From Solirubrobacteraceae bacterium (GTDB lineage Bacteria > Actinomycetota > Thermoleophilia > Solirubrobacterales > Solirubrobacteraceae), in contig JAPSGI010000008.1 in NCBI GenBank assembly GCA_031177685.1, forward strand, positions 1 to 64,000: 64,000 bases of DNA. Direction: 5' to 3'. The number at the start of each line of letters is the position of its first letter. Position 1 is the stretch's first letter. Shown here piece by piece: positions 1 through 64,000 of the stretch. The notes beneath the pieces are model-generated. The model made no database searches. It saw nothing but the letters and a program-made list of their open reading frames with translations, and was not told the origin of the DNA. The translations under genes and the position numbers were made by a program.

Positions 1-117
1 GCGCACCAACGAACGCCCGCCCCACCGAGCAACCCAACCCGCCATGACATCTCGTCGACCCATAAGCCACAAGAGCCCCGCCCACGCGAACACCCGCGCC
101 GAAACAAAGCCCTACCA

Positions 118-149
118 GCACAACGCAGCCACACCCACGAACGTGACGC
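118..149 (-). promoter_or_regulatory. Envelope-type bipartite promoter element, leftward copy at the window edge
   Basis: Read on the minus strand this is GCGTCACG, 17 bases, then GTTGTGC. It is one of eight copies with identical spacing in the first 26.6 kb. It points left toward the window edge. Any gene it serves begins near position 63 or lies outside the window: a minus-strand frame starting with ATG at 63 stays open to base 1, but it is too short to judge. Confidence 0.6.
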
Positions 150-192
150 CGCACTCACGCCCCGTCGACCAAAAGGCTGCTAAGGTCGCCCC

Positions 193-690
193 ATGTTCCG
201 GACGGGGCCAGCAAGTTCCGCGATCCTGCTTGCCGCATTCGCCTTGGTCGCTGGTTGCGCCGACGACAAGGACGACGGCGAGGGTGCACGGAAGACCTCG
301 ACCTCCCCGAAGGCGGCCGCCGGACTACCTGGCCCCATCCACCCCCGGTGCGGCACGGAGGGCTTCGCCAAGCCTCGTGTTCGCCGCATCCCCGGCGAAC
401 CTCCCGCCGGCTCGCTCTGGAGCCTAAGCTACACGCGCACCAGACCTGCACGGGCCGGCGAGGCCAACACCATCCTGCTCACACAGGCCTCGCCCAAGAG
501 CCCACGACCAAGCACGAACCGGCCCACGACCAGCAGGAACATCGCGGGCCACAGAGTCACCTACAGCCGTCCGACCAAGCGGCACCCGTTCGCCAGCGCC
601 AACTGGAAGACGCGCCGCGCCACCTACGCCGTCATCACCACCGGCGCCGGCACCACCACGGTCGACGAGCTCATCCGCTGCCTCCCCTGA
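193..690 (+). CDS. Putative secreted lipoprotein, unknown function
   Basis: A 165-residue protein with a short hydrophobic N-terminus ending in a lipobox (LVAGC, Cys near residue 22), so it is probably lipid-anchored outside the membrane. The rest is Pro/Thr/Arg-rich with two further Cys; no known domain is recognised. The start is supported by a TAAGGT -10 box at 181-186 that ends six bases before the ATG, implying a leaderless mRNA. The gene runs convergently into the propeller gene, six bases away. The plus strand here is strongly C-rich, unlike its neighbours, so this may be a fast-evolving or acquired gene. It is real by signal peptide and promoter, but its function is unknown. Confidence 0.6.
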   Translation: MFRTGPASSAILLAAFALVAGCADDKDDGEGARKTSTSPKAAAGLPGPIHPRCGTEGFAKPRVRRIPGEPPAGSLWSLSYTRTRPARAGEANTILLTQASPKSPRPSTNRPTTSRNIAGHRVTYSRPTKRHPFASANWKTRRATYAVITTGAGTTTVDELIRCLP

Positions 691-696
691 CCGCGC

Positions 697-3600
697 CTAA
701 CGGCGCCGGGCGGAGACGACTTCGAACTTGGCGGAGAGGACAGAGCTGCCCCGGGTCAGCGGCAGCGTGGCGATCTTCACGCGGTAGCGGCCGCGGACGA
801 GCCGCCGCTGGCGCACTCGCTGGCCGCGGAAAGAAACGCGATTGCGGCCACGCTTTCCGCGCCTGACCACCTCGGCGAAGCGCACGTAACGCACGCAGCG
901 CCGGCGTCGGTCGTTACGGGCACCGCGACGCCGGGGACAGCGGCCCACGACGCGGCGCTCGAACCGCAGCCGGACCCGGGCGGCGCGTGACAGGGTGAAG
1001 CGGATGGTGAGGGGCCTTGCCCCCATGCGCAGGCGAGGCGGCGTAACCGCCACGGCGCTCACCTGCGCGGGGGGCGCAGACTTTGCGTTCGCCGGCGGCG
1101 GTGGGGTCCCCCCCGCGGTCGGCGCTGGGAGCTCGCTGAGCCCGGTGTCGGAGTCGGACGAGCCCGACGTACCCAGGCACGCGTCTCCGGAGAACGGCGA
1201 GCCGGCGCCCGAGCCGAAGGCCGCCAGGCCGCGGTTCGCCGCCGCGCCGAGGCTCTCGAACGTGCCGCCGGCGTAGACCGCCCCGTCGCCCAGAGCGAGG
1301 GCGTATACGGTGGCGTCGGCTGCCGGATTCCACGCCGTGGGCGTTCCCTGCGAGGGATCGGCGGAGGCCAGGTTCGCGCGCGGCTCGTCGCGCACGTTCG
1401 CGAAGCGTCCGCCGAGATAGACCGCCGAGTCGCTGACGGCGAGCGCCCTGACGGACGCGCCGACCGTCTGAGCGTTGATCGCCGGGTTGAAGGCGGTGGC
1501 GTGCCCGCCGGCGGCGCTCAGGCCGGCGACCTTCTGCCTGGCCGCTTCGCCGATGCGGCCGAACAGGCCGCCGGCGTAGATGGTGGGGCCGTAGCGAGCG
1601 AGGGCGAGAACCGGGGCGTCGGCATCCGGGTTCCATCCGGTGGCGGCGCTCGTGGCGGGATCGATCGCCGCGACGTTGGCGCGCTCTTGGCCGCCGGCCC
1701 GGTTGAAGCGCCCACCGACGTACACCTGGCCGCAGGCCGGCAGAACGGCGTGCACCTGTGCGCCAAGCCCCTGCGCACCCGGGTTCCACCCGGTCGCCGC
1801 GCCGCTCCCCGCATCGAGCGCGGCAAGGTTGGCGCGGTCATGGCCGCCGATCGAATCGAACGCCCCGCCCACGTAGAGCGTCGTGCCCGCCAGCGACAGC
1901 GCGAGCACGTCCTCGGCGCCGTCGTCCGCGGCGGGGCTCGGGTTGAACGACGTCGCCGCGCCCGAGGAGGCGTCGACGCCGGCGAGGCTGCGGCGCGGCT
2001 CCCCCGCGACGTGCGAGAAGCGGCCGCCTACGTAGAGGGTGCTGTTGGATGCGGCGAGGGAATGGACGAGCGGCGGGTCTCCCGGCGGGCCCGAAACGAT
2101 GGGCGCCCACCCGTCTACCAGCTGCCCGGCCGAGTCGAAGGCGGCCAGGCCGGCGCGGTTGCGGGAGTCGACCGAGCGGAAGTCGCCGCCCGCGTAGATC
2201 GCCGAGGCCGTGGAGTCGTGTGCGAGCGCGTCCACCGAGGTGTCGGTGCGAGGCGCCTCCCAGGACGGCGCCGAGCGCGCTGCGTGCGGGGGGTTGGTGT
2301 CCAGCGCGACAACGCCCTCGGCGAACAGCCCGCCGGCGAGGAGCGTCGAGGGGTCGCCGGGCGACCAGGCCAGTGAGCGCACCGGTGCGCTCGCGCCCGC
2401 GCCCACCGCGGTCGCCGTCGCGGCGAAAGTGGTCACGCTGGCGTTCGGGATCGCGTCGATCCTGCCCAGCTTCGCGGCGGGCACAGACCCGGCCACATGC
2501 GTGAAGTCACCGCCGAAGTACAGCCACTTCTTGCCAGCCGGGTTGGGAGCCGGCGGCTCGACGAGCTCGATCGCCCGGACCGCGCACTCCGTGCAGGCGC
2601 CCGTCGCGGCGCTGGGCTCGGTGGTTCCCCAGCTCCCGAAGCGCGTGTCGGCGTTCACGGCACGGGTGGTCCTGTTCGTGATCCTGAACTGGTAGGCGCG
2701 CAGGAGCGGCCTGCGGTCCGCCGTGGCGGTCGGCTTGTTCCATCCGCTGAGGTAGACGGCGAGCATCGTGTCGGTCGCGTTCTCGGCAACCGGTCCGCCG
2801 GCCTCGACGTCATGCACGCCGGCACCGACGACGCCGCCACTGGCCCCCAGCCCGACGGCTGGCTTCCAGGTGCTGATCGGCCGGCCCGTCAGCGGCGAGT
2901 TCGTGGAGTCGACGGCGCCGACGCCCCACGCCACGCCCACGCCGTGCAGTTCGATGAGCGGATCGGCGGGCCCCAACTGGGTGAAGGTGCCTCCGAGAAA
3001 GAGGAGGGGCTGGGGCCTCGAAGTAGGACTCCCGCTCACGGTCACCGGCAGATTCACGTGCGCGACATCGAGGGAGTGCACGGCGGGTAGGCAGGCCGGC
3101 TGCTGGCTTGGGTTGCAGAGCGTCAGCGTCCCGAACTCGGGGATCGGGGCGCCGTCGCCGGGCCGCAGCGCCGCCACGTTCTGATGGGGCTCCTCGTCGA
3201 TCTGCCAGAACAGCCCGCCCACGTAGAGGACGTCGTTGGAGCGATCGAGCAGCAGGACGTTGACCTCGGCGGGCCGGTTCTGCGCGGTCAGGGCCTTCGG
3301 CCTGAAGGCGGGGTCGACGGAGCCGTCGGCGTTCACGTGCGCCAGCCCGATCCGCGCGTGGCCTCCCACGGACGTGAACGTGCCGCCGATGTACCACCCG
3401 CCGGACCCGTCGGAGATCGCGGCGCGCACGTCGCCTCCCACCACCTGGGGGAACGGCCGCAGCGCCCCCGAGGGGGACATGACGACGCCGGGCCCGGTGC
3501 GCTTGCCCACGCGGGTGAACTCGCCGCCGATGTACGTCCGGCCCCCGGCGTGGGTGATCGCGCGGACGGGACCGTCCGTCACGTAGGTGCCTTGGGCCGG

Positions 3601-3720
3601 CGCGTCCGGCGGGACGCCCGTCGCCGTTGCCGGCCACGCGGCGCAGATCGCCAGCGCCGTGCACAGGGCGACGCGCCGCGCGCTGCGGCGGGCGCGACTA
3701 TGGGTTCCCTGTCTCGACAA
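697..3720 (-). CDS. Secreted multi-repeat beta-propeller protein (delta-60/DUF5122-like)
   Basis: 1,007 residues. An N-terminal signal peptide (basic start, then a hydrophobic stretch near residues 16-33) is followed by about 13 repeats of the type YVGGxF, each about 55-75 residues long. This is the pattern of delta-60/DUF5122 beta-propeller proteins and would give two propellers. Next come a Pro/Ala linker and an Arg-rich C-terminal domain of about 100 residues with two Cys. The product should be exported; the Arg-rich tail recurs in other secreted proteins here and may bind the wall. The start is a TTG, the first usable codon after an in-frame break; its Shine-Dalgarno is weak, so the exact start is uncertain. 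An envelope-type promoter lies at 3755-3786. No catalytic residues are seen, and a binding or adhesion role is inferred. Confidence 0.8.
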   Translation of the reverse strand: MSRQGTHSRARRSARRVALCTALAICAAWPATATGVPPDAPAQGTYVTDGPVRAITHAGGRTYIGGEFTRVGKRTGPGVVMSPSGALRPFPQVVGGDVRAAISDGSGGWYIGGTFTSVGGHARIGLAHVNADGSVDPAFRPKALTAQNRPAEVNVLLLDRSNDVLYVGGLFWQIDEEPHQNVAALRPGDGAPIPEFGTLTLCNPSQQPACLPAVHSLDVAHVNLPVTVSGSPTSRPQPLLFLGGTFTQLGPADPLIELHGVGVAWGVGAVDSTNSPLTGRPISTWKPAVGLGASGGVVGAGVHDVEAGGPVAENATDTMLAVYLSGWNKPTATADRRPLLRAYQFRITNRTTRAVNADTRFGSWGTTEPSAATGACTECAVRAIELVEPPAPNPAGKKWLYFGGDFTHVAGSVPAAKLGRIDAIPNASVTTFAATATAVGAGASAPVRSLAWSPGDPSTLLAGGLFAEGVVALDTNPPHAARSAPSWEAPRTDTSVDALAHDSTASAIYAGGDFRSVDSRNRAGLAAFDSAGQLVDGWAPIVSGPPGDPPLVHSLAASNSTLYVGGRFSHVAGEPRRSLAGVDASSGAATSFNPSPAADDGAEDVLALSLAGTTLYVGGAFDSIGGHDRANLAALDAGSGAATGWNPGAQGLGAQVHAVLPACGQVYVGGRFNRAGGQERANVAAIDPATSAATGWNPDADAPVLALARYGPTIYAGGLFGRIGEAARQKVAGLSAAGGHATAFNPAINAQTVGASVRALAVSDSAVYLGGRFANVRDEPRANLASADPSQGTPTAWNPAADATVYALALGDGAVYAGGTFESLGAAANRGLAAFGSGAGSPFSGDACLGTSGSSDSDTGLSELPAPTAGGTPPPPANAKSAPPAQVSAVAVTPPRLRMGARPLTIRFTLSRAARVRLRFERRVVGRCPRRRGARNDRRRRCVRYVRFAEVVRRGKRGRNRVSFRGQRVRQRRLVRGRYRVKIATLPLTRGSSVLSAKFEVVSARRR

Positions 3721-3754
3721 TTAGGTCCGTTCCCGCACTACATGGCACGCGAAG

Positions 3755-3786
3755 GAACAACGCGGGCCGGCCGGCAAACGTGACGC
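3755..3786 (-). promoter_or_regulatory. Envelope-type bipartite promoter element for the propeller gene
   Basis: Minus-strand GCGTCACG (3786-3779), 17 bases, GTTGTTC (3761-3755), oriented toward the gene starting at 3720. The predicted transcript has a leader of about 25-30 bases. The divergent MMPL gene instead has its own TATCAT box at 3819-3824. Confidence 0.65.
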
Positions 3787-3830
3787 GCCATACCTGCGTG
3801 CGGCTTGGCGGGCGGCCCTATCATGGGTGC

Positions 3831-6038
3831 ATGGGAAGAGGGGCCCCCCGCGGGAGCTGGGGCCGGTCTCTCCCGAAGGGGGACGGGAAGAGGTCGAGCC
3901 GGCGGCTCGAACATTGGGCGAACCTCGTCCAGGATCGGCGCTGGGCGGTCCTGGCGCTCGCGGCCGTCGTCCTGGCCGGCTCCGCCCTGCTCGGCGGCCA
4001 GGTGGAGGACCGACTATCCAACGGCGGCTTCGAGGACCCGGCGAGCGAGAGCGCCGTCGTGGAGCGCGAATTACAGGACCGGCTGGGATTCGACGTCGAC
4101 CCGGGGATGGTGGTGCTCGCGCGCGCGCACCGCGACGTGCGCAGCAAGCCGGTGCGCGCCGAGCTGGAGCGCCTGGCCGCCGACATCTCCCGCGACCCAG
4201 AGGTGGGAGCCGTGCTGACCCACTACGCCGGCCCGCCCGGGCTCGTGTCGCGGGACGGGCGCTCGACCTACCTCGTGGTGAACTTCCGCATGAAGGACCT
4301 CGACGCCGTGGGGGACGCGACCGAGCGCCTGCGCGAGCGGCTGCGCTCTCAGTCGCTGGAGCTCTCCTACGGCGGCTACGGGGTCTGGTTTCGCCAGGGC
4401 AGCGAGATCGCCAAGCGCGACCTCGAGCGTGCGGAGCTGCTGGTGCTCCCGGCGCTGGCGCTGCTGCTGTTCGTGGTCTTCCGCGGCGTGGTCGCGGCGC
4501 TGCTGCCCCTGCTGCTGGCCGGCTTCGCCCTGCTCGGGACCTACGCCGGTCTGCGGGTGATCGACGGCTTCTCGGACATCTCCGTCTACGCCCTGAACCT
4601 CGCCAGCCCGCTGAGCCTCGGCCTGGCCATCGACTACAGCCTGTTCGTCGTGTCGCGCTACCGCGAGGAGCTGGAACGAGGACGCGATCCCACGGCGGCG
4701 CTGCGCGTGACGCTGCGGACCTCGGGACGGACGGTGGTCTTCAGCTCGCTCACCGTGGCGGCCGCGATGGCGGCGCTGCTGCTGTTCCCCCAGCCCTTCC
4801 TGTACTCGATGGGCATCGCGGGGATCTTCGTCGCCCTGTTCGCCGGCCTGGCGGCACTGACCGTCGTCCCCGCGGCGCTGGCGGTGCTCGGCCCGCGCAT
4901 CAACGCCCTGTCGCTGAAGCGCAAGCGCGGTAACGAGCCCGGCCCGCTGTGGCGGCGCGTCCCGCAGGCGATCGTGCGGCGACCCGGCCTCTCGGCCGCC
5001 GCGGCCATCATCATCGTGATGGTCGTCGCGTCGCCGGCGCTGCGCACGACGTTCACGACGTTCGACACCACGGTCCTGCCTGCCGGCTCGGAGCCGCGCG
5101 TCGTGCGCGAGGCCATCTCGAGCGAGTTTCCCGCCTTCCACGACTCGCCGAACCTCGTGCTGGTGCGCGGCCCGGCGGTCGCCGGCCGCAGCGCCCTGGA
5201 CGCGACGCGCCGGCGGCTGGCCGCGCTGGAGGGAGCCGGCTCGGTGACGCCGCTGACCCGTCTGGGGCCCGACGCGGCGCTGCTCGAGGTCGTCTCGCGC
5301 CATCCGCCGCTGGATCCGGCGAGCCTGCACCTCGTCGACCGCATCCGCGCTTCGGGCCCGGGCGTCGGGGTGACCGGACAGACGGCCGAGTTCGTGGACG
5401 GTCGCCGCAGCATCCTCGATCACCTGCCGATCGCACTGCTGGCGATCGCGCTGGCGACCGTGCCGCTGCTGATGGCGATGACGGGGTCGCTGGTCCTGCC
5501 GTTCGCCGCCCTGTTCCTCAACGCCGTCACGGTGGTGTGCGCCTTCGGCTTCCTCGTCTTCGTCTTCCAGGACGGCCGCTTCACCGGCCTGCTCGACTAC
5601 GAGAGCCTCGGGGGGATCGAGATCAACCAGTCGGTGCTCCTGCTCGCGGTGATCTTCGGCGTCTCGACCGACTATGGCGTGTTCCTGCTCGCGCGCGTGA
5701 AGGAGTTCCTGGACCGCGGGCTCTCGCACCGCGAGGCGGCCGCCGAGGCGGTGCTGCGCACCGGGCGCCTGATCACCGCGGCGGCCGCGGTGGTCTGCGT
5801 CGCCGTCGGCTCGCTGGCCACGTCGAGCCTGGAGTTCCTGAAGGCCGACGGCCTGGGCATCGCCTTCGCGATCGCCTTCGACGCGACGGTGATCCGCCTG
5901 CTGCTGATCCCCTCGATCCTGGCGGTCCTGGGACCGCGCGCCTGGTGGGCGCCCCAGCCCGTCCGGCGCCTGCACGACCGCTTTGCGCAGCGAGCGCCGA
6001 CTGTCGCGCCCATCGCGGCGCCGGAGACCGGCGACTAA
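3831..6038 (+). CDS. MMPL/RND-family membrane transporter
   Basis: 735 residues with the duplicated layout of MMPL proteins: TM1, a roughly 150-residue extracytoplasmic domain, a block of five TM helices, then a repeat of the same plan. Each TM block carries the family Asp-Tyr motif (AIDYSLFV in the first half, STDYGVFL in the second), known in related RND pumps to carry proton-relay residues. These proteins export lipids or other hydrophobic molecules across the inner membrane in actinobacteria; the substrate here is not evident. The ATG at 3831 sits six bases after TATCAT (3819-3824), supporting a leaderless start instead of an upstream in-frame codon. Two same-strand genes follow closely. 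Confidence 0.9.
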   Translation: MGRGAPRGSWGRSLPKGDGKRSSRRLEHWANLVQDRRWAVLALAAVVLAGSALLGGQVEDRLSNGGFEDPASESAVVERELQDRLGFDVDPGMVVLARAHRDVRSKPVRAELERLAADISRDPEVGAVLTHYAGPPGLVSRDGRSTYLVVNFRMKDLDAVGDATERLRERLRSQSLELSYGGYGVWFRQGSEIAKRDLERAELLVLPALALLLFVVFRGVVAALLPLLLAGFALLGTYAGLRVIDGFSDISVYALNLASPLSLGLAIDYSLFVVSRYREELERGRDPTAALRVTLRTSGRTVVFSSLTVAAAMAALLLFPQPFLYSMGIAGIFVALFAGLAALTVVPAALAVLGPRINALSLKRKRGNEPGPLWRRVPQAIVRRPGLSAAAAIIIVMVVASPALRTTFTTFDTTVLPAGSEPRVVREAISSEFPAFHDSPNLVLVRGPAVAGRSALDATRRRLAALEGAGSVTPLTRLGPDAALLEVVSRHPPLDPASLHLVDRIRASGPGVGVTGQTAEFVDGRRSILDHLPIALLAIALATVPLLMAMTGSLVLPFAALFLNAVTVVCAFGFLVFVFQDGRFTGLLDYESLGGIEINQSVLLLAVIFGVSTDYGVFLLARVKEFLDRGLSHREAAAEAVLRTGRLITAAAAVVCVAVGSLATSSLEFLKADGLGIAFAIAFDATVIRLLLIPSILAVLGPRAWWAPQPVRRLHDRFAQRAPTVAPIAAPETGD

Positions 6039-6050
6039 GGGGGATCGGCG

Positions 6051-6611
6051 GTGGCGCGCAAGCGACAACGCGCGAGCGGCGGAGCGCAGTCCGAGCGCGA
6101 GATCGCCGAGCAGCTCGACGCGCTGTACGCGGAGCTTCCGAAGCTGGCCTGCAAGGGAAAGTGCTGGAAGTGCTGCGGGCCGGTGCTGATGTCGCCCGGC
6201 GAGCGCGAGCGGATCCGCCGCGAGGGCGGCGTCGAGGTCCCCACCGTGCCGGAGATGCGCCGCGAGCACCGCACGATGTGCCCGGCGCTGAAGAACCACC
6301 GCTGCACCGTGTACACGGCGCGCCCGCTCGTGTGCCGCCTGTGGGGGATCGAGGAGACGATGCGCTGCCCGTACGGGTGCGTGCCCGAGGGCGGCTGGAT
6401 GAGCGAGCGCGAGGCCGTCGGATTCTGGCTGCGGGTGTACACGATCGCCGGCTGGCCAATGGAGAAGGAGGAGCGGCTCACGCCCAAGCAGGTCGCCGAG
6501 CGCCTGCGCCGCTATCAGGAGGGCGTGGCGCGCGACCCGGAGGGCATGGCGCGCGTGCAGCCGGAGGCCGAGCCGCCGCGCGGGCTGCGCCGCTGGAGGC
6601 GCTCGAGGTAG
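6051..6611 (+). CDS. YkgJ-type cysteine-cluster (metal-chelating) protein
   Basis: 186 residues starting at a GTG. The N-terminal part has CKGKCWKCC, and further Cys lie at about residues 80, 85, 95, 104 and 108 (MCPAL, CTVY, CRLWG, CPYGC). This is the Cys-rich signature of the YkgJ/Fe-S or zinc cluster family (PF03692). The biochemical role of the family is not settled; some members are linked to metal binding or flagellar modification. It lies 12 bases after the MMPL gene and two bases before the next membrane protein, so the three are probably one transcript. The C-terminus is Arg/Pro-rich. Confidence 0.8.
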   Translation: MARKRQRASGGAQSEREIAEQLDALYAELPKLACKGKCWKCCGPVLMSPGERERIRREGGVEVPTVPEMRREHRTMCPALKNHRCTVYTARPLVCRLWGIEETMRCPYGCVPEGGWMSEREAVGFWLRVYTIAGWPMEKEERLTPKQVAERLRRYQEGVARDPEGMARVQPEAEPPRGLRRWRRSR

Positions 6612-6613
6612 CG

Positions 6614-8275
6614 ATGCTCGTCCGGGCCGTCATCCTCGCCGCCGCGCTGCTCGCGCTCGGGCCGCCCGCGACGGCGCTGGCGCAGGACGCCGTCGCCGGG
6701 CCACCGCGCGAGGCGCCGTTCGCCGAGACGCTGCCGCCGCCCGGCTTCACCGTGTCGGCGAACCAGGCGATCGAGATCGCCGATCGCACCCGCGCGGCCC
6801 GCGATCTGCGCCGTCGCGAGCGGCGCGTGGTGGCGAAGGCCTGGGTCTACGCCGACCGGCGCTGGCAGGTCGACTACTACGTCGACGGCGACCTGCTCGT
6901 GGAGGTCGACGTCACGGCGCACGGGCGGGTCCTGGCCACCTTCACGGGGCCGCAGGCGGAGTGGGAGCTGGCCCGAGGTCACGCCGGCGGCGTCGTGGAT
7001 TCCCCGTGGGTGTGGGCCGGGCTCGCGCTCCTGTTCCTCGCGCCGTTCTTCGATCCCCGGCGCCCGCGCCGGCTGCTGCACCTGGATCTGCTCGTGCTGC
7101 TCGCGTTCGGCCTGTCGCAGCTGTTCTTCACCCGCGGCGACGTGTACACGTCGGTCCCGCTGGTCTACCCGGTCCTCGCCTACCTGCTGGTGCGCATGCT
7201 CGTGGTCGGGATGCGCGGGCGCGAAGGCGCGGGGCCGCTGGTCCCGTACGTCCCGACCGCCGTCCTGGCGGTCGCCCTCGTCCTGCTGGTCGGGGGCCGG
7301 GTCGCCCTCAACGTCGCCAACGATCGGCTGGTCGACGTGGGGTACGCGTCGGTGCTGGGCGCCCAGCGCATCCACCAGGGAGAGGAGCTCTACGTCCGCA
7401 GCGACGGGCACGGCGACACCTATGGGCCCGTCATGTACCTCGCCTACGTCCCCTTCGAGCGCACTCTGCCGTTCAACTCGAACCTTCCCGCCGCGCACGG
7501 CGCGGCGATCGCCTTCGACCTGATGACGCTGGTGGGCGTGCTGCTGCTCGGGATGCGACTGCGCGCCGGCCCGGAGGGGCGCCGCCTGGGGCTGGCGCTC
7601 GCGTGGGCCTGGGCCGCGTACCCCTACAGCATGCTCGCCCTAGGAGTGAACACGAACGACGCGCTCGTCCCGGCGCTGCTCGTCTTCTCGCTGCTGGCGG
7701 TGGGCGGCGCGCGCACCCGCGGGACGCTGCGATCCGGCGTGCGCGGGGCGCTGCTGGGCCTCGCCGTCGCCGCCAAGTTCGCTCCGCTGGCGCTGGCCCC
7801 GCTGCTGGCGGCCGGGCAGGGCGAGCGCCGGCCGCGCGCCCTCGTGGTTTTCGCGGCGGCACTGGCCGCCGTGATCGCCGTGACGGTGTGGCCGTTCCTG
7901 CCGCCCGGCGGGGTGAGCGAGTTCTACGACCGGACGATCGGCTTCCAGCTCGGGCGCGACTCGCCGTTCTCGCTCTGGGGCCTGCACTCCAACTGGGAGT
8001 GGCTGCAGGGCGTGGTGAAGGTGGCGGCGGCGGCGCTGGCGGCGGCGGTGTACCTGATCCCCCGGCGTCGCTCGCTCAGGCAGGTGGTCGCGCTGGCGGC
8101 GGCCGTGGTGATCGCGGTCCAGCTCTCGGTGCCGCACTGGTTCTACTTCTACATCGTCTGGTTCGCGCCGCTCGTGCTCGCCGCGCTCTTCGCGGGGCAT
8201 GAGACGGCGAAGGGGCGACACCCCGCCGAGCAGACGCCGGCGCCCACGGCCGAGCGGACGCCCGTCGCCGCCTGA
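6614..8275 (+). CDS. Polytopic membrane glycosyltransferase-like protein (GT87/DUF2029-like)
   Basis: 553 residues. After a signal-like helix there is a soluble domain of about 100 residues (residues 30-125, PepSY-like in size), then roughly ten hydrophobic helices. The first loop of the helical part contains YGPVMYLAY, similar to the first extracytoplasmic loop of GT-C enzymes of the DUF2029/GT87 type that use polyprenyl-phosphate sugars. A mannosyl- or arabinosyltransferase-like role is inferred. The ATG at 6614 lies two bases after the previous stop, so I prefer it to the long upstream frame, which is a shadow. The gene ends five bases from the convergent sigma-like gene. Confidence 0.7.
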   Translation: MLVRAVILAAALLALGPPATALAQDAVAGPPREAPFAETLPPPGFTVSANQAIEIADRTRAARDLRRRERRVVAKAWVYADRRWQVDYYVDGDLLVEVDVTAHGRVLATFTGPQAEWELARGHAGGVVDSPWVWAGLALLFLAPFFDPRRPRRLLHLDLLVLLAFGLSQLFFTRGDVYTSVPLVYPVLAYLLVRMLVVGMRGREGAGPLVPYVPTAVLAVALVLLVGGRVALNVANDRLVDVGYASVLGAQRIHQGEELYVRSDGHGDTYGPVMYLAYVPFERTLPFNSNLPAAHGAAIAFDLMTLVGVLLLGMRLRAGPEGRRLGLALAWAWAAYPYSMLALGVNTNDALVPALLVFSLLAVGGARTRGTLRSGVRGALLGLAVAAKFAPLALAPLLAAGQGERRPRALVVFAAALAAVIAVTVWPFLPPGGVSEFYDRTIGFQLGRDSPFSLWGLHSNWEWLQGVVKVAAAALAAAVYLIPRRRSLRQVVALAAAVVIAVQLSVPHWFYFYIVWFAPLVLAALFAGHETAKGRHPAEQTPAPTAERTPVAA

Positions 8276-8280
8276 ACCGC

Positions 8281-9573
8281 TCAGCGCGGGCAGATGTACT
8301 GCCCGGTGTTCTCGTCCAGCAGGCAGCTGCGTTCGGCCTCGTCGCGGTTGCGCGGCGGGCCGCTGGGCGTGGTCTCGGTCTTGGGCTCGGTGCGCTGGGT
8401 GCGCGGCGCCGGCTTGGGATCCGGCGGGGGCGGGGGCGGGGCCTGGGACCTCGCCTGCTCGCGCGCCACGCGCTCGCGGGCGGCCGCCTCGCGCCGGCGC
8501 TCGGCACGCAGACGCTCGCGCGCGGCGCGCTCCAGTGCGGCGACCCGGCGCGACGCGGCGCGGCGCTGGCGCACGGGAAGGCTCCGGTCGGCCTCGCGCT
8601 GGCCGTAGGCGCGCAGCTGGCGCAGCTCGCGCAGGCGCAGCTTGTCCAGCAGCGCCGCCGTCAGCGGCTTGCGCGGCTTGGGCGTGTCCACGCCGGGCGG
8701 CTCCTGCGCGGGCGGCGCGGCCCCATCCGAGAACGACCCGTCGACCGGCTGCTGCAGCCCCGGCGGCCGGTCGTCGCGGGGCGAGTCGAGCAGCCGCAGG
8801 CCGGCCGCCGCTCCCAAGCCGACCAGCAGCGCGACGAGCGGGACGACGACGCTCCAGCGCGTGCGGCGCAGGCGCCCCATGAGCGCGGCGCCGCGACCCG
8901 GCGGTCGCAGTCCGCGCCGGACGCTGCGGCTCGCCTTGGCCGGCGCCTGGGGGGAGTCCGGCGCGAGCACGAGCGTGTGCTCGACGGCGCCCTTGCGCAG
9001 CTGGCGCTCCACGGTGCGGTGGAAGCGGGGATAGAGGTCCTGCCAGATCTCGTTGGGCGGGGCGGCCCACATCCAGTCGCGCGCGGCTTCCTCGGCCTGC
9101 AGCGGCGAGAGCCCCAGCTTCGACGCGAAGGCCTCGCGGCTGCGGGTCAGCAGTTTGCCGGCCTGGTCGACGGGCAGGCCGAGGGCCTGGCCGATCCCGT
9201 CGGGCCCGGCGTGAGTCAGGTCGGCCAGGGCGAGCGCGGCGCGCTCGGCCGGCGCGAGGGCGGACGCCGCCGCCAGCAGCGACTGCGCGCGCGGGTCGCC
9301 CGCCGCCTGCGGCTCGGGGACGTCCGAGCCGGCGCGCAGGGCCGCCTCGACCGTCGACGCGGCCAGGCCCGCCGGGTTCTCCTCGATCTGGCTCAGGAAC
9401 GCGCGCTGCACCGCCTCGGCGGCGGGCGCATGCGCACAGGCGATGCGCAGCGCCAGGTTGTACGCGAGGTAGGCGTGCTGCTCGTAGAAGGAGGTGAATG
9501 CCCGGATGCGCTCCTGCAGAGCCGCCGAGATGTCGTTGCCCTCGGGGCGCGTCAGGACTGCCTGGTCGCTCAC
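8281..9573 (-). CDS. Sigma-70-like domain protein with a transmembrane anchor and extracytoplasmic coiled-coil tail
   Basis: 430 residues from a GTG with a good GGAGAG Shine-Dalgarno. Residues 26-66 resemble ECF sigma region 2 (FYEQHAY...VQRAFLSQIEE). Residues 98-155 resemble sigma region 4, with LAPAERAALAL, a helix-turn-helix-like stretch and SREAF. A single TM helix follows at about 240-262, then an outside portion with an Arg/Ala/Glu-rich coiled coil (about 305-375), a Pro-rich linker and a tail with two Cys. ECF factors with C-terminal membrane extensions are known, but this region 4 is short of basic residues and DNA binding is unproven. It follows the phosphatase gene by seven bases and should be co-transcribed from the envelope-type promoter at 12262-12293. 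It is a candidate regulator, or membrane-held decoy, of that regulon. Confidence 0.7.
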   Translation of the reverse strand: MSDQAVLTRPEGNDISAALQERIRAFTSFYEQHAYLAYNLALRIACAHAPAAEAVQRAFLSQIEENPAGLAASTVEAALRAGSDVPEPQAAGDPRAQSLLAAASALAPAERAALALADLTHAGPDGIGQALGLPVDQAGKLLTRSREAFASKLGLSPLQAEEAARDWMWAAPPNEIWQDLYPRFHRTVERQLRKGAVEHTLVLAPDSPQAPAKASRSVRRGLRPPGRGAALMGRLRRTRWSVVVPLVALLVGLGAAAGLRLLDSPRDDRPPGLQQPVDGSFSDGAAPPAQEPPGVDTPKPRKPLTAALLDKLRLRELRQLRAYGQREADRSLPVRQRRAASRRVAALERAARERLRAERRREAAARERVAREQARSQAPPPPPPDPKPAPRTQRTEPKTETTPSGPPRNRDEAERSCLLDENTGQYICPR

Positions 9574-9580
9574 CGCTCTC

Positions 9581-12220
9581 CTACCTTCGACGACTGCGCG
9601 AGCGCAGCGGGGCGCCCTTGCGCTTGTGCAGCCGCCCCGCGTCCACGATCCGCGCGATCACCCCGCGCGACGGCCCGGTGCAGCGGAACGGTACCTTCTT
9701 GCGCGTCTTGAGGGTGGTGCACGGCTCGCCCCCGCTGAGGCGCCGCTTCCCGGAGCTGGTCTGCGCGATCTCGCGCACGGTCACGCCGATGTAGGTCGGC
9801 TTGAAGAGCTTCGGGAGCTTGAGCTTCATCGTGACGTGACCGCGCTTGACCACGAACGGGTCGAAGCGGGCGATCGGCTTGATGCGCACGGCGCGCCGGC
9901 GACCGCGGCTGCGGCTCCGGCGCGAGCTCTTGACCTGCGACGCCTTGCGGTAGAAGGTGAGGGTCACCGCGGACTCCGGCTTGCCGAAGTCCGCCTCCAC
10001 CTGGACGCGCGAGAGCCGGACTCCGCGCGCCGCCCGCGAGTAGGGGCGACCGCGCGCGTCGACGACGCGTGCCTTGAGCTTCTGCACCAGGCCGCGGAAC
10101 TTGAAGCCCTCCTCCACCACCACCACGTCGGGCGGCGGAAGTGGCGGTTCGGGCGGCGGATCCTCCTCGTGGACGACCTCCGGCGGATCGCAGTCCTCGC
10201 CGACGCAGGGAGTGGCGAGCGGCCTGAGGAACGCCTCCTGGAGGACTCGGCCCTGCAGCTGGTCGGGATGGACCTCGAACGGAAGCTGCATCAGCGCGCT
10301 GATCGTCACCGCGAAGTCGACGGTCTCGGGCTGGGCCTCGTGGCCCGGGTCGTTGGCGTCGTTGCCCACCTCGGACCAGCGGTTGGCGCAGGCGAGGCCG
10401 CCCGGGTCGGTCTGGACGTCGGGGCAGCGGGGGTCGTTGGCCGGCGGCGGCTCGTCGGCGTTGCTGGGGTCCACCTTCCCGTTGCTCACGGGGTAGTACT
10501 TGATCTGCGTCAGCCCGAGCTGGCTCGAGGCGAGGCTGTCGAGGTTTCGCACCGCCCCCGGCGTGGCCTCCTGGCTGGGCCCGTTGATGAGCGCGGCGAC
10601 CGCGCGCTCCTGCGGGCCTCCGGACGATCCGGTGTTCGCGTTCGTCACCGGCTGGCCGGTGAGGCCCCCCTGGTAGGACATTCCGACCGCCCGCCCCGCC
10701 GCCCAGCCGCGCCCGAGCTCGACGACCAGGTCGCCAGCGGCGTTCGTGCGCGCGCCCGTCTTGGGATCGCGCGGGTCCAGGCGCCAGGTCTTCTTCTCCG
10801 CCACGCTCGGCTCACCGAGGGGCGTCTGCGCCGGATCGACGTAGTAGACCTCCCGGATGCAGTCCGGCAGGGAAGGGTTGCGCAGGCGGCACGCGGCCTT
10901 GAGCTCCTCGCTCTTGAGGGCCGCCCGGGCCGTGACGAGGGCGTCGGCGCGGTCCTCCGGGGGACCGTCGTAGTAGAGCGTCGCCATCGTCCCCTGCGGC
11001 ACGAGCTTGAGCACGTTCGGAGTGACGCCCGGGAGCTTGGCCATGTAGTCCGAGAGGTCGTTGAGCTCGTTGGCGGCTCCGCCCGGCGTGGCCGAGGGGT
11101 CGGGGATGCGGTTGATCAGCGGCGTGCGCTGGTAGCCGTGCGTGCCGACCACCATCACGACGGTCTTGTCCCACTTCGCGCGGTTGTGCTGCGCATACTG
11201 CTCGGCGAAGCTGGCGATCGCCGCGTCGGTGTTGGCCAGCGCCTGCGCCGGCTGCGGCGGTTCGGGCACCGTGTTTCCCCCGTCCTCGGGGTCGTCGACG
11301 TCCACGTCGGACGCGAGGCGCTTGGCGACGCCGAGCTCGGCCAGGTGCATGAACGTGAACCCGACCGTGGCGTTGGCCGCGAGCTTGAGGTCGGTGATCG
11401 CCTTCTGCGTCGTCGCCATGTCGCTCGCCGGGCAGTGGGAGGGGTTGAAGTTGGCCTCCTGCGGCACCTGCGACGGGATGCGCGCCCCACCGTCGGGGTA
11501 GCGGGGGATCGGGCACAGGCGCGGGTCGCCGGTGGCCCAGTTGTCGCCCGGATGCGTCGCGCTCCCCTCCGTGCCCGGCGGGAACCAGTACGGGTTGCCC
11601 TCGGTCTTGGCGCCGGTGAGCTCGGCCAGGCCCGGGTCGCCCAGGAAGATCGCGGCGTCGCCGCCCGTGTCGCGCACCACGCCGATCAGCGTGTCGATCC
11701 CGAGGCTGGCGATCGGCTCGGCCGCGTCCGTCGCCGCCCTGGCCTCCTCGCCCGGGACGTCGCCGAAGTTGCCGGCGGTCAGGCGCTGGCGCTGGAACGA
11801 AGAGTTCTCCGTCGGGCCGTAGAAGTCGTCGGCCGGCACGCCGGTCTTCTCCGGGTAGCCGCCGCTGAGCAGCGATGCCGTCGCGGGGGCGGTGCCGGTG
11901 GACATCACGCCGCGCGGCGCCTGCCAGATCCATCCCGAGCGACCGCTGAGCGCGCTGCCGGGGACGTTCTGGCCCTGGGCGGTCGGATGGGCCAGCCGCC
12001 ACAGGTAGGGAGTCGTCTGCTCGGTGACGTCCTTGGGCTCGAGCCCGTCGACCTGGATGAGGATCACGCAGCTGGGCGAGCAGCCGTCGCCGGACTGCTG
12101 CTGGCCGCTGGCCTCGCCGGTGCGCAGCGCGATCGCCAGCAGCGTGCACAGCAGGGCGATGCCGATCCCCGCCATCCCCCACCGCCGCCGACTCCATCCG
12201 CGATCTGTCACCCGCCGCAT
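9581..12220 (-). CDS. Secreted alkaline-phosphatase-superfamily protein (type I phosphodiesterase/phosphatase-like)
   Basis: 879 residues. An N-terminal TM or signal segment (about 14-33) is followed by an alkaline-phosphatase fold: the first metal motif IQVDGLE (about 53-59), then MSTGTAPATASLL, which supplies the probable Thr/Ser nucleophile, and later VVGTHGY as the second metal-site region. Such enzymes hydrolyse phosphate mono- or diesters outside the cell. About 250 C-terminal residues form a separate region with an acidic/Pro linker and an Arg-Lys-rich domain containing two Cys, as in other secreted proteins of this window. The ATG has a GGAGG site upstream. It is the first gene of an operon with the sigma-like membrane protein, driven by the element at 12262-12293. 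The substrate is unknown. Confidence 0.75.
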   Translation of the reverse strand: MRRVTDRGWSRRRWGMAGIGIALLCTLLAIALRTGEASGQQQSGDGCSPSCVILIQVDGLEPKDVTEQTTPYLWRLAHPTAQGQNVPGSALSGRSGWIWQAPRGVMSTGTAPATASLLSGGYPEKTGVPADDFYGPTENSSFQRQRLTAGNFGDVPGEEARAATDAAEPIASLGIDTLIGVVRDTGGDAAIFLGDPGLAELTGAKTEGNPYWFPPGTEGSATHPGDNWATGDPRLCPIPRYPDGGARIPSQVPQEANFNPSHCPASDMATTQKAITDLKLAANATVGFTFMHLAELGVAKRLASDVDVDDPEDGGNTVPEPPQPAQALANTDAAIASFAEQYAQHNRAKWDKTVVMVVGTHGYQRTPLINRIPDPSATPGGAANELNDLSDYMAKLPGVTPNVLKLVPQGTMATLYYDGPPEDRADALVTARAALKSEELKAACRLRNPSLPDCIREVYYVDPAQTPLGEPSVAEKKTWRLDPRDPKTGARTNAAGDLVVELGRGWAAGRAVGMSYQGGLTGQPVTNANTGSSGGPQERAVAALINGPSQEATPGAVRNLDSLASSQLGLTQIKYYPVSNGKVDPSNADEPPPANDPRCPDVQTDPGGLACANRWSEVGNDANDPGHEAQPETVDFAVTISALMQLPFEVHPDQLQGRVLQEAFLRPLATPCVGEDCDPPEVVHEEDPPPEPPLPPPDVVVVEEGFKFRGLVQKLKARVVDARGRPYSRAARGVRLSRVQVEADFGKPESAVTLTFYRKASQVKSSRRSRSRGRRRAVRIKPIARFDPFVVKRGHVTMKLKLPKLFKPTYIGVTVREIAQTSSGKRRLSGGEPCTTLKTRKKVPFRCTGPSRGVIARIVDAGRLHKRKGAPLRSRSRRR

Positions 12221-12261
12221 ATCTGATCCTCCAGCCTCGACAGCTTCCGTGCCTGCACCCA

Positions 12262-12293
12262 GAACAACCGGGGAGCGGCCCCGCGCGTGACGC
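12262..12293 (-). promoter_or_regulatory. Envelope-type bipartite promoter element for the phosphatase/sigma-like operon
   Basis: Minus-strand GCGTCACG (12293-12286), 17 bases, GTTGTTC (12268-12262), 41 bases before the ATG at 12220. It sits in the 109-base gap after the ftsH-like gene and can serve only the minus-strand gene, which fixes the functional direction of the motif. The expected leader is about 35 bases and holds a GGAGG ribosome site. Confidence 0.7.
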
Positions 12294-12329
12294 GCAATTC
12301 ACGCATGGGACCGCTCCGGGTCAGGTTCC

Positions 12330-14273
<1,944 letters not shown>

Positions 14274-14298
14274 CTGGGTTTCCTCCCTTGTTCCCTCG

Positions 14299-15816
14299 CT
14301 ACCGTGCCTTCTTGGCCCGTAGCGGTCGGACGACGATTCGAAGTGCAGTGGGCGGCTTGCCGCGGAAGCGCAGCACGACCCGGCGGCGACCCGGCCGCAT
14401 CTTGCGGCTGCGGGCGCGCGAGACGAGGGCGCGGCCCCGGCGCGCCGAGACGGCCACGCGCGCGGGGGCGCGCAGCCGGAAGCTGACGAGCAGGCTGCGC
14501 GTCCGGCGCACGACCTTGACGCGGTCGAGCAGGCGGGCGGGCTTGCGGCGCTTGCCGCCGCGCTTGCGGGCGGGCCGCTCGGGCTCGACGACGTAGACGG
14601 TGGGATCGCCCGCCTTGGCCGGCGGGACGGCGGTGGTCGTGTTGTCGCGCGTGGAGGACGTGGCGGTCGAGTCCGTGCCGCCGCCCGTGCCGCCGCCTCC
14701 GCCGCCTTCGCCGCCCGTGCCGCCGCCGCCGGTGTCGCCGCCACCGCAGTTCACGCTGCACTCCGGTTGCGGGTCGGGCTTGTTGTGGTAGCGCACGACC
14801 ACGCCCTGCTCGCCCACGGCCCAGACGTCGATGTTGGAGATGGCGGCGATTCCGTTGATCGCGGCGCCGTCGGTCACCTTCGCGCTCGACCAGGACTGGC
14901 TGGTGCCGGTGCGCCGCCACACGTGGCCGTCGGCGCCGACCTTGCCCGCGAGGGCGTGGATGCCCGACGCGAGCGAGAGGTCGGTCAGCTGCCGGGTCCC
15001 CGTGCCCAGCCCGCTGGTCGAGCGTGTCCAGGCCTGGCCGTCGAAGGTCCAGTAGCCGGTCGTGTCGACGGCCAGGGCGGTGGTGCCCTGCCGCGCGACG
15101 GCGACGAGCGACTGGTCGGCCGTGTCGGGCAAGGCGGGTGCCGGCCCGGCGAGCGGTGCGGCCGGCCCGAAGTTGAAGATGCGCGCGTCGGTCGACTTGC
15201 CGTCGGCCACCGCGACGCCCGTGCCGTCCGCCGCGACGGCGAGGCCGTGGATCGCCGCGTCGCGAGCCGTCTTGGTCGGCGTCGCGCCGACCGTCCCGCC
15301 GGTGAGCGGCCACAGCTGGCCGCGGTCGTCGCCCACCCACGCGCCGGCGCTCGACACGCCCACGGAGAGCGGCCGGCCGACCGGCTTGTCCCCCACGGGC
15401 ACGGCCTCCCACGCACCGGGCGCCGCGGCGGGCTTGACCAGCAGCGGCTGCGGCGTGTCGTCCCCGCGCATTCCCACGGCCCATGCGGTGGCGCCGTCGC
15501 CGGCGACCTCGACCAGCTCGCCGAGGATCGGCTCGCCGGGCGAGTCGGTCAGCACGTCGCGCTGCCAGGCGCCGTCGACGAGCCGGTAGATCGCGGCCTG
15601 GACCTCCGTCTTCTCGACGCCCGCTTCGTCGGTGACCGTGACGGTCTCCTTGCCGACCGCGACGAGTCCCATGCCCAGGACCGCGACGTCGTTGAGCGTG
15701 GCGGCGTCCGGCACGCCGGTGCTTGCGTCGTGCCACCCCAATCCGGCGCTCGCCGTCCCGGGCGCCAGCAGGGAACCGGCGACCGCGGCGAGGAGGACGA
15801 GGCGCGCGGTGCTCAT
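14299..15816 (-). CDS. Secreted propeller-type (YCF48/BNR-like repeat) protein with Arg-rich C-terminus
   Basis: 505 residues. A signal peptide (residues 1-23, ending ASA) precedes repeats centred on short phrases such as AWAVGMRGD, AWVGDDRG and VWAVGEQG, typical of YCF48/BNR-like propeller blades. A Gly-rich linker and a Thr/Ser stretch (about 365-410) lead to a C-terminal domain of about 90 residues that is very rich in Arg/Lys. The repeats resemble those in the C-terminal half of the large wall hydrolase just upstream, so the two are probably paralogous domains. The start codon overlaps the upstream stop (ATGA), indicating translational coupling. The product is probably exported to the wall; no catalytic motif is seen and function is unknown. 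Confidence 0.75.
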   Translation of the reverse strand: MSTARLVLLAAVAGSLLAPGTASAGLGWHDASTGVPDAATLNDVAVLGMGLVAVGKETVTVTDEAGVEKTEVQAAIYRLVDGAWQRDVLTDSPGEPILGELVEVAGDGATAWAVGMRGDDTPQPLLVKPAAAPGAWEAVPVGDKPVGRPLSVGVSSAGAWVGDDRGQLWPLTGGTVGATPTKTARDAAIHGLAVAADGTGVAVADGKSTDARIFNFGPAAPLAGPAPALPDTADQSLVAVARQGTTALAVDTTGYWTFDGQAWTRSTSGLGTGTRQLTDLSLASGIHALAGKVGADGHVWRRTGTSQSWSSAKVTDGAAINGIAAISNIDVWAVGEQGVVVRYHNKPDPQPECSVNCGGGDTGGGGTGGEGGGGGGTGGGTDSTATSSTRDNTTTAVPPAKAGDPTVYVVEPERPARKRGGKRRKPARLLDRVKVVRRTRSLLVSFRLRAPARVAVSARRGRALVSRARSRKMRPGRRRVVLRFRGKPPTALRIVVRPLRAKKAR

Positions 15817-18800
15817 CGTCCGTCCTTCGTGGCCAGGGGCGACGCCGTCTTGTCGACCAGGACGTTCGCGGTGCCCGAGACGGTGCGGGCCGGGGGCTGG
15901 ATGCGGGCGGCGACGGGCTTGCCGTCGCGCATGCCGACCACCCAAAGCTGCGCGCCCTGCGCGGAGAGCTGCGCGTCGAGCAGGCGGACGTCCGGCGGGG
16001 CCGCGACGGGCTTCCAGCCGGTGCGGTCGCCGTCCAGCAGCACCTTGTCCGAGCCGGTGTTCACCAGGACGAGAACGTGCAGTTCGCCCGCCAGGTCGCG
16101 GTAACCGCTCAGTCGCTCCACCGGCAGCGCGAGCGGGGCCACGCCGGCGAGCTTCCAGTCGCCGTCCTCCTTGGCGCTGACGATCGCGCCGCCGGCCGCC
16201 GCGAGGAAGGTTCCGTCGGGCAGTGCGGCCGCCGCCGTGAAATCCTGCCCGCCCACGAGGCCGGGGACGTCGGGCACCGCGCGCCAGCCGTCGTCGCCGC
16301 GGCGCAGCAGCGTGCCGCGCGCGCCGGCGGCGATCGCGCCGCCGGGGCCCGCGGCGACCGCCGCCAGGTCCTCGCCGGCGTTGGAGGTCTCGCGCTTCCA
16401 GCCGTCGCCGTCGAAGCGCTCGATCGCGCCGCCGGCCCCGACGGCGTAGCCCTCGTCGGCCGACGCGAAGGCCAGCGCCTGCAGGCCGCCCCCCGCGCGC
16501 TCGGCGTCCGGGCCGGCGACGAGCTCCTCCGGCCCCAGCGCCTCGCTGAGCTTCACCAGCTGCTCGAGCCGCGATCCGAGGTCGCGGCTCTGCGGCGTGC
16601 CGTCGATCTCCCACGAGGCGCCGTCCCGACGCAGCAGGTCGCCGCCGTCGGTGATCCCGACCACGCGGTCGTCGCCGGCCCACGCGACCGTGCGAAGGCC
16701 GAAGTCGAAGCCGCCGGCCGCGGCCCACTTGCCGCGGTTGAACACCGCGGCGCCGCCGCCGCCGAAGGCCAGCACGCGGTCGCCGCCGGAGGCGACGGCG
16801 ACCGCGGCGGGCTTGCCCCGTGCGCTCCACGGCAGGCTCCGCCAGTCGCCGAGCATCCCGGCGGCGGAGCCTTCGCTTTCGTTGCTGCGGACCACGCGGG
16901 CCATCCGGCCCTGGGTGTCGAACGCCCATCCCGAGCCCGTGCCCGTGAGGGCGAGCGAGGCGCTACCGGTGCGCTGCGCGGGGTTCGAGACGGTGCCCGG
17001 CGCCCCAGGCACGGGCCGGAAGCTTTGGGAACCGGGGGCGAGCAGCTGGGGACCGCGCGACGTGGCGATCATCACGCCGGACTCGGTGACCGCGATGCCG
17101 GTCGCGCCGCCCGTCTCCGCCGGATCGGGAATCAGCGTGCGGTCGCAGCCGCTGTGCGTCGTGCGCTCGCCCAGCTCGGCGACCGCGGCCAGCGCCGCGG
17201 GAACCGAGCAGTACGTCGTCCAGCGCCCGCCCGAGAGACGGGCCGCGAACGGCTGCTCGGCCGCGGCGCCTGCGGTCTTGGCGTCGATCCGCCCGCCGGC
17301 GACCCACAGGTCGCCGCCGCGCGCGGCGACGCCCGCCAGCCGGACCGAGGCATCCTGCGGAGTCTCGACCGCGGGGGTGACCGGCGACCAGCCGTCGCCC
17401 GTGCGCTCGAACAGCGCGGGCGAGCCGCTGCTGGCGTCCGCGCCGGCCGCGTACGCGCGCCGGCCGGCGACGGTCACGTCGCGCAGCGTGGTGGCCTCGG
17501 CGCCCGCGCTCTCCCGGCGCGCCTTGCCGTCCGCGAGGCGCACGACGGTGCCCTTGGCGCCCACCGCGTAGCCGGCGAGCCCGCGACCGCGCCCCGCGAC
17601 GTCGACCGCGTACAGCCGGGCGCGCGTGGCGGGGCGCTCCAGCCGCGGCGGCGCGGAACCGCGCACGGCGACCGTGGCGCCCTCGTCGCCCACGGCGAAG
17701 CCCTTGCCGCCGCTGACGGTCGACAGGGCGCGCAGCCTGGGATTGACGACCTTCCCGCGCGCGTCGCGCGGCGGCCCGACCAGGCGCCAGCGGCCGTTGC
17801 GGTGCGCCAGCACCACGCTCTGGCGGCGGTCCCAGCCGCGCGCCAGGCCGTTGACCGTCCCGATCGCGTACGCCTCGTCGCCGCGGGCGCCGGCGGGGAC
17901 GTCGACGTCCAGGACCTCGGCTCCGGCGGCCGTCGGCTGCAGGCTCAGCGGCGTCGCGCGGCGTCGCGCGGCATCGGCCGCGGCGCGCTCGCTGCGGTAC
18001 TCGGCGTGCCCGCGCGGGCCGACCTCGAGCGAGCCGGCGCTGCGCTTCGCGCGCACCGTCGGCTGCTGGATGCCGCCCAGGCGGCGCGACAGGCGCTCCT
18101 CGACCTCGCGGTCCACCTTGCCCGGCAGCGGGATCGCGCTGTTGCCGGAGGCGTTGAAGTCGACGGGGCCGACCGCGCTGCCGGTGCGCCCGGCGCCCAG
18201 CGAGGCGCTGAACGAGTAGCCGATGTGCAGGTGGTCGTGGTGGTCGCCCATCGCGAAGGACGGACCGCCGAAGTTCATCAGCGAGATCAGCTGGCGCGGC
18301 CGCGCCGGATCCTTGAGCTTCATCAGCAGCTCGATCGCCTTGGCGGTCAGCGAGCCGGGGCCCTGGTTGCCCAGCACGGGTTGCCCGTTGAACGACCAGA
18401 TGTCGACCGCGGCGCCGAAGCTGTGGGCGCTCACGCCGCCGCCCGAGGTGTAGAAGGAGTGCCCGCAGGTCAGCGAGGAGACGCCGAGCGTCATGCCGGC
18501 ACTGCGCAGGTACAGCAGCGCGCCCAGCACCCGGCGGTCGATCTTGCCCGCGGCGACGTCCTGGCGCCCGCACTCGTAGATGTCGATGCCGGGGTCGGCC
18601 AGGACCCGCTGGGCCAGCTCGCGGTCGCTGCCGCCCTTGATGCCCACCGCGGCGAGGCGGTCCATCGAGCGCACGAACGGGCTGCCGCCAAGCGGCTTGA
18701 TGGCGTGGAAGAAGTCGGCGGTCTCCTGCAGGCGGTAGCCGTCCACCAGCGGCCGCGGGTCGACCTGACCGCCCCCGGCGGCGCGGGTGAAGAACAGCAT

Positions 18801-20372
18801 GCGCGAGCGGGCGCCCTCGGGCAGCCGCCCGATCAGCTGGCCGCCGCGCAGCCGCGCGCCTGGCCGGACCTTGCCGCTCAGTCGGTCCAGGCCGGCGTAG
18901 CCGTACGTGTTGCCGACGACGTCGGCGACCTCGACGGTGACGCCGCGCACGCGCCCGATGCCGTAGCCCTTGGGCAGCCCGGCGATCTGCTCGCCCTCGC
19001 TGAGCGATCCGAGGCGGCGCAGCGCCCGCGCCAGCGAGAGGGCCAGCGGCCGGCTCCTGGCGTCGCGCTGGCCGGCGACCGCGCGGCCGACGAGGGCGAA
19101 GCGGCCGGCGGCGAGGTCGAGCGCCGCGACGGACTCGCGGATCGCGCGGGCGGGCGCCGGCGCGTCCGGTCGCTCGACGAGCGGACGCCTCAGCCCGCGC
19201 GTGGGCAGCTCGCCCCGGCGCCGCAGCGAGGCGGCGAGCGCGGGGTCCAGCAGCACGCGCTTGACCGTCACGTTCTGCGTGGCGACCGCGCGCGCCTCGG
19301 GCTCGCCGTCGATCCACAGCCCTTCGGGCTTGCGCTCGGCGATCTGGTCGCGCCGGAAGTCGTCGCCGTAGGTGACCTCGCCGCGCAGCGGGAAGACGCC
19401 CAGCGCCAGGCTGCCGGTCTCCACGACGAGCCCCTCGGGCAGCGAGGCGTACACGCTGGCGTTCTTGAGGACGATGTCCACGTACCAGTCGGCGTGGTTG
19501 TAGGAGTAGATCGCGCCGCGCAGGTCGGTCTTGGCGCCGGCCACCGCGAGGTAGCGCGCGGCGGCGTAGATCGCGTCGACCGGGTTGTAGGGGTCGGCCA
19601 CGCCGTCGCCGGAGGCGTCGACGCCCAGGCGCGCCCAGCTGTCGGGCATGAACTGCATCCAGCCCTGCGCGCCCGCGCTGGACACGTTGAGGTTCAGTCC
19701 GAAGTTGGTCTCGATGCGGTTGATGGCGGCGAGGACGTTCCACGGGACGCCGTAGGCGCGCCCGGCGGCCACGTAGATCGGCACGAGGAAGGGCGGGATG
19801 GCGAACTGGGACAGCGCCAGGTCGCTGCGGATGAACTCGAAGGGGCTGGCCGCGGCCCCCGGGCCGGGAAGCGCCCCGCCGTCGGTGGTGACGTCGGGCT
19901 TGGTCTGGGGGTCGACCTTCGGGAGCGGCTCGGGGGCATGGCTCACGCTCAGGTCGACGGTTGAGGTTTGCGTTCCCTCGGAAGTCTCGACCTCAGCTTG
20001 ACCCGTACGCAGGTCGATCTTGTGGACCTCGGTCCCGGCGGCCGGGCGCTTGGCCGTCGTGCGCTTGGGCGCGGGCGCCGGGCGAGCCGGTGGCGCCGGC
20101 GCGCGCGGCGCCGGGGTCTGGCCGCCGACCTGGTGGGAGGACTCCTCGCAGGTGGCCGGATCCGCGCCGGGCTCGTCGCAATGCTGGACCTCGATCTCGA
20201 TCCCCTGGCCCTGGGCGGACGGACCGCCGCCCAGCAGCAGGCCGATCGCGAACAGCAGCGCGGTCGCCAACGTGGCGACCCGGAGCGCCGAGCGCCCGGC
20301 GTCGAATGCGAGCCAGAGCGTTCCGGAACTCTGCCCGCCACCCCACCGTGCTGTCCAATTGCGAAGTCGCAT
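15813..20372 (-). CDS. Giant wall hydrolase: lytic transglycosylase + M15-like peptidase + propeller repeats
   Basis: 1,519 residues. A TM helix (about 29-50) and a Pro/Ala linker precede an MltB/SLT-like transglycosylase domain: RIETNFG gives the catalytic Glu, followed by SSAGAQGWMQFMP and PYNPVDAIYAAARYL. Next is a beta-rich part like an M23/lysostaphin fold but without its metal ligands. Then comes an M15/VanY-like domain with GHSFY, SAHSFGAAVD and DHHDHLHIGY as zinc and catalytic residues. The C-terminal half carries YCF48-like blades (GFAVGDEGA, GYAVGAKGT). It should cleave glycan strands and peptide stems of peptidoglycan outside the membrane. I chose the ATG at 20372 because the upstream GTG (20459) lies inside the -10 of the promoter at 20449-20480. 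It is first in an operon with the propeller protein and ftsH. Confidence 0.85.
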   Translation of the reverse strand: MRLRNWTARWGGGQSSGTLWLAFDAGRSALRVATLATALLFAIGLLLGGGPSAQGQGIEIEVQHCDEPGADPATCEESSHQVGGQTPAPRAPAPPARPAPAPKRTTAKRPAAGTEVHKIDLRTGQAEVETSEGTQTSTVDLSVSHAPEPLPKVDPQTKPDVTTDGGALPGPGAAASPFEFIRSDLALSQFAIPPFLVPIYVAAGRAYGVPWNVLAAINRIETNFGLNLNVSSAGAQGWMQFMPDSWARLGVDASGDGVADPYNPVDAIYAAARYLAVAGAKTDLRGAIYSYNHADWYVDIVLKNASVYASLPEGLVVETGSLALGVFPLRGEVTYGDDFRRDQIAERKPEGLWIDGEPEARAVATQNVTVKRVLLDPALAASLRRRGELPTRGLRRPLVERPDAPAPARAIRESVAALDLAAGRFALVGRAVAGQRDARSRPLALSLARALRRLGSLSEGEQIAGLPKGYGIGRVRGVTVEVADVVGNTYGYAGLDRLSGKVRPGARLRGGQLIGRLPEGARSRMLFFTRAAGGGQVDPRPLVDGYRLQETADFFHAIKPLGGSPFVRSMDRLAAVGIKGGSDRELAQRVLADPGIDIYECGRQDVAAGKIDRRVLGALLYLRSAGMTLGVSSLTCGHSFYTSGGGVSAHSFGAAVDIWSFNGQPVLGNQGPGSLTAKAIELLMKLKDPARPRQLISLMNFGGPSFAMGDHHDHLHIGYSFSASLGAGRTGSAVGPVDFNASGNSAIPLPGKVDREVEERLSRRLGGIQQPTVRAKRSAGSLEVGPRGHAEYRSERAAADAARRRATPLSLQPTAAGAEVLDVDVPAGARGDEAYAIGTVNGLARGWDRRQSVVLAHRNGRWRLVGPPRDARGKVVNPRLRALSTVSGGKGFAVGDEGATVAVRGSAPPRLERPATRARLYAVDVAGRGRGLAGYAVGAKGTVVRLADGKARRESAGAEATTLRDVTVAGRRAYAAGADASSGSPALFERTGDGWSPVTPAVETPQDASVRLAGVAARGGDLWVAGGRIDAKTAGAAAEQPFAARLSGGRWTTYCSVPAALAAVAELGERTTHSGCDRTLIPDPAETGGATGIAVTESGVMIATSRGPQLLAPGSQSFRPVPGAPGTVSNPAQRTGSASLALTGTGSGWAFDTQGRMARVVRSNESEGSAAGMLGDWRSLPWSARGKPAAVAVASGGDRVLAFGGGGAAVFNRGKWAAAGGFDFGLRTVAWAGDDRVVGITDGGDLLRRDGASWEIDGTPQSRDLGSRLEQLVKLSEALGPEELVAGPDAERAGGGLQALAFASADEGYAVGAGGAIERFDGDGWKRETSNAGEDLAAVAAGPGGAIAAGARGTLLRRGDDGWRAVPDVPGLVGGQDFTAAAALPDGTFLAAAGGAIVSAKEDGDWKLAGVAPLALPVERLSGYRDLAGELHVLVLVNTGSDKVLLDGDRTGWKPVAAPPDVRLLDAQLSAQGAQLWVVGMRDGKPVAARIQPPARTVSGTANVLVDKTASPLATKDGR

Positions 20373-20448
20373 CTCTCCGCCAGCGGCCCGCGTCCTCCAG
20401 AGGCGGGTCGCCGGCTTCCCCGGTCGCGTGCCTAGCGACCTTCTGCGG

Positions 20449-20480
20449 GGATAACCCACGGGAGCCGCGATCCGTGACGG
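20449..20480 (-). promoter_or_regulatory. Envelope-type bipartite promoter element for the wall-hydrolase operon
   Basis: Minus-strand CCGTCACG (20480-20473), 17 bases, GTTATCC (20455-20449). It directs transcription left toward the gene starting at 20372, with a leader of about 70 bases. Its partner at 20509-20540 faces the other way, so the 173-base gap holds a back-to-back pair. Confidence 0.65.
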
Positions 20481-20508
20481 CGAATTGCGCCGGCGGGCAC
20501 GCGACTGA

Positions 20509-20540
20509 CCGTCACGTTCCCGCGCGCGCGCGTGTTATCG
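20509..20540 (+). promoter_or_regulatory. Envelope-type bipartite promoter element for the coiled-coil lipoprotein gene
   Basis: CCGTCACG, 17 bases, GTTATCG, then ATG at 20546, six bases after the hexamer GTTATC. The geometry matches the copy at 24031-24062 base for base and implies a leaderless mRNA. Confidence 0.7.
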
Positions 20541-20545
20541 GTGCG

Positions 20546-21088
20546 ATGCGGTTTGCCGTCACCATCGTCGCCGCGGGGCTCGTCGCCATGTCGCTCGCGG
20601 TCGCCGGCTGCGGCTCGGCCGACGACCGCGGCGGATCTCAGCGCGCGGTCGTGCGCTCCGCGGACAGCTCCTGGGTCCCGGGTCAGATCTCGATGGCCGA
20701 GCTGGCCGCCTTCCAGACGATCTCCGGTCCGGCGCTCGCGCTGGCCCAGGAGCGCGCGCAGCAGCGCAAGCGCGAGCTGGCGCTGCTGGAGGCACGGCGG
20801 ATCGCCGCGCGCAAGAAGGCGCGCGAGGACGCGCAGCGCAAGTACCGGGAGGCGTTGCGCCGCGCGCGCGAGAAGTACCGCCTCGCGCTGAAGAAGGCGG
20901 CGGAGGAGCGCAAGAAGGCGCTCGAAAAGCAGGCTAGGTTGAAGCGGGAGTACGACCGCAAGCGCCGCGAGGCCGAGGAGAAGCGCAAGGTGAAGCCCGG
21001 TGAGGAGTGCGCCGACCCGAGCGTGCGCTCCCGCTACCGCTGCTCCACCGGGAAGACGCCGCTGCCGGAGACGGCGCCTAAGAGGTAG
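20546..21088 (+). CDS. Lipoprotein with long basic coiled coil
   Basis: 180 residues. A signal peptide ends in a lipobox (LAVAGC, Cys near residue 22). Residues 60-150 form a continuous Lys/Arg/Glu/Ala helix expected to be a coiled coil. The tail has two Cys about ten residues apart, resembling the tail of the sigma-like membrane protein at 8281-9573. It is probably anchored to the outer face of the membrane, with the basic rod reaching into the wall (inferred). The start is set by the promoter six bases upstream. The 3' end overlaps the convergent glycosyltransferase gene by 11 bases. No enzymatic domain is recognised. Confidence 0.75.
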   Translation: MRFAVTIVAAGLVAMSLAVAGCGSADDRGGSQRAVVRSADSSWVPGQISMAELAAFQTISGPALALAQERAQQRKRELALLEARRIAARKKAREDAQRKYREALRRAREKYRLALKKAAEERKKALEKQARLKREYDRKRREAEEKRKVKPGEECADPSVRSRYRCSTGKTPLPETAPKR

Positions 21089-22076
21089 GGCGCGCGCTCG
21101 AGGCCGCCTCGAGGAACACGTTCTCCCAGCGGTCGGCGGCCGCCTCGATCGTCTGGCCCTTGGCCCACGACCGCCCCTTGCGCGCCAGGCGCTTGCGCTC
21201 GCGCCGGCGGGTCACCAGACGCTCCAGCGCGTCGAACCAGCCGTCGTCCGGCACGAGCCTTCCACCCTGGTCCTCGCCCAGAGCGGCGTAGGGCCCGACC
21301 GGCGAGGCGAGCCACGGGACGCCCGAGGCCGCGTACTCCTTGACCTTGATGTCCGAGCGGGTGCGGTTGCCCGGGAGGTCGGCGAGCGGCGCGATTGCGA
21401 CGTCGAACCCGCCGATCCGCCGCGGCAGCTCCATGAAGGGCACCAGGCCGTCGTGGCGGTAGCGCTCCGGCAGCGCCAGGTCGACGCCGATGCACTCGAC
21501 CCGCACCTCGGGGTGCGCCTCGAGCAGGTGCGTGAGCGCCTGCACGATGGGGATGCGCAGCACGTCCGCGCGGTGGTCGATCCCGCCCACCCAGCCGATC
21601 ACGATGCCGTCGTGGCGGTTGCGCGGACGCTCGACGTCGTGCAGCACGTAGTTGGGGATGACCTCCACCCGCTCGATCCCGGACTCGCGGTATTTGGCCG
21701 CCAGGCGGTCGTTGGTCGTGGTGAAGACGCGGGCCATGCGCGCCGCCTTGACCGTCATCGCGTGGATCCGCACGCCGGTGGCACCGCCGACCTTGCGGAA
21801 GTCGGGACTCTCCTTGGGGACGGCGGTGAAGTCGTCGTCGTTGTCGTAGGTCACGGCCGTGCCGGCGCGGTCCAGCTCGGCGAGCACCCGGCGCGTCGCG
21901 TCGTCCGCGCGCCGGTACACGTGGACCAGGTCGCAGCCCGCGAACGCGCCGGCGGCGGCGCGCCCCTCGTCGTCGGGCCAGCGGACCTCGTGCCCGCGGC
22001 GCTGCATCGCCTGCATCGGCGCCAGCGCGCGGTAGAAGGCGGCCGAGTTGGCCTCGAACAGGACCCCCAGGCGCAT
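21078..22076 (-). CDS. Glycosyltransferase, GT4-like (GT-B fold)
   Basis: 332 residues, no signal peptide, so cytoplasmic. The N-terminus (MRLGVLFEANSAAFYRALAP) and the central IGWVGG segment look like the two Rossmann halves of a GT-B enzyme. The C-terminal region DIKVKEYAASGVPWLASPVGPY matches the nucleotide-sugar binding motif of family 4 enzymes (the E in KEYAASG). It should transfer a sugar from an activated donor to an envelope acceptor; donor and acceptor are unknown. It is last in a three-gene unit, two bases after the 3D-domain gene, and expressed from the promoter at 23992-24023. Confidence 0.8.
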   Translation of the reverse strand: MRLGVLFEANSAAFYRALAPMQAMQRRGHEVRWPDDEGRAAAGAFAGCDLVHVYRRADDATRRVLAELDRAGTAVTYDNDDDFTAVPKESPDFRKVGGATGVRIHAMTVKAARMARVFTTTNDRLAAKYRESGIERVEVIPNYVLHDVERPRNRHDGIVIGWVGGIDHRADVLRIPIVQALTHLLEAHPEVRVECIGVDLALPERYRHDGLVPFMELPRRIGGFDVAIAPLADLPGNRTRSDIKVKEYAASGVPWLASPVGPYAALGEDQGGRLVPDDGWFDALERLVTRRRERKRLARKGRSWAKGQTIEAAADRWENVFLEAASSARPTS

Positions 22077-22078
22077 GC

Positions 22079-22783
22079 TCACCCGGGCGGGTCGACGTAG
22101 ACGCGCTGGCCCGCGATGTGGCGGCCCGTGCCGCTGGGCGGCGGGGTGCGGTAGACGTCGACGTGGCGGCCGTCGATCGCGCCGCCGGTGTCGTGCGCCG
22201 TGAACCAGCCGCCGCTGATCCCGCGGTAATACGGGATGTAGACGCGGCTGCCCAGCGGGATCACCCGCGGGTCCACGGCGACGCTGCGGTAGTAGCGCAG
22301 CGGCCGCGAGGGTCCACGGGCGAAGCGCACGCCGGGCAGCGGCACGTAGCGCAGACCGGCGCCGGCGAACCAGCCGCCGCCGGCCAGCGGGTAGGTCAGC
22401 GCGCCGCGGGCGTTGCGCCAGAACCCGCCGGCGCGCCAGTAGATCCCCCTGCCGCAGCCGATGCACGAGCGCCGGCCGCGGCGATCGACCCAGCCGCCGC
22501 GACCGGTGTCGGACACGTGATAGCGGCGCCCGTCCAGCCCGATCCCGTCGCCCTCCATCGTCACCCCGCGCGCGGAGTACAGCCAATCGACGCGATGGGC
22601 GCCGGGCAGTCCGGGCGCCTTCACGAACGCGCCGCGAAACCAGCTCTCGGGGACCGGGAAGTACTCGGTGACGGTGACCCGCTCCAGCCATCCCGGCCGC
22701 GAGATCGGCCGCGCGCTCGCCGTCTCGGCGACGCTCGCCAGGGCCGCGAGCGACGCGGCGGCCGCGGCGGCGGCGCGCCTCAC
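22079..22783 (-). CDS. Secreted 3D-domain (double-psi beta-barrel) wall protein
   Basis: 234 residues from a GTG that overlaps the upstream stop (GTGA), so the two are coupled. A signal peptide of about 25 residues is followed by a Tyr/Trp/Gly-rich region with a CIGCG pair. The C-terminal 3D domain contains VAVDPRVIPLGSRVYIP and AHDTGGAIDGRHVDVY, with the Asp residues that name the family and are shared with MltA-type transglycosylases. The role is probably cleavage or binding of peptidoglycan glycan strands in the wall. It lies between the CWB2 lipoprotein and the glycosyltransferase genes. Confidence 0.8.
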   Translation of the reverse strand: MRRAAAAAAASLAALASVAETASARPISRPGWLERVTVTEYFPVPESWFRGAFVKAPGLPGAHRVDWLYSARGVTMEGDGIGLDGRRYHVSDTGRGGWVDRRGRRSCIGCGRGIYWRAGGFWRNARGALTYPLAGGGWFAGAGLRYVPLPGVRFARGPSRPLRYYRSVAVDPRVIPLGSRVYIPYYRGISGGWFTAHDTGGAIDGRHVDVYRTPPPSGTGRHIAGQRVYVDPPG

Positions 22784-23973
22784 TGGTCCGGCAGGCCGCG
22801 CGCCGCCACGGCGCCGGACGCCCCGGGCCCGCGGCGCGGGCGTCCCGGCACCAGCAGGCGGTCGATCTCGGTGAGCGTGGCCTGGGGGATGCTGCGCTCG
22901 TCGCCGAGCACGAAGCCGTGCCCGCCGCGCGTGGAGCGCGCCGAGCGCAGGTACGCGCGCACGGAGGGCGGGAGGGTCCCGTCCCGGCGGGTCAGCAGCA
23001 GCGCCGCCTGGGGACCTGCGCCGGCGAGGTCGAACGCGCCCACCGCGTTGCCCCAGTCGCGCGGGTTGACGAAGGTCCAGCTGCCGCCGCGACGCATCCC
23101 CCATCCGAATCCGGTCTTGGCGTCGTGGAAGCGGGCCAGCGCGACCGCGACCTCGGCGGGCGACTGGCCAGGGATCCGCGTGACGCGCCCGTAGCGCCCG
23201 AGCTCCTGCACGACCGCGTCGGAGATCGCCGACGCCGGGGCGGCGACGTAGACCTGGGGCGACTCCAGCCGCAGCTTCTTGCGCTGGACGAGCAGCTCGC
23301 GGGTCGCGGCCGGCACGTCGTCGCGGCCGACGAAGGCCAGCGTGTCCCCGCTGTAGGCGCTCCACGCCGCGCCCGGCAGCGCGTGGTCGCGACTGTTCGA
23401 CGGCACGACGACGATCTGGTCGGAGTACGCCTTGGCCCAGCCGCCGCGGAACGGGACCATCTCGAGCGTCAGGCGCTCGGGGCTGCGCGCCTTGAGCTGC
23501 GTCAGCTCCAGGTCCTTCTCCTGCAGCCCGGCGAACACGTCGTCGCCCGCCTGGCCGACGACGACCGCCTGCAGCCCGGAGGCGCGGGGAAAGCCGCGCA
23601 GGCGCAGGCGATCCACCAGGTCCGCCGTGGCCGTCGGCAGGTAGTCGAGCCGGCGCGGGAGGATCGCGGCGGAGACCGGCGGGGCGGCGAACTGCGCGGA
23701 CACCAGCGTCTCGCGCCAGCGGTCCATGCGCGTGAGGATCAGCCCGTTGGGCTGGATGTCGTCGCCCGGGTAGGCGGCGAGCACGGCCGCGCCCGCCACG
23801 TCGGTGGGCGACAGCCCGCGCACGCGGACGACGTGCTTGCCGAAGTCCGCCGCGCGCACGGTCCCGCGCGCCGCCTCCAGCGGCTTGCCCTTCGGCTCGT
23901 CCTCGCCGCCGCATCCCGATCCGGCCAGGACGGCGGCGGCGGCGAGCGCCATGACGGTGCGTCCAGCGGTCAT
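22780..23973 (-). CDS. Lipoprotein with cell-wall-binding repeat 2-like domains
   Basis: 397 residues. The signal peptide ends in a lipobox (LAGSGC). Residues 40-310 contain repeats with the pattern VYVAAPASAISDAVVQELGR plus VTRIPGQSPAEVAVALARF, matching the cell-wall-binding repeat 2 family (PF04122). Such modules bind wall polymers. The protein is probably attached to the membrane and contacts the wall. It is first of three coupled genes with the 3D-domain protein and the glycosyltransferase. A promoter element 18 bases upstream of the ATG gives a short leader. Confidence 0.75.
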   Translation of the reverse strand: MTAGRTVMALAAAAVLAGSGCGGEDEPKGKPLEAARGTVRAADFGKHVVRVRGLSPTDVAGAAVLAAYPGDDIQPNGLILTRMDRWRETLVSAQFAAPPVSAAILPRRLDYLPTATADLVDRLRLRGFPRASGLQAVVVGQAGDDVFAGLQEKDLELTQLKARSPERLTLEMVPFRGGWAKAYSDQIVVVPSNSRDHALPGAAWSAYSGDTLAFVGRDDVPAATRELLVQRKKLRLESPQVYVAAPASAISDAVVQELGRYGRVTRIPGQSPAEVAVALARFHDAKTGFGWGMRRGGSWTFVNPRDWGNAVGAFDLAGAGPQAALLLTRRDGTLPPSVRAYLRSARSTRGGHGFVLGDERSIPQATLTEIDRLLVPGRPRRGPGASGAVAARGLPDQ

Positions 23974-23991
23974 CTATAGCGTCCCCGAAGG

Positions 23992-24023
23992 GAACAACCA
24001 CGCGGGGCGGGCAAGCGTGACGC
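23992..24023 (-). promoter_or_regulatory. Envelope-type bipartite promoter element for the CWB2/3D/glycosyltransferase operon
   Basis: Minus-strand GCGTCACG (24023-24016), 17 bases, GTTGTTC (23998-23992), 18 bases before the ATG at 23973. It is back to back with the plus-strand copy at 24031-24062; the two -35-like boxes are only seven bases apart. Confidence 0.7.
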
Positions 24024-24030
24024 GCAGTTC

Positions 24031-24062
24031 GCGTCACGCCTGGGCGGCCTGGCTCGTTGTTG
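24031..24062 (+). promoter_or_regulatory. Envelope-type bipartite promoter element for the membrane-anchored protein
   Basis: GCGTCACG, 17 bases, GTTGTTG, with ATG at 24068 beginning six bases after GTTGTT. The geometry is identical to the copy at 20509-20540 and indicates a leaderless transcript. Confidence 0.7.
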
Positions 24063-24067
24063 GGCGC

Positions 24068-24940
24068 ATGAGGGGGATCCTGCGCTGGCTGACGTTCCGG
24101 CGCCTGGCGCTGGCCGTGCTGCCGACCGCGCTGCTCACCGGCGGCTCGTACGTCGCGTTCTACCGCGACGGCGGCGGCGAGCGCACGGCGGGCCAGGCGG
24201 CCCGGCCCGAGCAGACCGTCCCGGCGTACCCAGCCGAGGACCCGACGGTGGACGAGGACGTGCTCGGCGTCGCGGCCGAGCCGGTCACCCCCCTCGAGCC
24301 CGAGCCCAAGAAGAAGAAGAAGAAGGCCGACGACCCGGCCGACGACGTCTCCGCCGATCCCGCGCCCCCGGAGCCCGACCCCGTCGCGGACACCGGCGCG
24401 GCCGTCCGCCAAGCCGTGACCGACACCCTGGCCGCGGTCGGCTACGAGGGCGCCAAGGTCGAGGTCGCGGACGGCGGGAGCACCGTCAGCGTCGGCGTAC
24501 GGGCGGCGCAGGCGTGCGATCCCGACGCGCTGACCGGCGCACGCCTGGTCGAGCGGATCCGCTCCGGGCTGCCGGAGGTGCGGACGGTCCGCGTGACGGT
24601 GCGCGGCAGCGGCCAGAGCCTGTCCGACTACCGCCGCGCCCGCTGCGCGCCCGAGCCCGGCGGCGAGGATCAGGACGGCGGCGTCGTGTACTCCAAGCGC
24701 GGCTCGGGGACGTTCACCACCCCGACCTTCACGATCACCGCGAGCACGTGGACGGTGACCTACCGCAACACGGGCGACTTCTTCCAGGCGTTCGTGATCA
24801 AGGACGGCAAGGTGCAGCCCTTCGTCCTGGAGGGCAGCCGGCGCGGCACGGGCACCGAGTCCTTCCGCGGCCCGGGCCGCTTTCGCCTGAAGATCAACGG
24901 CGACGACGGCTGGTCGGTCAGCGTCCGAGACGGGACCTAG
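24068..24940 (+). CDS. Membrane-anchored extracytoplasmic protein, unknown function
   Basis: 290 residues. One TM segment near the N-terminus (about 12-32) is followed by an acidic/Pro linker interrupted by six Lys (about 80-86), then two globular parts. Residues 115-200 look like a small alpha/beta domain with two Cys; residues 215-290 are beta-rich (TFTTPTFTITASTWTVTYRN). No family is recognised. Topology predicts an outside location. The gene is divergent from the CWB2 operon and its 3' end overlaps the glycoside hydrolase gene by four bases. The start is fixed by the promoter at 24031-24062. Confidence 0.7.
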   Translation: MRGILRWLTFRRLALAVLPTALLTGGSYVAFYRDGGGERTAGQAARPEQTVPAYPAEDPTVDEDVLGVAAEPVTPLEPEPKKKKKKADDPADDVSADPAPPEPDPVADTGAAVRQAVTDTLAAVGYEGAKVEVADGGSTVSVGVRAAQACDPDALTGARLVERIRSGLPEVRTVRVTVRGSGQSLSDYRRARCAPEPGGEDQDGGVVYSKRGSGTFTTPTFTITASTWTVTYRNTGDFFQAFVIKDGKVQPFVLEGSRRGTGTESFRGPGRFRLKINGDDGWSVSVRDGT

Positions 24941-26529
24941 CGCGTCGGGACCACGCCCTCGCTGGGCGGCAGGGCCTGCACCGGCTGGCTCGGGCTCGGC
25001 TCCCAGCGGCCGTCCGCGCGCAGCCAGGACAGGCGAAAGCGCCCGCGCCGGGGCGCTGCCCCGGGCAGGCGGCGCGAGAAGCTGCCGTCGGGCGCGCTGG
25101 TGAAGGTGACGCGCGGGCGCGCGCCGGGCCGCGGGGGGCGCGTCGGGACGGCCCGCCAGCGCGCGCCGAGCCCGCGCTCGATGCGCACGCGCACCCGGCG
25201 GTGCGCCGTGCGCACATGCCCCCACAGCACGAGCTCGGCGTGGGGGCGGCGCGGGTCCCGTCCCGCCATCAGCGTCAGCGGAAACGTGGCGGCGGCGGGC
25301 TTGGGCGTCCCGTCCTCGAAGAACAGCCCGGACTGCCAGCTGCCGATGATGCGACGGCCGATGCCGGCCTCCAGCGCGGACACCGCCGCGCCGGTCCGCA
25401 CGTCGCGCAGCAGGAACTGGGGGAACGTCTGCAACCCCGCGACGCGCCGCGCCAGGTACTCGCCCTGCGCGAGCAGGCGCGACTGCTGGCCCAGCGTCCA
25501 CGGCTTGGAGTGCACCGGGAAGTTGGTCTCGTAGCCGAACTCGGTGAGCCAGATCCGCGCCACCCCGGGCGCCAGCCGGCCGCTGCGCACGAGCGTGCGC
25601 AGCAGCCAGCGCAGCCGCGGCAGGTCGCCGATGCGCACGGTGTCGGGATCGCGTCCCATGGTGCCGGGCGGGAAGCCCAGCGCGTAGGGGTGGTGGCTGA
25701 GGCCGTCGCCGGGCACGCGCGCGAACCCGGCGCAGGCGCCGGTGCTCAGCGGGCGCAGCGACTCGTCCACGCAGGCCAGGCGCCGCAGGAAGGCCAGCGG
25801 CGCGACCGCGCCGACGGCGCCGCGCGACCGGAAGGCGTTGGGCGCGGTCGAGCCGATCAGGACCGTCGCGTCGGGCCGCACCGCCTTGACCGCGGGGTAC
25901 GCCGCGGCGACGAGCCGCCGGTACCAGTCGGCGGCCACGATCGTCCCCCGGCGCACCAGCGGCCGCGCGAACACCGCGACGTTGGGCTCGTTCCACAGCT
26001 CGAAGGCGTCGGCGCGCGCCAGGGGCGCGGGGGCGCCGGGCGGCGTGAAGGTCCCGGAGTAGCGCCGGGCCAGCGCGCGGGCGAAGGCGGCGAACTCGGC
26101 CGGGTCGGGCTCGGTCACGGAGTCGACGTCGGGTGCACCCGTGCGCGACGCCGTCGCCCACAGCGGGGCGCCGAACGCCAGGTCCACCAGCACGCTGAGC
26201 CCGTTGGCGGCCGCCAGGCGCACCGCACGGTCCAGCGCCGCCACGGCGGGACCGTCGTAGGCGCCGGGATCGGCGGCGTCGAACCCGGCCGGGCGCTGGA
26301 CGGCGTCGCGCTGCGGCGCCAGCGAGCGCCAGCTCGCGGTGACGCGCAACCGGTCCACGCCGAGCGCGCGCATCTGCTTCAGCGCCGAGTCGACCGCCGC
26401 GTCCGAGCGCCCGCCGAGGACGACGGCGTCGTCCTGCATCAGCGTCTCCACGGCGCGCGCGGGCGCCGCGCCGGTGAGCAGGCACGCCGCGAGCGCGAGC
26501 GCGATGACCACGTATGTCCGAATCCCCAT
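24937..26529 (-). CDS. Secreted glycoside hydrolase, clan GH-A (GH39/GH5-like)
   Basis: 530 residues. A signal peptide of about 26 residues (ending ARA) is followed by a TIM-barrel-like domain. ELWNEPNV supplies the predicted acid/base Glu and WLTEFGYETN the nucleophile Glu, both at strand ends as in clan GH-A retaining enzymes. The last 130 or so residues form a beta-rich, Arg-rich domain. It probably hydrolyses a polysaccharide outside the cell; the glycan cannot be told from sequence. The ATG at 26529 has a purine-rich AAGGGGG just upstream and lies 19 bases after the envelope-type promoter. Confidence 0.8.
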   Translation of the reverse strand: MGIRTYVVIALALAACLLTGAAPARAVETLMQDDAVVLGGRSDAAVDSALKQMRALGVDRLRVTASWRSLAPQRDAVQRPAGFDAADPGAYDGPAVAALDRAVRLAAANGLSVLVDLAFGAPLWATASRTGAPDVDSVTEPDPAEFAAFARALARRYSGTFTPPGAPAPLARADAFELWNEPNVAVFARPLVRRGTIVAADWYRRLVAAAYPAVKAVRPDATVLIGSTAPNAFRSRGAVGAVAPLAFLRRLACVDESLRPLSTGACAGFARVPGDGLSHHPYALGFPPGTMGRDPDTVRIGDLPRLRWLLRTLVRSGRLAPGVARIWLTEFGYETNFPVHSKPWTLGQQSRLLAQGEYLARRVAGLQTFPQFLLRDVRTGAAVSALEAGIGRRIIGSWQSGLFFEDGTPKPAAATFPLTLMAGRDPRRPHAELVLWGHVRTAHRRVRVRIERGLGARWRAVPTRPPRPGARPRVTFTSAPDGSFSRRLPGAAPRRGRFRLSWLRADGRWEPSPSQPVQALPPSEGVVPTR

Positions 26530-26548
26530 CCCCCTTGGTGGCGTACGG

Positions 26549-26580
26549 GGAGAACCAGGCAGCTCGCGCGCGCGTGACGC
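26549..26580 (-). promoter_or_regulatory. Envelope-type bipartite promoter element for the glycoside hydrolase
   Basis: Minus-strand GCGTCACG (26580-26573), 17 bases, GTTCTCC (26555-26549), 19 bases before the ATG at 26529. The divergent gene at 26614 does not use it; that gene has TACAGT at 26602-26607, six bases before its ATG. Confidence 0.6.
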
Positions 26581-26613
26581 CCGATTGGGCCGCGCCCGCT
26601 CTACAGTCCCGGC

Positions 26614-27262
26614 ATGGACGTCGCGATCGCCGGTGCGCACGGGAAGGTCGCGCGGCGGCTGGTGCGCCGCCTCGCCGCGCGCGGCGACCGCGTGCGCGGG
26701 CTCGTCCGCAACCCCGAACACGCCGACGACTTGCGCGCCGACGGCGCCGAGCCCGTCCTGTGCGACCTCGAGCAGGCAGACGTCGCACGCGTCGCGGACG
26801 CCATCGCCGGCGCGGACGCGGTCGTCTTCGCGGCGGGCGCCGGCCCGGGCAGCGGCGCGCAGCGCAAGTTCACGATGGACCGCGACGGCGCGATCAAGCT
26901 GCTGGAGGCGGCGCGCGGCGCGCAGGTGGACCGCTACGTGATGGTCAGCGCGGTGGGAGCGGAGAGCCCGCCGGAGGGCGACGACGTCTTCAGCCTCTAC
27001 CTGCGCGCCAAGGCGCAGGCCGACGGAGGCGCTGGGCGCCAGCGATCGCGCGTGGACGATCGTCCGCCCGGGCTCGCTGAGCGACGCACCGGGTGAGGGG
27101 CGCGTGGACGTCTCCACCGAGCCGGTGCGCGGCGAGGTGACGCGCGACGACGTGGCGGCCGTGCTGGAGGCCGTGCTGCACGAGCCGCGCACGCGCCACC
27201 TGAAGCTGTACGTCCGCGGCGGCGAGGACCCCGTCGAGCGCGCGGTGGCCGCGCTGATATAA
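26614..27262 (+). pseudogene. NmrA-like/SDR-a NAD(P)-binding protein gene with a +1 frameshift
   Basis: The first frame (26614 to about 27024) encodes a Rossmann start AIAGAHGKVARRLVRRL, then VVFAAGAGPG and VMVSAVGAE, as in atypical SDR/NmrA-like epimerases. After GAC at 27022-27024 an extra G shifts the frame; the natural continuation (EALGASDRAWTIVRPGSL...) is found one base over and ends with TAA at 27260-27262. Without the base the protein would be about 215 residues, the family norm. As read, the first frame ends at 27096 with an unrelated tail. This is either a recent mutation or a sequencing error. A TACAGT box six bases before the ATG indicates a leaderless promoter. Confidence 0.8.
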
Positions 27263-27269
27263 CGGCTGC

Positions 27270-27419
27270 ATGGAGCGACCGCGACCCGAAGAAGAGGCGA
27301 GCCTCGGCGACGCCCAGTCGGCGAACCCGCCGGACGACCCGGACTACATCGAGCCCGACGCCGAGCCGCTGGACGCCGACGTCGAGGACGCCGACCTCTT
27401 CCTGGGCGACGACGAGTAG
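27270..27419 (+). CDS. Small acidic protein (49 residues), unknown
   Basis: A 49-residue frame of extreme acidity: about 19 Asp/Glu and only two Arg, with Pro. It starts eight bases after the NmrA-like stop, and TATAAC at 27258-27263 ends six bases before its ATG, the spacing seen at other leaderless genes here. GC bias at third positions agrees with coding. No domain is recognised. Acidic mini-proteins can be nucleic-acid mimics or interaction tails, but nothing here shows which. Confidence 0.55.
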   Translation: MERPRPEEEASLGDAQSANPPDDPDYIEPDAEPLDADVEDADLFLGDDE

Positions 27420-27476
27420 CGCACTCGGGCATCCCGTATCGTGACCCGTGCACGCGAACCGGGAGGCACGGGAACG

Positions 27477-28361
27477 ATGAGCACCGCCGAGACCAAGTGG
27501 GGGCCGGGCGCGAACGCCGAGGCGATCCAGGCCTGGGACGGCCCCCTCTACGAGCGCTTCGTCCGCTATCGCCACCTCGTCACGACGGGCCTGGGCGCGC
27601 ACGGCGAGGCGGCGCTGCGCCTCGAGCCGCCGCAGCCCGGCGACCGGGTCCTCGACATCGGCTGCGGGTTCGGCGACACGGCCCAGCACATCGCCGGGCT
27701 GGTGGGCCCGCAGGGCGAGGTCGTCGGGGTCGACGCCGCCGAGCGCTTCATCGAGACGGCCCGCGCCGAGGCCGCCGAGGCCGGCGTGGAGAACGTCCGC
27801 TTCGAGGTCGCCGACGTGCAGGTCGACTCCCTGGGCGAGGGCTTCGACCGCGCGTTCTCGCGCATGGGCACGATGTTCTTCGCCAGCCCCGTCCCGGCCA
27901 TGCGCAACGTGCGCGCCGCGCTGAAGCCGGGCGGTCGCCTGGCGATGGTCGTGTGGCGCCGGCGCATCGACAACGAGTGGCTCTACCGCGCGCAGGAGAT
28001 CGTCGAGGGAATCGTCGAGCGCCCCGAGGAGTACGACGAGCCGACGTGCGGGCCCGGGCCCTTCTCGATGGCCGACGCCGACACGACGAGCGGGATCCTC
28101 GTCCACGCGGGGTTCGAGGACGTCGCGCTGCACCGCTGCGACATCCCGATCCTGATCGGACGCGACGTCGAGGAGGCGATCGACCTCGTGACCGCCCTGG
28201 GGCCGGCGGGCGAGATCCTGCGGCTGGCCGGTGACCGCGCGGCGCATCTGCACGGCCAGGTGCGCGAGGCGCTGCGCGACGGCCTCGCGCGGTACGAGAC
28301 GCCGGACGGCGTGCTCGCCCCCGCCTCGACGTGGGTCGTCACCGCCTCGGCGCCCCGCTGA
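27477..28361 (+). CDS. SAM-dependent class I methyltransferase
   Basis: 294 residues. Motif I is VLDIGCGFGDTA (about residues 58-69), followed by the acidic VVGVDAAE, the motif II/III region FDRAFSRMGTMFF and the post-motif LKPGGRLAMVVWR: a standard Rossmann methyltransferase of the UbiE/Methyltransf_11 type. The substrate is unknown. The ATG at 27477 has a GGGAGG region upstream and begins a more typical protein than the upstream in-frame codon. The stop is immediately followed by the GTG of the alpha/beta hydrolase gene with no gap, so they form one operon. Confidence 0.85.
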   Translation: MSTAETKWGPGANAEAIQAWDGPLYERFVRYRHLVTTGLGAHGEAALRLEPPQPGDRVLDIGCGFGDTAQHIAGLVGPQGEVVGVDAAERFIETARAEAAEAGVENVRFEVADVQVDSLGEGFDRAFSRMGTMFFASPVPAMRNVRAALKPGGRLAMVVWRRRIDNEWLYRAQEIVEGIVERPEEYDEPTCGPGPFSMADADTTSGILVHAGFEDVALHRCDIPILIGRDVEEAIDLVTALGPAGEILRLAGDRAAHLHGQVREALRDGLARYETPDGVLAPASTWVVTASAPR

Positions 28362-29213
28362 GTGTCGGTCAGCGAGGAGCTCGGCGCCCGCCGAACCGTC
28401 GAGGTGCCGGCGGGGACGCTGGAGTACCGCGAGCGCGGCAGCGGTCCCCCAGTGGTGTTCGCGCACGGCGCGGCGGTCAACGGTGACCTGTGGCGCCGCG
28501 TGGCCCCCGCCCTCGCCGGCGCGCAGCGCTGCATCGCCGTCGACCTGCCGCTGGGCGGGCACCGGATCCCGCTCAAGGACGATCCGGACCTTTCCCTCTA
28601 CGGCGCGGCCGAGGTCCTGGCGGACTTCCTCGAGGCGCTCTCGCTGCAGGACGCGACGCTGGTGGCCAACGACACGGGCGGGGCGATCTCCCAGGCCCTG
28701 GTCGGCCATCGTCCCGAGCGCGTCGGGCGGCTCGTGCTCACCTCTTGCGACGCGTGGGAGAACTACCCGCCCAAGGCCGTCGCCTACCTGAAGCCCACGG
28801 TCCGCATCGCGCCCGTCTTCTGGCTGCTCGCGCAGTCGATGCGCCTGCGGGCCGCGCAGCGTCTGCCGATCGCCTACGGGTGGGGGACGCACGCACCGAT
28901 CGAGGCGCGGATCATGGACTCCTACCTGGACGGGCTGCGCACCGACGCCGGCGTGCGGCGCGACTTCGCCGCGCTGCTGCGCGGCGCGCGCAAGGCCGAC
29001 TGCGTGCGGGCCTCGGAGAGCGTGCGCGGCTTCGACGGCCCAGCGCTCGTGGCCTGGGCGGCGGACGACAAGCTCTTCCCGCGCGCGCACGGGGAGCGGC
29101 TGGCGCAGCTGCTCCCCCAGGGCCGCTTCGCTTTAGTAGAGCGCTCGCGCACCTTCGTCCCGGAGGACAACCCCGGGGCGCTGGTGGCGCTGCTGCGCGA
29201 CTTCCTGTCCTAG
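28362..29213 (+). CDS. Alpha/beta-fold hydrolase with Asp nucleophile elbow
   Basis: 283 residues from a GTG directly after the methyltransferase stop. VVFAHGAAVN is the oxyanion region and ANDTGGA the nucleophile elbow, with Asp in place of Ser as in haloalkane-dehalogenase-like proteins. WAADDKLFP gives the acid. Where the catalytic His is expected near the C-terminus the sequence is ERSRTFVPED, with no His. Some related actinobacterial proteins also seem to read a Thr there, from memory, so this may be a subfamily without classical hydrolase chemistry. Overlaps the ChaB-like gene by four bases. Confidence 0.8.
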   Translation: MSVSEELGARRTVEVPAGTLEYRERGSGPPVVFAHGAAVNGDLWRRVAPALAGAQRCIAVDLPLGGHRIPLKDDPDLSLYGAAEVLADFLEALSLQDATLVANDTGGAISQALVGHRPERVGRLVLTSCDAWENYPPKAVAYLKPTVRIAPVFWLLAQSMRLRAAQRLPIAYGWGTHAPIEARIMDSYLDGLRTDAGVRRDFAALLRGARKADCVRASESVRGFDGPALVAWAADDKLFPRAHGERLAQLLPQGRFALVERSRTFVPEDNPGALVALLRDFLS

Positions 29214-29617
29214 CCCTGTTCGCGGGCGACGGCCTCGGCCAGCTCGGCCTTGCTCATCTTCGAGCGGCCGCTGACCCCGGCCTTCTTCGCGCGCCCGTAG
29301 AGCTCCTGGCGCGTGCTGCCCAGGAGGTCGACGCCGCCGTAGGTCTTGCCGCCCCGGCGCGCCGCGCGACCGCTCTTGGCGGCCTGCGGGTCCGAGGGTC
29401 CCTTGCGGTCCTTGGGCTCCCAGTGGTCGCCCTTCTTCTCGAAGGTGTGCTTGAGCGCGTCGTACGCGACGCGGTGGGCCCGCTCGCCATCGCCGTACTG
29501 CTCGACTGCGCTGTCGTGCGCCTTGGCGAACGTGCGCTGGGCCTTGGCGGGCGAGCGCTGCAACGTGCCCGGCAGCTCGCTCTTCTTGGCCTTGCCCTGC
29601 TTCGTGGTCTTCGGCAT
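29210..29617 (-). CDS. ChaB-family protein with Rho-N/SAP-like C-terminus
   Basis: 135 residues. The N-terminal half (LPGTLQRSPAKAQRTFAKAHDSA, then YGDGERAHRVAYDALKHTFEK) is the ChaB fold (PF06150), named from an E. coli cation-transport locus but of uncertain function. A basic linker leads to a C-terminal helix-extended-helix motif (GSTRQELYGRAKKAGVSGRSK, MSKAELAEAV) typical of the Rho N-terminal/SAP-like fold that binds nucleic acid or protein. It is cytoplasmic and basic. It converges on the hydrolase gene with a four-base overlap. Confidence 0.8.
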   Translation of the reverse strand: MPKTTKQGKAKKSELPGTLQRSPAKAQRTFAKAHDSAVEQYGDGERAHRVAYDALKHTFEKKGDHWEPKDRKGPSDPQAAKSGRAARRGGKTYGGVDLLGSTRQELYGRAKKAGVSGRSKMSKAELAEAVAREQG

Positions 29618-29660
29618 ACCGGTTGCGTTCCCGGTGCCACTCGCGGCGAAACGGGCGGCG

Positions 29661-30350
29661 TCAGCCCGCGTCCTCGAAGTAGTCCGGGTGCTCCCCGCGC
29701 AGGTCGTCGAGGGCCGCCAGCACCATGCGCAGGTGGTGGCGCATGCTCTCCTCGGCCGCGTCCGCGTCGCCGCGCTCGACGGCGGCGACGATCAGCTTGT
29801 GCTCGGCGACCATCTCGTGCAGGTAGCGGGGCTGGGGCAGGCTCATGCGCCGCACGCGGTTGAGATGGCCGTTGGCGCGCTGGGCGAGCGACCAGGCGAC
29901 GCCGTGTCCGCTGAGCTCGCACAGCGCGGAGTGCAGCTCGTCGTCCAGGACGTACCAGCGGTCGAAGTCGCCGGCGTCGCGCACCTCCTCCTGGCGCGCG
30001 AGGATCCCCTTGAGCGCGCGGACGTCCGCGCGGTCGGAGCGCTCGGCCGCCAGCCGCACGGCGGCGCACTCCAGCGCCTCGCGGACGAATTGCGCGTCCG
30101 CGACCGCCGCCAGGCTGACGCGCGAGACGAAGGTGCCCAGCTGCGGCACGATCTCGACCAGGCGGTCGTCGCGCAGCCGAACCAGGGCCTCGCGGACCGG
30201 CGTGCGGCTCACGCCCAGCGACTCGGCCAGCTCCTGCTCGGACAGCTGACGGCCGGGCTCCAGCTCCGCGCTGACGATCGCGTCGCGCAGGGCCGCGTAG
30301 ATCTGAGCGCGCATCACGCCGGCCCGGCGCACGCGGCGATCGATCTTCAT
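29661..30350 (-). CDS. GntR-family (FCD/FadR subfamily) transcription regulator
   Basis: 229 residues. The N-terminal winged helix has GRQLSEQELAESLGVSRTPVREALVRL, the GntR signature. The C-terminal all-helical FCD domain carries LDDELH, EHKLIVAAVERGD and MRHHL, which supply the Asp and His residues that bind metal and ligand in this family. It is the last gene of the E1 alpha/beta operon and its ATG overlaps the E1-beta stop (ATGA). The likely binding site is the perfect palindrome at 32447-32464 over the operon's promoter, giving autoregulated, substrate-induced control. The effector is unknown. Confidence 0.88.
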   Translation of the reverse strand: MKIDRRVRRAGVMRAQIYAALRDAIVSAELEPGRQLSEQELAESLGVSRTPVREALVRLRDDRLVEIVPQLGTFVSRVSLAAVADAQFVREALECAAVRLAAERSDRADVRALKGILARQEEVRDAGDFDRWYVLDDELHSALCELSGHGVAWSLAQRANGHLNRVRRMSLPQPRYLHEMVAEHKLIVAAVERGDADAAEESMRHHLRMVLAALDDLRGEHPDYFEDAG

Positions 30351-31381
30351 GCGAGCTCCAGGGTCGAGAGGACGGTCGCGGCGATGCGCTCCTCGTTCGG
30401 CATGGCCGCCAGCTCGAGGTTCTTCGCGTAGGGCAGCGGGACCTCGGCCATGCCGACGCGCTCGACCGGCGCGTCGAGGTCGTCGAAGCACGCCCGCTGG
30501 ATCCGGGCCGCCAGCTCGGCGGACACGCCGTACGTGGGCCAGCCCTCCTCGACGCACACGACGCGGTTCGTGCGCGAGACCGAAGCGGCGACCGTCTCCA
30601 CGTCCAGTGGCCGCAGCGAGCGCAGGTCGACGACCTCGGCCTCGATCCCGCGCTCCGCGGCCAGCCGCTCGGCCACGCGCAGCGCCCGCACGGTGGCGAA
30701 GGAGTGGGCGACGAGCGTGACGTCGCGGCCCGGGCGCGCGACGGCCGCCTGCCCGATCGGGACGACGTGGTCGGGATCGAGCGGGACCTCGCCCTTCTCC
30801 TTGTAGATCGGCAGGTTCTCCACCACGACGACGGGGTCGTCGTCGCGGATCGCCGACTTCAGCAGTCCCTTGGCGTCGGCCGGCGTGGCCGGCGCGACGA
30901 CCTTCAGGCCGGGGACGTGGGCGAACCAGCCCTCCAGCGACTGCGAGTGCTGGGCGGTCAGCTGGTTGCCGGCGCCGTTGGGCGTGCGGATCACGAGCGG
31001 GCAGCGCACCTCGCCGCCGAACATCGCGCCGACCTTCGCCGCGTGGTTGACCACCTGGTCGATCGCGACGAGCAGGAAGTTGATCGTCATGATCTCGACC
31101 ACGGGCCGCTCCCCGAGCATCGCCGCGCCGACGCCGGCGCCCACGAAGCCCTCCTCGGAGATCGGCGTGTCGCGTACTCGCTCGGGACCGAACTGCGCGA
31201 GCAGGCCGGCCGAGACCTTGTATGAGCCCTCGAAGACGCCGACCTCCTCGCCCATGAGGAAGACGCGCTCGTCGCGCTCCATCTCCTCGCGCAGGGCCAG
31301 GCGCAGCGCCTCGCGGTACGTCATGACCTCGCTCGCGGGCGCCGCCGGGACGGGGTCGGGGACCAGCGTCTCGGTGCTCAC
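30347..31381 (-). CDS. 2-oxoacid dehydrogenase E1 beta subunit (pyruvate/acetoin type)
   Basis: 344 residues from a GTG overlapping the E1-alpha stop (GTGA); a second possible start is ATG at MTYREAL. MTYREALRLALREEMERDE, LMGEEVG and FEGSYKV mark the PYR domain, with the Glu that activates thiamine diphosphate. The C-terminal transketolase-like domain contains VTLVAHSFATV and RSLRPLDVETV. With E1 alpha it decarboxylates a 2-oxo acid or acetoin and passes the acyl group to a lipoyl E2. No E2 or E3 gene is in the window, so these must be elsewhere. Pyruvate, acetoin or branched-chain specificity cannot be settled here. Confidence 0.88.
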   Translation of the reverse strand: MSTETLVPDPVPAAPASEVMTYREALRLALREEMERDERVFLMGEEVGVFEGSYKVSAGLLAQFGPERVRDTPISEEGFVGAGVGAAMLGERPVVEIMTINFLLVAIDQVVNHAAKVGAMFGGEVRCPLVIRTPNGAGNQLTAQHSQSLEGWFAHVPGLKVVAPATPADAKGLLKSAIRDDDPVVVVENLPIYKEKGEVPLDPDHVVPIGQAAVARPGRDVTLVAHSFATVRALRVAERLAAERGIEAEVVDLRSLRPLDVETVAASVSRTNRVVCVEEGWPTYGVSAELAARIQRACFDDLDAPVERVGMAEVPLPYAKNLELAAMPNEERIAATVLSTLELA

Positions 31382-32448
31382 GTCCCCAGCCCACCCGCGA
31401 AGACGAGGTCGCGCTCGCCGAACGGGCTCCCGGGGAGCATCCGCGCAAACTGCTCCCCGCTGCCGGCCGCGTACATCCCTGCGGCGAGCTCGGCGACGTC
31501 GGGCTCCGGGCTCTCCTGCGCCGCGGCGACGGCCGCGGCGAGCGTCTCTTCGGTGCGGGCGTCGATCTCGTCGAACGTCGCCTCCTCGATGCCGGCCTCG
31601 CGCAGGCGCTCGCGGGTGCGCACGAGCGGGTCGTGCTCCATGCGCGCGGCGATCTCGTCCTTGCTGCGGTAGGCGATCCCGGCGTCGGCGACCGAGTGGC
31701 CGCGGTAGCGGTAGGTCAGAAGTTCGAGTACGGCCGGGCGGCGCTCCTCGCGCGCGGCGGCCAGCAGGCGGCCCGTGGACTCGATCACCGCTTCGAGGTC
31801 GTCGCCGTCCACCCGCTCGCCGGGCATCCCGTAGGCGTCGGCGCGGCGGTGCAGCTCGGGCACGGCGGAGGCGCGATCGACGGCCGTGCCCATTCCGTAG
31901 CCGTTGTTGACGACCATGAAGACGACGGGCAGCGACCACAGCGCCGCGAGGTTGAGCGACTCGTGCCAGGCGCCCATGTTGACCGCGCCGTCGCCCAGCT
32001 CGCACAGCACGGCCTGCCTGCGTTCCTGGCGCACGAGCGCCAGTGCGAGTCCGGTCGCGATGGGGAGCTGGCCGGCGACGATCCCCCAGCCGCCGTAGAA
32101 CCCGCGCTGGACGTCGAGCAGGTGCATGGAGCCGCCGCGCCCGTGCGCGCAGCCGTCCGCGCGCCCGAAGAGCTCCGACATCACGGCCGCCGGCGGGACG
32201 CCGCGGGCGAGCGCGAAGCCGTGGCAGCGGTAGCCGGTGACCAGCAGGTCGTCGTCCTGGAGCGCGTGGACGGAGCCGATCGTCGCCGCCTCCTGGCCGG
32301 AGCACAGATGGCAGTAGCCGCCGATCCGCGCCGCCTTGTACTGCCGCTCGGCCTCCGTCTCGAACAGCCGGACGAGCACCATCCGCTCGTAGAGGTCGAG
32401 CAACGCCGCGGTGTCCACGACGGGGAGCCGCTCCGAGCGCACTGCCAT
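31378..32448 (-). CDS. 2-oxoacid dehydrogenase E1 alpha subunit (pyruvate/acetoin type)
   Basis: 356 residues. GGYCHLCSGQEA and YRCHGFALARG are typical E1-alpha segments. GRGGSMHL precedes the thiamine-diphosphate motif GDGAVNMGAWHESLNLA...VVNN (GDG to NN), and YRYRGHSVAD is the phosphorylation-loop equivalent. It forms the heterotetrameric E1 with the next gene. The ATG at 32448 is the best start; the upstream in-frame codon lies inside the operator. The minus strand reads TTGTAT, six bases, ATG, so the mRNA is probably leaderless and the palindrome overlaps both -10 and start codon. First gene of a three-gene operon ending in a GntR regulator. Confidence 0.88.
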   Translation of the reverse strand: MAVRSERLPVVDTAALLDLYERMVLVRLFETEAERQYKAARIGGYCHLCSGQEAATIGSVHALQDDDLLVTGYRCHGFALARGVPPAAVMSELFGRADGCAHGRGGSMHLLDVQRGFYGGWGIVAGQLPIATGLALALVRQERRQAVLCELGDGAVNMGAWHESLNLAALWSLPVVFMVVNNGYGMGTAVDRASAVPELHRRADAYGMPGERVDGDDLEAVIESTGRLLAAAREERRPAVLELLTYRYRGHSVADAGIAYRSKDEIAARMEHDPLVRTRERLREAGIEEATFDEIDARTEETLAAAVAAAQESPEPDVAELAAGMYAAGSGEQFARMLPGSPFGERDLVFAGGLGT

Positions 32449-32464
32449 GCTTGTATACAAGCAT
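32447..32464. promoter_or_regulatory. 18-bp perfect palindrome, probable GntR operator
   Basis: ATGCTTGTATACAAGCAT is its own reverse complement. The core TTGTATACAA fits the TnGT-ACnA half-site rule of FadR/FCD-type GntR regulators. It covers the E1-alpha start codon and the presumed -10, so a bound regulator would block initiation. Confidence 0.75.
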
Positions 32465-32499
32465 ACGGCCACGGCCGCCGGGGAGGTTTCGCGTAAAGA

Positions 32500-33297
32500 T
32501 CAGGACGGTGCGGCCACTTCTCGAACCGCGGCCACGAACTCCCCGGGACGCTCGAGGTGGATCGCATGGCCGGCCCCGGCGACCCGCACGACCCGCGCGC
32601 CGGGAACCAGTCCCGCGACGTAGCCCGTCGCCCGCGAGAACGCGCGGTCGCTGAGCTCGCCGACGAGGCAGACGACCGGGGCGCGCAGCGTCGCCACCTC
32701 CTCGCGGCTCAGATGCTCGGCCGTGCCGGCCCGCAACTCGGCCATGTTCGCGCGTCCGTTCGCCAGCATCGCCTCGCGCATCGACTCGTCCAGCCGATCG
32801 AACGCGGTCCCACCCGTCGAGTAGCGCAACGCCCAGCGCAGGAACACCTCCGATCCCGCCGCGTCATCCTTCACCCGACTCAGCACGCGCGCCGCGATCG
32901 CGGCGCGAGCCTGCCGCAACCCCGGCCGCTTCGAGGCATGCAGGGGAGCCTCCACGAGCACCAGCCCCGCGACCAGCTCCGGCCGCCGCACCGCCAGATC
33001 CAGCGCGATCAATCCTCCACTGCTCCAGCCGACCACCACCGCCGGCGCAGCATCCAGCGCCCCGAGCAGCGCAGCCGCGTCCTCCCGATGGACTTCCAGA
33101 TCGTCGACCGGCGCATGCGCCGACCGCGTGAACCCGCGCCGGTCATACGCGATCACGCGCCGCCGCTCGCCCAGCATCTCGAACGCCTCGCCCCACACGT
33201 CCGCATCCCCGCCCATGCCGTGAATCAGCAGGACGGCAGGCCCGTCGCCGAGCGAGCGATGGAACAGCTCGACGCCATCGACGGCGATCGCAGGCAC
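32500..33297 (-). CDS. Alpha/beta-fold hydrolase (Ser nucleophile)
   Basis: About 265 residues. VLLIHGMGGDADVW is the oxyanion loop, VVGWSSGGLIAL the nucleophile elbow (Ser), VGELSDRAF the acid region and GAGHAIHLERP the catalytic His: a complete triad of the esterase/lactonase/acyl-hydrolase type. The substrate is unknown. I prefer the GTG at 33297 to the TTG one codon before because TAGAGT (33311-33306 on the minus strand) ends eight bases upstream. It stands alone between the E1 operon and the antitoxin gene. Confidence 0.8.
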   Translation of the reverse strand: MPAIAVDGVELFHRSLGDGPAVLLIHGMGGDADVWGEAFEMLGERRRVIAYDRRGFTRSAHAPVDDLEVHREDAAALLGALDAAPAVVVGWSSGGLIALDLAVRRPELVAGLVLVEAPLHASKRPGLRQARAAIAARVLSRVKDDAAGSEVFLRWALRYSTGGTAFDRLDESMREAMLANGRANMAELRAGTAEHLSREEVATLRAPVVCLVGELSDRAFSRATGYVAGLVPGARVVRVAGAGHAIHLERPGEFVAAVREVAAPS

Positions 33298-33326
33298 CAA
33301 GACGGACTCTAACCGCGTGGTGCCCG

Positions 33327-33719
33327 TTAGGCCGTGCTCATTTCCGGCACCGGCGCGACCTCGCGCTCAGGGTCCTCATCCGGGATCTGGCGCTCGATGC
33401 CGATCAGCAGCTCCTCGTCGAGCACCGCGAGGATGCGCTTCAGCACCGGAATCGTCGGCATGTGTGCGCCGCCTTCCAGCTTCGAGATGAAGGAATGCGA
33501 GGTACCCGCCCGCTCGGCGACCTCACGCTGAGTCAGGTCCAGTTCGTAGCGCCGCTCGCGGATGTGCGCCGCGATCCAGTTCTTCTCGCGCAGCTCGCGG
33601 ATGGCGGCGTACTCGTCGCGGGCGTCCCGGTAGCGCTCGTCGCGGCGGGCGCGGCCCGTTGCCGCCTCGGCGGCCGGAGTTCCCGCGGGACTGACGCGGC
33701 TGTCCAGCTTGGCTTTCAT
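33327..33719 (-). CDS. higA: Xre-family HTH protein, HigA-like antitoxin
   Basis: 130 residues. The middle contains IRERRYELDLTQREVAERAG, then SHSFISKLEGGAHMP and PVLKRILAVLDEELLI, a standard Cro/Xre helix-turn-helix (residues 50-110). It follows the RelE/HigB-like gene by 33 bases in the toxin-first order typical of HigBA. Antitoxins of this kind bind their toxin and repress their own promoter. A separate promoter with an imperfect inverted repeat lies at 33729-33756, so it can be made independently of the disrupted toxin. Confidence 0.78.
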   Translation of the reverse strand: MKAKLDSRVSPAGTPAAEAATGRARRDERYRDARDEYAAIRELREKNWIAAHIRERRYELDLTQREVAERAGTSHSFISKLEGGAHMPTIPVLKRILAVLDEELLIGIERQIPDEDPEREVAPVPEMSTA

Positions 33720-33728
33720 TGGCTGCCT

Positions 33729-33756
33729 AGCTTAACTATCTTGGTAAGCCAGTCAA
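33729..33756 (-). promoter_or_regulatory. Promoter and operator-like repeat for the HTH antitoxin gene
   Basis: Minus strand: TTGACT (33756-33751), 16 bases, TAAGCT (33734-33729), nine bases, ATG at 33719. This is a clear vegetative-type -35/-10 pair. Between the boxes, CTTAAC (33731) and GGTAAG (33743) form an imperfect inverted repeat suited to self-repression. Confidence 0.6.
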
Positions 33757-34179
33757 CTCCTTCTTCGGCTCTTCGCCGGCGCGTCTTGACCCGCCGCCCG
33801 GGGCGGTCTCCTGCGTTCGGCGTCCATGCGGGCCCTGAAATCAGCCATCCGTCGCCTGGCAAGCTCGACTTCGGCAGCCGGCACCGCCCCGGTGTCCTTC
33901 TCGAAGGCGTGCAGCAACACGATCAGGTTCCCCGCGCGCTGGTAGAGAACGCGATAACGGGTGTTGGCGAAGCGCACCCGCAGCTCGCGCAGCTCCCCTT
34001 CGATCTGCGACGTGATCGGGAACTCGGGCGGAGGCGCGTCCGGCGGCTTGCCGTTCAGGTACTCCTCGGCGTAGTCGTCGATCTTGGCGGCGCGCTTGGG
34101 AGGCAGCGCCTCGATGAAAAGGTCGACCCGGCTCGACGCCACGCCGGTCGCGGTAGTAGACGGCCTGAGTCCGCGCCAT
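33753..34179 (-). pseudogene. higB: RelE/HigB-type toxin gene with a frameshift
   Basis: The C-terminal frame encodes VDLFIEALPPKRAAKIDDYAEEYL...RYRVLYQRAGNLIVLLHAFEKD and RRMADFRAR, clear Gp49/HigB-like toxin sequence (ribosome-dependent mRNA interferase family). The natural N-terminus MARTQAVYYRDRRGVEP, starting at 34179, lies in another frame; the two join if one base is removed from the CCC run near 34127-34129. As written the intact start is lost, so the toxin is probably inactive unless this is a sequencing error. A frame from 34190 covers the domain with an unnatural N-terminus. The HTH antitoxin gene follows. Confidence 0.7.
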
Positions 34180-34240
34180 GTATCGAGCATCGCAATCCGC
34201 TCGCCCGCTACTTGCCCAAACTTTGCCGGTCCCTGTTAAC

Positions 34241-34264
34241 GAAAGACCTCCGCCAGGGCCTTTC
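34241..34264 (-). terminator. Possible hairpin terminator downstream of tRNA-Pro
   Basis: GAAAG and CTTTC pair around an inner CCT/AGG, giving an imperfect 24-base hairpin 20 bases beyond the 3' end of the minus-strand tRNA-Pro gene. There is no long T tract, so the call is tentative. Confidence 0.35.
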
Positions 34265-34284
34265 TCCGCAAACCAGCAACTAGT

Positions 34285-34357
34285 CGGGGAGACAGGATTT
34301 GAACCTGCGACCTTCCGGCCCCCAGCCGGATGCGCTACCAGGCTGCGCCACTCCCCG
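34285..34357 (-). tRNA. tRNA-Pro (GGG)
   Basis: On the minus strand CGGGGAG begins the acceptor stem and pairs with CTCCCCG at the other end. The D arm GCGCAGCCTGGTAGCGC, the anticodon stem-loop TCCGG-CTGGGGG-CCGGA (anticodon GGG) and the T arm GCAGGTTCGAATCCTGT are all well formed. 73 bases, no encoded CCA. Confidence 0.95.
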
Positions 34358-34444
34358 AGGGACCAGCGATTCTAGGCCACAGGCTTCGAAGCGTCCGGTC
34401 TGGGGCTTCGCGGCGGACGTCGTTCGGGCAAACTGTCCGTGCGT

Positions 34445-34515
34445 GCGGCGGTAGCTCAATGGTAGAGCTTCGGCCTTCCAAGCCGACGACGCGGGTTCGA
34501 CTCCCGTCCGCCGCT
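34445..34515 (+). tRNA. tRNA-Gly (TCC)
   Basis: Acceptor stem GCGGCGG/CCGCCGC, D arm GCTCAATGGTAGAGC, anticodon loop CTTCCAA (anticodon TCC) and T arm CGGGTTCGACTCCCG. The discriminator base is T. It is divergent from tRNA-Pro, 87 bases away. Confidence 0.95.
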
Positions 34516-34539
34516 CTGACTTGACGGGTCCGGGGTCGC

Positions 34540-34821
34540 TCAGGCCGCCGCCTGGGTGGCGTAGCGCTTGGCCGCGCGGGCGCGGGCCTTCTCCGCCTCG
34601 ATCTCGCGGTCCTTCGGCGGTGCGTTGGTCGTCAGCTGGGAGAGCAGGGTCATCGAGGCCTCGGCGACCGCGTCGACGGCCTGGTCGAAAGCCTCGGCGT
34701 TCGCCCGTGAGGGCTTCGTGAAGCCGCTGATCTTGCGGACGTACTGCAGCGCGGCGTCGCGGACCTCTTCTTCCGTGGCGGCCGGCTCGAAGTTGAAGAG
34801 CGTGTGGATGTTTCGGCACAT
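34540..34821 (-). CDS. DUF2277-family protein
   Basis: 93 residues with the family opening MCRNIHTLFNFEP and the following ATEEEVRDAALQYVRKISGF, characteristic of DUF2277. Function is unknown; the conserved Cys and His at the N-terminus might bind a metal or cofactor, but this is speculation. TAGTGT ends six bases before the ATG, indicating a leaderless transcript, and this box overlaps the stop codon of the upstream SDR gene. Confidence 0.85.
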   Translation of the reverse strand: MCRNIHTLFNFEPAATEEEVRDAALQYVRKISGFTKPSRANAEAFDQAVDAVAEASMTLLSQLTTNAPPKDREIEAEKARARAAKRYATQAAA

Positions 34822-34830
34822 GCCCCGACA

Positions 34831-35667
34831 CTAGCGCGGGCGGCGCTCCTCCATCGGCACCTCGCCGCCCTTGTCGCGCAGTCCGGGTGGCGGCCAGGGG
34901 CCGAACCAGTTGTCGCGGGCGCCGTCGAGGGTCACGACGGAGCCGCTCAGGGCGCGGCCGAGCGGGGAGGCGAGCAGGGCGATCAGCCAGGCGTGCTCCT
35001 CCTCGCGGCCCAGGCGCTGAAGCGGGACCGTGCGCGCGGCGGCGCGCCAAACCTGCTCGGGGTACTTGCGCAGCGACTCGGTGTCGAAGTGGCCCGCCGC
35101 GGCGGCGATCACGGCGATCCCGTCGGCGGCCCACTCGGCGGCCAGCTTGCGGGTCAGGCCCTCCACGGTGGCGCGCGCGGCGCTGGAGTGGACCATCCCC
35201 GCCAGGCCGTGGTGGGGCGACAGCGTGACGTTCACGATCGTGCCGCCGTCCGGCGCCGAGCGCATCCACCCGCCGGCCGCCGCGCGCGACATGTGCAGCG
35301 TGCCGCCGACGTTGAGGTCGAAGACGGCGCGCCACCCCTTCGGCTCGATCGCCTCGGCGGGCGCGAAGTACTGCCCGCCGGCGTTGTTGACCAAGACGTC
35401 GAGCCGCCCGTGGCGGGCGAGCACCGTCTCGACGATCGCCCCCGCGCCCTCCGCCGTGCGCACGTCGCCGGGCACCGCGTCGCAGTGCGATCCGATCTCC
35501 CCGGCCGCCGCCTCCAGCACCTCCGCGCGCCGGCCGGCGATCGTGACCGTCGCGCCGCACGCGTGCAGCTCGCGTGCCGCCGCCTTGCCGAGTCCCGTGC
35601 CGCCGCCCGTGACCAGCGCGACCCGTCCCTCGAGCAGGCCGTCCGCGAAGATTCGCGAGTCCGCCAC
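34831..35667 (-). CDS. SDR-family oxidoreductase lacking the Tyr-Lys pair
   Basis: 278 residues from a GTG preceded by TAGACT with a six-base gap. NAD(P) binding motif TGGGTGLGKA, the VNNAGG motif and NVTLSPHHG are present. The usual YxxxK is replaced by VHSSAARA (Ser and Arg at the Tyr and Lys positions, with a preceding His). 2,4-dienoyl-CoA-reductase-like SDRs also lack the standard pair, so an enoyl- or dienoyl-CoA reductase role is more likely than an alcohol dehydrogenase. The NTF2-like gene lies nine bases upstream on the same strand. Confidence 0.85.
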   Translation of the reverse strand: MADSRIFADGLLEGRVALVTGGGTGLGKAAARELHACGATVTIAGRRAEVLEAAAGEIGSHCDAVPGDVRTAEGAGAIVETVLARHGRLDVLVNNAGGQYFAPAEAIEPKGWRAVFDLNVGGTLHMSRAAAGGWMRSAPDGGTIVNVTLSPHHGLAGMVHSSAARATVEGLTRKLAAEWAADGIAVIAAAAGHFDTESLRKYPEQVWRAAARTVPLQRLGREEEHAWLIALLASPLGRALSGSVVTLDGARDNWFGPWPPPGLRDKGGEVPMEERRPR

Positions 35668-35676
35668 GGCGCGAGT

Positions 35677-36075
35677 CTATTTGCCCTCCCGCGCCACCCG
35701 GAGCGCCGACTCCTCGGACGCAAACGCCCGCACGCGCGCCACGAGACCGCCGCGCATCTCGCACAGCCACGCCCCCGGGTTGTCGATGCGCAGGCCGCTG
35801 CGCCGCTCCTTCGCCACGAAGCGCCCCGCCACGACGATCCGGTCCCCCAGCTCCGTCCAGCGGCGGGGGTAGTTCTGCAGCTCGTCGAACTCCTGCGCGA
35901 CGTCCTCGAGCGCGCGGCGCACGCCGTCGTGCCCGCGGTACACGATCCCGGCCGCCGTCGGCCGCATCGGGATCCACTCGACCTCGGGATCGCAGACCGC
36001 GATCAGCGCCGCCACGTCGCGGCGGTTGAAGGCCGCGAACGCCAGGGTGATCGTCTCGACGGCTTCCTCGGTCAC
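35677..36075 (-). CDS. SnoaL/NTF2-like domain protein
   Basis: 132 residues. ALAAFNRRDVAALIAVCDPEVEWIPM-type sequence (here ITLAFAAFNRRD, CDPEVEW) and the later YRGHDGVRRALEDV are typical of the SnoaL-like cone-shaped fold. Members act as small isomerases, hydrolases or binding proteins; catalytic identity cannot be assigned. GTG start overlapping the preceding stop (GTGA), so coupled to the small upstream gene and followed by the SDR gene. Confidence 0.8.
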   Translation of the reverse strand: MTEEAVETITLAFAAFNRRDVAALIAVCDPEVEWIPMRPTAAGIVYRGHDGVRRALEDVAQEFDELQNYPRRWTELGDRIVVAGRFVAKERRSGLRIDNPGAWLCEMRGGLVARVRAFASEESALRVAREGK

Positions 36076-36341
36076 CCGCGGGCGAGGCGCCGCTCGAGCG
36101 CCGCGCGCAACCGCGCGCGCCAGCGCGCCGGGCCCAGCGACACGGTCCGCACATGCCCGAGCTGGATCGGCGGGTCCGGCTCAGCGCGGCTCGCGGCCAT
36201 CCAAGCGTCCACGACGCGGCGCATGTGCGCCTCCTGCGCCTGGCCGAACGTCACGGTCGCGGCCCGCCGGACCCGGATCGCGCCGGCGTCGCGGTACAGC
36301 CCGAACAGGAAGCGCGAAACGTCATCGTCGGGAACCGCCAC
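36072..36341 (-). CDS. Small basic protein, unknown
   Basis: 89 residues if the GTG at 36341 is used; CACACT ends six bases before it, in line with other leaderless starts. A longer reading from 36380 adds 13 Arg-rich residues without a better signal. The central part, FLFGLYRDAGAIRVRRAATVTFGQAQEAHMRRVVDAW split by an Arg pair, suggests helical structure. No family is recognised. Its stop overlaps the SnoaL-like start, so the two are probably made together. Confidence 0.6.
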   Translation of the reverse strand: MAVPDDDVSRFLFGLYRDAGAIRVRRAATVTFGQAQEAHMRRVVDAWMAASRAEPDPPIQLGHVRTVSLGPARWRARLRAALERRLARG

Positions 36342-36407
36342 GCGCGCAGTGTGCCGCGCGCGCCGGACGGTACCTCGCACGTCGCGCGACTAGACTCAGG
36401 ACGGCCC

Positions 36408-36479
36408 GGGGGAGTGATCTAACGGCTATGAGCACGGTCTCCAAAACCGTGAATCCGGGTTCGAATCCCGGCTCCCCCG
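36408..36479 (+). tRNA. tRNA-Trp (CCA)
   Basis: Acceptor stem GGGGGAG/CTCCCCC, anticodon stem-loop ACGGT-CTCCAAA-ACCGT (anticodon CCA) and T arm CCGGGTTCGAATCCCGG. The D arm is weak: two of its four pairs do not form, which is unusual. As the Trp tRNA is normally single-copy, it is probably functional. Confidence 0.85.
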
Positions 36480-36481
36480 CT

Positions 36482-37135
36482 TCAGGCCCGGGCGCGTGAG
36501 CGGGCCGGACGGCGCTTCTTCGCCGCCGGCGCCGGAGGCGCGTCGGGGACCTGCACGCCCTCGAAGAACATCATCGCGACCATCGCCTCGCGCTCGCCCT
36601 CGTGGTTGCCTTTGCGCAGGCGCTCCAGGCTCTCCGCGTGGATGCGGTCGACCTTCTCCAAGGTGCGGGCCAGCTCGGCGGCGATCGCGCGCCAGCCCTG
36701 CTCGTCGAGCCGCAGCTTCGTCAGGCTCATGTGGGCGTCGTCCGCCGCGAAGCCGCCGGCCGCCGCGGCCGCGTTGACCTGCGCGCCGATCTCGTCGAGC
36801 GCCGCGCCCGCCATCGCCTGCTTGACGATGCCGGGGACCTTGGCCCACGCCTCGTCGGGGATGTGGTGCTTGGCGTCCGCGCGGTAGTAGTGCTCGATGG
36901 CGCCGCGGCGCGGCGTCTTGCGCACCAGCTTGATCAGGCCGAGCGCCTCGAGGCGGCGGACGTGGTAGCTGACGACGCCCAGCGACGCGTCCAGCTCCAG
37001 CGCGATCTCGCTGGGACTCGCCACTCGCTGCTCGAGAATGGCAAGGATCCGGACCCGCAGCGGATGAGCGAGCATCTTGACGAGGCGAGCATCGATGATC
37101 TCGTCTCTACGTTTGGTTGTCTTCGCGCCAGGCAT
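36482..37135 (-). CDS. ArsR-like winged-helix transcription regulator
   Basis: 217 residues. KMLAHPLRVRILAILEQRVASPSEI and DASLGVVSYHVRRLEALGLIKLV form an ArsR/HTH_20 winged helix in the first 90 residues, followed by GAIEHYYRA. The rest is helical (about 100-200) and ends in a Lys/Arg-rich tail. No metal-binding Cys motif is seen, so the signal is probably not a metal. The 5' end overlaps the sigma factor gene by 29 bases, so the two are co-expressed. It ends two bases after tRNA-Trp. Confidence 0.85.
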   Translation of the reverse strand: MPGAKTTKRRDEIIDARLVKMLAHPLRVRILAILEQRVASPSEIALELDASLGVVSYHVRRLEALGLIKLVRKTPRRGAIEHYYRADAKHHIPDEAWAKVPGIVKQAMAGAALDEIGAQVNAAAAAGGFAADDAHMSLTKLRLDEQGWRAIAAELARTLEKVDRIHAESLERLRKGNHEGEREAMVAMMFFEGVQVPDAPPAPAAKKRRPARSRARA

Positions 37136-37493
37136 TCCTCAACCGCGCTCGGATGCGGTGCAGACGGACCTTAACCGTGCCCTCGGGCAGATCCAACCTG
37201 CGTGCAACCTCGGCCTGCGAAAGGTCGTGACGGTACCGAAGGTGTATCAGGACTCGCTCGTCGGGGCGTAGGCAGTCGAGCATGTCCTGCGCCGCGAGGT
37301 CGGCGAGAAGCACGTCGATCGGGTCGTCGGAGGGGGTTCGCGACGGCTCCAGCGGCGACATGATCTCGCGCTCCGAGCGCTGGGTGCGGCCTTTGAGGAT
37401 GCGCAGCGCCTCGTTGTGCGTGATGCGCAGCAGCCACCCCAGCGGATCGTCCTGGCTCTCGCACGCGGTGCGCCGGCGCCACGCCCGCGTCAT
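37107..37493 (-). CDS. ECF-type RNA polymerase sigma factor, start codon unclear
   Basis: From the first canonical start (ATG 37493) the protein is 128 residues and contains part of region 2 (WLLRITHNEALRIL) and a full region 4 (LRPDERVLIHLRYRHDLSQAEVARRL, GTVKVRLHRIRARL). The same frame continues upstream to about 37610 with clear region 2 coding (EPDWDWRFARSRCLREARR, DREDAEEAVQEA) but has no ATG, GTG or TTG; only ATT at 37634 or ATC at 37637 are available. Either a non-standard start is used or a frameshift separates it from TTG or ATG starts in the other two frames. It overlaps the ArsR-like gene and diverges from a methyltransferase. ECF factors direct stress or envelope regulons. Confidence 0.75.
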   Translation of the reverse strand: MTRAWRRRTACESQDDPLGWLLRITHNEALRILKGRTQRSEREIMSPLEPSRTPSDDPIDVLLADLAAQDMLDCLRPDERVLIHLRYRHDLSQAEVARRLDLPEGTVKVRLHRIRARLRNAWREDNQT

Positions 37494-37692
37494 CGCCTCC
37501 TGAACCGCCTCCTCGGCGTCCTCGCGGTCGCGCAGGACCCGCCGCGCCTCGCGCAGGCAGCGCGAGCGGGCGAAGCGCCAGTCCCAATCCGGCTCCGGAA
37601 GCGGGAGCCCGGTTCTGTCGGTCGCAGGCTGAATGATCGGACATTGTCCTCTACTGAAACGCTTTTGAGCAATAGCTGGGTCGTACGGAGGG

Positions 37693-38508
37693 ATGGAGCC
37701 CTCTGCCGCCCGCTCTTCGACGACGTGCCCCGGCGCGCCGTCCGCGCTGCCCGCCTACGAGGTCCTGGCCCCCTTCTACGACCGCTACACGGCCGACTTC
37801 GAGCACGAGGTCGTGCTGGAGCAGCTCGAAACGCTGGCCCTCGAGCACGGCCTCCGCGGCCGCCGGGTGCTGGACGTCGGGTGCGGGACCGGCAAGAGCT
37901 TTTTGCCGCTGCTGGTCCGCGGCTACGACGTGACCGCGTGCGACATCTCGCCGCGGATGGTCGAGCGCGCCCGGCGCAAGCTCGGCAAGACAGACGCGGG
38001 GCGCGTCGTCGTCGCCGACATGCGCGCCCTGCCGTGGCGGCGGGCCTTCGACCTGGTCACCTGCCTCGACGACGGCCTGAACTACCTGCTGTCGGACTCC
38101 GACCTCGCAGCGGCGCTGCGGTCGATCGGGACGGCGCTGCGCCCGGGCGGGCTCGCCGTGTTCGACGTCAACACGCTGCGCACGTACCGCGAGACGTTCG
38201 CCGAGGAGTTCGTCGTCGAGTCCGGCCAGACCGTTTTCGAGTGGCGGGGCGAGGGGACCGGCGACGTGAAGCCGGGCGGCCTGTCGTCGGCCGTGCTGGA
38301 CGTCCGCATGGGAAGCGGGCGCCTGCACGCGACGAGCCGCCACACGCAGCGCCACCACCCGCGCGAGGCGCTGGAGGCCGCCTGCCGCCGCGCCGGCCTG
38401 GACCCGCTCGCCGTCCGGGGCGTCGCGCCCGGCGCCCACCTCGTGGAGGACCCCGACGAGGAGGTCCACCGAAAGCTCGTCTTCGTCGCCCGCAGGCCGG
38501 CGACATGA
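37693..38508 (+). CDS. SAM-dependent class I methyltransferase
   Basis: 271 residues with a good GGAGGG site directly upstream of the ATG. YEVLAPFYDRYTADF precedes motif I VLDVGCGTGKSFLPLL, then VTACDISPRMVERARRK, MRALPW and the post-motif ALRPGGLAVFDVNT. Substrate unknown; the resemblance is to Methyltransf_11/25 enzymes. The stop overlaps an in-frame ATG of the MFS reading frame (ATGA at 38505-38508), so the two genes are one operon. Confidence 0.85.
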   Translation: MEPSAARSSTTCPGAPSALPAYEVLAPFYDRYTADFEHEVVLEQLETLALEHGLRGRRVLDVGCGTGKSFLPLLVRGYDVTACDISPRMVERARRKLGKTDAGRVVVADMRALPWRRAFDLVTCLDDGLNYLLSDSDLAAALRSIGTALRPGGLAVFDVNTLRTYRETFAEEFVVESGQTVFEWRGEGTGDVKPGGLSSAVLDVRMGSGRLHATSRHTQRHHPREALEAACRRAGLDPLAVRGVAPGAHLVEDPDEEVHRKLVFVARRPAT

Positions 38509-38525
38509 ACCGCAGAGAGGAGGAG

Positions 38526-39812
38526 ATGCAATGTCCATCATCCGCTGGGGCTGATCGCCCACCGACCCTCGGCTCGCGGCTGCGCCTGCTGGCTCCGCTG
38601 CGGCGACGCGATTTCGCGCTGCTGTGGACCGGCACGGCGCTGTCGCTGGCCGGCGACGGGATCTATGCCGTGGCGATCGCCTGGCAGGTCTACGAGCTGT
38701 CGGGCGCCGCGACCGCCCTGGCCGCGGTCGGGCTCGCCTGGACGCTGCCGCAGGTCGTCCTGTTCCTCTCCGCGGGCCTCGCGGCGGACCGCCGCGACCG
38801 CCGGCGGCTGCTGATCGCCGCCGACCTCGTGCGCGCGGCCGCGATCGCGGTCCTGGGCGTACTCGCGCTCACGGGCGCGCTGCAGCTGTGGATGGTGCTC
38901 GCCGCCGTGGCGGCCTACGGCGTGGCGGAGGCCTTCTACGCGCCGGCGTTCATGGCGCTGGTGCCGCAGGTGGTCGCGCGCGACGAGCTGGTGGCCGCCA
39001 ATGCGCTGGAGCACTCCGCGCGGCCGCTCGCCCTGCGGCTGGCGGGCCCGGCCCTGGGCGGAGCGCTGGTGGCCGGCGTCGGGGCGGGCGGCGCGCTGCT
39101 GGTCGACGCCGCGACCTTCGCGGCGTGCGCGCTGGCCATCGCGCTGATGCGTCCCGTCGCGGCGCCCTCCCCGCGCCGGCGCGCCTGGCGCGCCGAGCTG
39201 CGGGAGGGCGCGCGCTACGTGCGCGAGCGCGCGTGGCTGTGGACCACTCTCGCGGCCGCCGCGATCGGGCTGCTGGGCTTCTACGGGCCCGTGACCGTGC
39301 TGCTGCCCTGGCTGGTCAAGCACGAGCTGGGAGGCGGGGCCGACGGCTTCGGGCTGATCCTCGCGGCGGGCGGCGCCGGCGCGGTCGCGGCCGCGGTGGC
39401 GGTCGGGCAGGCCGGCCTTCCGGGCCCGCCGCTGCGCGTCGCCTACGTGTCGTGGGCGATCGGCGCGTTCGCGATCGCGGGCTACGGGCTGGCCGACACG
39501 CTCTGGCAGGCGGTGGCCGCGAGCGTCGCCGTCCAGGCCGGCATGGCGGTCGGCGCGATCGCGTGGGGCTCGCTACTGCAGGACGCGGTCCCGGCGAAAC
39601 TGCTCGGCCGCGTGTCGAGCCTCGATTGGCTGCTGTCCAGCGCGCTGGTTCCGGTCTCGCTCGCGCTCACCGCCCCGGCCGCGGCCGCCTTCGGAGCCCG
39701 GGCGGTACTCATAGGCGCCGGCGCGCTGTCCGGGATCGCCCTGACCGCACTCGCAGTTGTGTTGCGGCGCCAAGGTCAGGCTACACTGAGCGTTCGATTT
39801 ACGTCTCCGTAA
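38526..39812 (+). CDS. MFS transporter (enterobactin exporter/MFS_3-like)
   Basis: About 428 residues with twelve hydrophobic segments. The N-terminal RRDFALLWTGTALSLAGDGIYAVAIAW and the loop AADRRDRRRLLI (loop 2-3 motif) are typical of MFS_3/DHA3 drug or siderophore exporters such as EntS. FYAPAFMALVPQVV and NALEHSARPLALRLAGP continue the match. The substrate is unknown. I chose the ATG at 38526, which has an AGGAGG site, over the ATG at 38505 that overlaps the methyltransferase stop; both are possible. Confidence 0.85.
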   Translation: MQCPSSAGADRPPTLGSRLRLLAPLRRRDFALLWTGTALSLAGDGIYAVAIAWQVYELSGAATALAAVGLAWTLPQVVLFLSAGLAADRRDRRRLLIAADLVRAAAIAVLGVLALTGALQLWMVLAAVAAYGVAEAFYAPAFMALVPQVVARDELVAANALEHSARPLALRLAGPALGGALVAGVGAGGALLVDAATFAACALAIALMRPVAAPSPRRRAWRAELREGARYVRERAWLWTTLAAAAIGLLGFYGPVTVLLPWLVKHELGGGADGFGLILAAGGAGAVAAAVAVGQAGLPGPPLRVAYVSWAIGAFAIAGYGLADTLWQAVAASVAVQAGMAVGAIAWGSLLQDAVPAKLLGRVSSLDWLLSSALVPVSLALTAPAAAAFGARAVLIGAGALSGIALTALAVVLRRQGQATLSVRFTSP

Positions 39813-39843
39813 AGTGGTCCAACGCGGCCCGCGCGCCGCCAAC

Positions 39844-40683
39844 ATGCTCCGGCCGATCCCCTTCCCGCTGCCGTACGCCCCCTTCGGCACGGCGCGCCGT
39901 CTCGCCCGGCGGCTGCGGGAGGCCCTCGAGCGCGGCGAGCTGGAGCTGCACTACCAGCCGAAGGTCCAGATCGACACCGGCCGCGCCACGAGCGTGGAGG
40001 CACTGCTGCGCTGGCGCGACCCGGACGCCGGCCTCGTGTCGCCCGACGCGTTCCTGCCCGGCGTGGAGCAACACCGGGTGATGGAGGAGATCGGCTTCCA
40101 CGTGCTCGACTGCGCGCTGCGCCAGGCCACCGCCTGGCGGCGCGCCGGCGTCCCGCTCGGCGTCTCGGTCAACGTGTCGCCCGGAAGCCTGCTCGACGCC
40201 GAGCTGCCCGCCACCGTCGGCCGCGCCCTGGAGCGCTGCGACGTTCCTCCGGACGGGCTCGTGCTGGAGATCACCGAGACGGCGGTGCTGCAGGACCTCG
40301 AGCGCTGCGCCGCGATCCTGCGCCAGATCGCGGGCCGGGGCATCGGCATCTCGCTCGACGACTTCGGGACGGGTCACTCGTCGCTGACCCGGCTTTTGCA
40401 GCTGCCGATCGACGAGCTGAAGATCGACCGCGTGTTCGTCCGCGACATGGTGCGCGACAGCGCCGGCAGCGCGGTGGTGTGCGCCGTCGTCGGCCTCGCC
40501 CAGGACCTCGGGCATCGCGTCGTCGCGGAGGGGGTCGAGGACGCCGAGACGCTGGACCGCCTAGCCGAGCTCGGCTGCGACGAGGCGCAGGGCTACCACA
40601 TCTGCCGACCGCTGCCGCCGCCCGAGCTCCCGGACTGGGTGCTCGAGTCGGCGCGCGCGCGCTCCACGGCGATCGCGTGCTAG
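39844..40683 (+). CDS. EAL-domain c-di-GMP phosphodiesterase (stand-alone)
   Basis: About 279 residues (a GTG at 39814 would add ten). The domain is almost the whole protein: ELHYQPKV, the signature VEALLRW (EAL with Glu), VNVSP, EITET, DDFGTGHSS, ELKIDRVFV and AEGVED, so the Mg2+-binding and catalytic residues seem complete. It should hydrolyse c-di-GMP to pGpG. There is no sensor or membrane part. It lies close to the diguanylate cyclase at 41469-43379 on the opposite strand, with two tRNA-Leu genes and a small membrane protein between them. Confidence 0.88.
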   Translation: MLRPIPFPLPYAPFGTARRLARRLREALERGELELHYQPKVQIDTGRATSVEALLRWRDPDAGLVSPDAFLPGVEQHRVMEEIGFHVLDCALRQATAWRRAGVPLGVSVNVSPGSLLDAELPATVGRALERCDVPPDGLVLEITETAVLQDLERCAAILRQIAGRGIGISLDDFGTGHSSLTRLLQLPIDELKIDRVFVRDMVRDSAGSAVVCAVVGLAQDLGHRVVAEGVEDAETLDRLAELGCDEAQGYHICRPLPPPELPDWVLESARARSTAIAC

Positions 40684-40692
40684 GGCGCCGAT

Positions 40693-40776
40693 GCGGGCGG
40701 AGGGATTCGAACCCCCACGGGCCGTGAGGCCCACCGGCTCCTAAGGCCGGCGCGTCTACCGTTCCGCCACGCCCGC
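40693..40776 (-). tRNA. tRNA-Leu (TAG)
   Basis: Minus strand: acceptor GCGGGCG/CGCCCGC, anticodon stem GCCGG around loop CCTTAGGAG (anticodon TAG), a long variable arm GGGCCTCACGGCCC as in class II tRNAs and T arm GGGGGTTCGAATCCCTC. 84 bases. Confidence 0.95.
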
Positions 40777-40809
40777 GGGCAACTGCTGCGCGCGCCTGAC
40801 CGAGCTTGT

Positions 40810-41349
40810 ATGTTCCGCGGGAGGATGGTCCGGCCAGGCGTGGAGATCCGGGAGGGGTACCACATCGAGCACCCCAACCGCGAGAAGGCCTCGTCGAAGG
40901 CGACGAAGGCGGTCGTCATCCTCCTGCTGCTGGCGTCCGCCGCCCTGATGACGATCGTGCTGCTCGGGGGTTGGTCCAAGCTCGCCGGCATGGAGCTCGT
41001 GCTCATCGGGTGGATCCTTGTCTACGTCCTCATGTCCTACTACGTCGCGCGCTGGAATCGCGGCGTGCTGCCGCTCGCCGCGGCGCTGGCGATCCTCATG
41101 GGCATCTTCGCCGGCATCGCCGGGCCCGAGTGGTTCGACCGCGACAAGACGGGCTTCTCCTCGCCGGCGCTGGACGACAGCGTGGTGGGCCTGTTCACGC
41201 TGCTGATCATCCCCGTGCAGGTCCTGTTGATCGCGTTCTCCATGCGCGGCTTTCAGCAGGCGTGGAACGTCGAGGTCGAGGTCCCGGACGGCCAGCACTA
41301 CCAGCCGGGCGTCCACTTCGACCAGTTCGGCCGCCGGCAGACCGCCTGA
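40810..41349 (+). CDS. Four-helix integral membrane protein, unknown
   Basis: 179 residues (or 174 from the ATG at 40825, which has GGGAGG directly before it and TATGTT ten bases upstream). Four TM helices lie at about 34-54, 60-78, 86-106 and 128-150. The N-terminus is charged (EIREGYHIEHPNRE) and the tail polar (PDGQHYQPGVHFDQFG). The size and layout recall small accessory subunits of respiratory complexes, but I recognise no family. It is flanked by two tRNA-Leu genes and stands alone. Confidence 0.7.
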   Translation: MFRGRMVRPGVEIREGYHIEHPNREKASSKATKAVVILLLLASAALMTIVLLGGWSKLAGMELVLIGWILVYVLMSYYVARWNRGVLPLAAALAILMGIFAGIAGPEWFDRDKTGFSSPALDDSVVGLFTLLIIPVQVLLIAFSMRGFQQAWNVEVEVPDGQHYQPGVHFDQFGRRQTA

Positions 41350-41384
41350 CACGCCTGCCAGACCCCTAGCATTGGCAGTCACCC

Positions 41385-41468
41385 GCCCGGGTGGCGGAAC
41401 TGGTAGACGCGCGGCCCTCAAAAGGCCGTGGCCTTCGGGCCATGTGGGTTCGAGCCCCACCCCGGGTA
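41385..41468 (+). tRNA. tRNA-Leu (CAA)
   Basis: Acceptor GCCCGGG/CCCGGGT, D arm TGGCGGAACTGGTAGACGC, anticodon loop CTCAAAA (anticodon CAA), long variable arm TGGCCTTCGGGCCA and T arm GTGGGTTCGAGCCCCAC. The last base directly abuts the stop codon of the convergent diguanylate cyclase gene. Confidence 0.93.
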
Positions 41469-43379
41469 CTACGCGGCGCTGACGGCGCGGTCGCGACCGC
41501 CCTTCTTGGCCTCGTACAGCGCGGCGTCGGCGCGCCGGACCAGCTCGTCGGGCGACTCGCTGCCGTCCCACACCGCGACCCCGGCCGAGCACGTCTGCCC
41601 GCCGATCGTGACGCTGCGCAGGCGCTCGACGACCTCCAGCCCGACCTCGAGCGGGCAGTGCGGCAGGACGAGGCCGAACTCCTCGCCGCCGTAGCGCGCG
41701 AGCAGGTCGGACGGGCGCAGCATCTCGCGCCATGTCGCGGCGACCTGCTTGAGCAGCCGGTCGCCCGCCTGGTGCCCGCGCTCGTCGTTGAACGCCTTGA
41801 AGCGGTCGAGGTCGAGCATGGCCACGCACAGCGGACGCTCCTCGCGCTCCGCGCGCGAGAGCTCGCGCGGGAGGTGTTCGTCCCACGCGCGGCGGTTCGC
41901 CAGTCCCGTGAGGTCGTCGGTGCGAGCCACCGCCTCCAGGCGCGCCAGCAGGTCGGCCCGCTCGATCGCCACCGCCGCCTCCGCCGCCAGCAGGCCCATC
42001 AGCGACCACACGCGCTCGCCCGGGTCCTCCACGCGCTCCTCCCAGGCGAGCGTCAGCACGCCGATCGGCACGCCGTTGCGCACCACCGGCTGCCACAGCG
42101 CCGACGACACGCCGAGCACCCGGCGGACGCCCTGCACGGCGATCGAGCTGGACTCCAGGTCCGAGACGAACAGCGGCTGCCCGGACGAGAAGACCGTGGT
42201 GGCGCCGGACGGGCGGCCGGTGAAGGGCAGGTGGATCTGGTCGACCTGGGCGCCCGCGACGGCGGTCGACACCAGCTCCTGGCCCTTGGGGTCGGGCTCG
42301 TAGAGGATCGACGTCTTGGCGCCCGCCAGCTCGCGCGCCGCCTTGCAGATCGCCGGGCGCGCCGCGTGCGCGTCGGTGATGCCGGCCAGGTCGCGTGCGG
42401 TCTCGGCCACCCGTGCGAGGTCCTCGGCGTGGTCGCGGATCTGGCGCTCGGCCTCCTTGCGCTCGGTGATGTCGCGCGCGAACGCGTTGAACACCCACCC
42501 GCCGTCCTCGCGCATCGGGGTGATCGTCAGCTCGAGCGGGAACTCGCGGCCGTCGCGATGCGAGCCCACCAGCTCGACCGGGCGGTTGAGCAGGTCGCTG
42601 CGCCCCGTGTCGACGAAGCGGCGCAGCTCGTCGTCGAGCGCCGTGCGCAGGCGCTCCGGGACCAGCGTCTCGGACACCCGCCGGCCCAGCACCTCCTCGC
42701 GCCGGTAGCCGGACATCTCCTCGGCGCGCGGGTTGAACGCGATCACGCGTCCCTCCTCGTCGGCCGCCACGAAGCCGTCGGTCGCCGTGTCGATGATCGC
42801 CCGCGTGCGCTGCTCGGCGCGGTGCAGCCGCTCGGCTCGGGAGGCCAGCTCGGCGGCGCGCTCGCGCACCGCGTCGACCAGGCTCGCCACGAGCAGCCCC
42901 GCCACGGCCATCGTCCCGATCGTGAGCACCCAGCGCGTCCCGGGCGCCGCGCTGTCCGGCCCGAGCGCGAGCACCAGCGCGTAGGCCGCCGCGACCGCTC
43001 CCAGGTGCAGGAGCGCCTGGGTACGCGTGAAGAAGTAGAAGGAGTAGATCGCGACCCAGAAGTAGAAGACCGCGTAGGCCGACGAGCCGTCGCCGGAGCG
43101 CTCGATCCCGGCCGACACGAGCACGGTGCCGACGAACACGAAGGCGTGGTAGGACCAGGGCGGCAGCGAGCGCCACGCCAGCCGCAGGAAGACCGCCGCC
43201 ACGTAGGCCAGGCCCGCGAGCGCGAGCAGCCCCACCGCGTCCTGGCGCGCCGGCTGATGGAACCCCACCGTGACGACGACCAGCGTGGCGCCGACCGCGA
43301 ACAGGAAGGCCAGCGAGTGCGCGTGCACGCGCAGGTCCTGGCGCGGCGTGCCGCCGCTGGCCGAGATTGGAGAGTCCAT
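41469..43379 (-). CDS. Membrane-bound diguanylate cyclase (TM-PAS-GAF-GGDEF)
   Basis: 636 residues. Six hydrophobic helices occupy about 22-180. A PAS domain follows (IIDTATDGFVAADEEGRVIAFN split as in the family; GYRREEVLGR) and a PAC end (AFARDITERKEAE), about 200-320; a GAF-like domain spans about 330-475. The GGDEF domain begins TDDLTGLANRRAWDE and has RYGGEEFGLVLP, an active-site motif, with RPSD five residues before it as the inhibitory I-site. It makes c-di-GMP from two GTP under control of the PAS/GAF sensors and product feedback. It may act opposite the EAL protein at 39844. Confidence 0.9.
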   Translation of the reverse strand: MDSPISASGGTPRQDLRVHAHSLAFLFAVGATLVVVTVGFHQPARQDAVGLLALAGLAYVAAVFLRLAWRSLPPWSYHAFVFVGTVLVSAGIERSGDGSSAYAVFYFWVAIYSFYFFTRTQALLHLGAVAAAYALVLALGPDSAAPGTRWVLTIGTMAVAGLLVASLVDAVRERAAELASRAERLHRAEQRTRAIIDTATDGFVAADEEGRVIAFNPRAEEMSGYRREEVLGRRVSETLVPERLRTALDDELRRFVDTGRSDLLNRPVELVGSHRDGREFPLELTITPMREDGGWVFNAFARDITERKEAERQIRDHAEDLARVAETARDLAGITDAHAARPAICKAARELAGAKTSILYEPDPKGQELVSTAVAGAQVDQIHLPFTGRPSGATTVFSSGQPLFVSDLESSSIAVQGVRRVLGVSSALWQPVVRNGVPIGVLTLAWEERVEDPGERVWSLMGLLAAEAAVAIERADLLARLEAVARTDDLTGLANRRAWDEHLPRELSRAEREERPLCVAMLDLDRFKAFNDERGHQAGDRLLKQVAATWREMLRPSDLLARYGGEEFGLVLPHCPLEVGLEVVERLRSVTIGGQTCSAGVAVWDGSESPDELVRRADAALYEAKKGGRDRAVSAA

Positions 43380-43426
43380 TCCGAGGTTCCGTCCGGCTCC
43401 GTCCGCGGAGCGTGAGCCCAGCGTAC

Positions 43427-43442
43427 TCCGGGGCTCCCCGGA
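43427..43442 (-). terminator. GC-rich hairpin after the inositol-monophosphatase gene
   Basis: TCCGGGG-CT-CCCCGGA, a perfect 7-bp stem with a two-base centre, 33 bases beyond the stop at 43475 and before the diguanylate cyclase start. There is no T tract; it could also be a regulatory palindrome. Confidence 0.4.
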
Positions 43443-43474
43443 ACCGGACTACGACATCCGTCGAGTCGCCCGCA

Positions 43475-44245
43475 TCACGCGGCGACGAGCTCGGCCAGCG
43501 CGTCGAGCAACGAGGCCGGCGCCACCAGGAGACCGTCCGGCAGCACGCCGGCGACGGGCAGCTCGCGCAGCCGCAGGCCGGCGCGCTCGCACATGAGGGC
43601 GCCGGCGGCGCGGTCCCACGGATTCAGTCCGCGCTCGTAGTAGGCGTCGTAGCGCCCGCACGCCGTCCACGCGAGGTCGAGCGCCGCGCTGCCCAGCCGC
43701 CGCACGTCGCGCACGCGCGGCAGCAGGCGCGCCGCGACGTGCGCCTGGATCTCGCGGACCCGCGCGTCGTAGTGAAACCCGGTGGCGACCATGGCGGTGG
43801 CCAGCTCCGGTCGGCGGGCCGGAACCACCGGTTCGCCGTCGAGCGTCAGCGGCCCGCCGCGGACCGCCGCGAAGGTCTCGCCGCGCAGGGGATCGTGGAT
43901 CACGCCGACGACCGTGCCCTCCGCGTCCTCGCACGCCACGCTGACGCACCAGTGCGGGATGCCGAAGAGGAAGTTGACGGTCCCGTCGAGCGGGTCGACG
44001 ACCCAGCGCAGGCCACTGCTGCCGGCGACGTCCCCGCCCTCCTCGCCCAGGACGGCGTCGTCGGGCCGGCGCACGGCGAGCGCCTCGCGCAGCGCGTGCT
44101 CGGCCGCCTCGTCGGCCTCGGACACCAGGTCGGTCGGCGTGCTCTTGGCGCGCACGTCGACGCCCGGTCCGCCGAAGCGCTCCACGAGGACCGCGGCGGC
44201 GGTGTGGGCGGCGGCCTGCGCCGCCTCCAGCAGCTCCTCGGTCAC
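43475..44245 (-). CDS. Inositol-monophosphatase-family phosphatase
   Basis: 256 residues from a GTG overlapping the amidase stop (GTGA). Metal and catalytic motifs are complete: GEEGG (Glu of the first metal site), WVVDPLDGTVNFL (DPxDGT) and NPWDRAAGALM (WD near the C-terminus). Members hydrolyse inositol-1-phosphate, histidinol phosphate, 3'-phosphoadenosine or sugar phosphates with Mg2+. No histidine or inositol genes lie nearby, so the substrate is open. Confidence 0.88.
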   Translation of the reverse strand: MTEELLEAAQAAAHTAAAVLVERFGGPGVDVRAKSTPTDLVSEADEAAEHALREALAVRRPDDAVLGEEGGDVAGSSGLRWVVDPLDGTVNFLFGIPHWCVSVACEDAEGTVVGVIHDPLRGETFAAVRGGPLTLDGEPVVPARRPELATAMVATGFHYDARVREIQAHVAARLLPRVRDVRRLGSAALDLAWTACGRYDAYYERGLNPWDRAAGALMCERAGLRLRELPVAGVLPDGLLVAPASLLDALAELVAA

Positions 44246-45651
44246 GACAGCGGCGGGCGGTGCTCGGCCCAGGGACGCTCGGCCTCCAGCTGCGCGGCAA
44301 GCGACAGGACGGTCGCCTCGTCGTCCGGGCGCCCCATGAGCTGGACGGACAGCGGCAGCCCGTCCGCCGTGGCGCCGGCGGGAACTGCCGCCGCCGGCTG
44401 GCCGGTGAAGTTCCAGGGGGCGGTGTAGGCCACGAGCCGCCCGGCGCCGTTGACCGTCCACAGCGCCCCGCGGCCCTCCCAGCGTCCGATCTCGATCGGC
44501 GGCTCCGGGCACACCGGCGTGAGCAGCACGTCGTGGTCGGCGAACAGCCGCGCCATCCGCGCGCGCGCCGCGTTCTCGGCCGCGCGCGCCCGGCGCACCA
44601 GCTCGTCCGGGATCGCCCCGGCGACCGCGGCGATCCGCCTCCAGCGCCGGTCCAGGCGCTCGGGACGGGGCAGCGACCGCGCCTCGTCGGCGACCCCGCG
44701 CAGGACCCGCACGCTGACGGCCCAGGAGTCCGGCCCGTAGTCGGGGTCGCGCTCGGCGACGTCGTGGCCCAGCGTGCGCAGCAGGTCCGCCGTCTCGAGG
44801 ACCGCGCGGCGCACCTCCTGGGACGGACGCACGGGCAGGCCCGGAGGAACGCGCAGCGAGTAGGCGATTCGCAGCTTCCCCGGCGGCTGCGCGGCCGCCT
44901 CGGCGAGCGGGCGCTCGGGGGCGGCCGGGCGGTCGGCGTCCACGTCCGCGGCGCCGGCCGTCAGGTCGAGCAGCAGCGCCGCGTCCGCCACGGTGCGCGT
45001 GAGCCAGCCGATCGAGGTCATCCCGTGCCAGTGGTCGGCGTGCGGCGCCAGCGAGACGCGCCCGCGCTGGGGCTTGAGTCCGAACAGGCCGCACCACGCC
45101 GCGGGCGTGCGGATCGAGCCACCGCCGTCGGAGCCCAGCGCCGCGCCCACGAGCCCCGCCGCGACCGCCGCCGCCGAGCCGCCGCTGGAGCCGCCGGGGG
45201 AGCGGTCCGGGTCCCAGGGGTTGCGCGTGACGCCGAAGGTCGGCGACTCGGTGACCGGCAGCGCGCACAGCGGCGGAACCGTGGTGCGTCCCACCACCAC
45301 CGCGCCCGCGGCCCGGGCGCGGCGCACCACCTCGGCGTCCTCGCGCGCCGGCTCGCCGTAGGCGCCGGTCCCGTGCGTCGTGACGTCGCCCGCCACGTCG
45401 ACGTTGTCCTTGATGGCGAGCGGCACGCCGAGCAGTGGGCGTGCGTCCCCCGCCTTCAAGCGCGCGGCGGCCTGGTCGGCTTCGGCCAGCGCGCGCTCGC
45501 CGTACACCGCGCGAAAGGCGTTCAGCCGCGGGTTCAGCCGCTCGATCCGGCCGAGGTAGAGCTCGACGAGCTCGCGCGGCGACACGTCCCCGGCGCGCAC
45601 GAGCTCGGCCTGGCGCGAGATCGGCGCGAAGGCGAGTGCGTCGTCCGGCAT
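44242..45651 (-). CDS. Amidase-signature enzyme
   Basis: 469 residues. The Ser-cisSer-Lys triad is visible: AIKDNVD (Lys near residue 80), SPGGSSGGSAAAVAAG (Ser pair region near 155-170) and GSDGGGSIRTPAAWCGLFGLKP (acylated Ser). It hydrolyses an amide to acid and ammonia; aryl, fatty or amino-acid amides are all possible. It is not part of a gatCAB set. The ATG at 45651 follows TAGTCT by eight bases. It is the first of two genes with the inositol-monophosphatase-like protein. Confidence 0.88.
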   Translation of the reverse strand: MPDDALAFAPISRQAELVRAGDVSPRELVELYLGRIERLNPRLNAFRAVYGERALAEADQAAARLKAGDARPLLGVPLAIKDNVDVAGDVTTHGTGAYGEPAREDAEVVRRARAAGAVVVGRTTVPPLCALPVTESPTFGVTRNPWDPDRSPGGSSGGSAAAVAAGLVGAALGSDGGGSIRTPAAWCGLFGLKPQRGRVSLAPHADHWHGMTSIGWLTRTVADAALLLDLTAGAADVDADRPAAPERPLAEAAAQPPGKLRIAYSLRVPPGLPVRPSQEVRRAVLETADLLRTLGHDVAERDPDYGPDSWAVSVRVLRGVADEARSLPRPERLDRRWRRIAAVAGAIPDELVRRARAAENAARARMARLFADHDVLLTPVCPEPPIEIGRWEGRGALWTVNGAGRLVAYTAPWNFTGQPAAAVPAGATADGLPLSVQLMGRPDDEATVLSLAAQLEAERPWAEHRPPLS

Positions 45652-45659
45652 GGACGGGC

Positions 45660-45669
45660 AGACTACCCG
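45660..45669. promoter_or_regulatory. Overlapping divergent -10 boxes for the amidase and the M28-like gene
   Basis: Minus-strand TAGTCT (45665-45660) lies eight bases before the amidase ATG; plus-strand TACCCG (45664-45669) lies six bases before the ATG at 45676. Only 24 bases separate the two start codons, so transcription in the two directions should be mutually exclusive. The plus-strand box lacks the final T. Confidence 0.4.
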
Positions 45670-45675
45670 GGCGCC

Positions 45676-46941
45676 ATGGACCCCAAGGCCATCGCAGACG
45701 ACGCGGGAGCGACGGTCGAGGAACCGGCCGCCGTGGACATGAACGGCATCGTCACCGGGCTGGCGCGCGTGGCGCCGCGCGGCCCCGGTACGGACGGCGA
45801 GCGGCGGGCGGCGCGCTGGCTGACCGCCGTGCTGCGGGAGGACCTGGAGCGCGAGGCGCGCACGCAGACCGTCTGGGTGCGGCCCGACCACGCGCTCGTC
45901 GTCGCGCTGCACGCGGTGGCGGGCGCCGCCGGCAGCGTGATCTGCGTGTCCCGGCCGGCCGTGGGACTCGGCATCGCGCTGGCCGCGTTGCTCTCCTGGC
46001 TGCTCGACGGGCTCGGCCTCGCGCATCTGGGGCGCCGCCTCACGCCCGCGCGCGCGACGCAGAACCTCGTCTCGCCGCCCACCGCGGCGACGGGCTCGGG
46101 GCGCCAGCGGATCGTGCGCCTCGTGATCACCGCGTCCTACGACGCGGGGCGCGGCGGGCTGGCGCGCCGCGAGGCCGTGCGGCGCGCGACCGCGCGGGTG
46201 CGCGCCGCCACCGGCGGACGGTGGCCTTCGGCGGGCGCGTTCCTCGCGCTCGCGCTCGCCGCGATCGCGGGACTGGCGGCGCTGCGCCTGGGGGGAGTCG
46301 ACGCGCGCTGGGTGGGCGCGGCCCAGCTCGTGCCCACGGTCGGACTGCTGGGAGCGCTCGCGCTGGCGCTGGACAGCGTCCTGTCGCGGCCCGTCCCCGG
46401 CGCCGGCGACCCGGCCAGCGGCGCGGCGGTCGCGATCGCGCTGGCCGGCGCACTGGACCGCGACCCGCCGCGCCACCTGGGCGTCGAGCTCGTCCTGGCC
46501 GGCGCCGGCGAGGGCCCGTCGCTGGGGATGCGCGAGTTCGTACGCTCCCGGCGCAAGCGCTGGCGGGCGGAGGCGACCGCCGTCGTCCACCTCGCGGCCT
46601 GCGGGCGCGGCCGCCCGCGCTGGTGGGTGAGCGACGGCCCGATCGTCGGGCGGCGGCTGCACCCCACGCTCGCCGGCCTGGCGCGGGACGTCGCGGAGTC
46701 CGAGCCGCGGCTGGACGCGCGCCCGTACCGCGGCCACGGCGCCACGGGCGCCTGGCGCGCCCGCCGCGCCGGCTGGCCGGCCATCGCAATCGGCTGCCTG
46801 GAGGACGCCGGCTGGCCCCGCGACTCGCACACCCCGCGCGACACCGCAGACCGGGTGGACCCGCGGGCGATGCGCGACGCCCTCACCTTCGCCTTGACCG
46901 TCGTCCGCGCGCTCGACGAGGACCTCGCCGCGCGCGTCTAG
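45676..46941 (+). CDS. M28-peptidase-like membrane protein with degenerate active site
   Basis: 421 residues. The order resembles the M28 protein at 54315-55451: N-terminal helix, paired hydrophobic segments, then a co-catalytic zinc-peptidase-like core. The expected metal motifs are altered: AHHDA of the intact protein is ASYDAG here, ANDNATG is GDPASGAAVA, EESGMGG is GEGPSLGM; only DSHTPRDTADRVDP keeps the final His. Two extra TM pairs occur at about 85-115 and 190-235. It is probably a non-catalytic or altered-activity relative in the membrane. It overlaps the AACS gene by four bases. Confidence 0.65.
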   Translation: MDPKAIADDAGATVEEPAAVDMNGIVTGLARVAPRGPGTDGERRAARWLTAVLREDLEREARTQTVWVRPDHALVVALHAVAGAAGSVICVSRPAVGLGIALAALLSWLLDGLGLAHLGRRLTPARATQNLVSPPTAATGSGRQRIVRLVITASYDAGRGGLARREAVRRATARVRAATGGRWPSAGAFLALALAAIAGLAALRLGGVDARWVGAAQLVPTVGLLGALALALDSVLSRPVPGAGDPASGAAVAIALAGALDRDPPRHLGVELVLAGAGEGPSLGMREFVRSRRKRWRAEATAVVHLAACGRGRPRWWVSDGPIVGRRLHPTLAGLARDVAESEPRLDARPYRGHGATGAWRARRAGWPAIAIGCLEDAGWPRDSHTPRDTADRVDPRAMRDALTFALTVVRALDEDLAARV

Positions 46942-48929
46942 GCCGCGAGCCGGGCCGCCAGCTCGACGAACCAGTCGAGCGCGGCGGGGTTGGCGAGCGA
47001 CTCGCGGCTGGCCGCGCGGTCGGGGGGAGTGCCCATGAGGATCTTCTTGACCGGGATCTCCAGCGCCTTGCCGCTGAGCGTGCGCGGCACCTCGGCGATC
47101 TCGTAGACCTCGTCGGGGACGTGGCGCGGCGAGCAGTCGGCGCGGATGCGGGCGCGGATGGCCGCGCGGACGTCGTCGTCGAGCTCGGCGCCCTCGCGCA
47201 TCACCACGAACAGCGGCATCCAGCCCTCCGTCCCCGGGCGCGGGATGTCCACGACGAGCGCGTCCACGACCTCGGAGATCGCCAGCACGGCGCGGTAGAT
47301 CTCGCTCGTGCCCATGCGCACGCCCTGGCGGTTGATCGTGGAGTCCGAGCGCCCGTAGATGACCGCCGTGCCGCGCGAGGTGATCTCGATCCAGTCGCCG
47401 TGGCGCCAGACGCCCGGCCACATGTCGAAGTACGAGGCGCGGTAGCGCTCCCCGTCCGGGTCGTTCCAGAAGAACAGCGGCATGGAGGGCATCGGCTGGG
47501 CGATCACCAGCTCGCCGACCTGGTCGACGACCGCGCGTCCCGACTCGTCCCACGCCTGCACGTCGCAGCCCAGCGCGCGGGCCTGCAGCTCGCCGCGGTA
47601 CACCGGCAGCGTCGGGACTCCGCCCACGAACGCCGTGCACACGTCGGTCCCGCCGGACGTGGAGAACAGCCACACGTCGTCGCGCACGTCGTCGTAGATC
47701 CAGTCGAAGCCCTCGGGCGACAGCGGCGAGCCCGTCGAGCCGATCGACCGCAGCGCCGACAGGTCGTGCTCGCGGCCCGGTGCGATCTCGGCCTTCATGC
47801 ACGCCGCGACGTAGCTGGCGCTGGTGCCGAGGCACGTGAGGCCGGCGTCCTGCGCGAAGCGCCACAGGACGCCCATGTCGGGATGACCCGGGTTGCCGTC
47901 GTACAGCGCGATCGTCGCGCCGGTCAGCAGCGTGCCGACGAGGAAGTTCCACATCATCCAGCCGGTGGTGGTGAACCAGAACATGCGGTCGCCCGGGCCG
48001 GCGTCGAGGTGCAGGAACCCCTTCTTGAGCTGCTCGAGCAGGATGCCGCCGTGGCCCTGCACGATCGCCTTGGGCAGCCCGGTCGTGCCGCTGGAGTACA
48101 GGACCCACAGCGGATGGTCGAAGGGGACCGCCGCGAAGGTCAGCTCGTCCTCGAAGGCCAGCAGCTGGTCCCACGTCATCGCCGCGCGCAGGCGGTCGAG
48201 GTCGCCGCGCTCGTGGCTGAGCCCCGCGTTGCGGTACGGCAGGACCACGGTGCGCTCCAGCGTCGGCATCTCCGCCTGCAGGGCCGCCACCACGTCGAGG
48301 CGGTCGAACTCCCTGCCGCCGTAGCGGTAGCCGTCGACGGCGAGCAGGACCTTGGGCTCGATCTGCGCGAAGCGGTCGATCACGCTGCGCGCGCCGAACT
48401 CCGGCGCGGCGCTGGACCAGATCGCACCCAGCGAGGCGACGGCCAGGAAGGCGACGACGGTCTCGGGGACGTTCGGCAGGTAGGCCACGACGCGGTCGCC
48501 CTCCCCCACGCCCAGCGCGCGCAGCCCGGCGGCGGCGCGCGCCACCTGCGCGCGCAGCTCGTCCCACGAGACGGTCACGTCGTCGCGCGTCTCCGAGCGC
48601 GCGATCATCGCCGGCGCCCCCGCGCGCGCCCGCGCGAAGACGTGCTCGGCGTAGTTCAGCCGCGCGCCGGGGAACCACTGCGCGCCCGGCATCTCGCGCG
48701 CGCCCAGGACGCGCTCGTACGGCGCGGCCGCGCGCACCTCGCAAAACTCCCAGATCGACGCCCAGAACGCCTCGAGATCGCCCACCGACCACGCCCATAG
48801 CTCGTGGTAGCCGTCGAAGGACAGGCCGCGCGTCTTTTCCAGCCAGCGCGCATAGCGGGTGAGCGTCGCGCCCTCGATCCGCTCCTCGGAGGGGCTCCAC
48901 AGCAGCTCGCCACGGTCCCCTCCCGCCAT
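46938..48929 (-). CDS. Acetoacetyl-CoA synthetase (acetoacetate-CoA ligase)
   Basis: 663 residues, the family length. The N-terminal SVGDLEAFWASIWEFCEV and MPGAQWFPGARLNYAEHVF are typical of AACS. The AMP-binding motif is YSSGTTGLPKAIVQGHGG, then FWFTTTGWMMWNF, TSGGTDVC, and the C-terminal PRTLSGKALEIPVKK with the catalytic Lys. It activates acetoacetate with ATP and CoA, allowing ketone-body or leucine carbon to enter acetyl-CoA pools. It is last in a four-gene operon with carboxyltransferase, membrane protein and 3-hydroxyacyl-CoA dehydrogenase genes. Confidence 0.92.
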   Translation of the reverse strand: MAGGDRGELLWSPSEERIEGATLTRYARWLEKTRGLSFDGYHELWAWSVGDLEAFWASIWEFCEVRAAAPYERVLGAREMPGAQWFPGARLNYAEHVFARARAGAPAMIARSETRDDVTVSWDELRAQVARAAAGLRALGVGEGDRVVAYLPNVPETVVAFLAVASLGAIWSSAAPEFGARSVIDRFAQIEPKVLLAVDGYRYGGREFDRLDVVAALQAEMPTLERTVVLPYRNAGLSHERGDLDRLRAAMTWDQLLAFEDELTFAAVPFDHPLWVLYSSGTTGLPKAIVQGHGGILLEQLKKGFLHLDAGPGDRMFWFTTTGWMMWNFLVGTLLTGATIALYDGNPGHPDMGVLWRFAQDAGLTCLGTSASYVAACMKAEIAPGREHDLSALRSIGSTGSPLSPEGFDWIYDDVRDDVWLFSTSGGTDVCTAFVGGVPTLPVYRGELQARALGCDVQAWDESGRAVVDQVGELVIAQPMPSMPLFFWNDPDGERYRASYFDMWPGVWRHGDWIEITSRGTAVIYGRSDSTINRQGVRMGTSEIYRAVLAISEVVDALVVDIPRPGTEGWMPLFVVMREGAELDDDVRAAIRARIRADCSPRHVPDEVYEIAEVPRTLSGKALEIPVKKILMGTPPDRAASRESLANPAALDWFVELAARLAA

Positions 48930-48930
48930 C

Positions 48931-50451
48931 TCAGGCCGGCGTGATCGGGTTGCGCTTGTCCGGCCAGTCGCGGCGCTTGCCGGCGTAGACGGCGTAGCGC
49001 TTGATCAGCTCGGCGCGCAGGTCCTCGGGCTGGACGACGGCGTCGACCACGAGCTCGGACGCGAGGTGCAGGATGTCGATGTCCTCCGCGTACTCGCGGC
49101 GCAGCTCCTCGCGGCGCGCGTCGCGCTCGGCCTCGTCCTCGATCGCCTGCAGCTGGTTGAAGAAGACGGCGTTGATCGCCGCCTCGGGTCCCATGACCGC
49201 GATCGACGCGGTCGGTAGGGCGAGGCAGCAGTCGGGGTCGTAGGCGGGACCGGCCATCGCGTACAGCCCCGCCCCGTATGCCTTGCGCACCACCACCGAG
49301 ACCTTGGGCACGGTCGCCTCGGAAACCGCGCTGATCATCTTCGCGCCGTGGCGGATGATCCCCTGGCGCTCCACCGCGGTGCCGATCATGAAACCGGGCA
49401 CGTCGGCCAGGAACAGCAGCGGCAGCCCGAAGGCGTTGCACGTCTGGATGAAGCGCGCCGCCTTGTCGGCCGAGTCCACGAACAGCACGCCGCCCTTGAA
49501 CTTGGGCTGGTTGGCGACGATGCCCAGCGGCCGTCCGTTGAGCCGGCCGTAGCCCACGATCAGCTCCTTCGCCCAGCGCGCGTGGACCTCGAAGAAGGAG
49601 TCGGCGTCCAGCAGCGAGTCCAGCAGCTCCCGCATGTCGAACGGCTTGTTCTCGTCGGCCGGGACGATCTCTCGGATGGGTGTCTGGGACGCCGGCACGG
49701 CCGGACGCGCGAAGGGCGGCATCCACTCCCAGTGCGAGGGGAAGTACGACAGGTAGCGCCGGGCGGCGTCGATGCCCTCCTCGTCGGTCTCGACCAACAC
49801 GTGCCCGCAGCCCGAGACGCCGGTGTGCATGCGCGCGCCGCCCATCTCCTCCAGCGAGACCTTCTCGCCGATCACCATCTCGGCCATGCGCGGGGAGCCG
49901 AGGTACATCGACGCGTTGCCCTCGCGCATGATCACCACGTCGCAGAAGGCGGGGATGTAGGCGCCGCCGGCCGCGCTGGGACCGAACAGGACGCAGACCT
50001 GCGGGACCACGCCGGACAGGCGGACCTCGTTGAAGAAGATCCGCCCCGCGCCGCGCCGGCCGGGGAACATCTTCACCTGGTCGGTGATGCGGGCGCCCGC
50101 CGAGTCGACCAGGTAGGCCATGGGGATTCGCTGGCGCAGCGCCAGCTCCTGGACGCGCAGGATCTTCTCCACGGTCTTGGGCCCCCACGACCCCGCCTTG
50201 ACGGTGGGGTCGTTGGCCATCAGCGCGACCGGGCGGCCCTCCACGGTCCCCATCCCGGTGATCACGCCGTCGGCGCCCAGCCCCTCCTGCTCCCAGTTGG
50301 CCAGCAGCCCCTCCTCCACGAACGAGCCCTCGTCCAGGAAGCGCTCCACCCGTTCGCGCACGGGCAGCTTGCCCTGCTCGCGCGACTTCGCGTGGTGGCG
50401 CTCGGGACCGCCGCCCAGCGCGCGCTCCAGTGCGGCGCCGACGTCCGTCAT
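48931..50451 (-). CDS. Biotin-dependent acyl-CoA carboxylase, carboxyltransferase (beta) subunit
   Basis: 506 residues. Two crotonase-like halves: LVDSAGARITDQ with FGPSAAGGAYIPAFCD (N-half acyl-CoA oxyanion loop) and LADVPGFMIGTAVERQGI with VVRKAYGAGLYAMAGP (C-half biotin-side loop). It transfers carboxyl from biotin to an acyl-CoA such as 3-methylcrotonyl- or propionyl-CoA. With AACS and the nearby HMG-CoA lyase, 3-methylcrotonyl-CoA (leucine pathway) is the best guess. The biotin carboxylase alpha subunit is not in the window. ATG overlaps the upstream stop. Confidence 0.9.
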   Translation of the reverse strand: MTDVGAALERALGGGPERHHAKSREQGKLPVRERVERFLDEGSFVEEGLLANWEQEGLGADGVITGMGTVEGRPVALMANDPTVKAGSWGPKTVEKILRVQELALRQRIPMAYLVDSAGARITDQVKMFPGRRGAGRIFFNEVRLSGVVPQVCVLFGPSAAGGAYIPAFCDVVIMREGNASMYLGSPRMAEMVIGEKVSLEEMGGARMHTGVSGCGHVLVETDEEGIDAARRYLSYFPSHWEWMPPFARPAVPASQTPIREIVPADENKPFDMRELLDSLLDADSFFEVHARWAKELIVGYGRLNGRPLGIVANQPKFKGGVLFVDSADKAARFIQTCNAFGLPLLFLADVPGFMIGTAVERQGIIRHGAKMISAVSEATVPKVSVVVRKAYGAGLYAMAGPAYDPDCCLALPTASIAVMGPEAAINAVFFNQLQAIEDEAERDARREELRREYAEDIDILHLASELVVDAVVQPEDLRAELIKRYAVYAGKRRDWPDKRNPITPA

Positions 50452-51437
50452 GCCGGCGGCTCGCCCCGGGGCAGCGGCTCCGTCGGCGCGGCCTCGCGGG
50501 TCGCGTCGGGCGAGGGCGGCAGCGGCGCCAGCGGGCGCAGGCCCGCGGCCAGCGCGGCCCCGCCCGCCAGCAGCAGGAGCAGCGGCCAGCCCACGATCGA
50601 GGCGCCGTCGGCGCCGGGCGGTCCGGTCAGCACGACGAACAGCAGCAGCACGGCGAAGCCCAGCCAGGCCGGCCCGGGCTCGCGGTCCACGGCGCCGTAG
50701 GCGATCAGGCCCACGCCGGCGGCCAGCAGGACCAGCTCCCACCAGGTGCCGGGATCCGACGCGGCGGCGCCGCCGTCTCCGCCCAGGTTGGCGGCCAGGG
50801 CGGCGGCGAACAGGCCGCCCAGGAACGTGGCGCCCACGGCGAGCGCGGCGAGTCCCGCGGCGTTGACGAAATGGACCGCATGACGGGGCCGGCGCTCGCG
50901 CCAGCGGACGTGCCCCGCGGCGTAGGCCAGTATCAGCGCGAGCAGCACCCAGCGAAACGTGGTCGCGCTCTCCGGGTCGAAGACCCAGTCCACGAAGGCC
51001 AGCGCGAACACGCCCGCTCCGGCGAGCGCGACCAGCGCGCAGATCGGCGACCCGATCCGCCCCCAGGCGGCCGCGGCGGCGGCCGCGGTGAACAGGGCGC
51101 TGATCCACGTGAGGCTTCCCGCCGAGGACAGCGGGTCGTCGGCGCCCAGCACCTGCGCGAGGAGCGACAGGGCGACGGTGAGCAGGAACAGGCCGGCCAG
51201 CAGCAGGACCGTCTGGTAGGCGCGCGGGAACTCGTGGCCCGGCTCGCGCTCGGCCAGGAAGCCCATGCCGAGGATCAGCGCGCAGGCCAGGCCGACGATC
51301 ACGAAGCGGATGCCGTCGCCCCACGTGTCCTCCATGCGCACGTTGAGCAGGGCCACGGCCAGCGCGAAGGGGACCGCGCCGGCGGCGATCAGGTCGCCGC
51401 GGTGCGGGTGCGGACGCAGCAGCGCGAGCCCGCCCAT
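50448..51437 (-). CDS. Polytopic membrane protein, unknown, inside an acyl-CoA operon
   Basis: 329 residues with about ten hydrophobic helices and short loops; the C-terminus is a Pro-rich cytoplasmic or outside tail. No transporter or enzyme motif is recognised. It is coupled to both neighbours (a one-base stop/start overlap with the dehydrogenase and ATGA with the carboxyltransferase). That placement suggests a role tied to acyl-CoA or organic-acid use, for example uptake, but this is only inference. Confidence 0.7.
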   Translation of the reverse strand: MGGLALLRPHPHRGDLIAAGAVPFALAVALLNVRMEDTWGDGIRFVIVGLACALILGMGFLAEREPGHEFPRAYQTVLLLAGLFLLTVALSLLAQVLGADDPLSSAGSLTWISALFTAAAAAAAWGRIGSPICALVALAGAGVFALAFVDWVFDPESATTFRWVLLALILAYAAGHVRWRERRPRHAVHFVNAAGLAALAVGATFLGGLFAAALAANLGGDGGAAASDPGTWWELVLLAAGVGLIAYGAVDREPGPAWLGFAVLLLFVVLTGPPGADGASIVGWPLLLLLAGGAALAAGLRPLAPLPPSPDATREAAPTEPLPRGEPPA

Positions 51438-52327
51438 CAGCGCACCAGCCCCGGGTTCTCGGCGGGCGCTTCGCCCGAGTAGTCGTAGAAGCCGATCCCG
51501 CTCTTGCGCCCGTACCAGCCCGCCGCCAGCATCTTGCGCAGGATCGGCGGACGGGCGAAGCGCTTCTCGCGAAACTCGTCGAACAGCACGTCGCAGATCG
51601 AGCCGAGCGTGTCCAGCCCGACGAAGTCGCTGAGCGTCAGGGGCCCCATCGGGTGCCCGGCGCCGGCCTTCATGGCCTCGTCGATCTCCGTGATCGTCCC
51701 GACGCCCTCCTCGTACGCGCGCATCCCGTCGAGCAGGTAGGGGACCAGCAGCCGGTTGACGATGAAGCCGGCGCTGTCGCGGGTCTGGACGCCGATCTTC
51801 CCGATCGTCTGCGTGAACTCGACGCCGACCCCGAACGCCTCGTCCGAGGTGGTCACGCAACGGATCACCTCGACCAGCTTCATCACCTGGGCGGGATTGA
51901 AGAAGTGCAGGCCCAGGAAGCGCTCGGGCCGGCTCGTGGCGGCGGCCTGGGCGATCACCGGCAGCGAGGAGGTGTTGGTGGCGAAGTACGCGTCGTCCTT
52001 GGCGATGCCGTCCACCTCGCGCCACATCGCCCGCTTGAGCTCGAGGTCCTCGGTGATCGCCTCGATGACCAGGTCGCACGGGGACAGGTCGGCGTAGTCG
52101 AGCGTCCCGCGTATGCGCGCGCGTACGCCGTCGGCGTCCGCCTGTTCGGCCTTGCCCCGCTCCACCGCGCGCGCGAGCTGCTTGTCGATCTTCCCCAGGC
52201 CCTTGTCCAGGGTGGCCTGGTCGACCTCGCGCACGACCACCTCGTAGCCCGCCTGCGCGGCCACCTGGGCGATGCCGTGGCCCATGAGCCCGCAGCCCAC
52301 GACGCCGACGTTCTGGATCTCCGCCAT
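51437..52327 (-). CDS. 3-hydroxybutyryl-CoA dehydrogenase
   Basis: 296 residues. The Rossmann motif VGVVGCGLMGHGIAQV is at the N-terminus. LVIEAITEDLELK, FATNTSSLPV and GLHFFNPAQVMKLVEVI (His of the His-Glu pair) follow; the C-terminal helical domain has DSAGFIVNRLLVPYL and GAGHPMGPLTLSDFVGLD. It oxidises (S)-3-hydroxybutyryl-CoA to acetoacetyl-CoA with NAD(P). First gene of the AACS operon; GGAGGGCAGG precedes the ATG, and TAGGCT at 52367-52362 on the minus strand is a likely -10. Confidence 0.92.
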   Translation of the reverse strand: MAEIQNVGVVGCGLMGHGIAQVAAQAGYEVVVREVDQATLDKGLGKIDKQLARAVERGKAEQADADGVRARIRGTLDYADLSPCDLVIEAITEDLELKRAMWREVDGIAKDDAYFATNTSSLPVIAQAAATSRPERFLGLHFFNPAQVMKLVEVIRCVTTSDEAFGVGVEFTQTIGKIGVQTRDSAGFIVNRLLVPYLLDGMRAYEEGVGTITEIDEAMKAGAGHPMGPLTLSDFVGLDTLGSICDVLFDEFREKRFARPPILRKMLAAGWYGRKSGIGFYDYSGEAPAENPGLVR

Positions 52328-52382
52328 CCTGCCCTCCGTTCTCGTTCGGAACGGCGCGGAGCCTAGACGGTACGCTGCGCCG

Positions 52383-53162
52383 ATGGCGCTCGTCCGCACG
52401 GAGGATCTCGGTGCCGTCCGGCACGTCGTGCTCGACCGGCCCGAGAAGCGCAACGCCATGAACGGCGAGCTGGTCCAGGCGCTCGGCGTGGCGCTGAAGG
52501 CGGCCGCCAACGATCCCGAAGTCCGCTGCGTGGTGCTGCGCGGCGAGGGGCCGATGTTCTCCTCGGGCATGGACTTCACCGATCTGGTCGGGCTGTCCGA
52601 GGCGCCGGAGAACCTGCGCGCCTTCCGCGCCGAGATCCTCGCGACGTGGAACCTGGCCGAGGAGATGGCCAAGCCGACCGTCTGCCAGATCCACGGCGGC
52701 GCGATCGGCGGCGCGCTGGAGCTGGCACTGGCCTGCGACCTGCGCGTGACGGCGCGCGACGCGCTGCTGGGGTTGCCCGAGACGCGTGTGGGGCTGATCC
52801 CCGACGTGGGCGGATCCTCGCGGCTACCGTCGGTCGTCGGCCTGGGCCGGGCCAAGGAGCTGATCATGACCGCCAAGCTCGTCGACGGGGTCGAGGCCGA
52901 GCGCATCGGGCTGGTCAACCGCGTGGCGCCGGCCGAGGAGCTGGAGGCGGCGACCCAGCAGCTCGTGGACGAGCTGCTGGCATGCGCGCCCGTCGCCGTG
53001 GGCCACGCCAAGCGCGTGATGGACGCGTCGGCGAAGCCCGCGCTGGCCGCCACCCTGGAGCTGGAGGTCACCGCCCAGGAGCTGTGCGCGCGCAGCGCGG
53101 ACTACGCCGAAGGGGCCCGCGCCCTCAGCGAGAGGCGCCAGCCCGAATTCACCGGGCGCTAG
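52383..53162 (+). CDS. Enoyl-CoA hydratase/isomerase (crotonase family)
   Basis: 259 residues. VVLDRPEKRNAMN, FSSGMDFTD (oxyanion hole) and GGAIGGALELALACDLRV are standard. Both catalytic Glu are kept: one in GGALEL and one in LPETRVGLIPD, so hydration of a 2-enoyl-CoA is plausible. TACGCT ends six bases before the ATG, indicating a leaderless mRNA. It is divergent from the 3-hydroxybutyryl-CoA dehydrogenase operon and probably acts in the same beta-oxidation steps. Overlaps the VOC gene by four bases. Confidence 0.9.
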   Translation: MALVRTEDLGAVRHVVLDRPEKRNAMNGELVQALGVALKAAANDPEVRCVVLRGEGPMFSSGMDFTDLVGLSEAPENLRAFRAEILATWNLAEEMAKPTVCQIHGGAIGGALELALACDLRVTARDALLGLPETRVGLIPDVGGSSRLPSVVGLGRAKELIMTAKLVDGVEAERIGLVNRVAPAEELEAATQQLVDELLACAPVAVGHAKRVMDASAKPALAATLELEVTAQELCARSADYAEGARALSERRQPEFTGR

Positions 53163-53518
53163 GCCTCGCCCTCCGGCCGGGCCACCACGCCGATCGGGTG
53201 TCCCTCCGGATCGGTGAACATCCCGATGGTGCTGCCGCCCGGGACCTCCATCGGCCCCATGACCTTGGTGCCGCCGAGCGACTCCGCCTGATCGAGCGCC
53301 GCCTGCACGTCGTCCACCGACACGTAGAACGTCTGGTGGGACATTCCCTCCGGACCGGCGCCGATCCCGCCGCCCGTCCCGTTCTGCTCGGGGGAGACGA
53401 TGCCGTAGTCGGCGCCCTCCATCAGGTCGAAGGTCCAGCCGAACATGTCGGCGTAGAAGCGGCGCAGCTTGTCGGTGTCCTGGCCGATCACCTCGACCCA
53501 TGCGATCTGGCCGGCCAT
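53159..53518 (-). CDS. VOC-superfamily (glyoxalase/dioxygenase-fold) protein
   Basis: 119 residues with two beta-alpha-beta-beta-beta modules: VEVIGQDTDKLRRFYADMFGW and VSVDDVQAALDQAESLGG, then MFTDPEGHPIGVV. The metal ligands normally found in active glyoxalases are only partly present (His in SHQTFYV; no Glu match at the end), so a binding role is possible. It directly abuts the SRPBCC gene in the ArsR operon. Confidence 0.82.
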   Translation of the reverse strand: MAGQIAWVEVIGQDTDKLRRFYADMFGWTFDLMEGADYGIVSPEQNGTGGGIGAGPEGMSHQTFYVSVDDVQAALDQAESLGGTKVMGPMEVPGGSTIGMFTDPEGHPIGVVARPEGEA

Positions 53519-53971
53519 CTACATCGCCCCCGGGCCCTCGTCGGGGCCGGCGTCGCCGCCGGCGGCCGCGACGGCCAGCCGATCCATGTAGTGGGTCCAG
53601 CCGTGGTCGTGGGAGGCGACGGTCTCGTCCGGCAGGTCGCTGTGGACGAGCACGACGCGCGTCCCCTGGCCCTCCGGCGTGAGCGTCACCTCGACGCGGC
53701 TGGCGCCGGGTGCCACCGGCATCTGCTCGCCCTCCCAGCCCCACGTGAAGACGACGCGGCGGGGCGGGTCCACCTCGACGTACTCGCCGACGGCGACGTG
53801 CGAGCCCGCCACGAGGATGCGGTAGGCGCCGCCCGGCCGGGCGTCGAGCTCGGCCTCGGTGCCCATCCACCGCACCATCCGGTCGGGATCGACGAAGTAC
53901 GGGAACACGGTCTGGGGCGGCGCCGACACGCTGATCTCGCGCGTGAGCTCGCCCGTCTGCACTGGTGTCAT
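53519..53971 (-). CDS. SRPBCC/AHSA1-like protein
   Basis: 150 residues. ISVSAPPQTVFPYFVDPDRMVRWMG, then LDARPGGAYRI and GEYVEVDPPRRVVFTWGWE match the AHSA1/START-like ligand-binding fold. Such proteins are commonly encoded next to ArsR-type regulators in actinobacteria, usually with no known ligand. ATG overlaps the ArsR stop (ATGA), and the stop touches the VOC start, so the three genes are one tightly coupled unit. Confidence 0.87.
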   Translation of the reverse strand: MTPVQTGELTREISVSAPPQTVFPYFVDPDRMVRWMGTEAELDARPGGAYRILVAGSHVAVGEYVEVDPPRRVVFTWGWEGEQMPVAPGASRVEVTLTPEGQGTRVVLVHSDLPDETVASHDHGWTHYMDRLAVAAAGGDAGPDEGPGAM

Positions 53972-54282
53972 GCCTGTCCCTTCTGTCGGTGTTCGTCTTC
54001 CGCCGCCCGCCGCAGGCGCTCGAGACCGAAGCCCCAGAACCCCTCGAGGTACTCGCGCAGCTCGGCCAGTCCCTCGGGACGGGCGCGGTACAGCCGCCGG
54101 GCTCCCTCGCGACGCTCGGTCACCAGGCCCGCGTCGCGCAGCACCGCCAGGTGCTGGGAGATCGCGGGGCGGCTGACGTCGAAGTGCGAGGCGATCTCGC
54201 CCGCCGCGCGCTCCTCGTCGCGCACCAGCGTGAGGATCTCACGGCGGCGCGATTCGGCGAGGGCGCGGGCGACGGATTCCAT
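53968..54282 (-). CDS. ArsR-family transcription regulator
   Basis: 104 residues. ESRRREILTLVRDEERAAGEIASHF, SRPAISQHLAVLRDAGLVTERREGARRLYR is a canonical ArsR winged helix without the metal-binding Cys box. The tail LAELREYLEGFWGFGLERL is typical of ArsR proteins paired with SRPBCC partners. TACACT (54294-54289, minus strand) ends six bases before the ATG and overlaps the first operator palindrome at 54292, so the gene probably represses itself. Confidence 0.9.
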   Translation of the reverse strand: MESVARALAESRRREILTLVRDEERAAGEIASHFDVSRPAISQHLAVLRDAGLVTERREGARRLYRARPEGLAELREYLEGFWGFGLERLRRAAEDEHRQKGQA

Positions 54283-54291
54283 AGCGATAGT

Positions 54292-54323
54292 GTAAGCAGA
54301 CGCTTACGTAAGTGTCAACTTAC
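54292..54323. promoter_or_regulatory. Two adjacent palindromes, probable ArsR operators
   Basis: GTAAGC-AGAC-GCTTAC (54292-54307) and GTAAGT-GTCA-ACTTAC (54308-54323) are each perfect inverted repeats with four-base centres, placed end to end. The first overlaps the ArsR -10; the second runs into the 3' end of the M28 peptidase gene (stop at 54315). Confidence 0.8.
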
Positions 54324-55451
54324 CTTGCCGTCCCATTCGCGGGCGGTGCCCTCAGCGATGCGCGTGCAGGCCTCGACGCACGCGAAGTCGACCCGGTCCG
54401 GCGTGTCGGTGGGGCGGTGCCATTCGGTGTAGACGCCGTCCGGCCCGACCGACAGCAGCGAGATCGCGGGCAGGCCGGCGAAGCGGGCCAGGATTGCGTC
54501 GGTCCAGGCGCCGGCGCGCCAGCGCTCCGGCGGCGCCACACCGGCGCGGGCGGCGCCGGCCTCGGCCAGCGCGACGTCCTCGATGCGGTACGGGTGCGGC
54601 GCCAGCGTGGCCTCGGCCTCCAGCACGATCGGCGCGCCGGAGCCGAGCGTGTCCAGCGAGACGACCAGGGTCCGGTCAGGGTCCAACTGTGCGCGGTGCG
54701 CGTGCAGCCAGGCCCCCGTGCCGCCCATCCCGGACTCCTCGCAGCCGGGGGCGAGCAGGACGGCGTCGGCGTGCTCGAGCGGCCGTGCCGTGAGCGTGCG
54801 CGCCAGCGCCAGCAGCGCGGCGACGCCCGTCGCGTTGTCGTTGGCGCCCGGGACGGTCGGGCTGGTCGCGATGTCCACGTAGGAGGCCAGGGCGAGCCAC
54901 AGCAGGCCCCGCCCCAGCCGCCGCGCGCCGGGCAGCGCCGCCAGCGCGAAGCCGAGTCCCACGGCGCCCATCCGCGGCGGCATGACGCCCGGCCGGCCGC
55001 CCAGCGCGACGAGGCGCGGATGCCAGCTCAGCCCGGTCCGCGCCGCGTCGTGGTGGGCGACGAGGACGAGCGTCGCGCGGCGAGAGCCCGCCGCCGGGAT
55101 GCGGGCCACCACGTTCGTGCCCTCGGCGGCGGGCAGCAGCCGCCGCAGCCACTGCGCCCGGCCGCTGGCGTCGAGCTCCAGCGAGGCGAGCGTGGCCGCG
55201 CACGCCGCCGACCCGGTCAGCCCTCCGCGCCGCGACGCGAGCAGCCCGGCCGCCACGTGCGCCGCATGCGCCCAGGCGTACGTGGACTGGTAGCGGAACG
55301 CCTCGAGCGCGACGTCGGAGACGCCCTCCTCCCGCAGCCGCCCCGCAATCCACTCCGCGGACCGCCGCTCGCCCGGCGACGCCGACCCGCGCGTCATCTC
55401 CGCCAGCGCCTCCACGTCGGCGCGCAGCCGCGCGCGGTCCGGCCCGGTCAC
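54315..55451 (-). CDS. M28-family zinc peptidase with membrane segments
   Basis: 378 residues from a GTG overlapping the PIN-toxin stop (GTGA). The metal ligands are intact: VAHHDA, GANDNATGVAALL, CEESGMGG and TEWHRPTDTPDRVD, so a two-zinc aminopeptidase/carboxypeptidase activity is plausible. Hydrophobic stretches at about 65-95 and 170-205 suggest membrane association, which is atypical for soluble M28 enzymes. The protein at 45676 is an apparent degenerate relative. Confidence 0.82.
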   Translation of the reverse strand: MTGPDRARLRADVEALAEMTRGSASPGERRSAEWIAGRLREEGVSDVALEAFRYQSTYAWAHAAHVAAGLLASRRGGLTGSAACAATLASLELDASGRAQWLRRLLPAAEGTNVVARIPAAGSRRATLVLVAHHDAARTGLSWHPRLVALGGRPGVMPPRMGAVGLGFALAALPGARRLGRGLLWLALASYVDIATSPTVPGANDNATGVAALLALARTLTARPLEHADAVLLAPGCEESGMGGTGAWLHAHRAQLDPDRTLVVSLDTLGSGAPIVLEAEATLAPHPYRIEDVALAEAGAARAGVAPPERWRAGAWTDAILARFAGLPAISLLSVGPDGVYTEWHRPTDTPDRVDFACVEACTRIAEGTAREWDGKVS

Positions 55452-55864
55452 GCCGGCAGCAGCTCCAGGGTCTCCACGTGCCGGGGGCGCAGGACCGAGA
55501 AGTGGCGCCGGTCCAGCGTCGCCAGCTTCGTCTCCCCCAGCCGCTCCACGACCGCGAGCACGGCGGCGTCGACGAAGCCCACGTCGGAGTCGGCGTAGCG
55601 CTCGACGATCTCTGCCACCCGGGCGTAGTCCTCGCGCCGCAGGTCCTCGACCTCGTACACGCCGCGCGCCACGTCCTCGAGCACCCACACCATCGCCTCG
55701 GGGAATCCGCGGCCGGCGAACAGGTAGTCCAGCTCTGTGAGGACCGGCGCCGGGATCACCAGACGGCCCGGGTGGGCGGCGAGCACCTGGAGCGCGGCAT
55801 GGTTCGCCGCGTCGTCGGCGTCGATCAGGGCGTACAGCGGGCCGGTGTCTAGGACGAGCGCCAC
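55448..55864 (-). CDS. vapC: PIN-domain ribonuclease, VapC-like toxin
   Basis: 138 residues from a GTG at 55864 that overlaps the antitoxin gene by 16 bases. ALVLDTGPLYALID gives the first acidic residue, PAPVLTELDYL the Glu, and DSDVGFVDAAVLAVV and LATLDRRHF further Asp residues of the PIN active site. It should cleave tRNA or other RNA with Mg2+ when not bound by its antitoxin. The upstream in-frame extension is discarded because it is antitoxin sequence in another frame. Confidence 0.88.
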   Translation of the reverse strand: MALVLDTGPLYALIDADDAANHAALQVLAAHPGRLVIPAPVLTELDYLFAGRGFPEAMVWVLEDVARGVYEVEDLRREDYARVAEIVERYADSDVGFVDAAVLAVVERLGETKLATLDRRHFSVLRPRHVETLELLPA

Positions 55865-56097
55865 GACCGCGGCGGCATCCGTCCGGACTCCGTGAGCTCG
55901 CGCGCGGACGGCCACTTGCCGCCCGAGCGAAACAGGCTGTGTCGCGGCATCGGCCGCGGCGCGTCGGCGTTGAGCTCCCGCTCCAGAGACGAGCGCACCA
56001 GCTCCGCGAACGAGACGCCACGCTCCCGCGCTCGCCGCTGAGCGCGCTCGAGCAGCTCGGGCTCCGCCTGGAAGATGGCGCGCTTCATCGTCTGCAT
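55849..56097 (-). CDS. vapB: Ribbon-helix-helix type VapB-like antitoxin
   Basis: 82 residues. MKRAIFQAEPELLERAQRRARERGVSFAELVRSSLERE-type sequence (here KRAIFQ, RERGVSFAELVRSSLEREL) is a ribbon-helix-helix DNA-binding region, with a tail that would cover the toxin. TATCAT (56109-56104, minus) ends six bases before the ATG at 56097, within overlapping palindromes that could be the autorepression site. MKRAIF three codons later is an alternative start. Confidence 0.85.
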   Translation of the reverse strand: MQTMKRAIFQAEPELLERAQRRARERGVSFAELVRSSLERELNADAPRPMPRHSLFRSGGKWPSARELTESGRMPPRSWRSS

Positions 56098-56100
56098 GGC

Positions 56101-56112
56101 ATCATGATATCA
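56101..56112 (-). promoter_or_regulatory. VapBC -10 box within a small palindrome
   Basis: The sequence ATCATGATATCA contains the overlapping palindromes ATCATGAT and TGATATCA; the minus-strand -10 TATCAT lies inside. It also touches the stop codon of the HMG-CoA lyase gene at 56110-56112. A RHH antitoxin could bind here. Confidence 0.5.
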
Positions 56113-57033
56113 CAGCGAACGGCGCCACTCCACCGGGCCGGCGGTCAGGACGTGCGAGCCGAGCGGGCGCCCCAGGATCTCCTGCGCCGCGCGCGCCGCC
56201 TCCACCAGCGCCTCGAGCGACACGCCCGTCTCCACGCCCATCTCGTGCAGCATCGACACCACGTCCTCGGTCGCGACGTTCCCCGTGGCTCCCGCGGGTA
56301 CCGGGCAGCCGCCCAGCTCGCCGAAGCTGGACTCGAACGACTCCACGCCCGCCTCCAGCGCGGCGAGCACGTTGGCCAGACCCTGCCCGCGCGTGTTGTG
56401 GAAGTGCGCGGTCAGCTCCACGCCGGGCAGCGCCTCGAACGCCGCGGCGAAGAACTCGCGCACCTGGCGCGGGTTGGCCATCCCGGTCGTGTCGCCGAAG
56501 CCGATCTCCTGCGCCCCAGCCTCCACCAGCGCCCGCGCGACGTCGAACACCCGCGCCGGCGGCACCTCGCCCTCGTACGGGCAGCCGAAGGACACCGAGA
56601 TCACGCCCTCGCAGCGCAGCCCCTCGGCCCGCGCGCGGCCCAGCACGCGCTGCAGGCCCTCCAGCGACTCGGCGATCGAGCGGTTGACGTTCTTGCGATT
56701 GTGCGTCTCCGAGGCCGACAGGAACACGTTGACCTCGTGGAAGCGCTCGCGCTGCTCCAGCGCGCGGTCCAGGCCGCGGTCGTTGGGGATCAGCACCGAC
56801 AGCGATACGTCGTCGGGGACCGAGATCGCCGCCAGCACCTCCGCGCCGTCGGCCAGCTGCGGGATCACGTCGGCGCGCACGAAGCTCGTCACCTCCAGGC
56901 GGCGCAGCCCCGTCCGGCCGAGCAGCTCGATCAGCCGCACCTTGTCCTGGGTCGGGATGACCTCGGGCTCGTTCTGGAAGCCGTCGCGCGGGCCGACCTC
57001 GCGGATGCGCACCGAACCGGGGAGCTCGCTCAC
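56110..57033 (-). CDS. Hydroxymethylglutaryl-CoA lyase
   Basis: 307 residues from a GTG. REVGPRDGFQNEP (catalytic Arg-Asp), TSFV, SASETHNRKNVN, SFGCPYEG, GFGDTTGMANP, HFHNTRGQGLANV (metal His-x-His) and ELGGCPVPAGATGNVATED (Cys loop) are all family motifs. It cleaves 3-hydroxy-3-methylglutaryl-CoA to acetoacetate and acetyl-CoA, the last step of leucine breakdown, and would feed the acetoacetyl-CoA synthetase encoded at 46938. TATGCT ends six bases before the GTG, indicating leaderless transcription. Confidence 0.92.
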   Translation of the reverse strand: MSELPGSVRIREVGPRDGFQNEPEVIPTQDKVRLIELLGRTGLRRLEVTSFVRADVIPQLADGAEVLAAISVPDDVSLSVLIPNDRGLDRALEQRERFHEVNVFLSASETHNRKNVNRSIAESLEGLQRVLGRARAEGLRCEGVISVSFGCPYEGEVPPARVFDVARALVEAGAQEIGFGDTTGMANPRQVREFFAAAFEALPGVELTAHFHNTRGQGLANVLAALEAGVESFESSFGELGGCPVPAGATGNVATEDVVSMLHEMGVETGVSLEALVEAARAAQEILGRPLGSHVLTAGPVEWRRSL

Positions 57034-57039
57034 AGGCGA

Positions 57040-57049
57040 AGCATAGGAT
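57040..57049. promoter_or_regulatory. Overlapping divergent -10 boxes for the HMG-CoA lyase and crotonase genes
   Basis: Minus TATGCT (57045-57040), six bases before the GTG at 57033; plus TAGGAT (57044-57049), seven bases before the ATG at 57057. The boxes share two bases, so the two leaderless promoters should compete directly. Confidence 0.65.
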
Positions 57050-57056
57050 CAGCGGC

Positions 57057-57860
57057 ATGCCTGACTACGAGACCGTGAACGTCCATCGCCGCGACGGAGC
57101 CGCGACGATCGAGCTCAACCGCCCCGAGCGCCTGAACGCCTGGAACGGCCAGTTCGGACGCGACCTGCTGGGCGCCGTGAACGAGGTGGCCGAGGACGAC
57201 TCCGTCCGCGCGGTGCTGATCACGGGTGCCGGGCGGGGGTTCTCCTCCGGCGCCGACCTCAAGGACATGGGCGAGGACGACCCCAAGACACCCGACGGCC
57301 GCCCGGACGTCTACAAGGTCCTCACCGAGCGCTACCACCCGATCATCACCGGCATTCGCCGGATGCCCAAGCCGGTCCTCGCGGCCGTCAACGGGCCCGC
57401 CGTGGGGATCGGGTGCTCGCTGGCGCTGGCCTGCGATCTGATCGTGGCCAAGCGCTCCGCGTACCTGCTGCTGGCCTTCGTGAACGTCGGGTTGGTCCCG
57501 GACGGGGGGTCCTCCGTCTTCATCCCCGCGCGCGTGGGGCACACCCGGGCGTTCGAGATGGCGCTGCTGGGCGAGCGCGTCGACGCCGACACGGCGGAGA
57601 GCTGGGGCCTGATCAACCGCGTCTTCGCCGACGAGGAGTTCGACGCGCGCGTCGACGAGCTGGTCTTTCGCCTGGCCTCCGGGCCCACCCGCTCCTACGC
57701 GGGCACCAAGCGCCAGCTCAACAATCGCCTGTACTGGGGGCTGGAGGAGCAGCTGGAGCTCGAGGCGCAGATCCAGCGCGAGATGGCGGGGTCCGACGAC
57801 TTCGTCGAGGGCGTGACGGCTTTCGTCCAGAAGCGGGAGGCGCGGTTCGCCGGGGCCTGA
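57057..57860 (+). CDS. Crotonase-family protein, PaaG-like isomerase candidate
   Basis: 267 residues. IELNRPERLNAWN and FSSGADLKDMG are family standards. Both hydratase Glu are missing: GIGCSLALACDL has Ser and LLAFVNVGLVPD has Val at those positions, while an Asp is kept in GLVPDGGSS, as in PaaG-type ring-epoxide or enoyl-CoA isomerases. An isomerase role is therefore more likely than hydration. It is divergent from the HMG-CoA lyase gene; 39 bases before ctaC. Confidence 0.85.
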   Translation: MPDYETVNVHRRDGAATIELNRPERLNAWNGQFGRDLLGAVNEVAEDDSVRAVLITGAGRGFSSGADLKDMGEDDPKTPDGRPDVYKVLTERYHPIITGIRRMPKPVLAAVNGPAVGIGCSLALACDLIVAKRSAYLLLAFVNVGLVPDGGSSVFIPARVGHTRAFEMALLGERVDADTAESWGLINRVFADEEFDARVDELVFRLASGPTRSYAGTKRQLNNRLYWGLEEQLELEAQIQREMAGSDDFVEGVTAFVQKREARFAGA

Positions 57861-57885
57861 GGGCCGTCTCGCGACCGCGCAGGGA

Positions 57886-57891
57886 TAGAAT
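57886..57891 (+). promoter_or_regulatory. -10 box of the cytochrome oxidase operon
   Basis: TAGAAT ends eight bases before the TTG at 57900. A -35 is not obvious, as with other leaderless promoters here. Confidence 0.45.
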
Positions 57892-57899
57892 CGCGCGCC

Positions 57900-58766
57900 T
57901 TGCGCCTGGTGCCGTTCACATCACGTCGCGGCCTGCTCGCCGTCGCGTTGCTCGCCGTCGCGGCCGCGTCCCTGCTGTTCGCGCCGGCCGCGCTGGCCGA
58001 CTACTTGACGCCGGAGTCGGGCGGCGGCTCGCGCAACGCCGAGGACATCGACACGCTGTTCAAGTGGGTGCTCTACGTCGCCGCCGTCGTGTTCGTCGGC
58101 GTGGAGGGCACGCTGCTGTACTCGATCCTGCGCTTCCGCAAGCGCAAGCGCCAGCGCGACGCCGTGGCGGCCCAGATCCGCGGGAACACGAGCCTGGAGA
58201 TCGGCTGGACGGTGGGCGCGGCGCTCGTCCTCGTCGTGATCACCGTCGTGACGTTCATCAAGCTGCCGGGGATCAAGAACCCCGAGCGCACCGGCCCCGG
58301 CGGCGCCACGGCGGGCGGCCCGCTGTTCGCCACGATCGATCAGCCCAACCCGCCGGGCGACAAGGGCCTGACGATCGACGTCAACAGCCAGCAGTACCTG
58401 TGGCGCTACGCGTATCCCAACGGCGCCTACGCCTACACGACGATGATCGTGCCGACGCACACCACGGTGATCCTCAACCTGTTCTCGCAGGACGTCATCC
58501 ACTCGTGGTGGATCCCCAAGCTCGGGGGCAAGATGGACGCCACCCCGGGCTACAGGAACAAGACCTGGTTCAAGGTCACCAAGGAGGGCACCTACCGGGG
58601 GCGCTGCGCCGAGCTGTGCGGCCGCGGCCACGCCGAGATGCTCGCCTACGTCAAGGCGGTCTCGCCGACCGAGTACCGCGAGTGGGTCGGCCGCCAGAAG
58701 CGACTGATCGAGCAGGCCAACCGCGAAGCCGCGCAGCAGCGCCGGACGCTCTCCCCGATCCAGTAA
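57900..58766 (+). CDS. ctaC: Cytochrome c oxidase subunit II
   Basis: 288 residues from a TTG (a GTG nine bases on is the alternative). A signal/TM start and two TM helices (about 13-33, 50-75, 98-118) precede the CuA domain: QYLWRYAYP, DVIHSWWIP, then RCAELCGRGHAEM with the Cys-x3-Cys-x3-His-x2-Met ligands. It passes electrons from cytochrome c to subunit I at the outer face of the membrane. First gene of the oxidase operon, driven by TAGAAT at 57886-57891. No cytochrome c domain is fused. Confidence 0.95.
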   Translation: MRLVPFTSRRGLLAVALLAVAAASLLFAPAALADYLTPESGGGSRNAEDIDTLFKWVLYVAAVVFVGVEGTLLYSILRFRKRKRQRDAVAAQIRGNTSLEIGWTVGAALVLVVITVVTFIKLPGIKNPERTGPGGATAGGPLFATIDQPNPPGDKGLTIDVNSQQYLWRYAYPNGAYAYTTMIVPTHTTVILNLFSQDVIHSWWIPKLGGKMDATPGYRNKTWFKVTKEGTYRGRCAELCGRGHAEMLAYVKAVSPTEYREWVGRQKRLIEQANREAAQQRRTLSPIQ

Positions 58767-58772
58767 GGACAC

Positions 58773-60488
58773 ATGGCCACCGTCGAAACCGCCCTGCAGA
58801 CCCGCCCCCGCCCGCAGATCGTGGCCCACGAGGCCCGGCCCGAGCCCAGCGGCTGGACGAGCTGGTTCACCACCGTGGACCACAAGCGCATCGGGATCCT
58901 CTACATGGCGACGGCGTTCGTGTTCTTCCTGGTCGGGGGCGTCGAGGCGCTGCTCATGCGCACGCAGCTGGGGACGCCGGAGAACAGCTTCCTGGACCCG
59001 GCGACCTACAACTCGCTGATGACGATGCACGGGACGACGATGATCTTCCTGTTCGTCGTCCCGATGATGGCGGGGTTCGCGAACTACTTCGTGCCGCTGC
59101 AGATCGGCGCGCGCGACATGGCGTTCCCGCGCCTGAACGCGCTGTCGTACTGGCTGTTCCTCATGGGCGGCGTCGTCTTCTACGCGTCCCTGTTCTACTC
59201 GCCGCCCGAGGCCGGCTGGACGATGTACACGCCGCTGTCCAGCTCGGCGTACTCGTCGGGCGGCGGCGTGGACGCGTGGATCTTCCTCATCCACCTCACC
59301 GGGATCTCGTCGATCCTGGGGGCGCTGAACTTCTACGTCACGATCGCCAACATGCGCGCGCCCGGGATGGGCTGGTCGCGGCTGCCGCTTTTCTGCTGGA
59401 CGATCCTGACCTTCGCGATCCTGATCGTGCTGGCCCTGCCGACGATCGCCGCCGCGGTGACGCTGCTGCTCACCGACCGCCACTTCGGCACGCACTTCTT
59501 CGACCCGACCGAAGGGGGGTCCCCGCTGCTGTGGCAGCACCTCTTCTGGTTCTTCGGGCACCCCGAGGTCTACATCATGATCCTGCCCGCCTTCGGGATC
59601 ATCAGCGAGGTCCTGCCGGTGTTCGCGCGCAAGCCGATCTTCGGCTACAAGGCGATCGTCGTCGCCACGGTCTCGATCGCCTTTTTGTCGCTGCTGGTGT
59701 GGGCGCACCACATGTTCACCACGCCGATCTCGACCGTGGTGCTGTCGTTCTTCTTCCTGTCCTCGGTGGTGATCGCGGTGCCCACCGGGGTCAAGGTGTT
59801 CAACTGGATCGCCACGCTGTGGCGCGGGACGATCGTGATGAAGACGCCGCTGTACTTCGCGGCCGGATTCATCGCGTTCTTCACGCTGGGCGGGATCTCC
59901 GGCGTGATCCTGGCGATCTTCCCGCTGGACTGGCAGCTGCACGACACCTACTTCGTGATCGCGCACTTCCACTACGTCCTGGTGGCCGGCGCGGTCAACG
60001 CGATCCTGGCCGGGATCTACTACTGGTTCCCCAAGATCACCGGGCGGATGCTCAACGACACGCTGGGCAAGATCTCGTTCTGGTTCACCTTCGTCGGCTT
60101 CAACGCCACGTTCCTGGTGCAGCACTCGCTGGGCATGGACGGCATGGTGCGCCGCATCTACGAGTACGAGTCCTCCACAGGCTGGGGCGACCTCAACCTG
60201 ATCTCGACGATCGGGTCCTACATCCTCGGCGTGGGCGTGCTGATCACCGTGGTCAACATCGTGCGCTCGCTCAAGCGCGGCGCCGTGGCCGGCCCCGATC
60301 CGTGGAAGGGCAACACGCTGGAGTGGTTCACGGAGTCGCCGCCGCCGCCCAACAACTTCGACGTCGTCCCCTACGTCCGCTCGGTCGAGCCGATGAAGGA
60401 CATCCGCCGCCAGGTCGAGCGCGACACGGGCTCCCCGCAGCGTGAGACCGAGCTGACCTACGAGGAAGCCGAGCCGGTGGGCGCCTGA
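58773..60488 (+). CDS. ctaD: Cytochrome c oxidase subunit I
   Basis: 571 residues with twelve TM helices. Heme and CuB ligands are visible: TMHGTTMIFLF (low-spin heme His), WQHLFWFFGHPEVYIMILP (CuB His and the cross-linked Tyr), WAHHMFTT (CuB His pair) and HDTYFVIAHFHYVL (heme a3 and a His). It reduces oxygen to water and pumps protons; the Glu of HPEVY and the D-channel region support an A-type enzyme. Seven bases after ctaC with AAGGA before the ATG, and its stop overlaps the ctaB start. Confidence 0.97.
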   Translation: MATVETALQTRPRPQIVAHEARPEPSGWTSWFTTVDHKRIGILYMATAFVFFLVGGVEALLMRTQLGTPENSFLDPATYNSLMTMHGTTMIFLFVVPMMAGFANYFVPLQIGARDMAFPRLNALSYWLFLMGGVVFYASLFYSPPEAGWTMYTPLSSSAYSSGGGVDAWIFLIHLTGISSILGALNFYVTIANMRAPGMGWSRLPLFCWTILTFAILIVLALPTIAAAVTLLLTDRHFGTHFFDPTEGGSPLLWQHLFWFFGHPEVYIMILPAFGIISEVLPVFARKPIFGYKAIVVATVSIAFLSLLVWAHHMFTTPISTVVLSFFFLSSVVIAVPTGVKVFNWIATLWRGTIVMKTPLYFAAGFIAFFTLGGISGVILAIFPLDWQLHDTYFVIAHFHYVLVAGAVNAILAGIYYWFPKITGRMLNDTLGKISFWFTFVGFNATFLVQHSLGMDGMVRRIYEYESSTGWGDLNLISTIGSYILGVGVLITVVNIVRSLKRGAVAGPDPWKGNTLEWFTESPPPPNNFDVVPYVRSVEPMKDIRRQVERDTGSPQRETELTYEEAEPVGA

Positions 60489-61375
60489 TGCGCACGGCCG
60501 TCCTCTCGCCGTTCGCGGGGGTTCGCCAGGTCGCGGCGGACTACGTGACGCTGACCAAGCCCAAGGTCCAGTCGCTGCTGCTGCTGACCACGGTCACGAC
60601 CATGTACGTGGCCGGGGACCCGTCGGTCGGGCTGGTCGCGCTGACGTGCCTGGGCGGTTACCTGAGCGCGGGCGGCGCCGGGGCGGTCAACCACTGGTAC
60701 GACCGCGACATCGACGCGCGCATGTCGCGCACCGCGTCGCGGCCGGTGGCCTCGGGACGCGTGTCCCCCGGCGCCGCACTGGGGTTCGGGATCGCGCTGG
60801 CCGCCCTGTCGTTCCTGGTGCTCGCGAGCTTCGTGAACCTGCTCGCCGCGGTTCTCGCCCTGGCGGGGTTCGCCGGCTACGTGGGCGTCTACACCGTATG
60901 GCTCAAGCGCTCGACCCCGCAGAACATCGTGATCGGCGGCGCGGCGGGCGCCGTGCCGCCGCTGGTCGGCTGGGCCGCGGCGACCGGGGGCCTGGATTGG
61001 ACCGCGCTGTACCTGTTCGCGATCGTCTTCTACTGGACGCCGCCGCACTTCTGGTCGCTCTCGCTGCTCATGAAGGACGAGTACGCCAAGGTCGGCGTCC
61101 CGATGATGCCGGTGGTCCGCGGCGAGCGCGAGACGCGCCGCCAGATCCTCCTGTACTCGCTCCTGCTGTACGCGGTCACGCAGCTGCCGTTCTGCGCCGG
61201 CGGCTTCGGCGCGACCTACCTGGTGTGCTCGATGACGCTGGGCGCCGCCTTCATCGCGGGCGCCGTGCGCCTGTACCGCCGCGCGGACCGGCGCTCCGCG
61301 CTGCGCCTGTACCTCTTCTCCCTCCTGTACCTCGCACTTTTGTTCGGCGCGATGGTGCTCGACGCCAAGCTCTAG
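60488..61375 (+). CDS. ctaB: Protoheme IX farnesyltransferase (heme O synthase)
   Basis: 295 residues, about nine TM helices. GGAGAVNHWYDRDIDARMSRT (NxxxDxxxD prenyl-diphosphate motif, residues 57-80) is the UbiA-type active site. It farnesylates heme b to heme O, needed for the oxidase it is coupled to (TGATG overlap with ctaD). No ctaA (heme A synthase) is in the window. Confidence 0.95.
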   Translation: MRTAVLSPFAGVRQVAADYVTLTKPKVQSLLLLTTVTTMYVAGDPSVGLVALTCLGGYLSAGGAGAVNHWYDRDIDARMSRTASRPVASGRVSPGAALGFGIALAALSFLVLASFVNLLAAVLALAGFAGYVGVYTVWLKRSTPQNIVIGGAAGAVPPLVGWAAATGGLDWTALYLFAIVFYWTPPHFWSLSLLMKDEYAKVGVPMMPVVRGERETRRQILLYSLLLYAVTQLPFCAGGFGATYLVCSMTLGAAFIAGAVRLYRRADRRSALRLYLFSLLYLALLFGAMVLDAKL

Positions 61376-61385
61376 AGGAGCCTTC

Positions 61386-61496
61386 ATGGACCGAAACCTC
61401 GCCCGCAAGAACCTCCGCACCGGCCTCATCGTCGGCGCCCTGTCCCTGCTCATGTTCGGCCTGTCTTTCCTGGCGGCCGCGGTGTACGTCTCCTAG
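61386..61496 (+). CDS. 36-residue single-TM protein in the oxidase operon
   Basis: ATG at 61386 has an AGGAG site nine bases upstream. The product has a basic N-terminus (MDRNLARKNLRTG) and one TM helix (LIVGALSLLMFGLSFLAAAV), and the stop is immediately followed by the next ATG. Tiny single-helix subunits are known in cytochrome oxidases, so it may be a small oxidase subunit or assembly factor. Strong context and ribosome-site support, but no family assignment. Confidence 0.75.
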   Translation: MDRNLARKNLRTGLIVGALSLLMFGLSFLAAAVYVS

Positions 61497-61727
61497 ATGG
61501 CTTCCGAGGAGACCCAGACGCCCGCCCCGCCGGTCGGCGAGGAGATCCACCTGCCGGGCCCCTCGATCCTGCCGCTCATGACCGCGGCCGGGATCACCCT
61601 GATCCTGATCGGGATCACCACGTTCTTCGTGCTCACGGTGTTCGGCGTGATCGTGACCGTGTGGTGCGTCGTGCGCTGGGTGCGCGACACGCGGCGGGAC
61701 ATCGCCGAGCTCCCGCTGGAGCACTAG
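61497..61727 (+). CDS. Small membrane protein, probable oxidase subunit IV-like
   Basis: 76 residues starting at the base after the preceding stop. Acidic/Pro N-terminus (VGEEIHLPGPSILPL), two closely spaced TM helices (about 27-62) and a basic-acid tail (RDTRRDIAELPLEH). The LPGPSxxP segment before the first helix recalls actinobacterial cytochrome aa3 subunit IV (CtaF-like). Last gene of the operon, before a strong hairpin at 61736. A subunit III gene does not follow. Confidence 0.75.
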   Translation: MASEETQTPAPPVGEEIHLPGPSILPLMTAAGITLILIGITTFFVLTVFGVIVTVWCVVRWVRDTRRDIAELPLEH

Positions 61728-61735
61728 CCGAGCGC

Positions 61736-61764
61736 ACGAAAGCTTCCTGGCAGGACGCTTTCGT
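61736..61764 (+). terminator. Strong hairpin ending the oxidase operon
   Basis: ACGAAAGC and GCTTTCGT are an exact 8-bp inverted repeat; inside, TCCTG and CAGGA pair again. It lies eight bases after the stop at 61727 and 28 bases beyond the convergent CBS gene stop, so it could end transcripts from both sides. No long T run. Confidence 0.65.
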
Positions 61765-61791
61765 TACCCACACCCCGGCGGAACGCGCTTC

Positions 61792-62214
61792 TTACGCGGC
61801 CGGGACGTCGTGGCCCTGCTCGGTCAGGACGCTCGTGGCCCCGTCGAGGCACCAGCAGCGGATGATGTCGCGGACGGACAGAACCCCCGCGACCTCGCCG
61901 TGCTCGATCACGATCAGGTGACGGAAGCCGCCGCGGGCCATGGCGGCCGCGGCCTCCTCGAGTGACCACTCGGGCGAGGCGAACACGAGGTCCGAAGTCA
62001 GGTGCTCGGCGACGCGCTCGGTGTCCGGGTCCTCGCCCGCCCCCAGGGACTTCAGGATGTCGCGCTCGGTGATGATGCCGGGGCCCGGCGCGTCCGGGTC
62101 GTGGACCACGGCGGCGCCCACGTTGCGCTGCGCCATCTGGGTCGCGCAGTCGCGCAGCGTGTGTCCGGGTCCCACCGTCAGGACCGTCGGGCTCATCCCA
62201 TCCCTTACTCGCAT
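61792..62214 (-). CDS. Tandem CBS-domain protein
   Basis: 140 residues made of two CBS domains: MSPTVLTVGPGHTLRDCATQM with VGAAVVHDP and GIITERDILKSL, then ASPEWSLEEAAAAMARGGFRHLIVIEH and GVLSVRDIIR. Stand-alone CBS pairs bind adenine nucleotides or similar ligands and modulate partner proteins; the partner is unknown. It lies convergent to the oxidase operon. TAAGTT about 30 bases upstream of the ATG may be its -10, with a GGGGTGG ribosome site. Confidence 0.88.
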   Translation of the reverse strand: MRVRDGMSPTVLTVGPGHTLRDCATQMAQRNVGAAVVHDPDAPGPGIITERDILKSLGAGEDPDTERVAEHLTSDLVFASPEWSLEEAAAAMARGGFRHLIVIEHGEVAGVLSVRDIIRCWCLDGATSVLTEQGHDVPAA

Positions 62215-62264
62215 CGAGCCACCCCCGCTGGCGTTTGCAACTTATGCCTCAAGAGCTCTCAATC

Positions 62265-62909
62265 CTACGGGATCACCGTGATGCGGCGGCTCACCGCCCG
62301 GGGGCGGGTTCCGCGGGCCGCGGCGACGAGTCTGAGCCGGGCGACCGCGGGACGGCGGCGGGTCGCGCGTCCCGCGATGGCGCGCCGCGCGCGCGGGCCG
62401 AGCCGGAGCCGCACGACCCCCGGCCGGCCGGCCCGCAGCACCCGGACCACGGGCCTCAAGGGGAAGACAGCGGCCGCATTCGGGACGGTCACGATGCCGC
62501 GAGCGACCAGCCGGCACGGCTTGCCGCAGACCACGATCACCCGCAGCGCCCCGTTCTGGCGCGACAGCGACTGGACCTTGGCCACGCGCGCCGCGAGCGG
62601 CGCCGAGGGACCGGGGCTGGGGGTGGGTGCGGGTGTGGGCGAGGGCGTCGGGGAAGGCGTCGGGCTGGGCGTCGGCGCAGGCGTCGGCGAGGGCTCCGGG
62701 CTGGGACTGGGCGTCGGGCTCGGCGTGGGATACGCCTGGGCGGCGCTGACGTCGCGGGACCGGTCCTCCACCTGAACGCCGTTGTTTCGGTCGTGGCCGA
62801 AGACGAGCGTCGGCCCCACCGTCCCGGCCGCCAGGACTCCGCCCGCCACCACCGCCGCCGCGACCAGGCGGCGGACGGACCTCGAGCGGTCGGAACCTCG
62901 GTCTCCCAC
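62265..62909 (-). CDS. Secreted protein with Pro/Thr/Ser repeat linker and Arg-rich C-terminal domain
   Basis: About 214 residues from the GTG at 62909 (an ATG at 62951 is possible but shares bases with the divergent start). A TM or signal segment lies near residues 14-33. A linker of repeated PTPSP and PTPAP units (about 63-100) is followed by a C-terminal domain of about 120 residues rich in Arg and Val with two Cys (VVCGKPCRL). The tail resembles those of the propeller and phosphatase proteins. TACGAT lies nine bases before the GTG. Probably wall-exposed; function unknown. Confidence 0.7.
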   Translation of the reverse strand: MGDRGSDRSRSVRRLVAAAVVAGGVLAAGTVGPTLVFGHDRNNGVQVEDRSRDVSAAQAYPTPSPTPSPSPEPSPTPAPTPSPTPSPTPSPTPAPTPSPGPSAPLAARVAKVQSLSRQNGALRVIVVCGKPCRLVARGIVTVPNAAAVFPLRPVVRVLRAGRPGVVRLRLGPRARRAIAGRATRRRPAVARLRLVAAARGTRPRAVSRRITVIP

Positions 62910-62949
62910 TCCGGGACGATCGTAGCCCAGGTAGGCGATGCTTTGGGGC

Positions 62950-64000
62950 ATGGGCGCCCGCGGCGAAGCGCTGGCCTACGGCGCGATCGCGCTGCTGGCG
63001 CTCGGGCTGCGCCTGCTCGCGCTCGACGAGCGTCCCTTTCAGTACGACGAGGGGCAGGTGGCGTACTTCTCGTGGGTGCTGGCCACCACCGGGGACTACC
63101 ACTACCAGCCGGTCCTGCACGGCCCGCTGACCTACTACCTCACCGCGCTGACCTTCCTGGGTCTGGGCGCGACGGACTTCACGGCGCGCCTGGTTCCCGC
63201 GCTGGCCGGCACCGGGCTCGTCCTCCTGCCGGCCGCCATCCGGGACCAACTCGGCCGCACGGCCGCCCTGACGTGCGCCCTGCTCCTGGCCATCAGCCCC
63301 GCGTTTCTCTACTACTCGCGCTTCGCGCGCGAGGACGCGCTGCTCGCCTTCCTGACGCTGGCGCTCGTCGTCGTGGCCATCCGCCTGTACGACCGGCCGC
63401 GCGCCTGGCACCCGGCCGCCCTGGGCGCGCTGCTCGCCGCGTCCTTCGCCGCCAAGGAGGCGACCTTCATCTCCGTGGCGATCGCCGGTGCGGGACTGCT
63501 GGGCGCCGCCGTCGCGGGCTGGCCCGTGGCCGAGCCGCTGCGGGCCCTGCGGTGGCGCCCCTGGGCGATCGGCGTCGCGACGTTCGCCGTGGCCTTCGCC
63601 GCCCTCTTCACGACCGGGTCCACCCACCCCGGCGGACTGGTCGACGCGGTCTGGGACGGGCCGCGCTACTGGGCCAGCGAGCACCGCGTCCACCGCGGCG
63701 GCGAGGGCTGGGGGCTGTACCTAACGATGTTCGCGTCCTACGAGTGGCTCGCGCTGGCCCTGGGCGGCGCTGGGGCCGTCGTGGCGCTGCGGCGCCGCCA
63801 GCCGCTCGAGCTCGCCCTGCTGTGGTGGCTGCTCGCCGCCACCGCGGTCTACTCCTACGCGGGCGAGCGCTTCGCCTGGCTCGTGCTCCAGCCGCTCCTG
63901 CCCCTCGTCCTGCTGGCGGGCGTGGGGCTCCAGGCGATAGCGCGACGCCGCCGCCCGGCGCTGGTCATGGCCCTGGCCGCCATCGCGGCCACCCTGACCG
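62950..64000 (+). CDS. Agl23-like/GT39 membrane glycosyltransferase, cut by window end
   Basis: At least 350 residues, 3' part missing. Many TM helices; the first loop has DERPFQYDEGQVAYFSWVL (the Asp-Glu of GT-C enzymes), then HGPLTYYLTAL and YYSRFAREDALLAF, which match the TIGR03663 (flippase-associated Agl23-like) group. It would use a polyprenyl-phosphate sugar to glycosylate a protein or lipid at the outer membrane face. The ATG at 62950 follows GATGCT by eight bases. It has no in-window stop, so its true end is unknown. Confidence 0.8.
   Translation, partial: MGARGEALAYGAIALLALGLRLLALDERPFQYDEGQVAYFSWVLATTGDYHYQPVLHGPLTYYLTALTFLGLGATDFTARLVPALAGTGLVLLPAAIRDQLGRTAALTCALLLAISPAFLYYSRFAREDALLAFLTLALVVVAIRLYDRPRAWHPAALGALLAASFAAKEATFISVAIAGAGLLGAAVAGWPVAEPLRALRWRPWAIGVATFAVAFAALFTTGSTHPGGLVDAVWDGPRYWASEHRVHRGGEGWGLYLTMFASYEWLALALGGAGAVVALRRRQPLELALLWWLLAATAVYSYAGERFAWLVLQPLLPLVLLAGVGLQAIARRRRPALVMALAAIAATLT

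Follow-up and report, generated by a model that had tools for sequence, protein, structure and literature searches.

A sigma factor is the part of RNA polymerase that chooses promoters, and the stretch of DNA analyzed here (64,000 nucleotides from a soil actinobacterium of the Solirubrobacteraceae, genome G000, hereafter the window) raises the question of whether a promoter might be read by a sigma-like protein held in the membrane. One operon of an apparent envelope regulon encodes a protein with a sigma-like N-terminus, a transmembrane (TM) helix and an outside part, and it is preceded by an unusual promoter-like element. A sequence-only reading had proposed that this protein is a membrane-held sigma factor that reads the element or, as a fallback, that it no longer binds DNA and relays a signal instead.

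The operon and its membrane-anchored product

The open reading frame at 8281-9573 on the minus strand was confirmed at 430 aa, with a GTG start at 9573, AGGAG just 5' of it and a stop at 8281, and the coordinates first assigned to this gene were thereby upheld. Its ribosome-binding site was rated good and overlaps the stop codon of the 5' neighbor gene. The TM helix that had been placed at about residues 240-262 was recovered at nearly the same position (Table 1), and because its inner flank is Arg-rich, the sigma-like domain was placed inside the cell. An AlphaFold2 (AF2) model was made from a shallow alignment of two sequences and has a pLDDT of 65 overall and of about 76-92 in residues 101-160. 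It predicted long outside helices (residues 306-377) and, at the C-terminus, a hairpin between C417 and C428 that is conserved in the ortholog from a second genome, G003. We also considered this cysteine hairpin as a shared tag and rejected it; on the contigs scanned, it was present in just the two orthologs.

The gene order ftsH - phosphodiesterase - sigma-like gene was also found in G003, an actinobacterial MAG. In that genome, the phosphodiesterase ortholog (G003:C29 ~38427; L018 ~7428) lies in two frames, reflecting a frameshift or an assembly error. Clear orthologs of both the sigma-like protein and the phosphodiesterase were found in only 2 of the 146 family genomes, G000 and G003. Furthermore, a 399-genome sample of the class yielded no additional ortholog of the sigma-like protein, a scan of GTDB contigs recovered the known ortholog alone, and viral contigs and plasmids contained no relatives of it.

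Table 1. Positions in the window of the sigma-like gene, the parts of its product, the neighboring genes and the promoter-like elements.
Feature	Position	Strand	Evidence
Membrane-anchored sigma-like protein gene, 430 aa	8281..9573	-	ORF, ribosome-binding site, ortholog at same place in G003
Sigma region 2.1-2.2-like part, residues 24-62	9388..9504	-	ECF profile match; 62% identity between orthologs
Region 2.3-2.4 remnant, residues 63-82, loop deleted, W/N/R lost	9328..9387	-	Profile match, alignment
Sigma region 4-like part, residues 99-156; 4.1 conserved, 4.2 eroded	9106..9279	-	Profile match, alignment, ortholog identity
Single TM helix, ~residues 241-262, Arg-rich inner side	8788..8853	-	Hydropathy and AF2 helix
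Outside helical segment, residues 306-377, possible coiled coil	8443..8658	-	AF2 helices
C-terminal two-cysteine hairpin C417-C428, SCLxxxxGxYxCP	8290..8325	-	Conserved in ortholog; AF2 hairpin
Secreted type I phosphodiesterase/phosphatase-like gene, first in operon	9581..12220	-	PF01663 6e-12; syntenic in G003
ftsH, next gene upstream of phosphodiesterase-like gene, start approximate	12330..14273	-	NCBIfam FtsH 659 bits; 73% identical and syntenic in G003
Promoter-like element GCGTCACG-N17-GTTGTT, 5' of phosphodiesterase/sigma-like operon	12258..12297	-	Matrix score 30.6; also 5' of G003 ortholog
Element 5' of beta-propeller gene ending at 697	3751..3790	-	Matrix
Element 5' of transglycosylase operon	20445..20484	-	Matrix
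Element 5' of 20546 lipoprotein-like gene	20505..20544	+	Matrix
Element 5' of 22780-23952 gene	23988..24027	-	Matrix
Element 5' of 24068 gene	24027..24066	+	Matrix
Element 5' of 24937-26511 gene	26545..26584	-	Matrix

Sigma homology and the state of the DNA-reading regions

Pfam returned no family at E<=1 for the 430-aa protein, and thus neither Sigma70_r2 nor Sigma70_r4, and the protein was not in the PF08281 list at E<=0.01. Weak NCBIfam and PDB sequence matches pointed to SigE-type ECFs (SigE, E=0.0057 and 0.013). A profile of 50 intact ECFs, taken from related genomes and excluding the query, scored 36.3 bits for the protein and 26.1 bits for its ortholog, compared with 6.3 for the best of 400 shuffles. 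When the AF2 model was submitted to Foldseek, the best PDB matches included SigW, SigJ, SigG1, RpoE-NepR, CnrH and PhyR, with E-values of 0.008 and weaker, and several of the ECF sigmas among the top matches are anti-sigma-bound structures. Because the profile score is far above that of the shuffles and the model matches ECF folds, we conclude that the N-terminal domain is homologous to ECF sigmas. The sigma-like character originally assigned to the N-terminus was therefore retained, by a custom profile and the predicted structure rather than by Pfam, although the complete regions 2 and 4 that had been assumed were not: region 2.3 lacks its loop, and 2.4 has degenerated.

The profile match was interrupted exactly over columns 62-100 (hmmsearch), corresponding to region 2.3-2.4, which reads and melts the -10 sequence. 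The loop of region 2.3 is deleted (10 aa in this protein, 8 in the ortholog, by MAFFT), and the 2.4 helix is without the diagnostic W, N and R that are present in 98%, 88% and 84% of intact ECFs, respectively. Thus, a complete -10 reading and melting region is absent and the sigma domain is incomplete; the loss of -10-reading residues had been raised in the sequence-only reading as something to look for. In region 4.2, G or A replaces the E found in 94% of ECFs, and the ortholog shows further erosion of the first helix. The column and charge comparison came from hmmalign, which left the N-terminal halves of both proteins unaligned; only its output for region 4 of the two proteins and its residue frequencies for intact ECFs were usable, and regions 2.3-2.4 were compared by hmmsearch and MAFFT instead.

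Identity between the two orthologs was 62% in region 2.1-2.2 and 64% in 4.1, the best-conserved parts of the entire protein, whereas it was 35% in 2.3-2.4 and 31% and 30% in the two parts of 4.2. When pooled, the difference was 38/61 vs 18/56 (p=0.0016), a thin pattern given that it comes from two sequences and hand-set region limits. One pair of true ECF orthologs from G000 and G003 was 72-82% identical across all four regions, and 72-81% in the DNA-reading ones. From this contrast, selection seems to hold the protein-contact faces (2.1-2.2 and 4.1) and not the DNA-reading parts.

Decay offers a different account of these data, in which the protein is an envelope protein that works outside together with the phosphodiesterase, and its inner domain is a sigma relic that serves as an anchor or scaffold and has no role in transcription. 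The loss of the DNA-reading parts, the secreted enzyme encoded in the same operon and the conserved outside hairpin are all consistent with it, but a pure relic leaves unexplained why conservation is best in 2.1-2.2 and 4.1, and we consider this account somewhat unlikely.

Region 2.1-2.2 carries core contacts in ECFs. As this region is among the best-kept parts and the gene lies within the regulon, the pseudo-sigma could be an inhibitor that occupies core polymerase or an extended ECF (see below) at the membrane and damps the regulon by negative feedback. Against this idea, cysteines are absent between residues 47 and 416, which leaves no zinc-finger anti-sigma segment between the sigma-like domain and the TM helix, and Pfam and NCBIfam detected no known anti-sigma domain in the 430-aa protein. 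A fused, juxtamembrane anti-sigma-like motif, which had been suspected from a resemblance by eye to small proteins adjoining extended ECFs, was sought in the segment linking the sigma domain to the TM helix and rejected, as neither of two profile tests was significant. Such an inhibitor is therefore improbable.

In other genomes, three loci (L008, L010 and L025) encode ECF domains that continue into long C-terminal tails, and the tails at L008 and L010 have cysteine motifs resembling zinc-finger anti-sigma segments. These fusions are possible models for an ancestor of the present architecture.

The promoter-like element and its candidate readers

The bipartite element, GCGTCACG-N17-GTTNTT, precedes the phosphodiesterase/sigma-like operon in both genomes, as expected from the earlier statement that this operon carries the envelope element. 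It was first detected as AAC-N17-CGTGACG, with 9 occurrences in the window vs 0.08 expected. This orientation, which would make it a GGAAC-type ECF promoter, was rejected, because only as GCGTCACG-N17-GTT do the G003 sites and the phosphodiesterase sites of both genomes point to genes. A matrix trained on 23 sites found 8 sites in window positions 1-27.5 kb and 0 in the other 168 kb of the contig, as well as 23 sites in 99 kb of G003:C29, vs about none in Markov controls; most of the sites on both contigs had served to train it. Outside the training set, 4 sites scoring >20 were found in the 20 kb around a cluster of extended ECFs in G000:C17. Elsewhere in the class, exact-pattern matches, counted at any position, intergenic or not, were mostly of low density.

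ECF41 promoters have the sequence TGTCACA-n16-CGTC (PMC3426412), and they share with the element a -35 built around GTCAC and an identical distance to a -10 GT(C/T) (PMC3426412). The flanking bases differ and the -10 of the element is GTTNTT; the comparison covers promoter sequence. The agreement in -35 core and spacing makes a putative ECF-type promoter the best reading of the element. Membership of the sigma-like gene in the envelope regulon is supported. At three sites (window 20505-20544 and 24027-24066, and L173:17458-17497), the GTT lies only ~7-12 bases 5' of a start codon, a short distance that suggests leaderless transcripts.

The two genomes that carry the sigma-like gene also encode ECFs with the N-terminal extension YCVVPxDLAxxLHxxLRxxYRDDPxVxVVVEQRRxDRR. 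There are 8 matches in G000 (at G000:C17:17384-28255 and C27:166842-174563; L173 and L174), one of which matches without the first 62 residues, and 3 in G003 (G003:C29: 21719-22888, 44844-45833 and 46306-47328). Among the 146 family genomes, such proteins were full length only in these two, and matches elsewhere were essentially to the sigma part alone. Region 2 of the extended ECFs is intact, as the three copies scanned passed the Pfam cut-off well. An element-like site (score 19.8) lies ~40 bases 5' of the G003 extended ECF at 21719, and an element at L173:14990 (G000:C17) is 5' of a small gene running into an ECF.

Small proteins with the motif DPLVxRLRxLxWAEVPxxxRxRCWxRI adjoin extended ECFs in both genomes (L173:14645-14962 and 4404-4754; G003:C29:45878-46171; weaker at 48459-48566 and 13823-13927), and these are candidate anti-sigma or accessory proteins. 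In the window itself, an intact ordinary ECF sigma at 37107-37754 (minus strand), followed by a short regulator-like gene, had been overlooked by a simple gene call.

The extended ECFs resemble the membrane protein in occurring in the same two genomes with the same element nearby, but they differ from it in their intact region 2 and their own N-terminal extension, and they are not the ECF type closest to its sigma-like domain. Because they are intact, confined at full length to these two genomes and have the element upstream or nearby, it appears more likely from sequence that the element is read by the extended ECFs than by the membrane protein. Since the gene, the element and the extended ECFs are found together, phyletic pattern alone cannot separate these candidate readers. 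The co-occurrence of gene and element, which had been proposed as a check, was seen in G000 and G003, but a third genome, G001, which comes from a second species of the genus, has one strong element and no detected sigma-like gene, in an assembly that is only 72% complete. The G001 element (G001:C50, L140:5707-5746; score 29.6) lies directly 5' of a gene for a DsbA-like thioredoxin lipoprotein.

Previous studies described tethered ECFs, i.e. ECF48, ECF52 (SCO4117), ECF53 and IutY (ECF243), in which a sigma domain inside is joined through a TM helix to a long outside part (PMC8999054). The membrane protein has the same layout, its TM helix (residues 241-262) following the sigma domain, but it differs from the ECF48/ECF52/ECF53 type in having an incomplete sigma domain and no zinc-finger anti-sigma segment. 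With this precedent (PMC8999054), its sigma homology and TM helix, the conserved gene order with ftsH and the co-occurrence with the element in both genomes could be taken to indicate a working tethered sigma that recognizes the envelope promoter, either after release by proteolysis, FtsH being encoded close by, or while still membrane-bound. We regard this as very improbable, because the 2.3 loop and the W, N and R of 2.4 are gone, 4.2 is eroded and poorly conserved, Pfam finds neither region 2 nor region 4, and intact ECFs are closely associated with the element. The original proposal of a membrane-held sigma reading this promoter was therefore set aside for its fallback: the loss of DNA-reading residues and the retention of protein-contact parts, the only ones conserved between the orthologs, better support a protein that no longer binds DNA and that may act as a relay. 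The better candidates for the switch of the envelope genes are complete sigma factors encoded at other places in the genome, and the membrane protein probably tunes that switch.

A candidate sigma mimic within the envelope regulon

Sigma mimicry is best known from PhyR. In alphaproteobacteria, this anti-anti-sigma protein titrates NepR through a degenerate sigma-like domain (PMC8103513). PhyR, which was among our Foldseek matches, resembles the membrane protein in its ECF-like fold with degenerate promoter-reading regions (PMC8103513), but the latter differs in having no receiver domain, no PF22233 match (Pfam) and no known NepR partner, and in being membrane-anchored with an outside domain. 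By analogy, the protein is PhyR-like in logic and ECF48/52/53- or IutY-like in layout, and a member of neither group.

The best explanation, which we hold with moderate confidence, is that the protein is a membrane-anchored pseudo-sigma, or sigma mimic, within the envelope regulon that binds a candidate sigma partner. Its ECF domain has retained the protein-contact parts 2.1-2.2 and 4.1 and lost the promoter reading and melting parts 2.3-2.4 and most of 4.2, and the one predicted TM helix tethers it to the outside helical domain that ends in the two-cysteine hairpin. Because it is presumably transcribed from GCGTCACG-N17-GTTNTT, an ECF-type promoter of the regulon, its level should rise when the regulon is on. 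At the membrane, its partner may be core polymerase, an anti-sigma protein or the extended ECFs, and through this binding the extended ECFs would receive either feedback or an outside signal. The evidence for a pseudo-sigma consists of the sigma homology, the residue loss in 2.3-2.4, the predicted TM helix, the conserved operon and element, and the presence of extended ECFs, while the promoter role of the element, the partner bound, the sign of the effect and the sensing of a signal, and hence the mechanism, are inferred. Two considerations weigh against it: a decayed relic would lose the DNA-reading residues too, and the comparison involves two sequences, hand-set regions and a shallow AF2 model.

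A more specific version of the pseudo-sigma explanation, which we offer tentatively and consider rather unlikely as a whole, is that the mimic, made from an ECF promoter, senses the outside through its helical and disulfide-hairpin domain and switches the extended ECFs by competing for their partner, i.e. PhyR-like mimicry at the membrane. If true, a membrane-spanning mimic would provide a direct route from an outside signal to sigma competition that requires no kinase. The apparent envelope regulon, with its defined promoter element, seems not to have been described before, and the expanded set of extended ECFs, as probable readers of this element, makes it testable.
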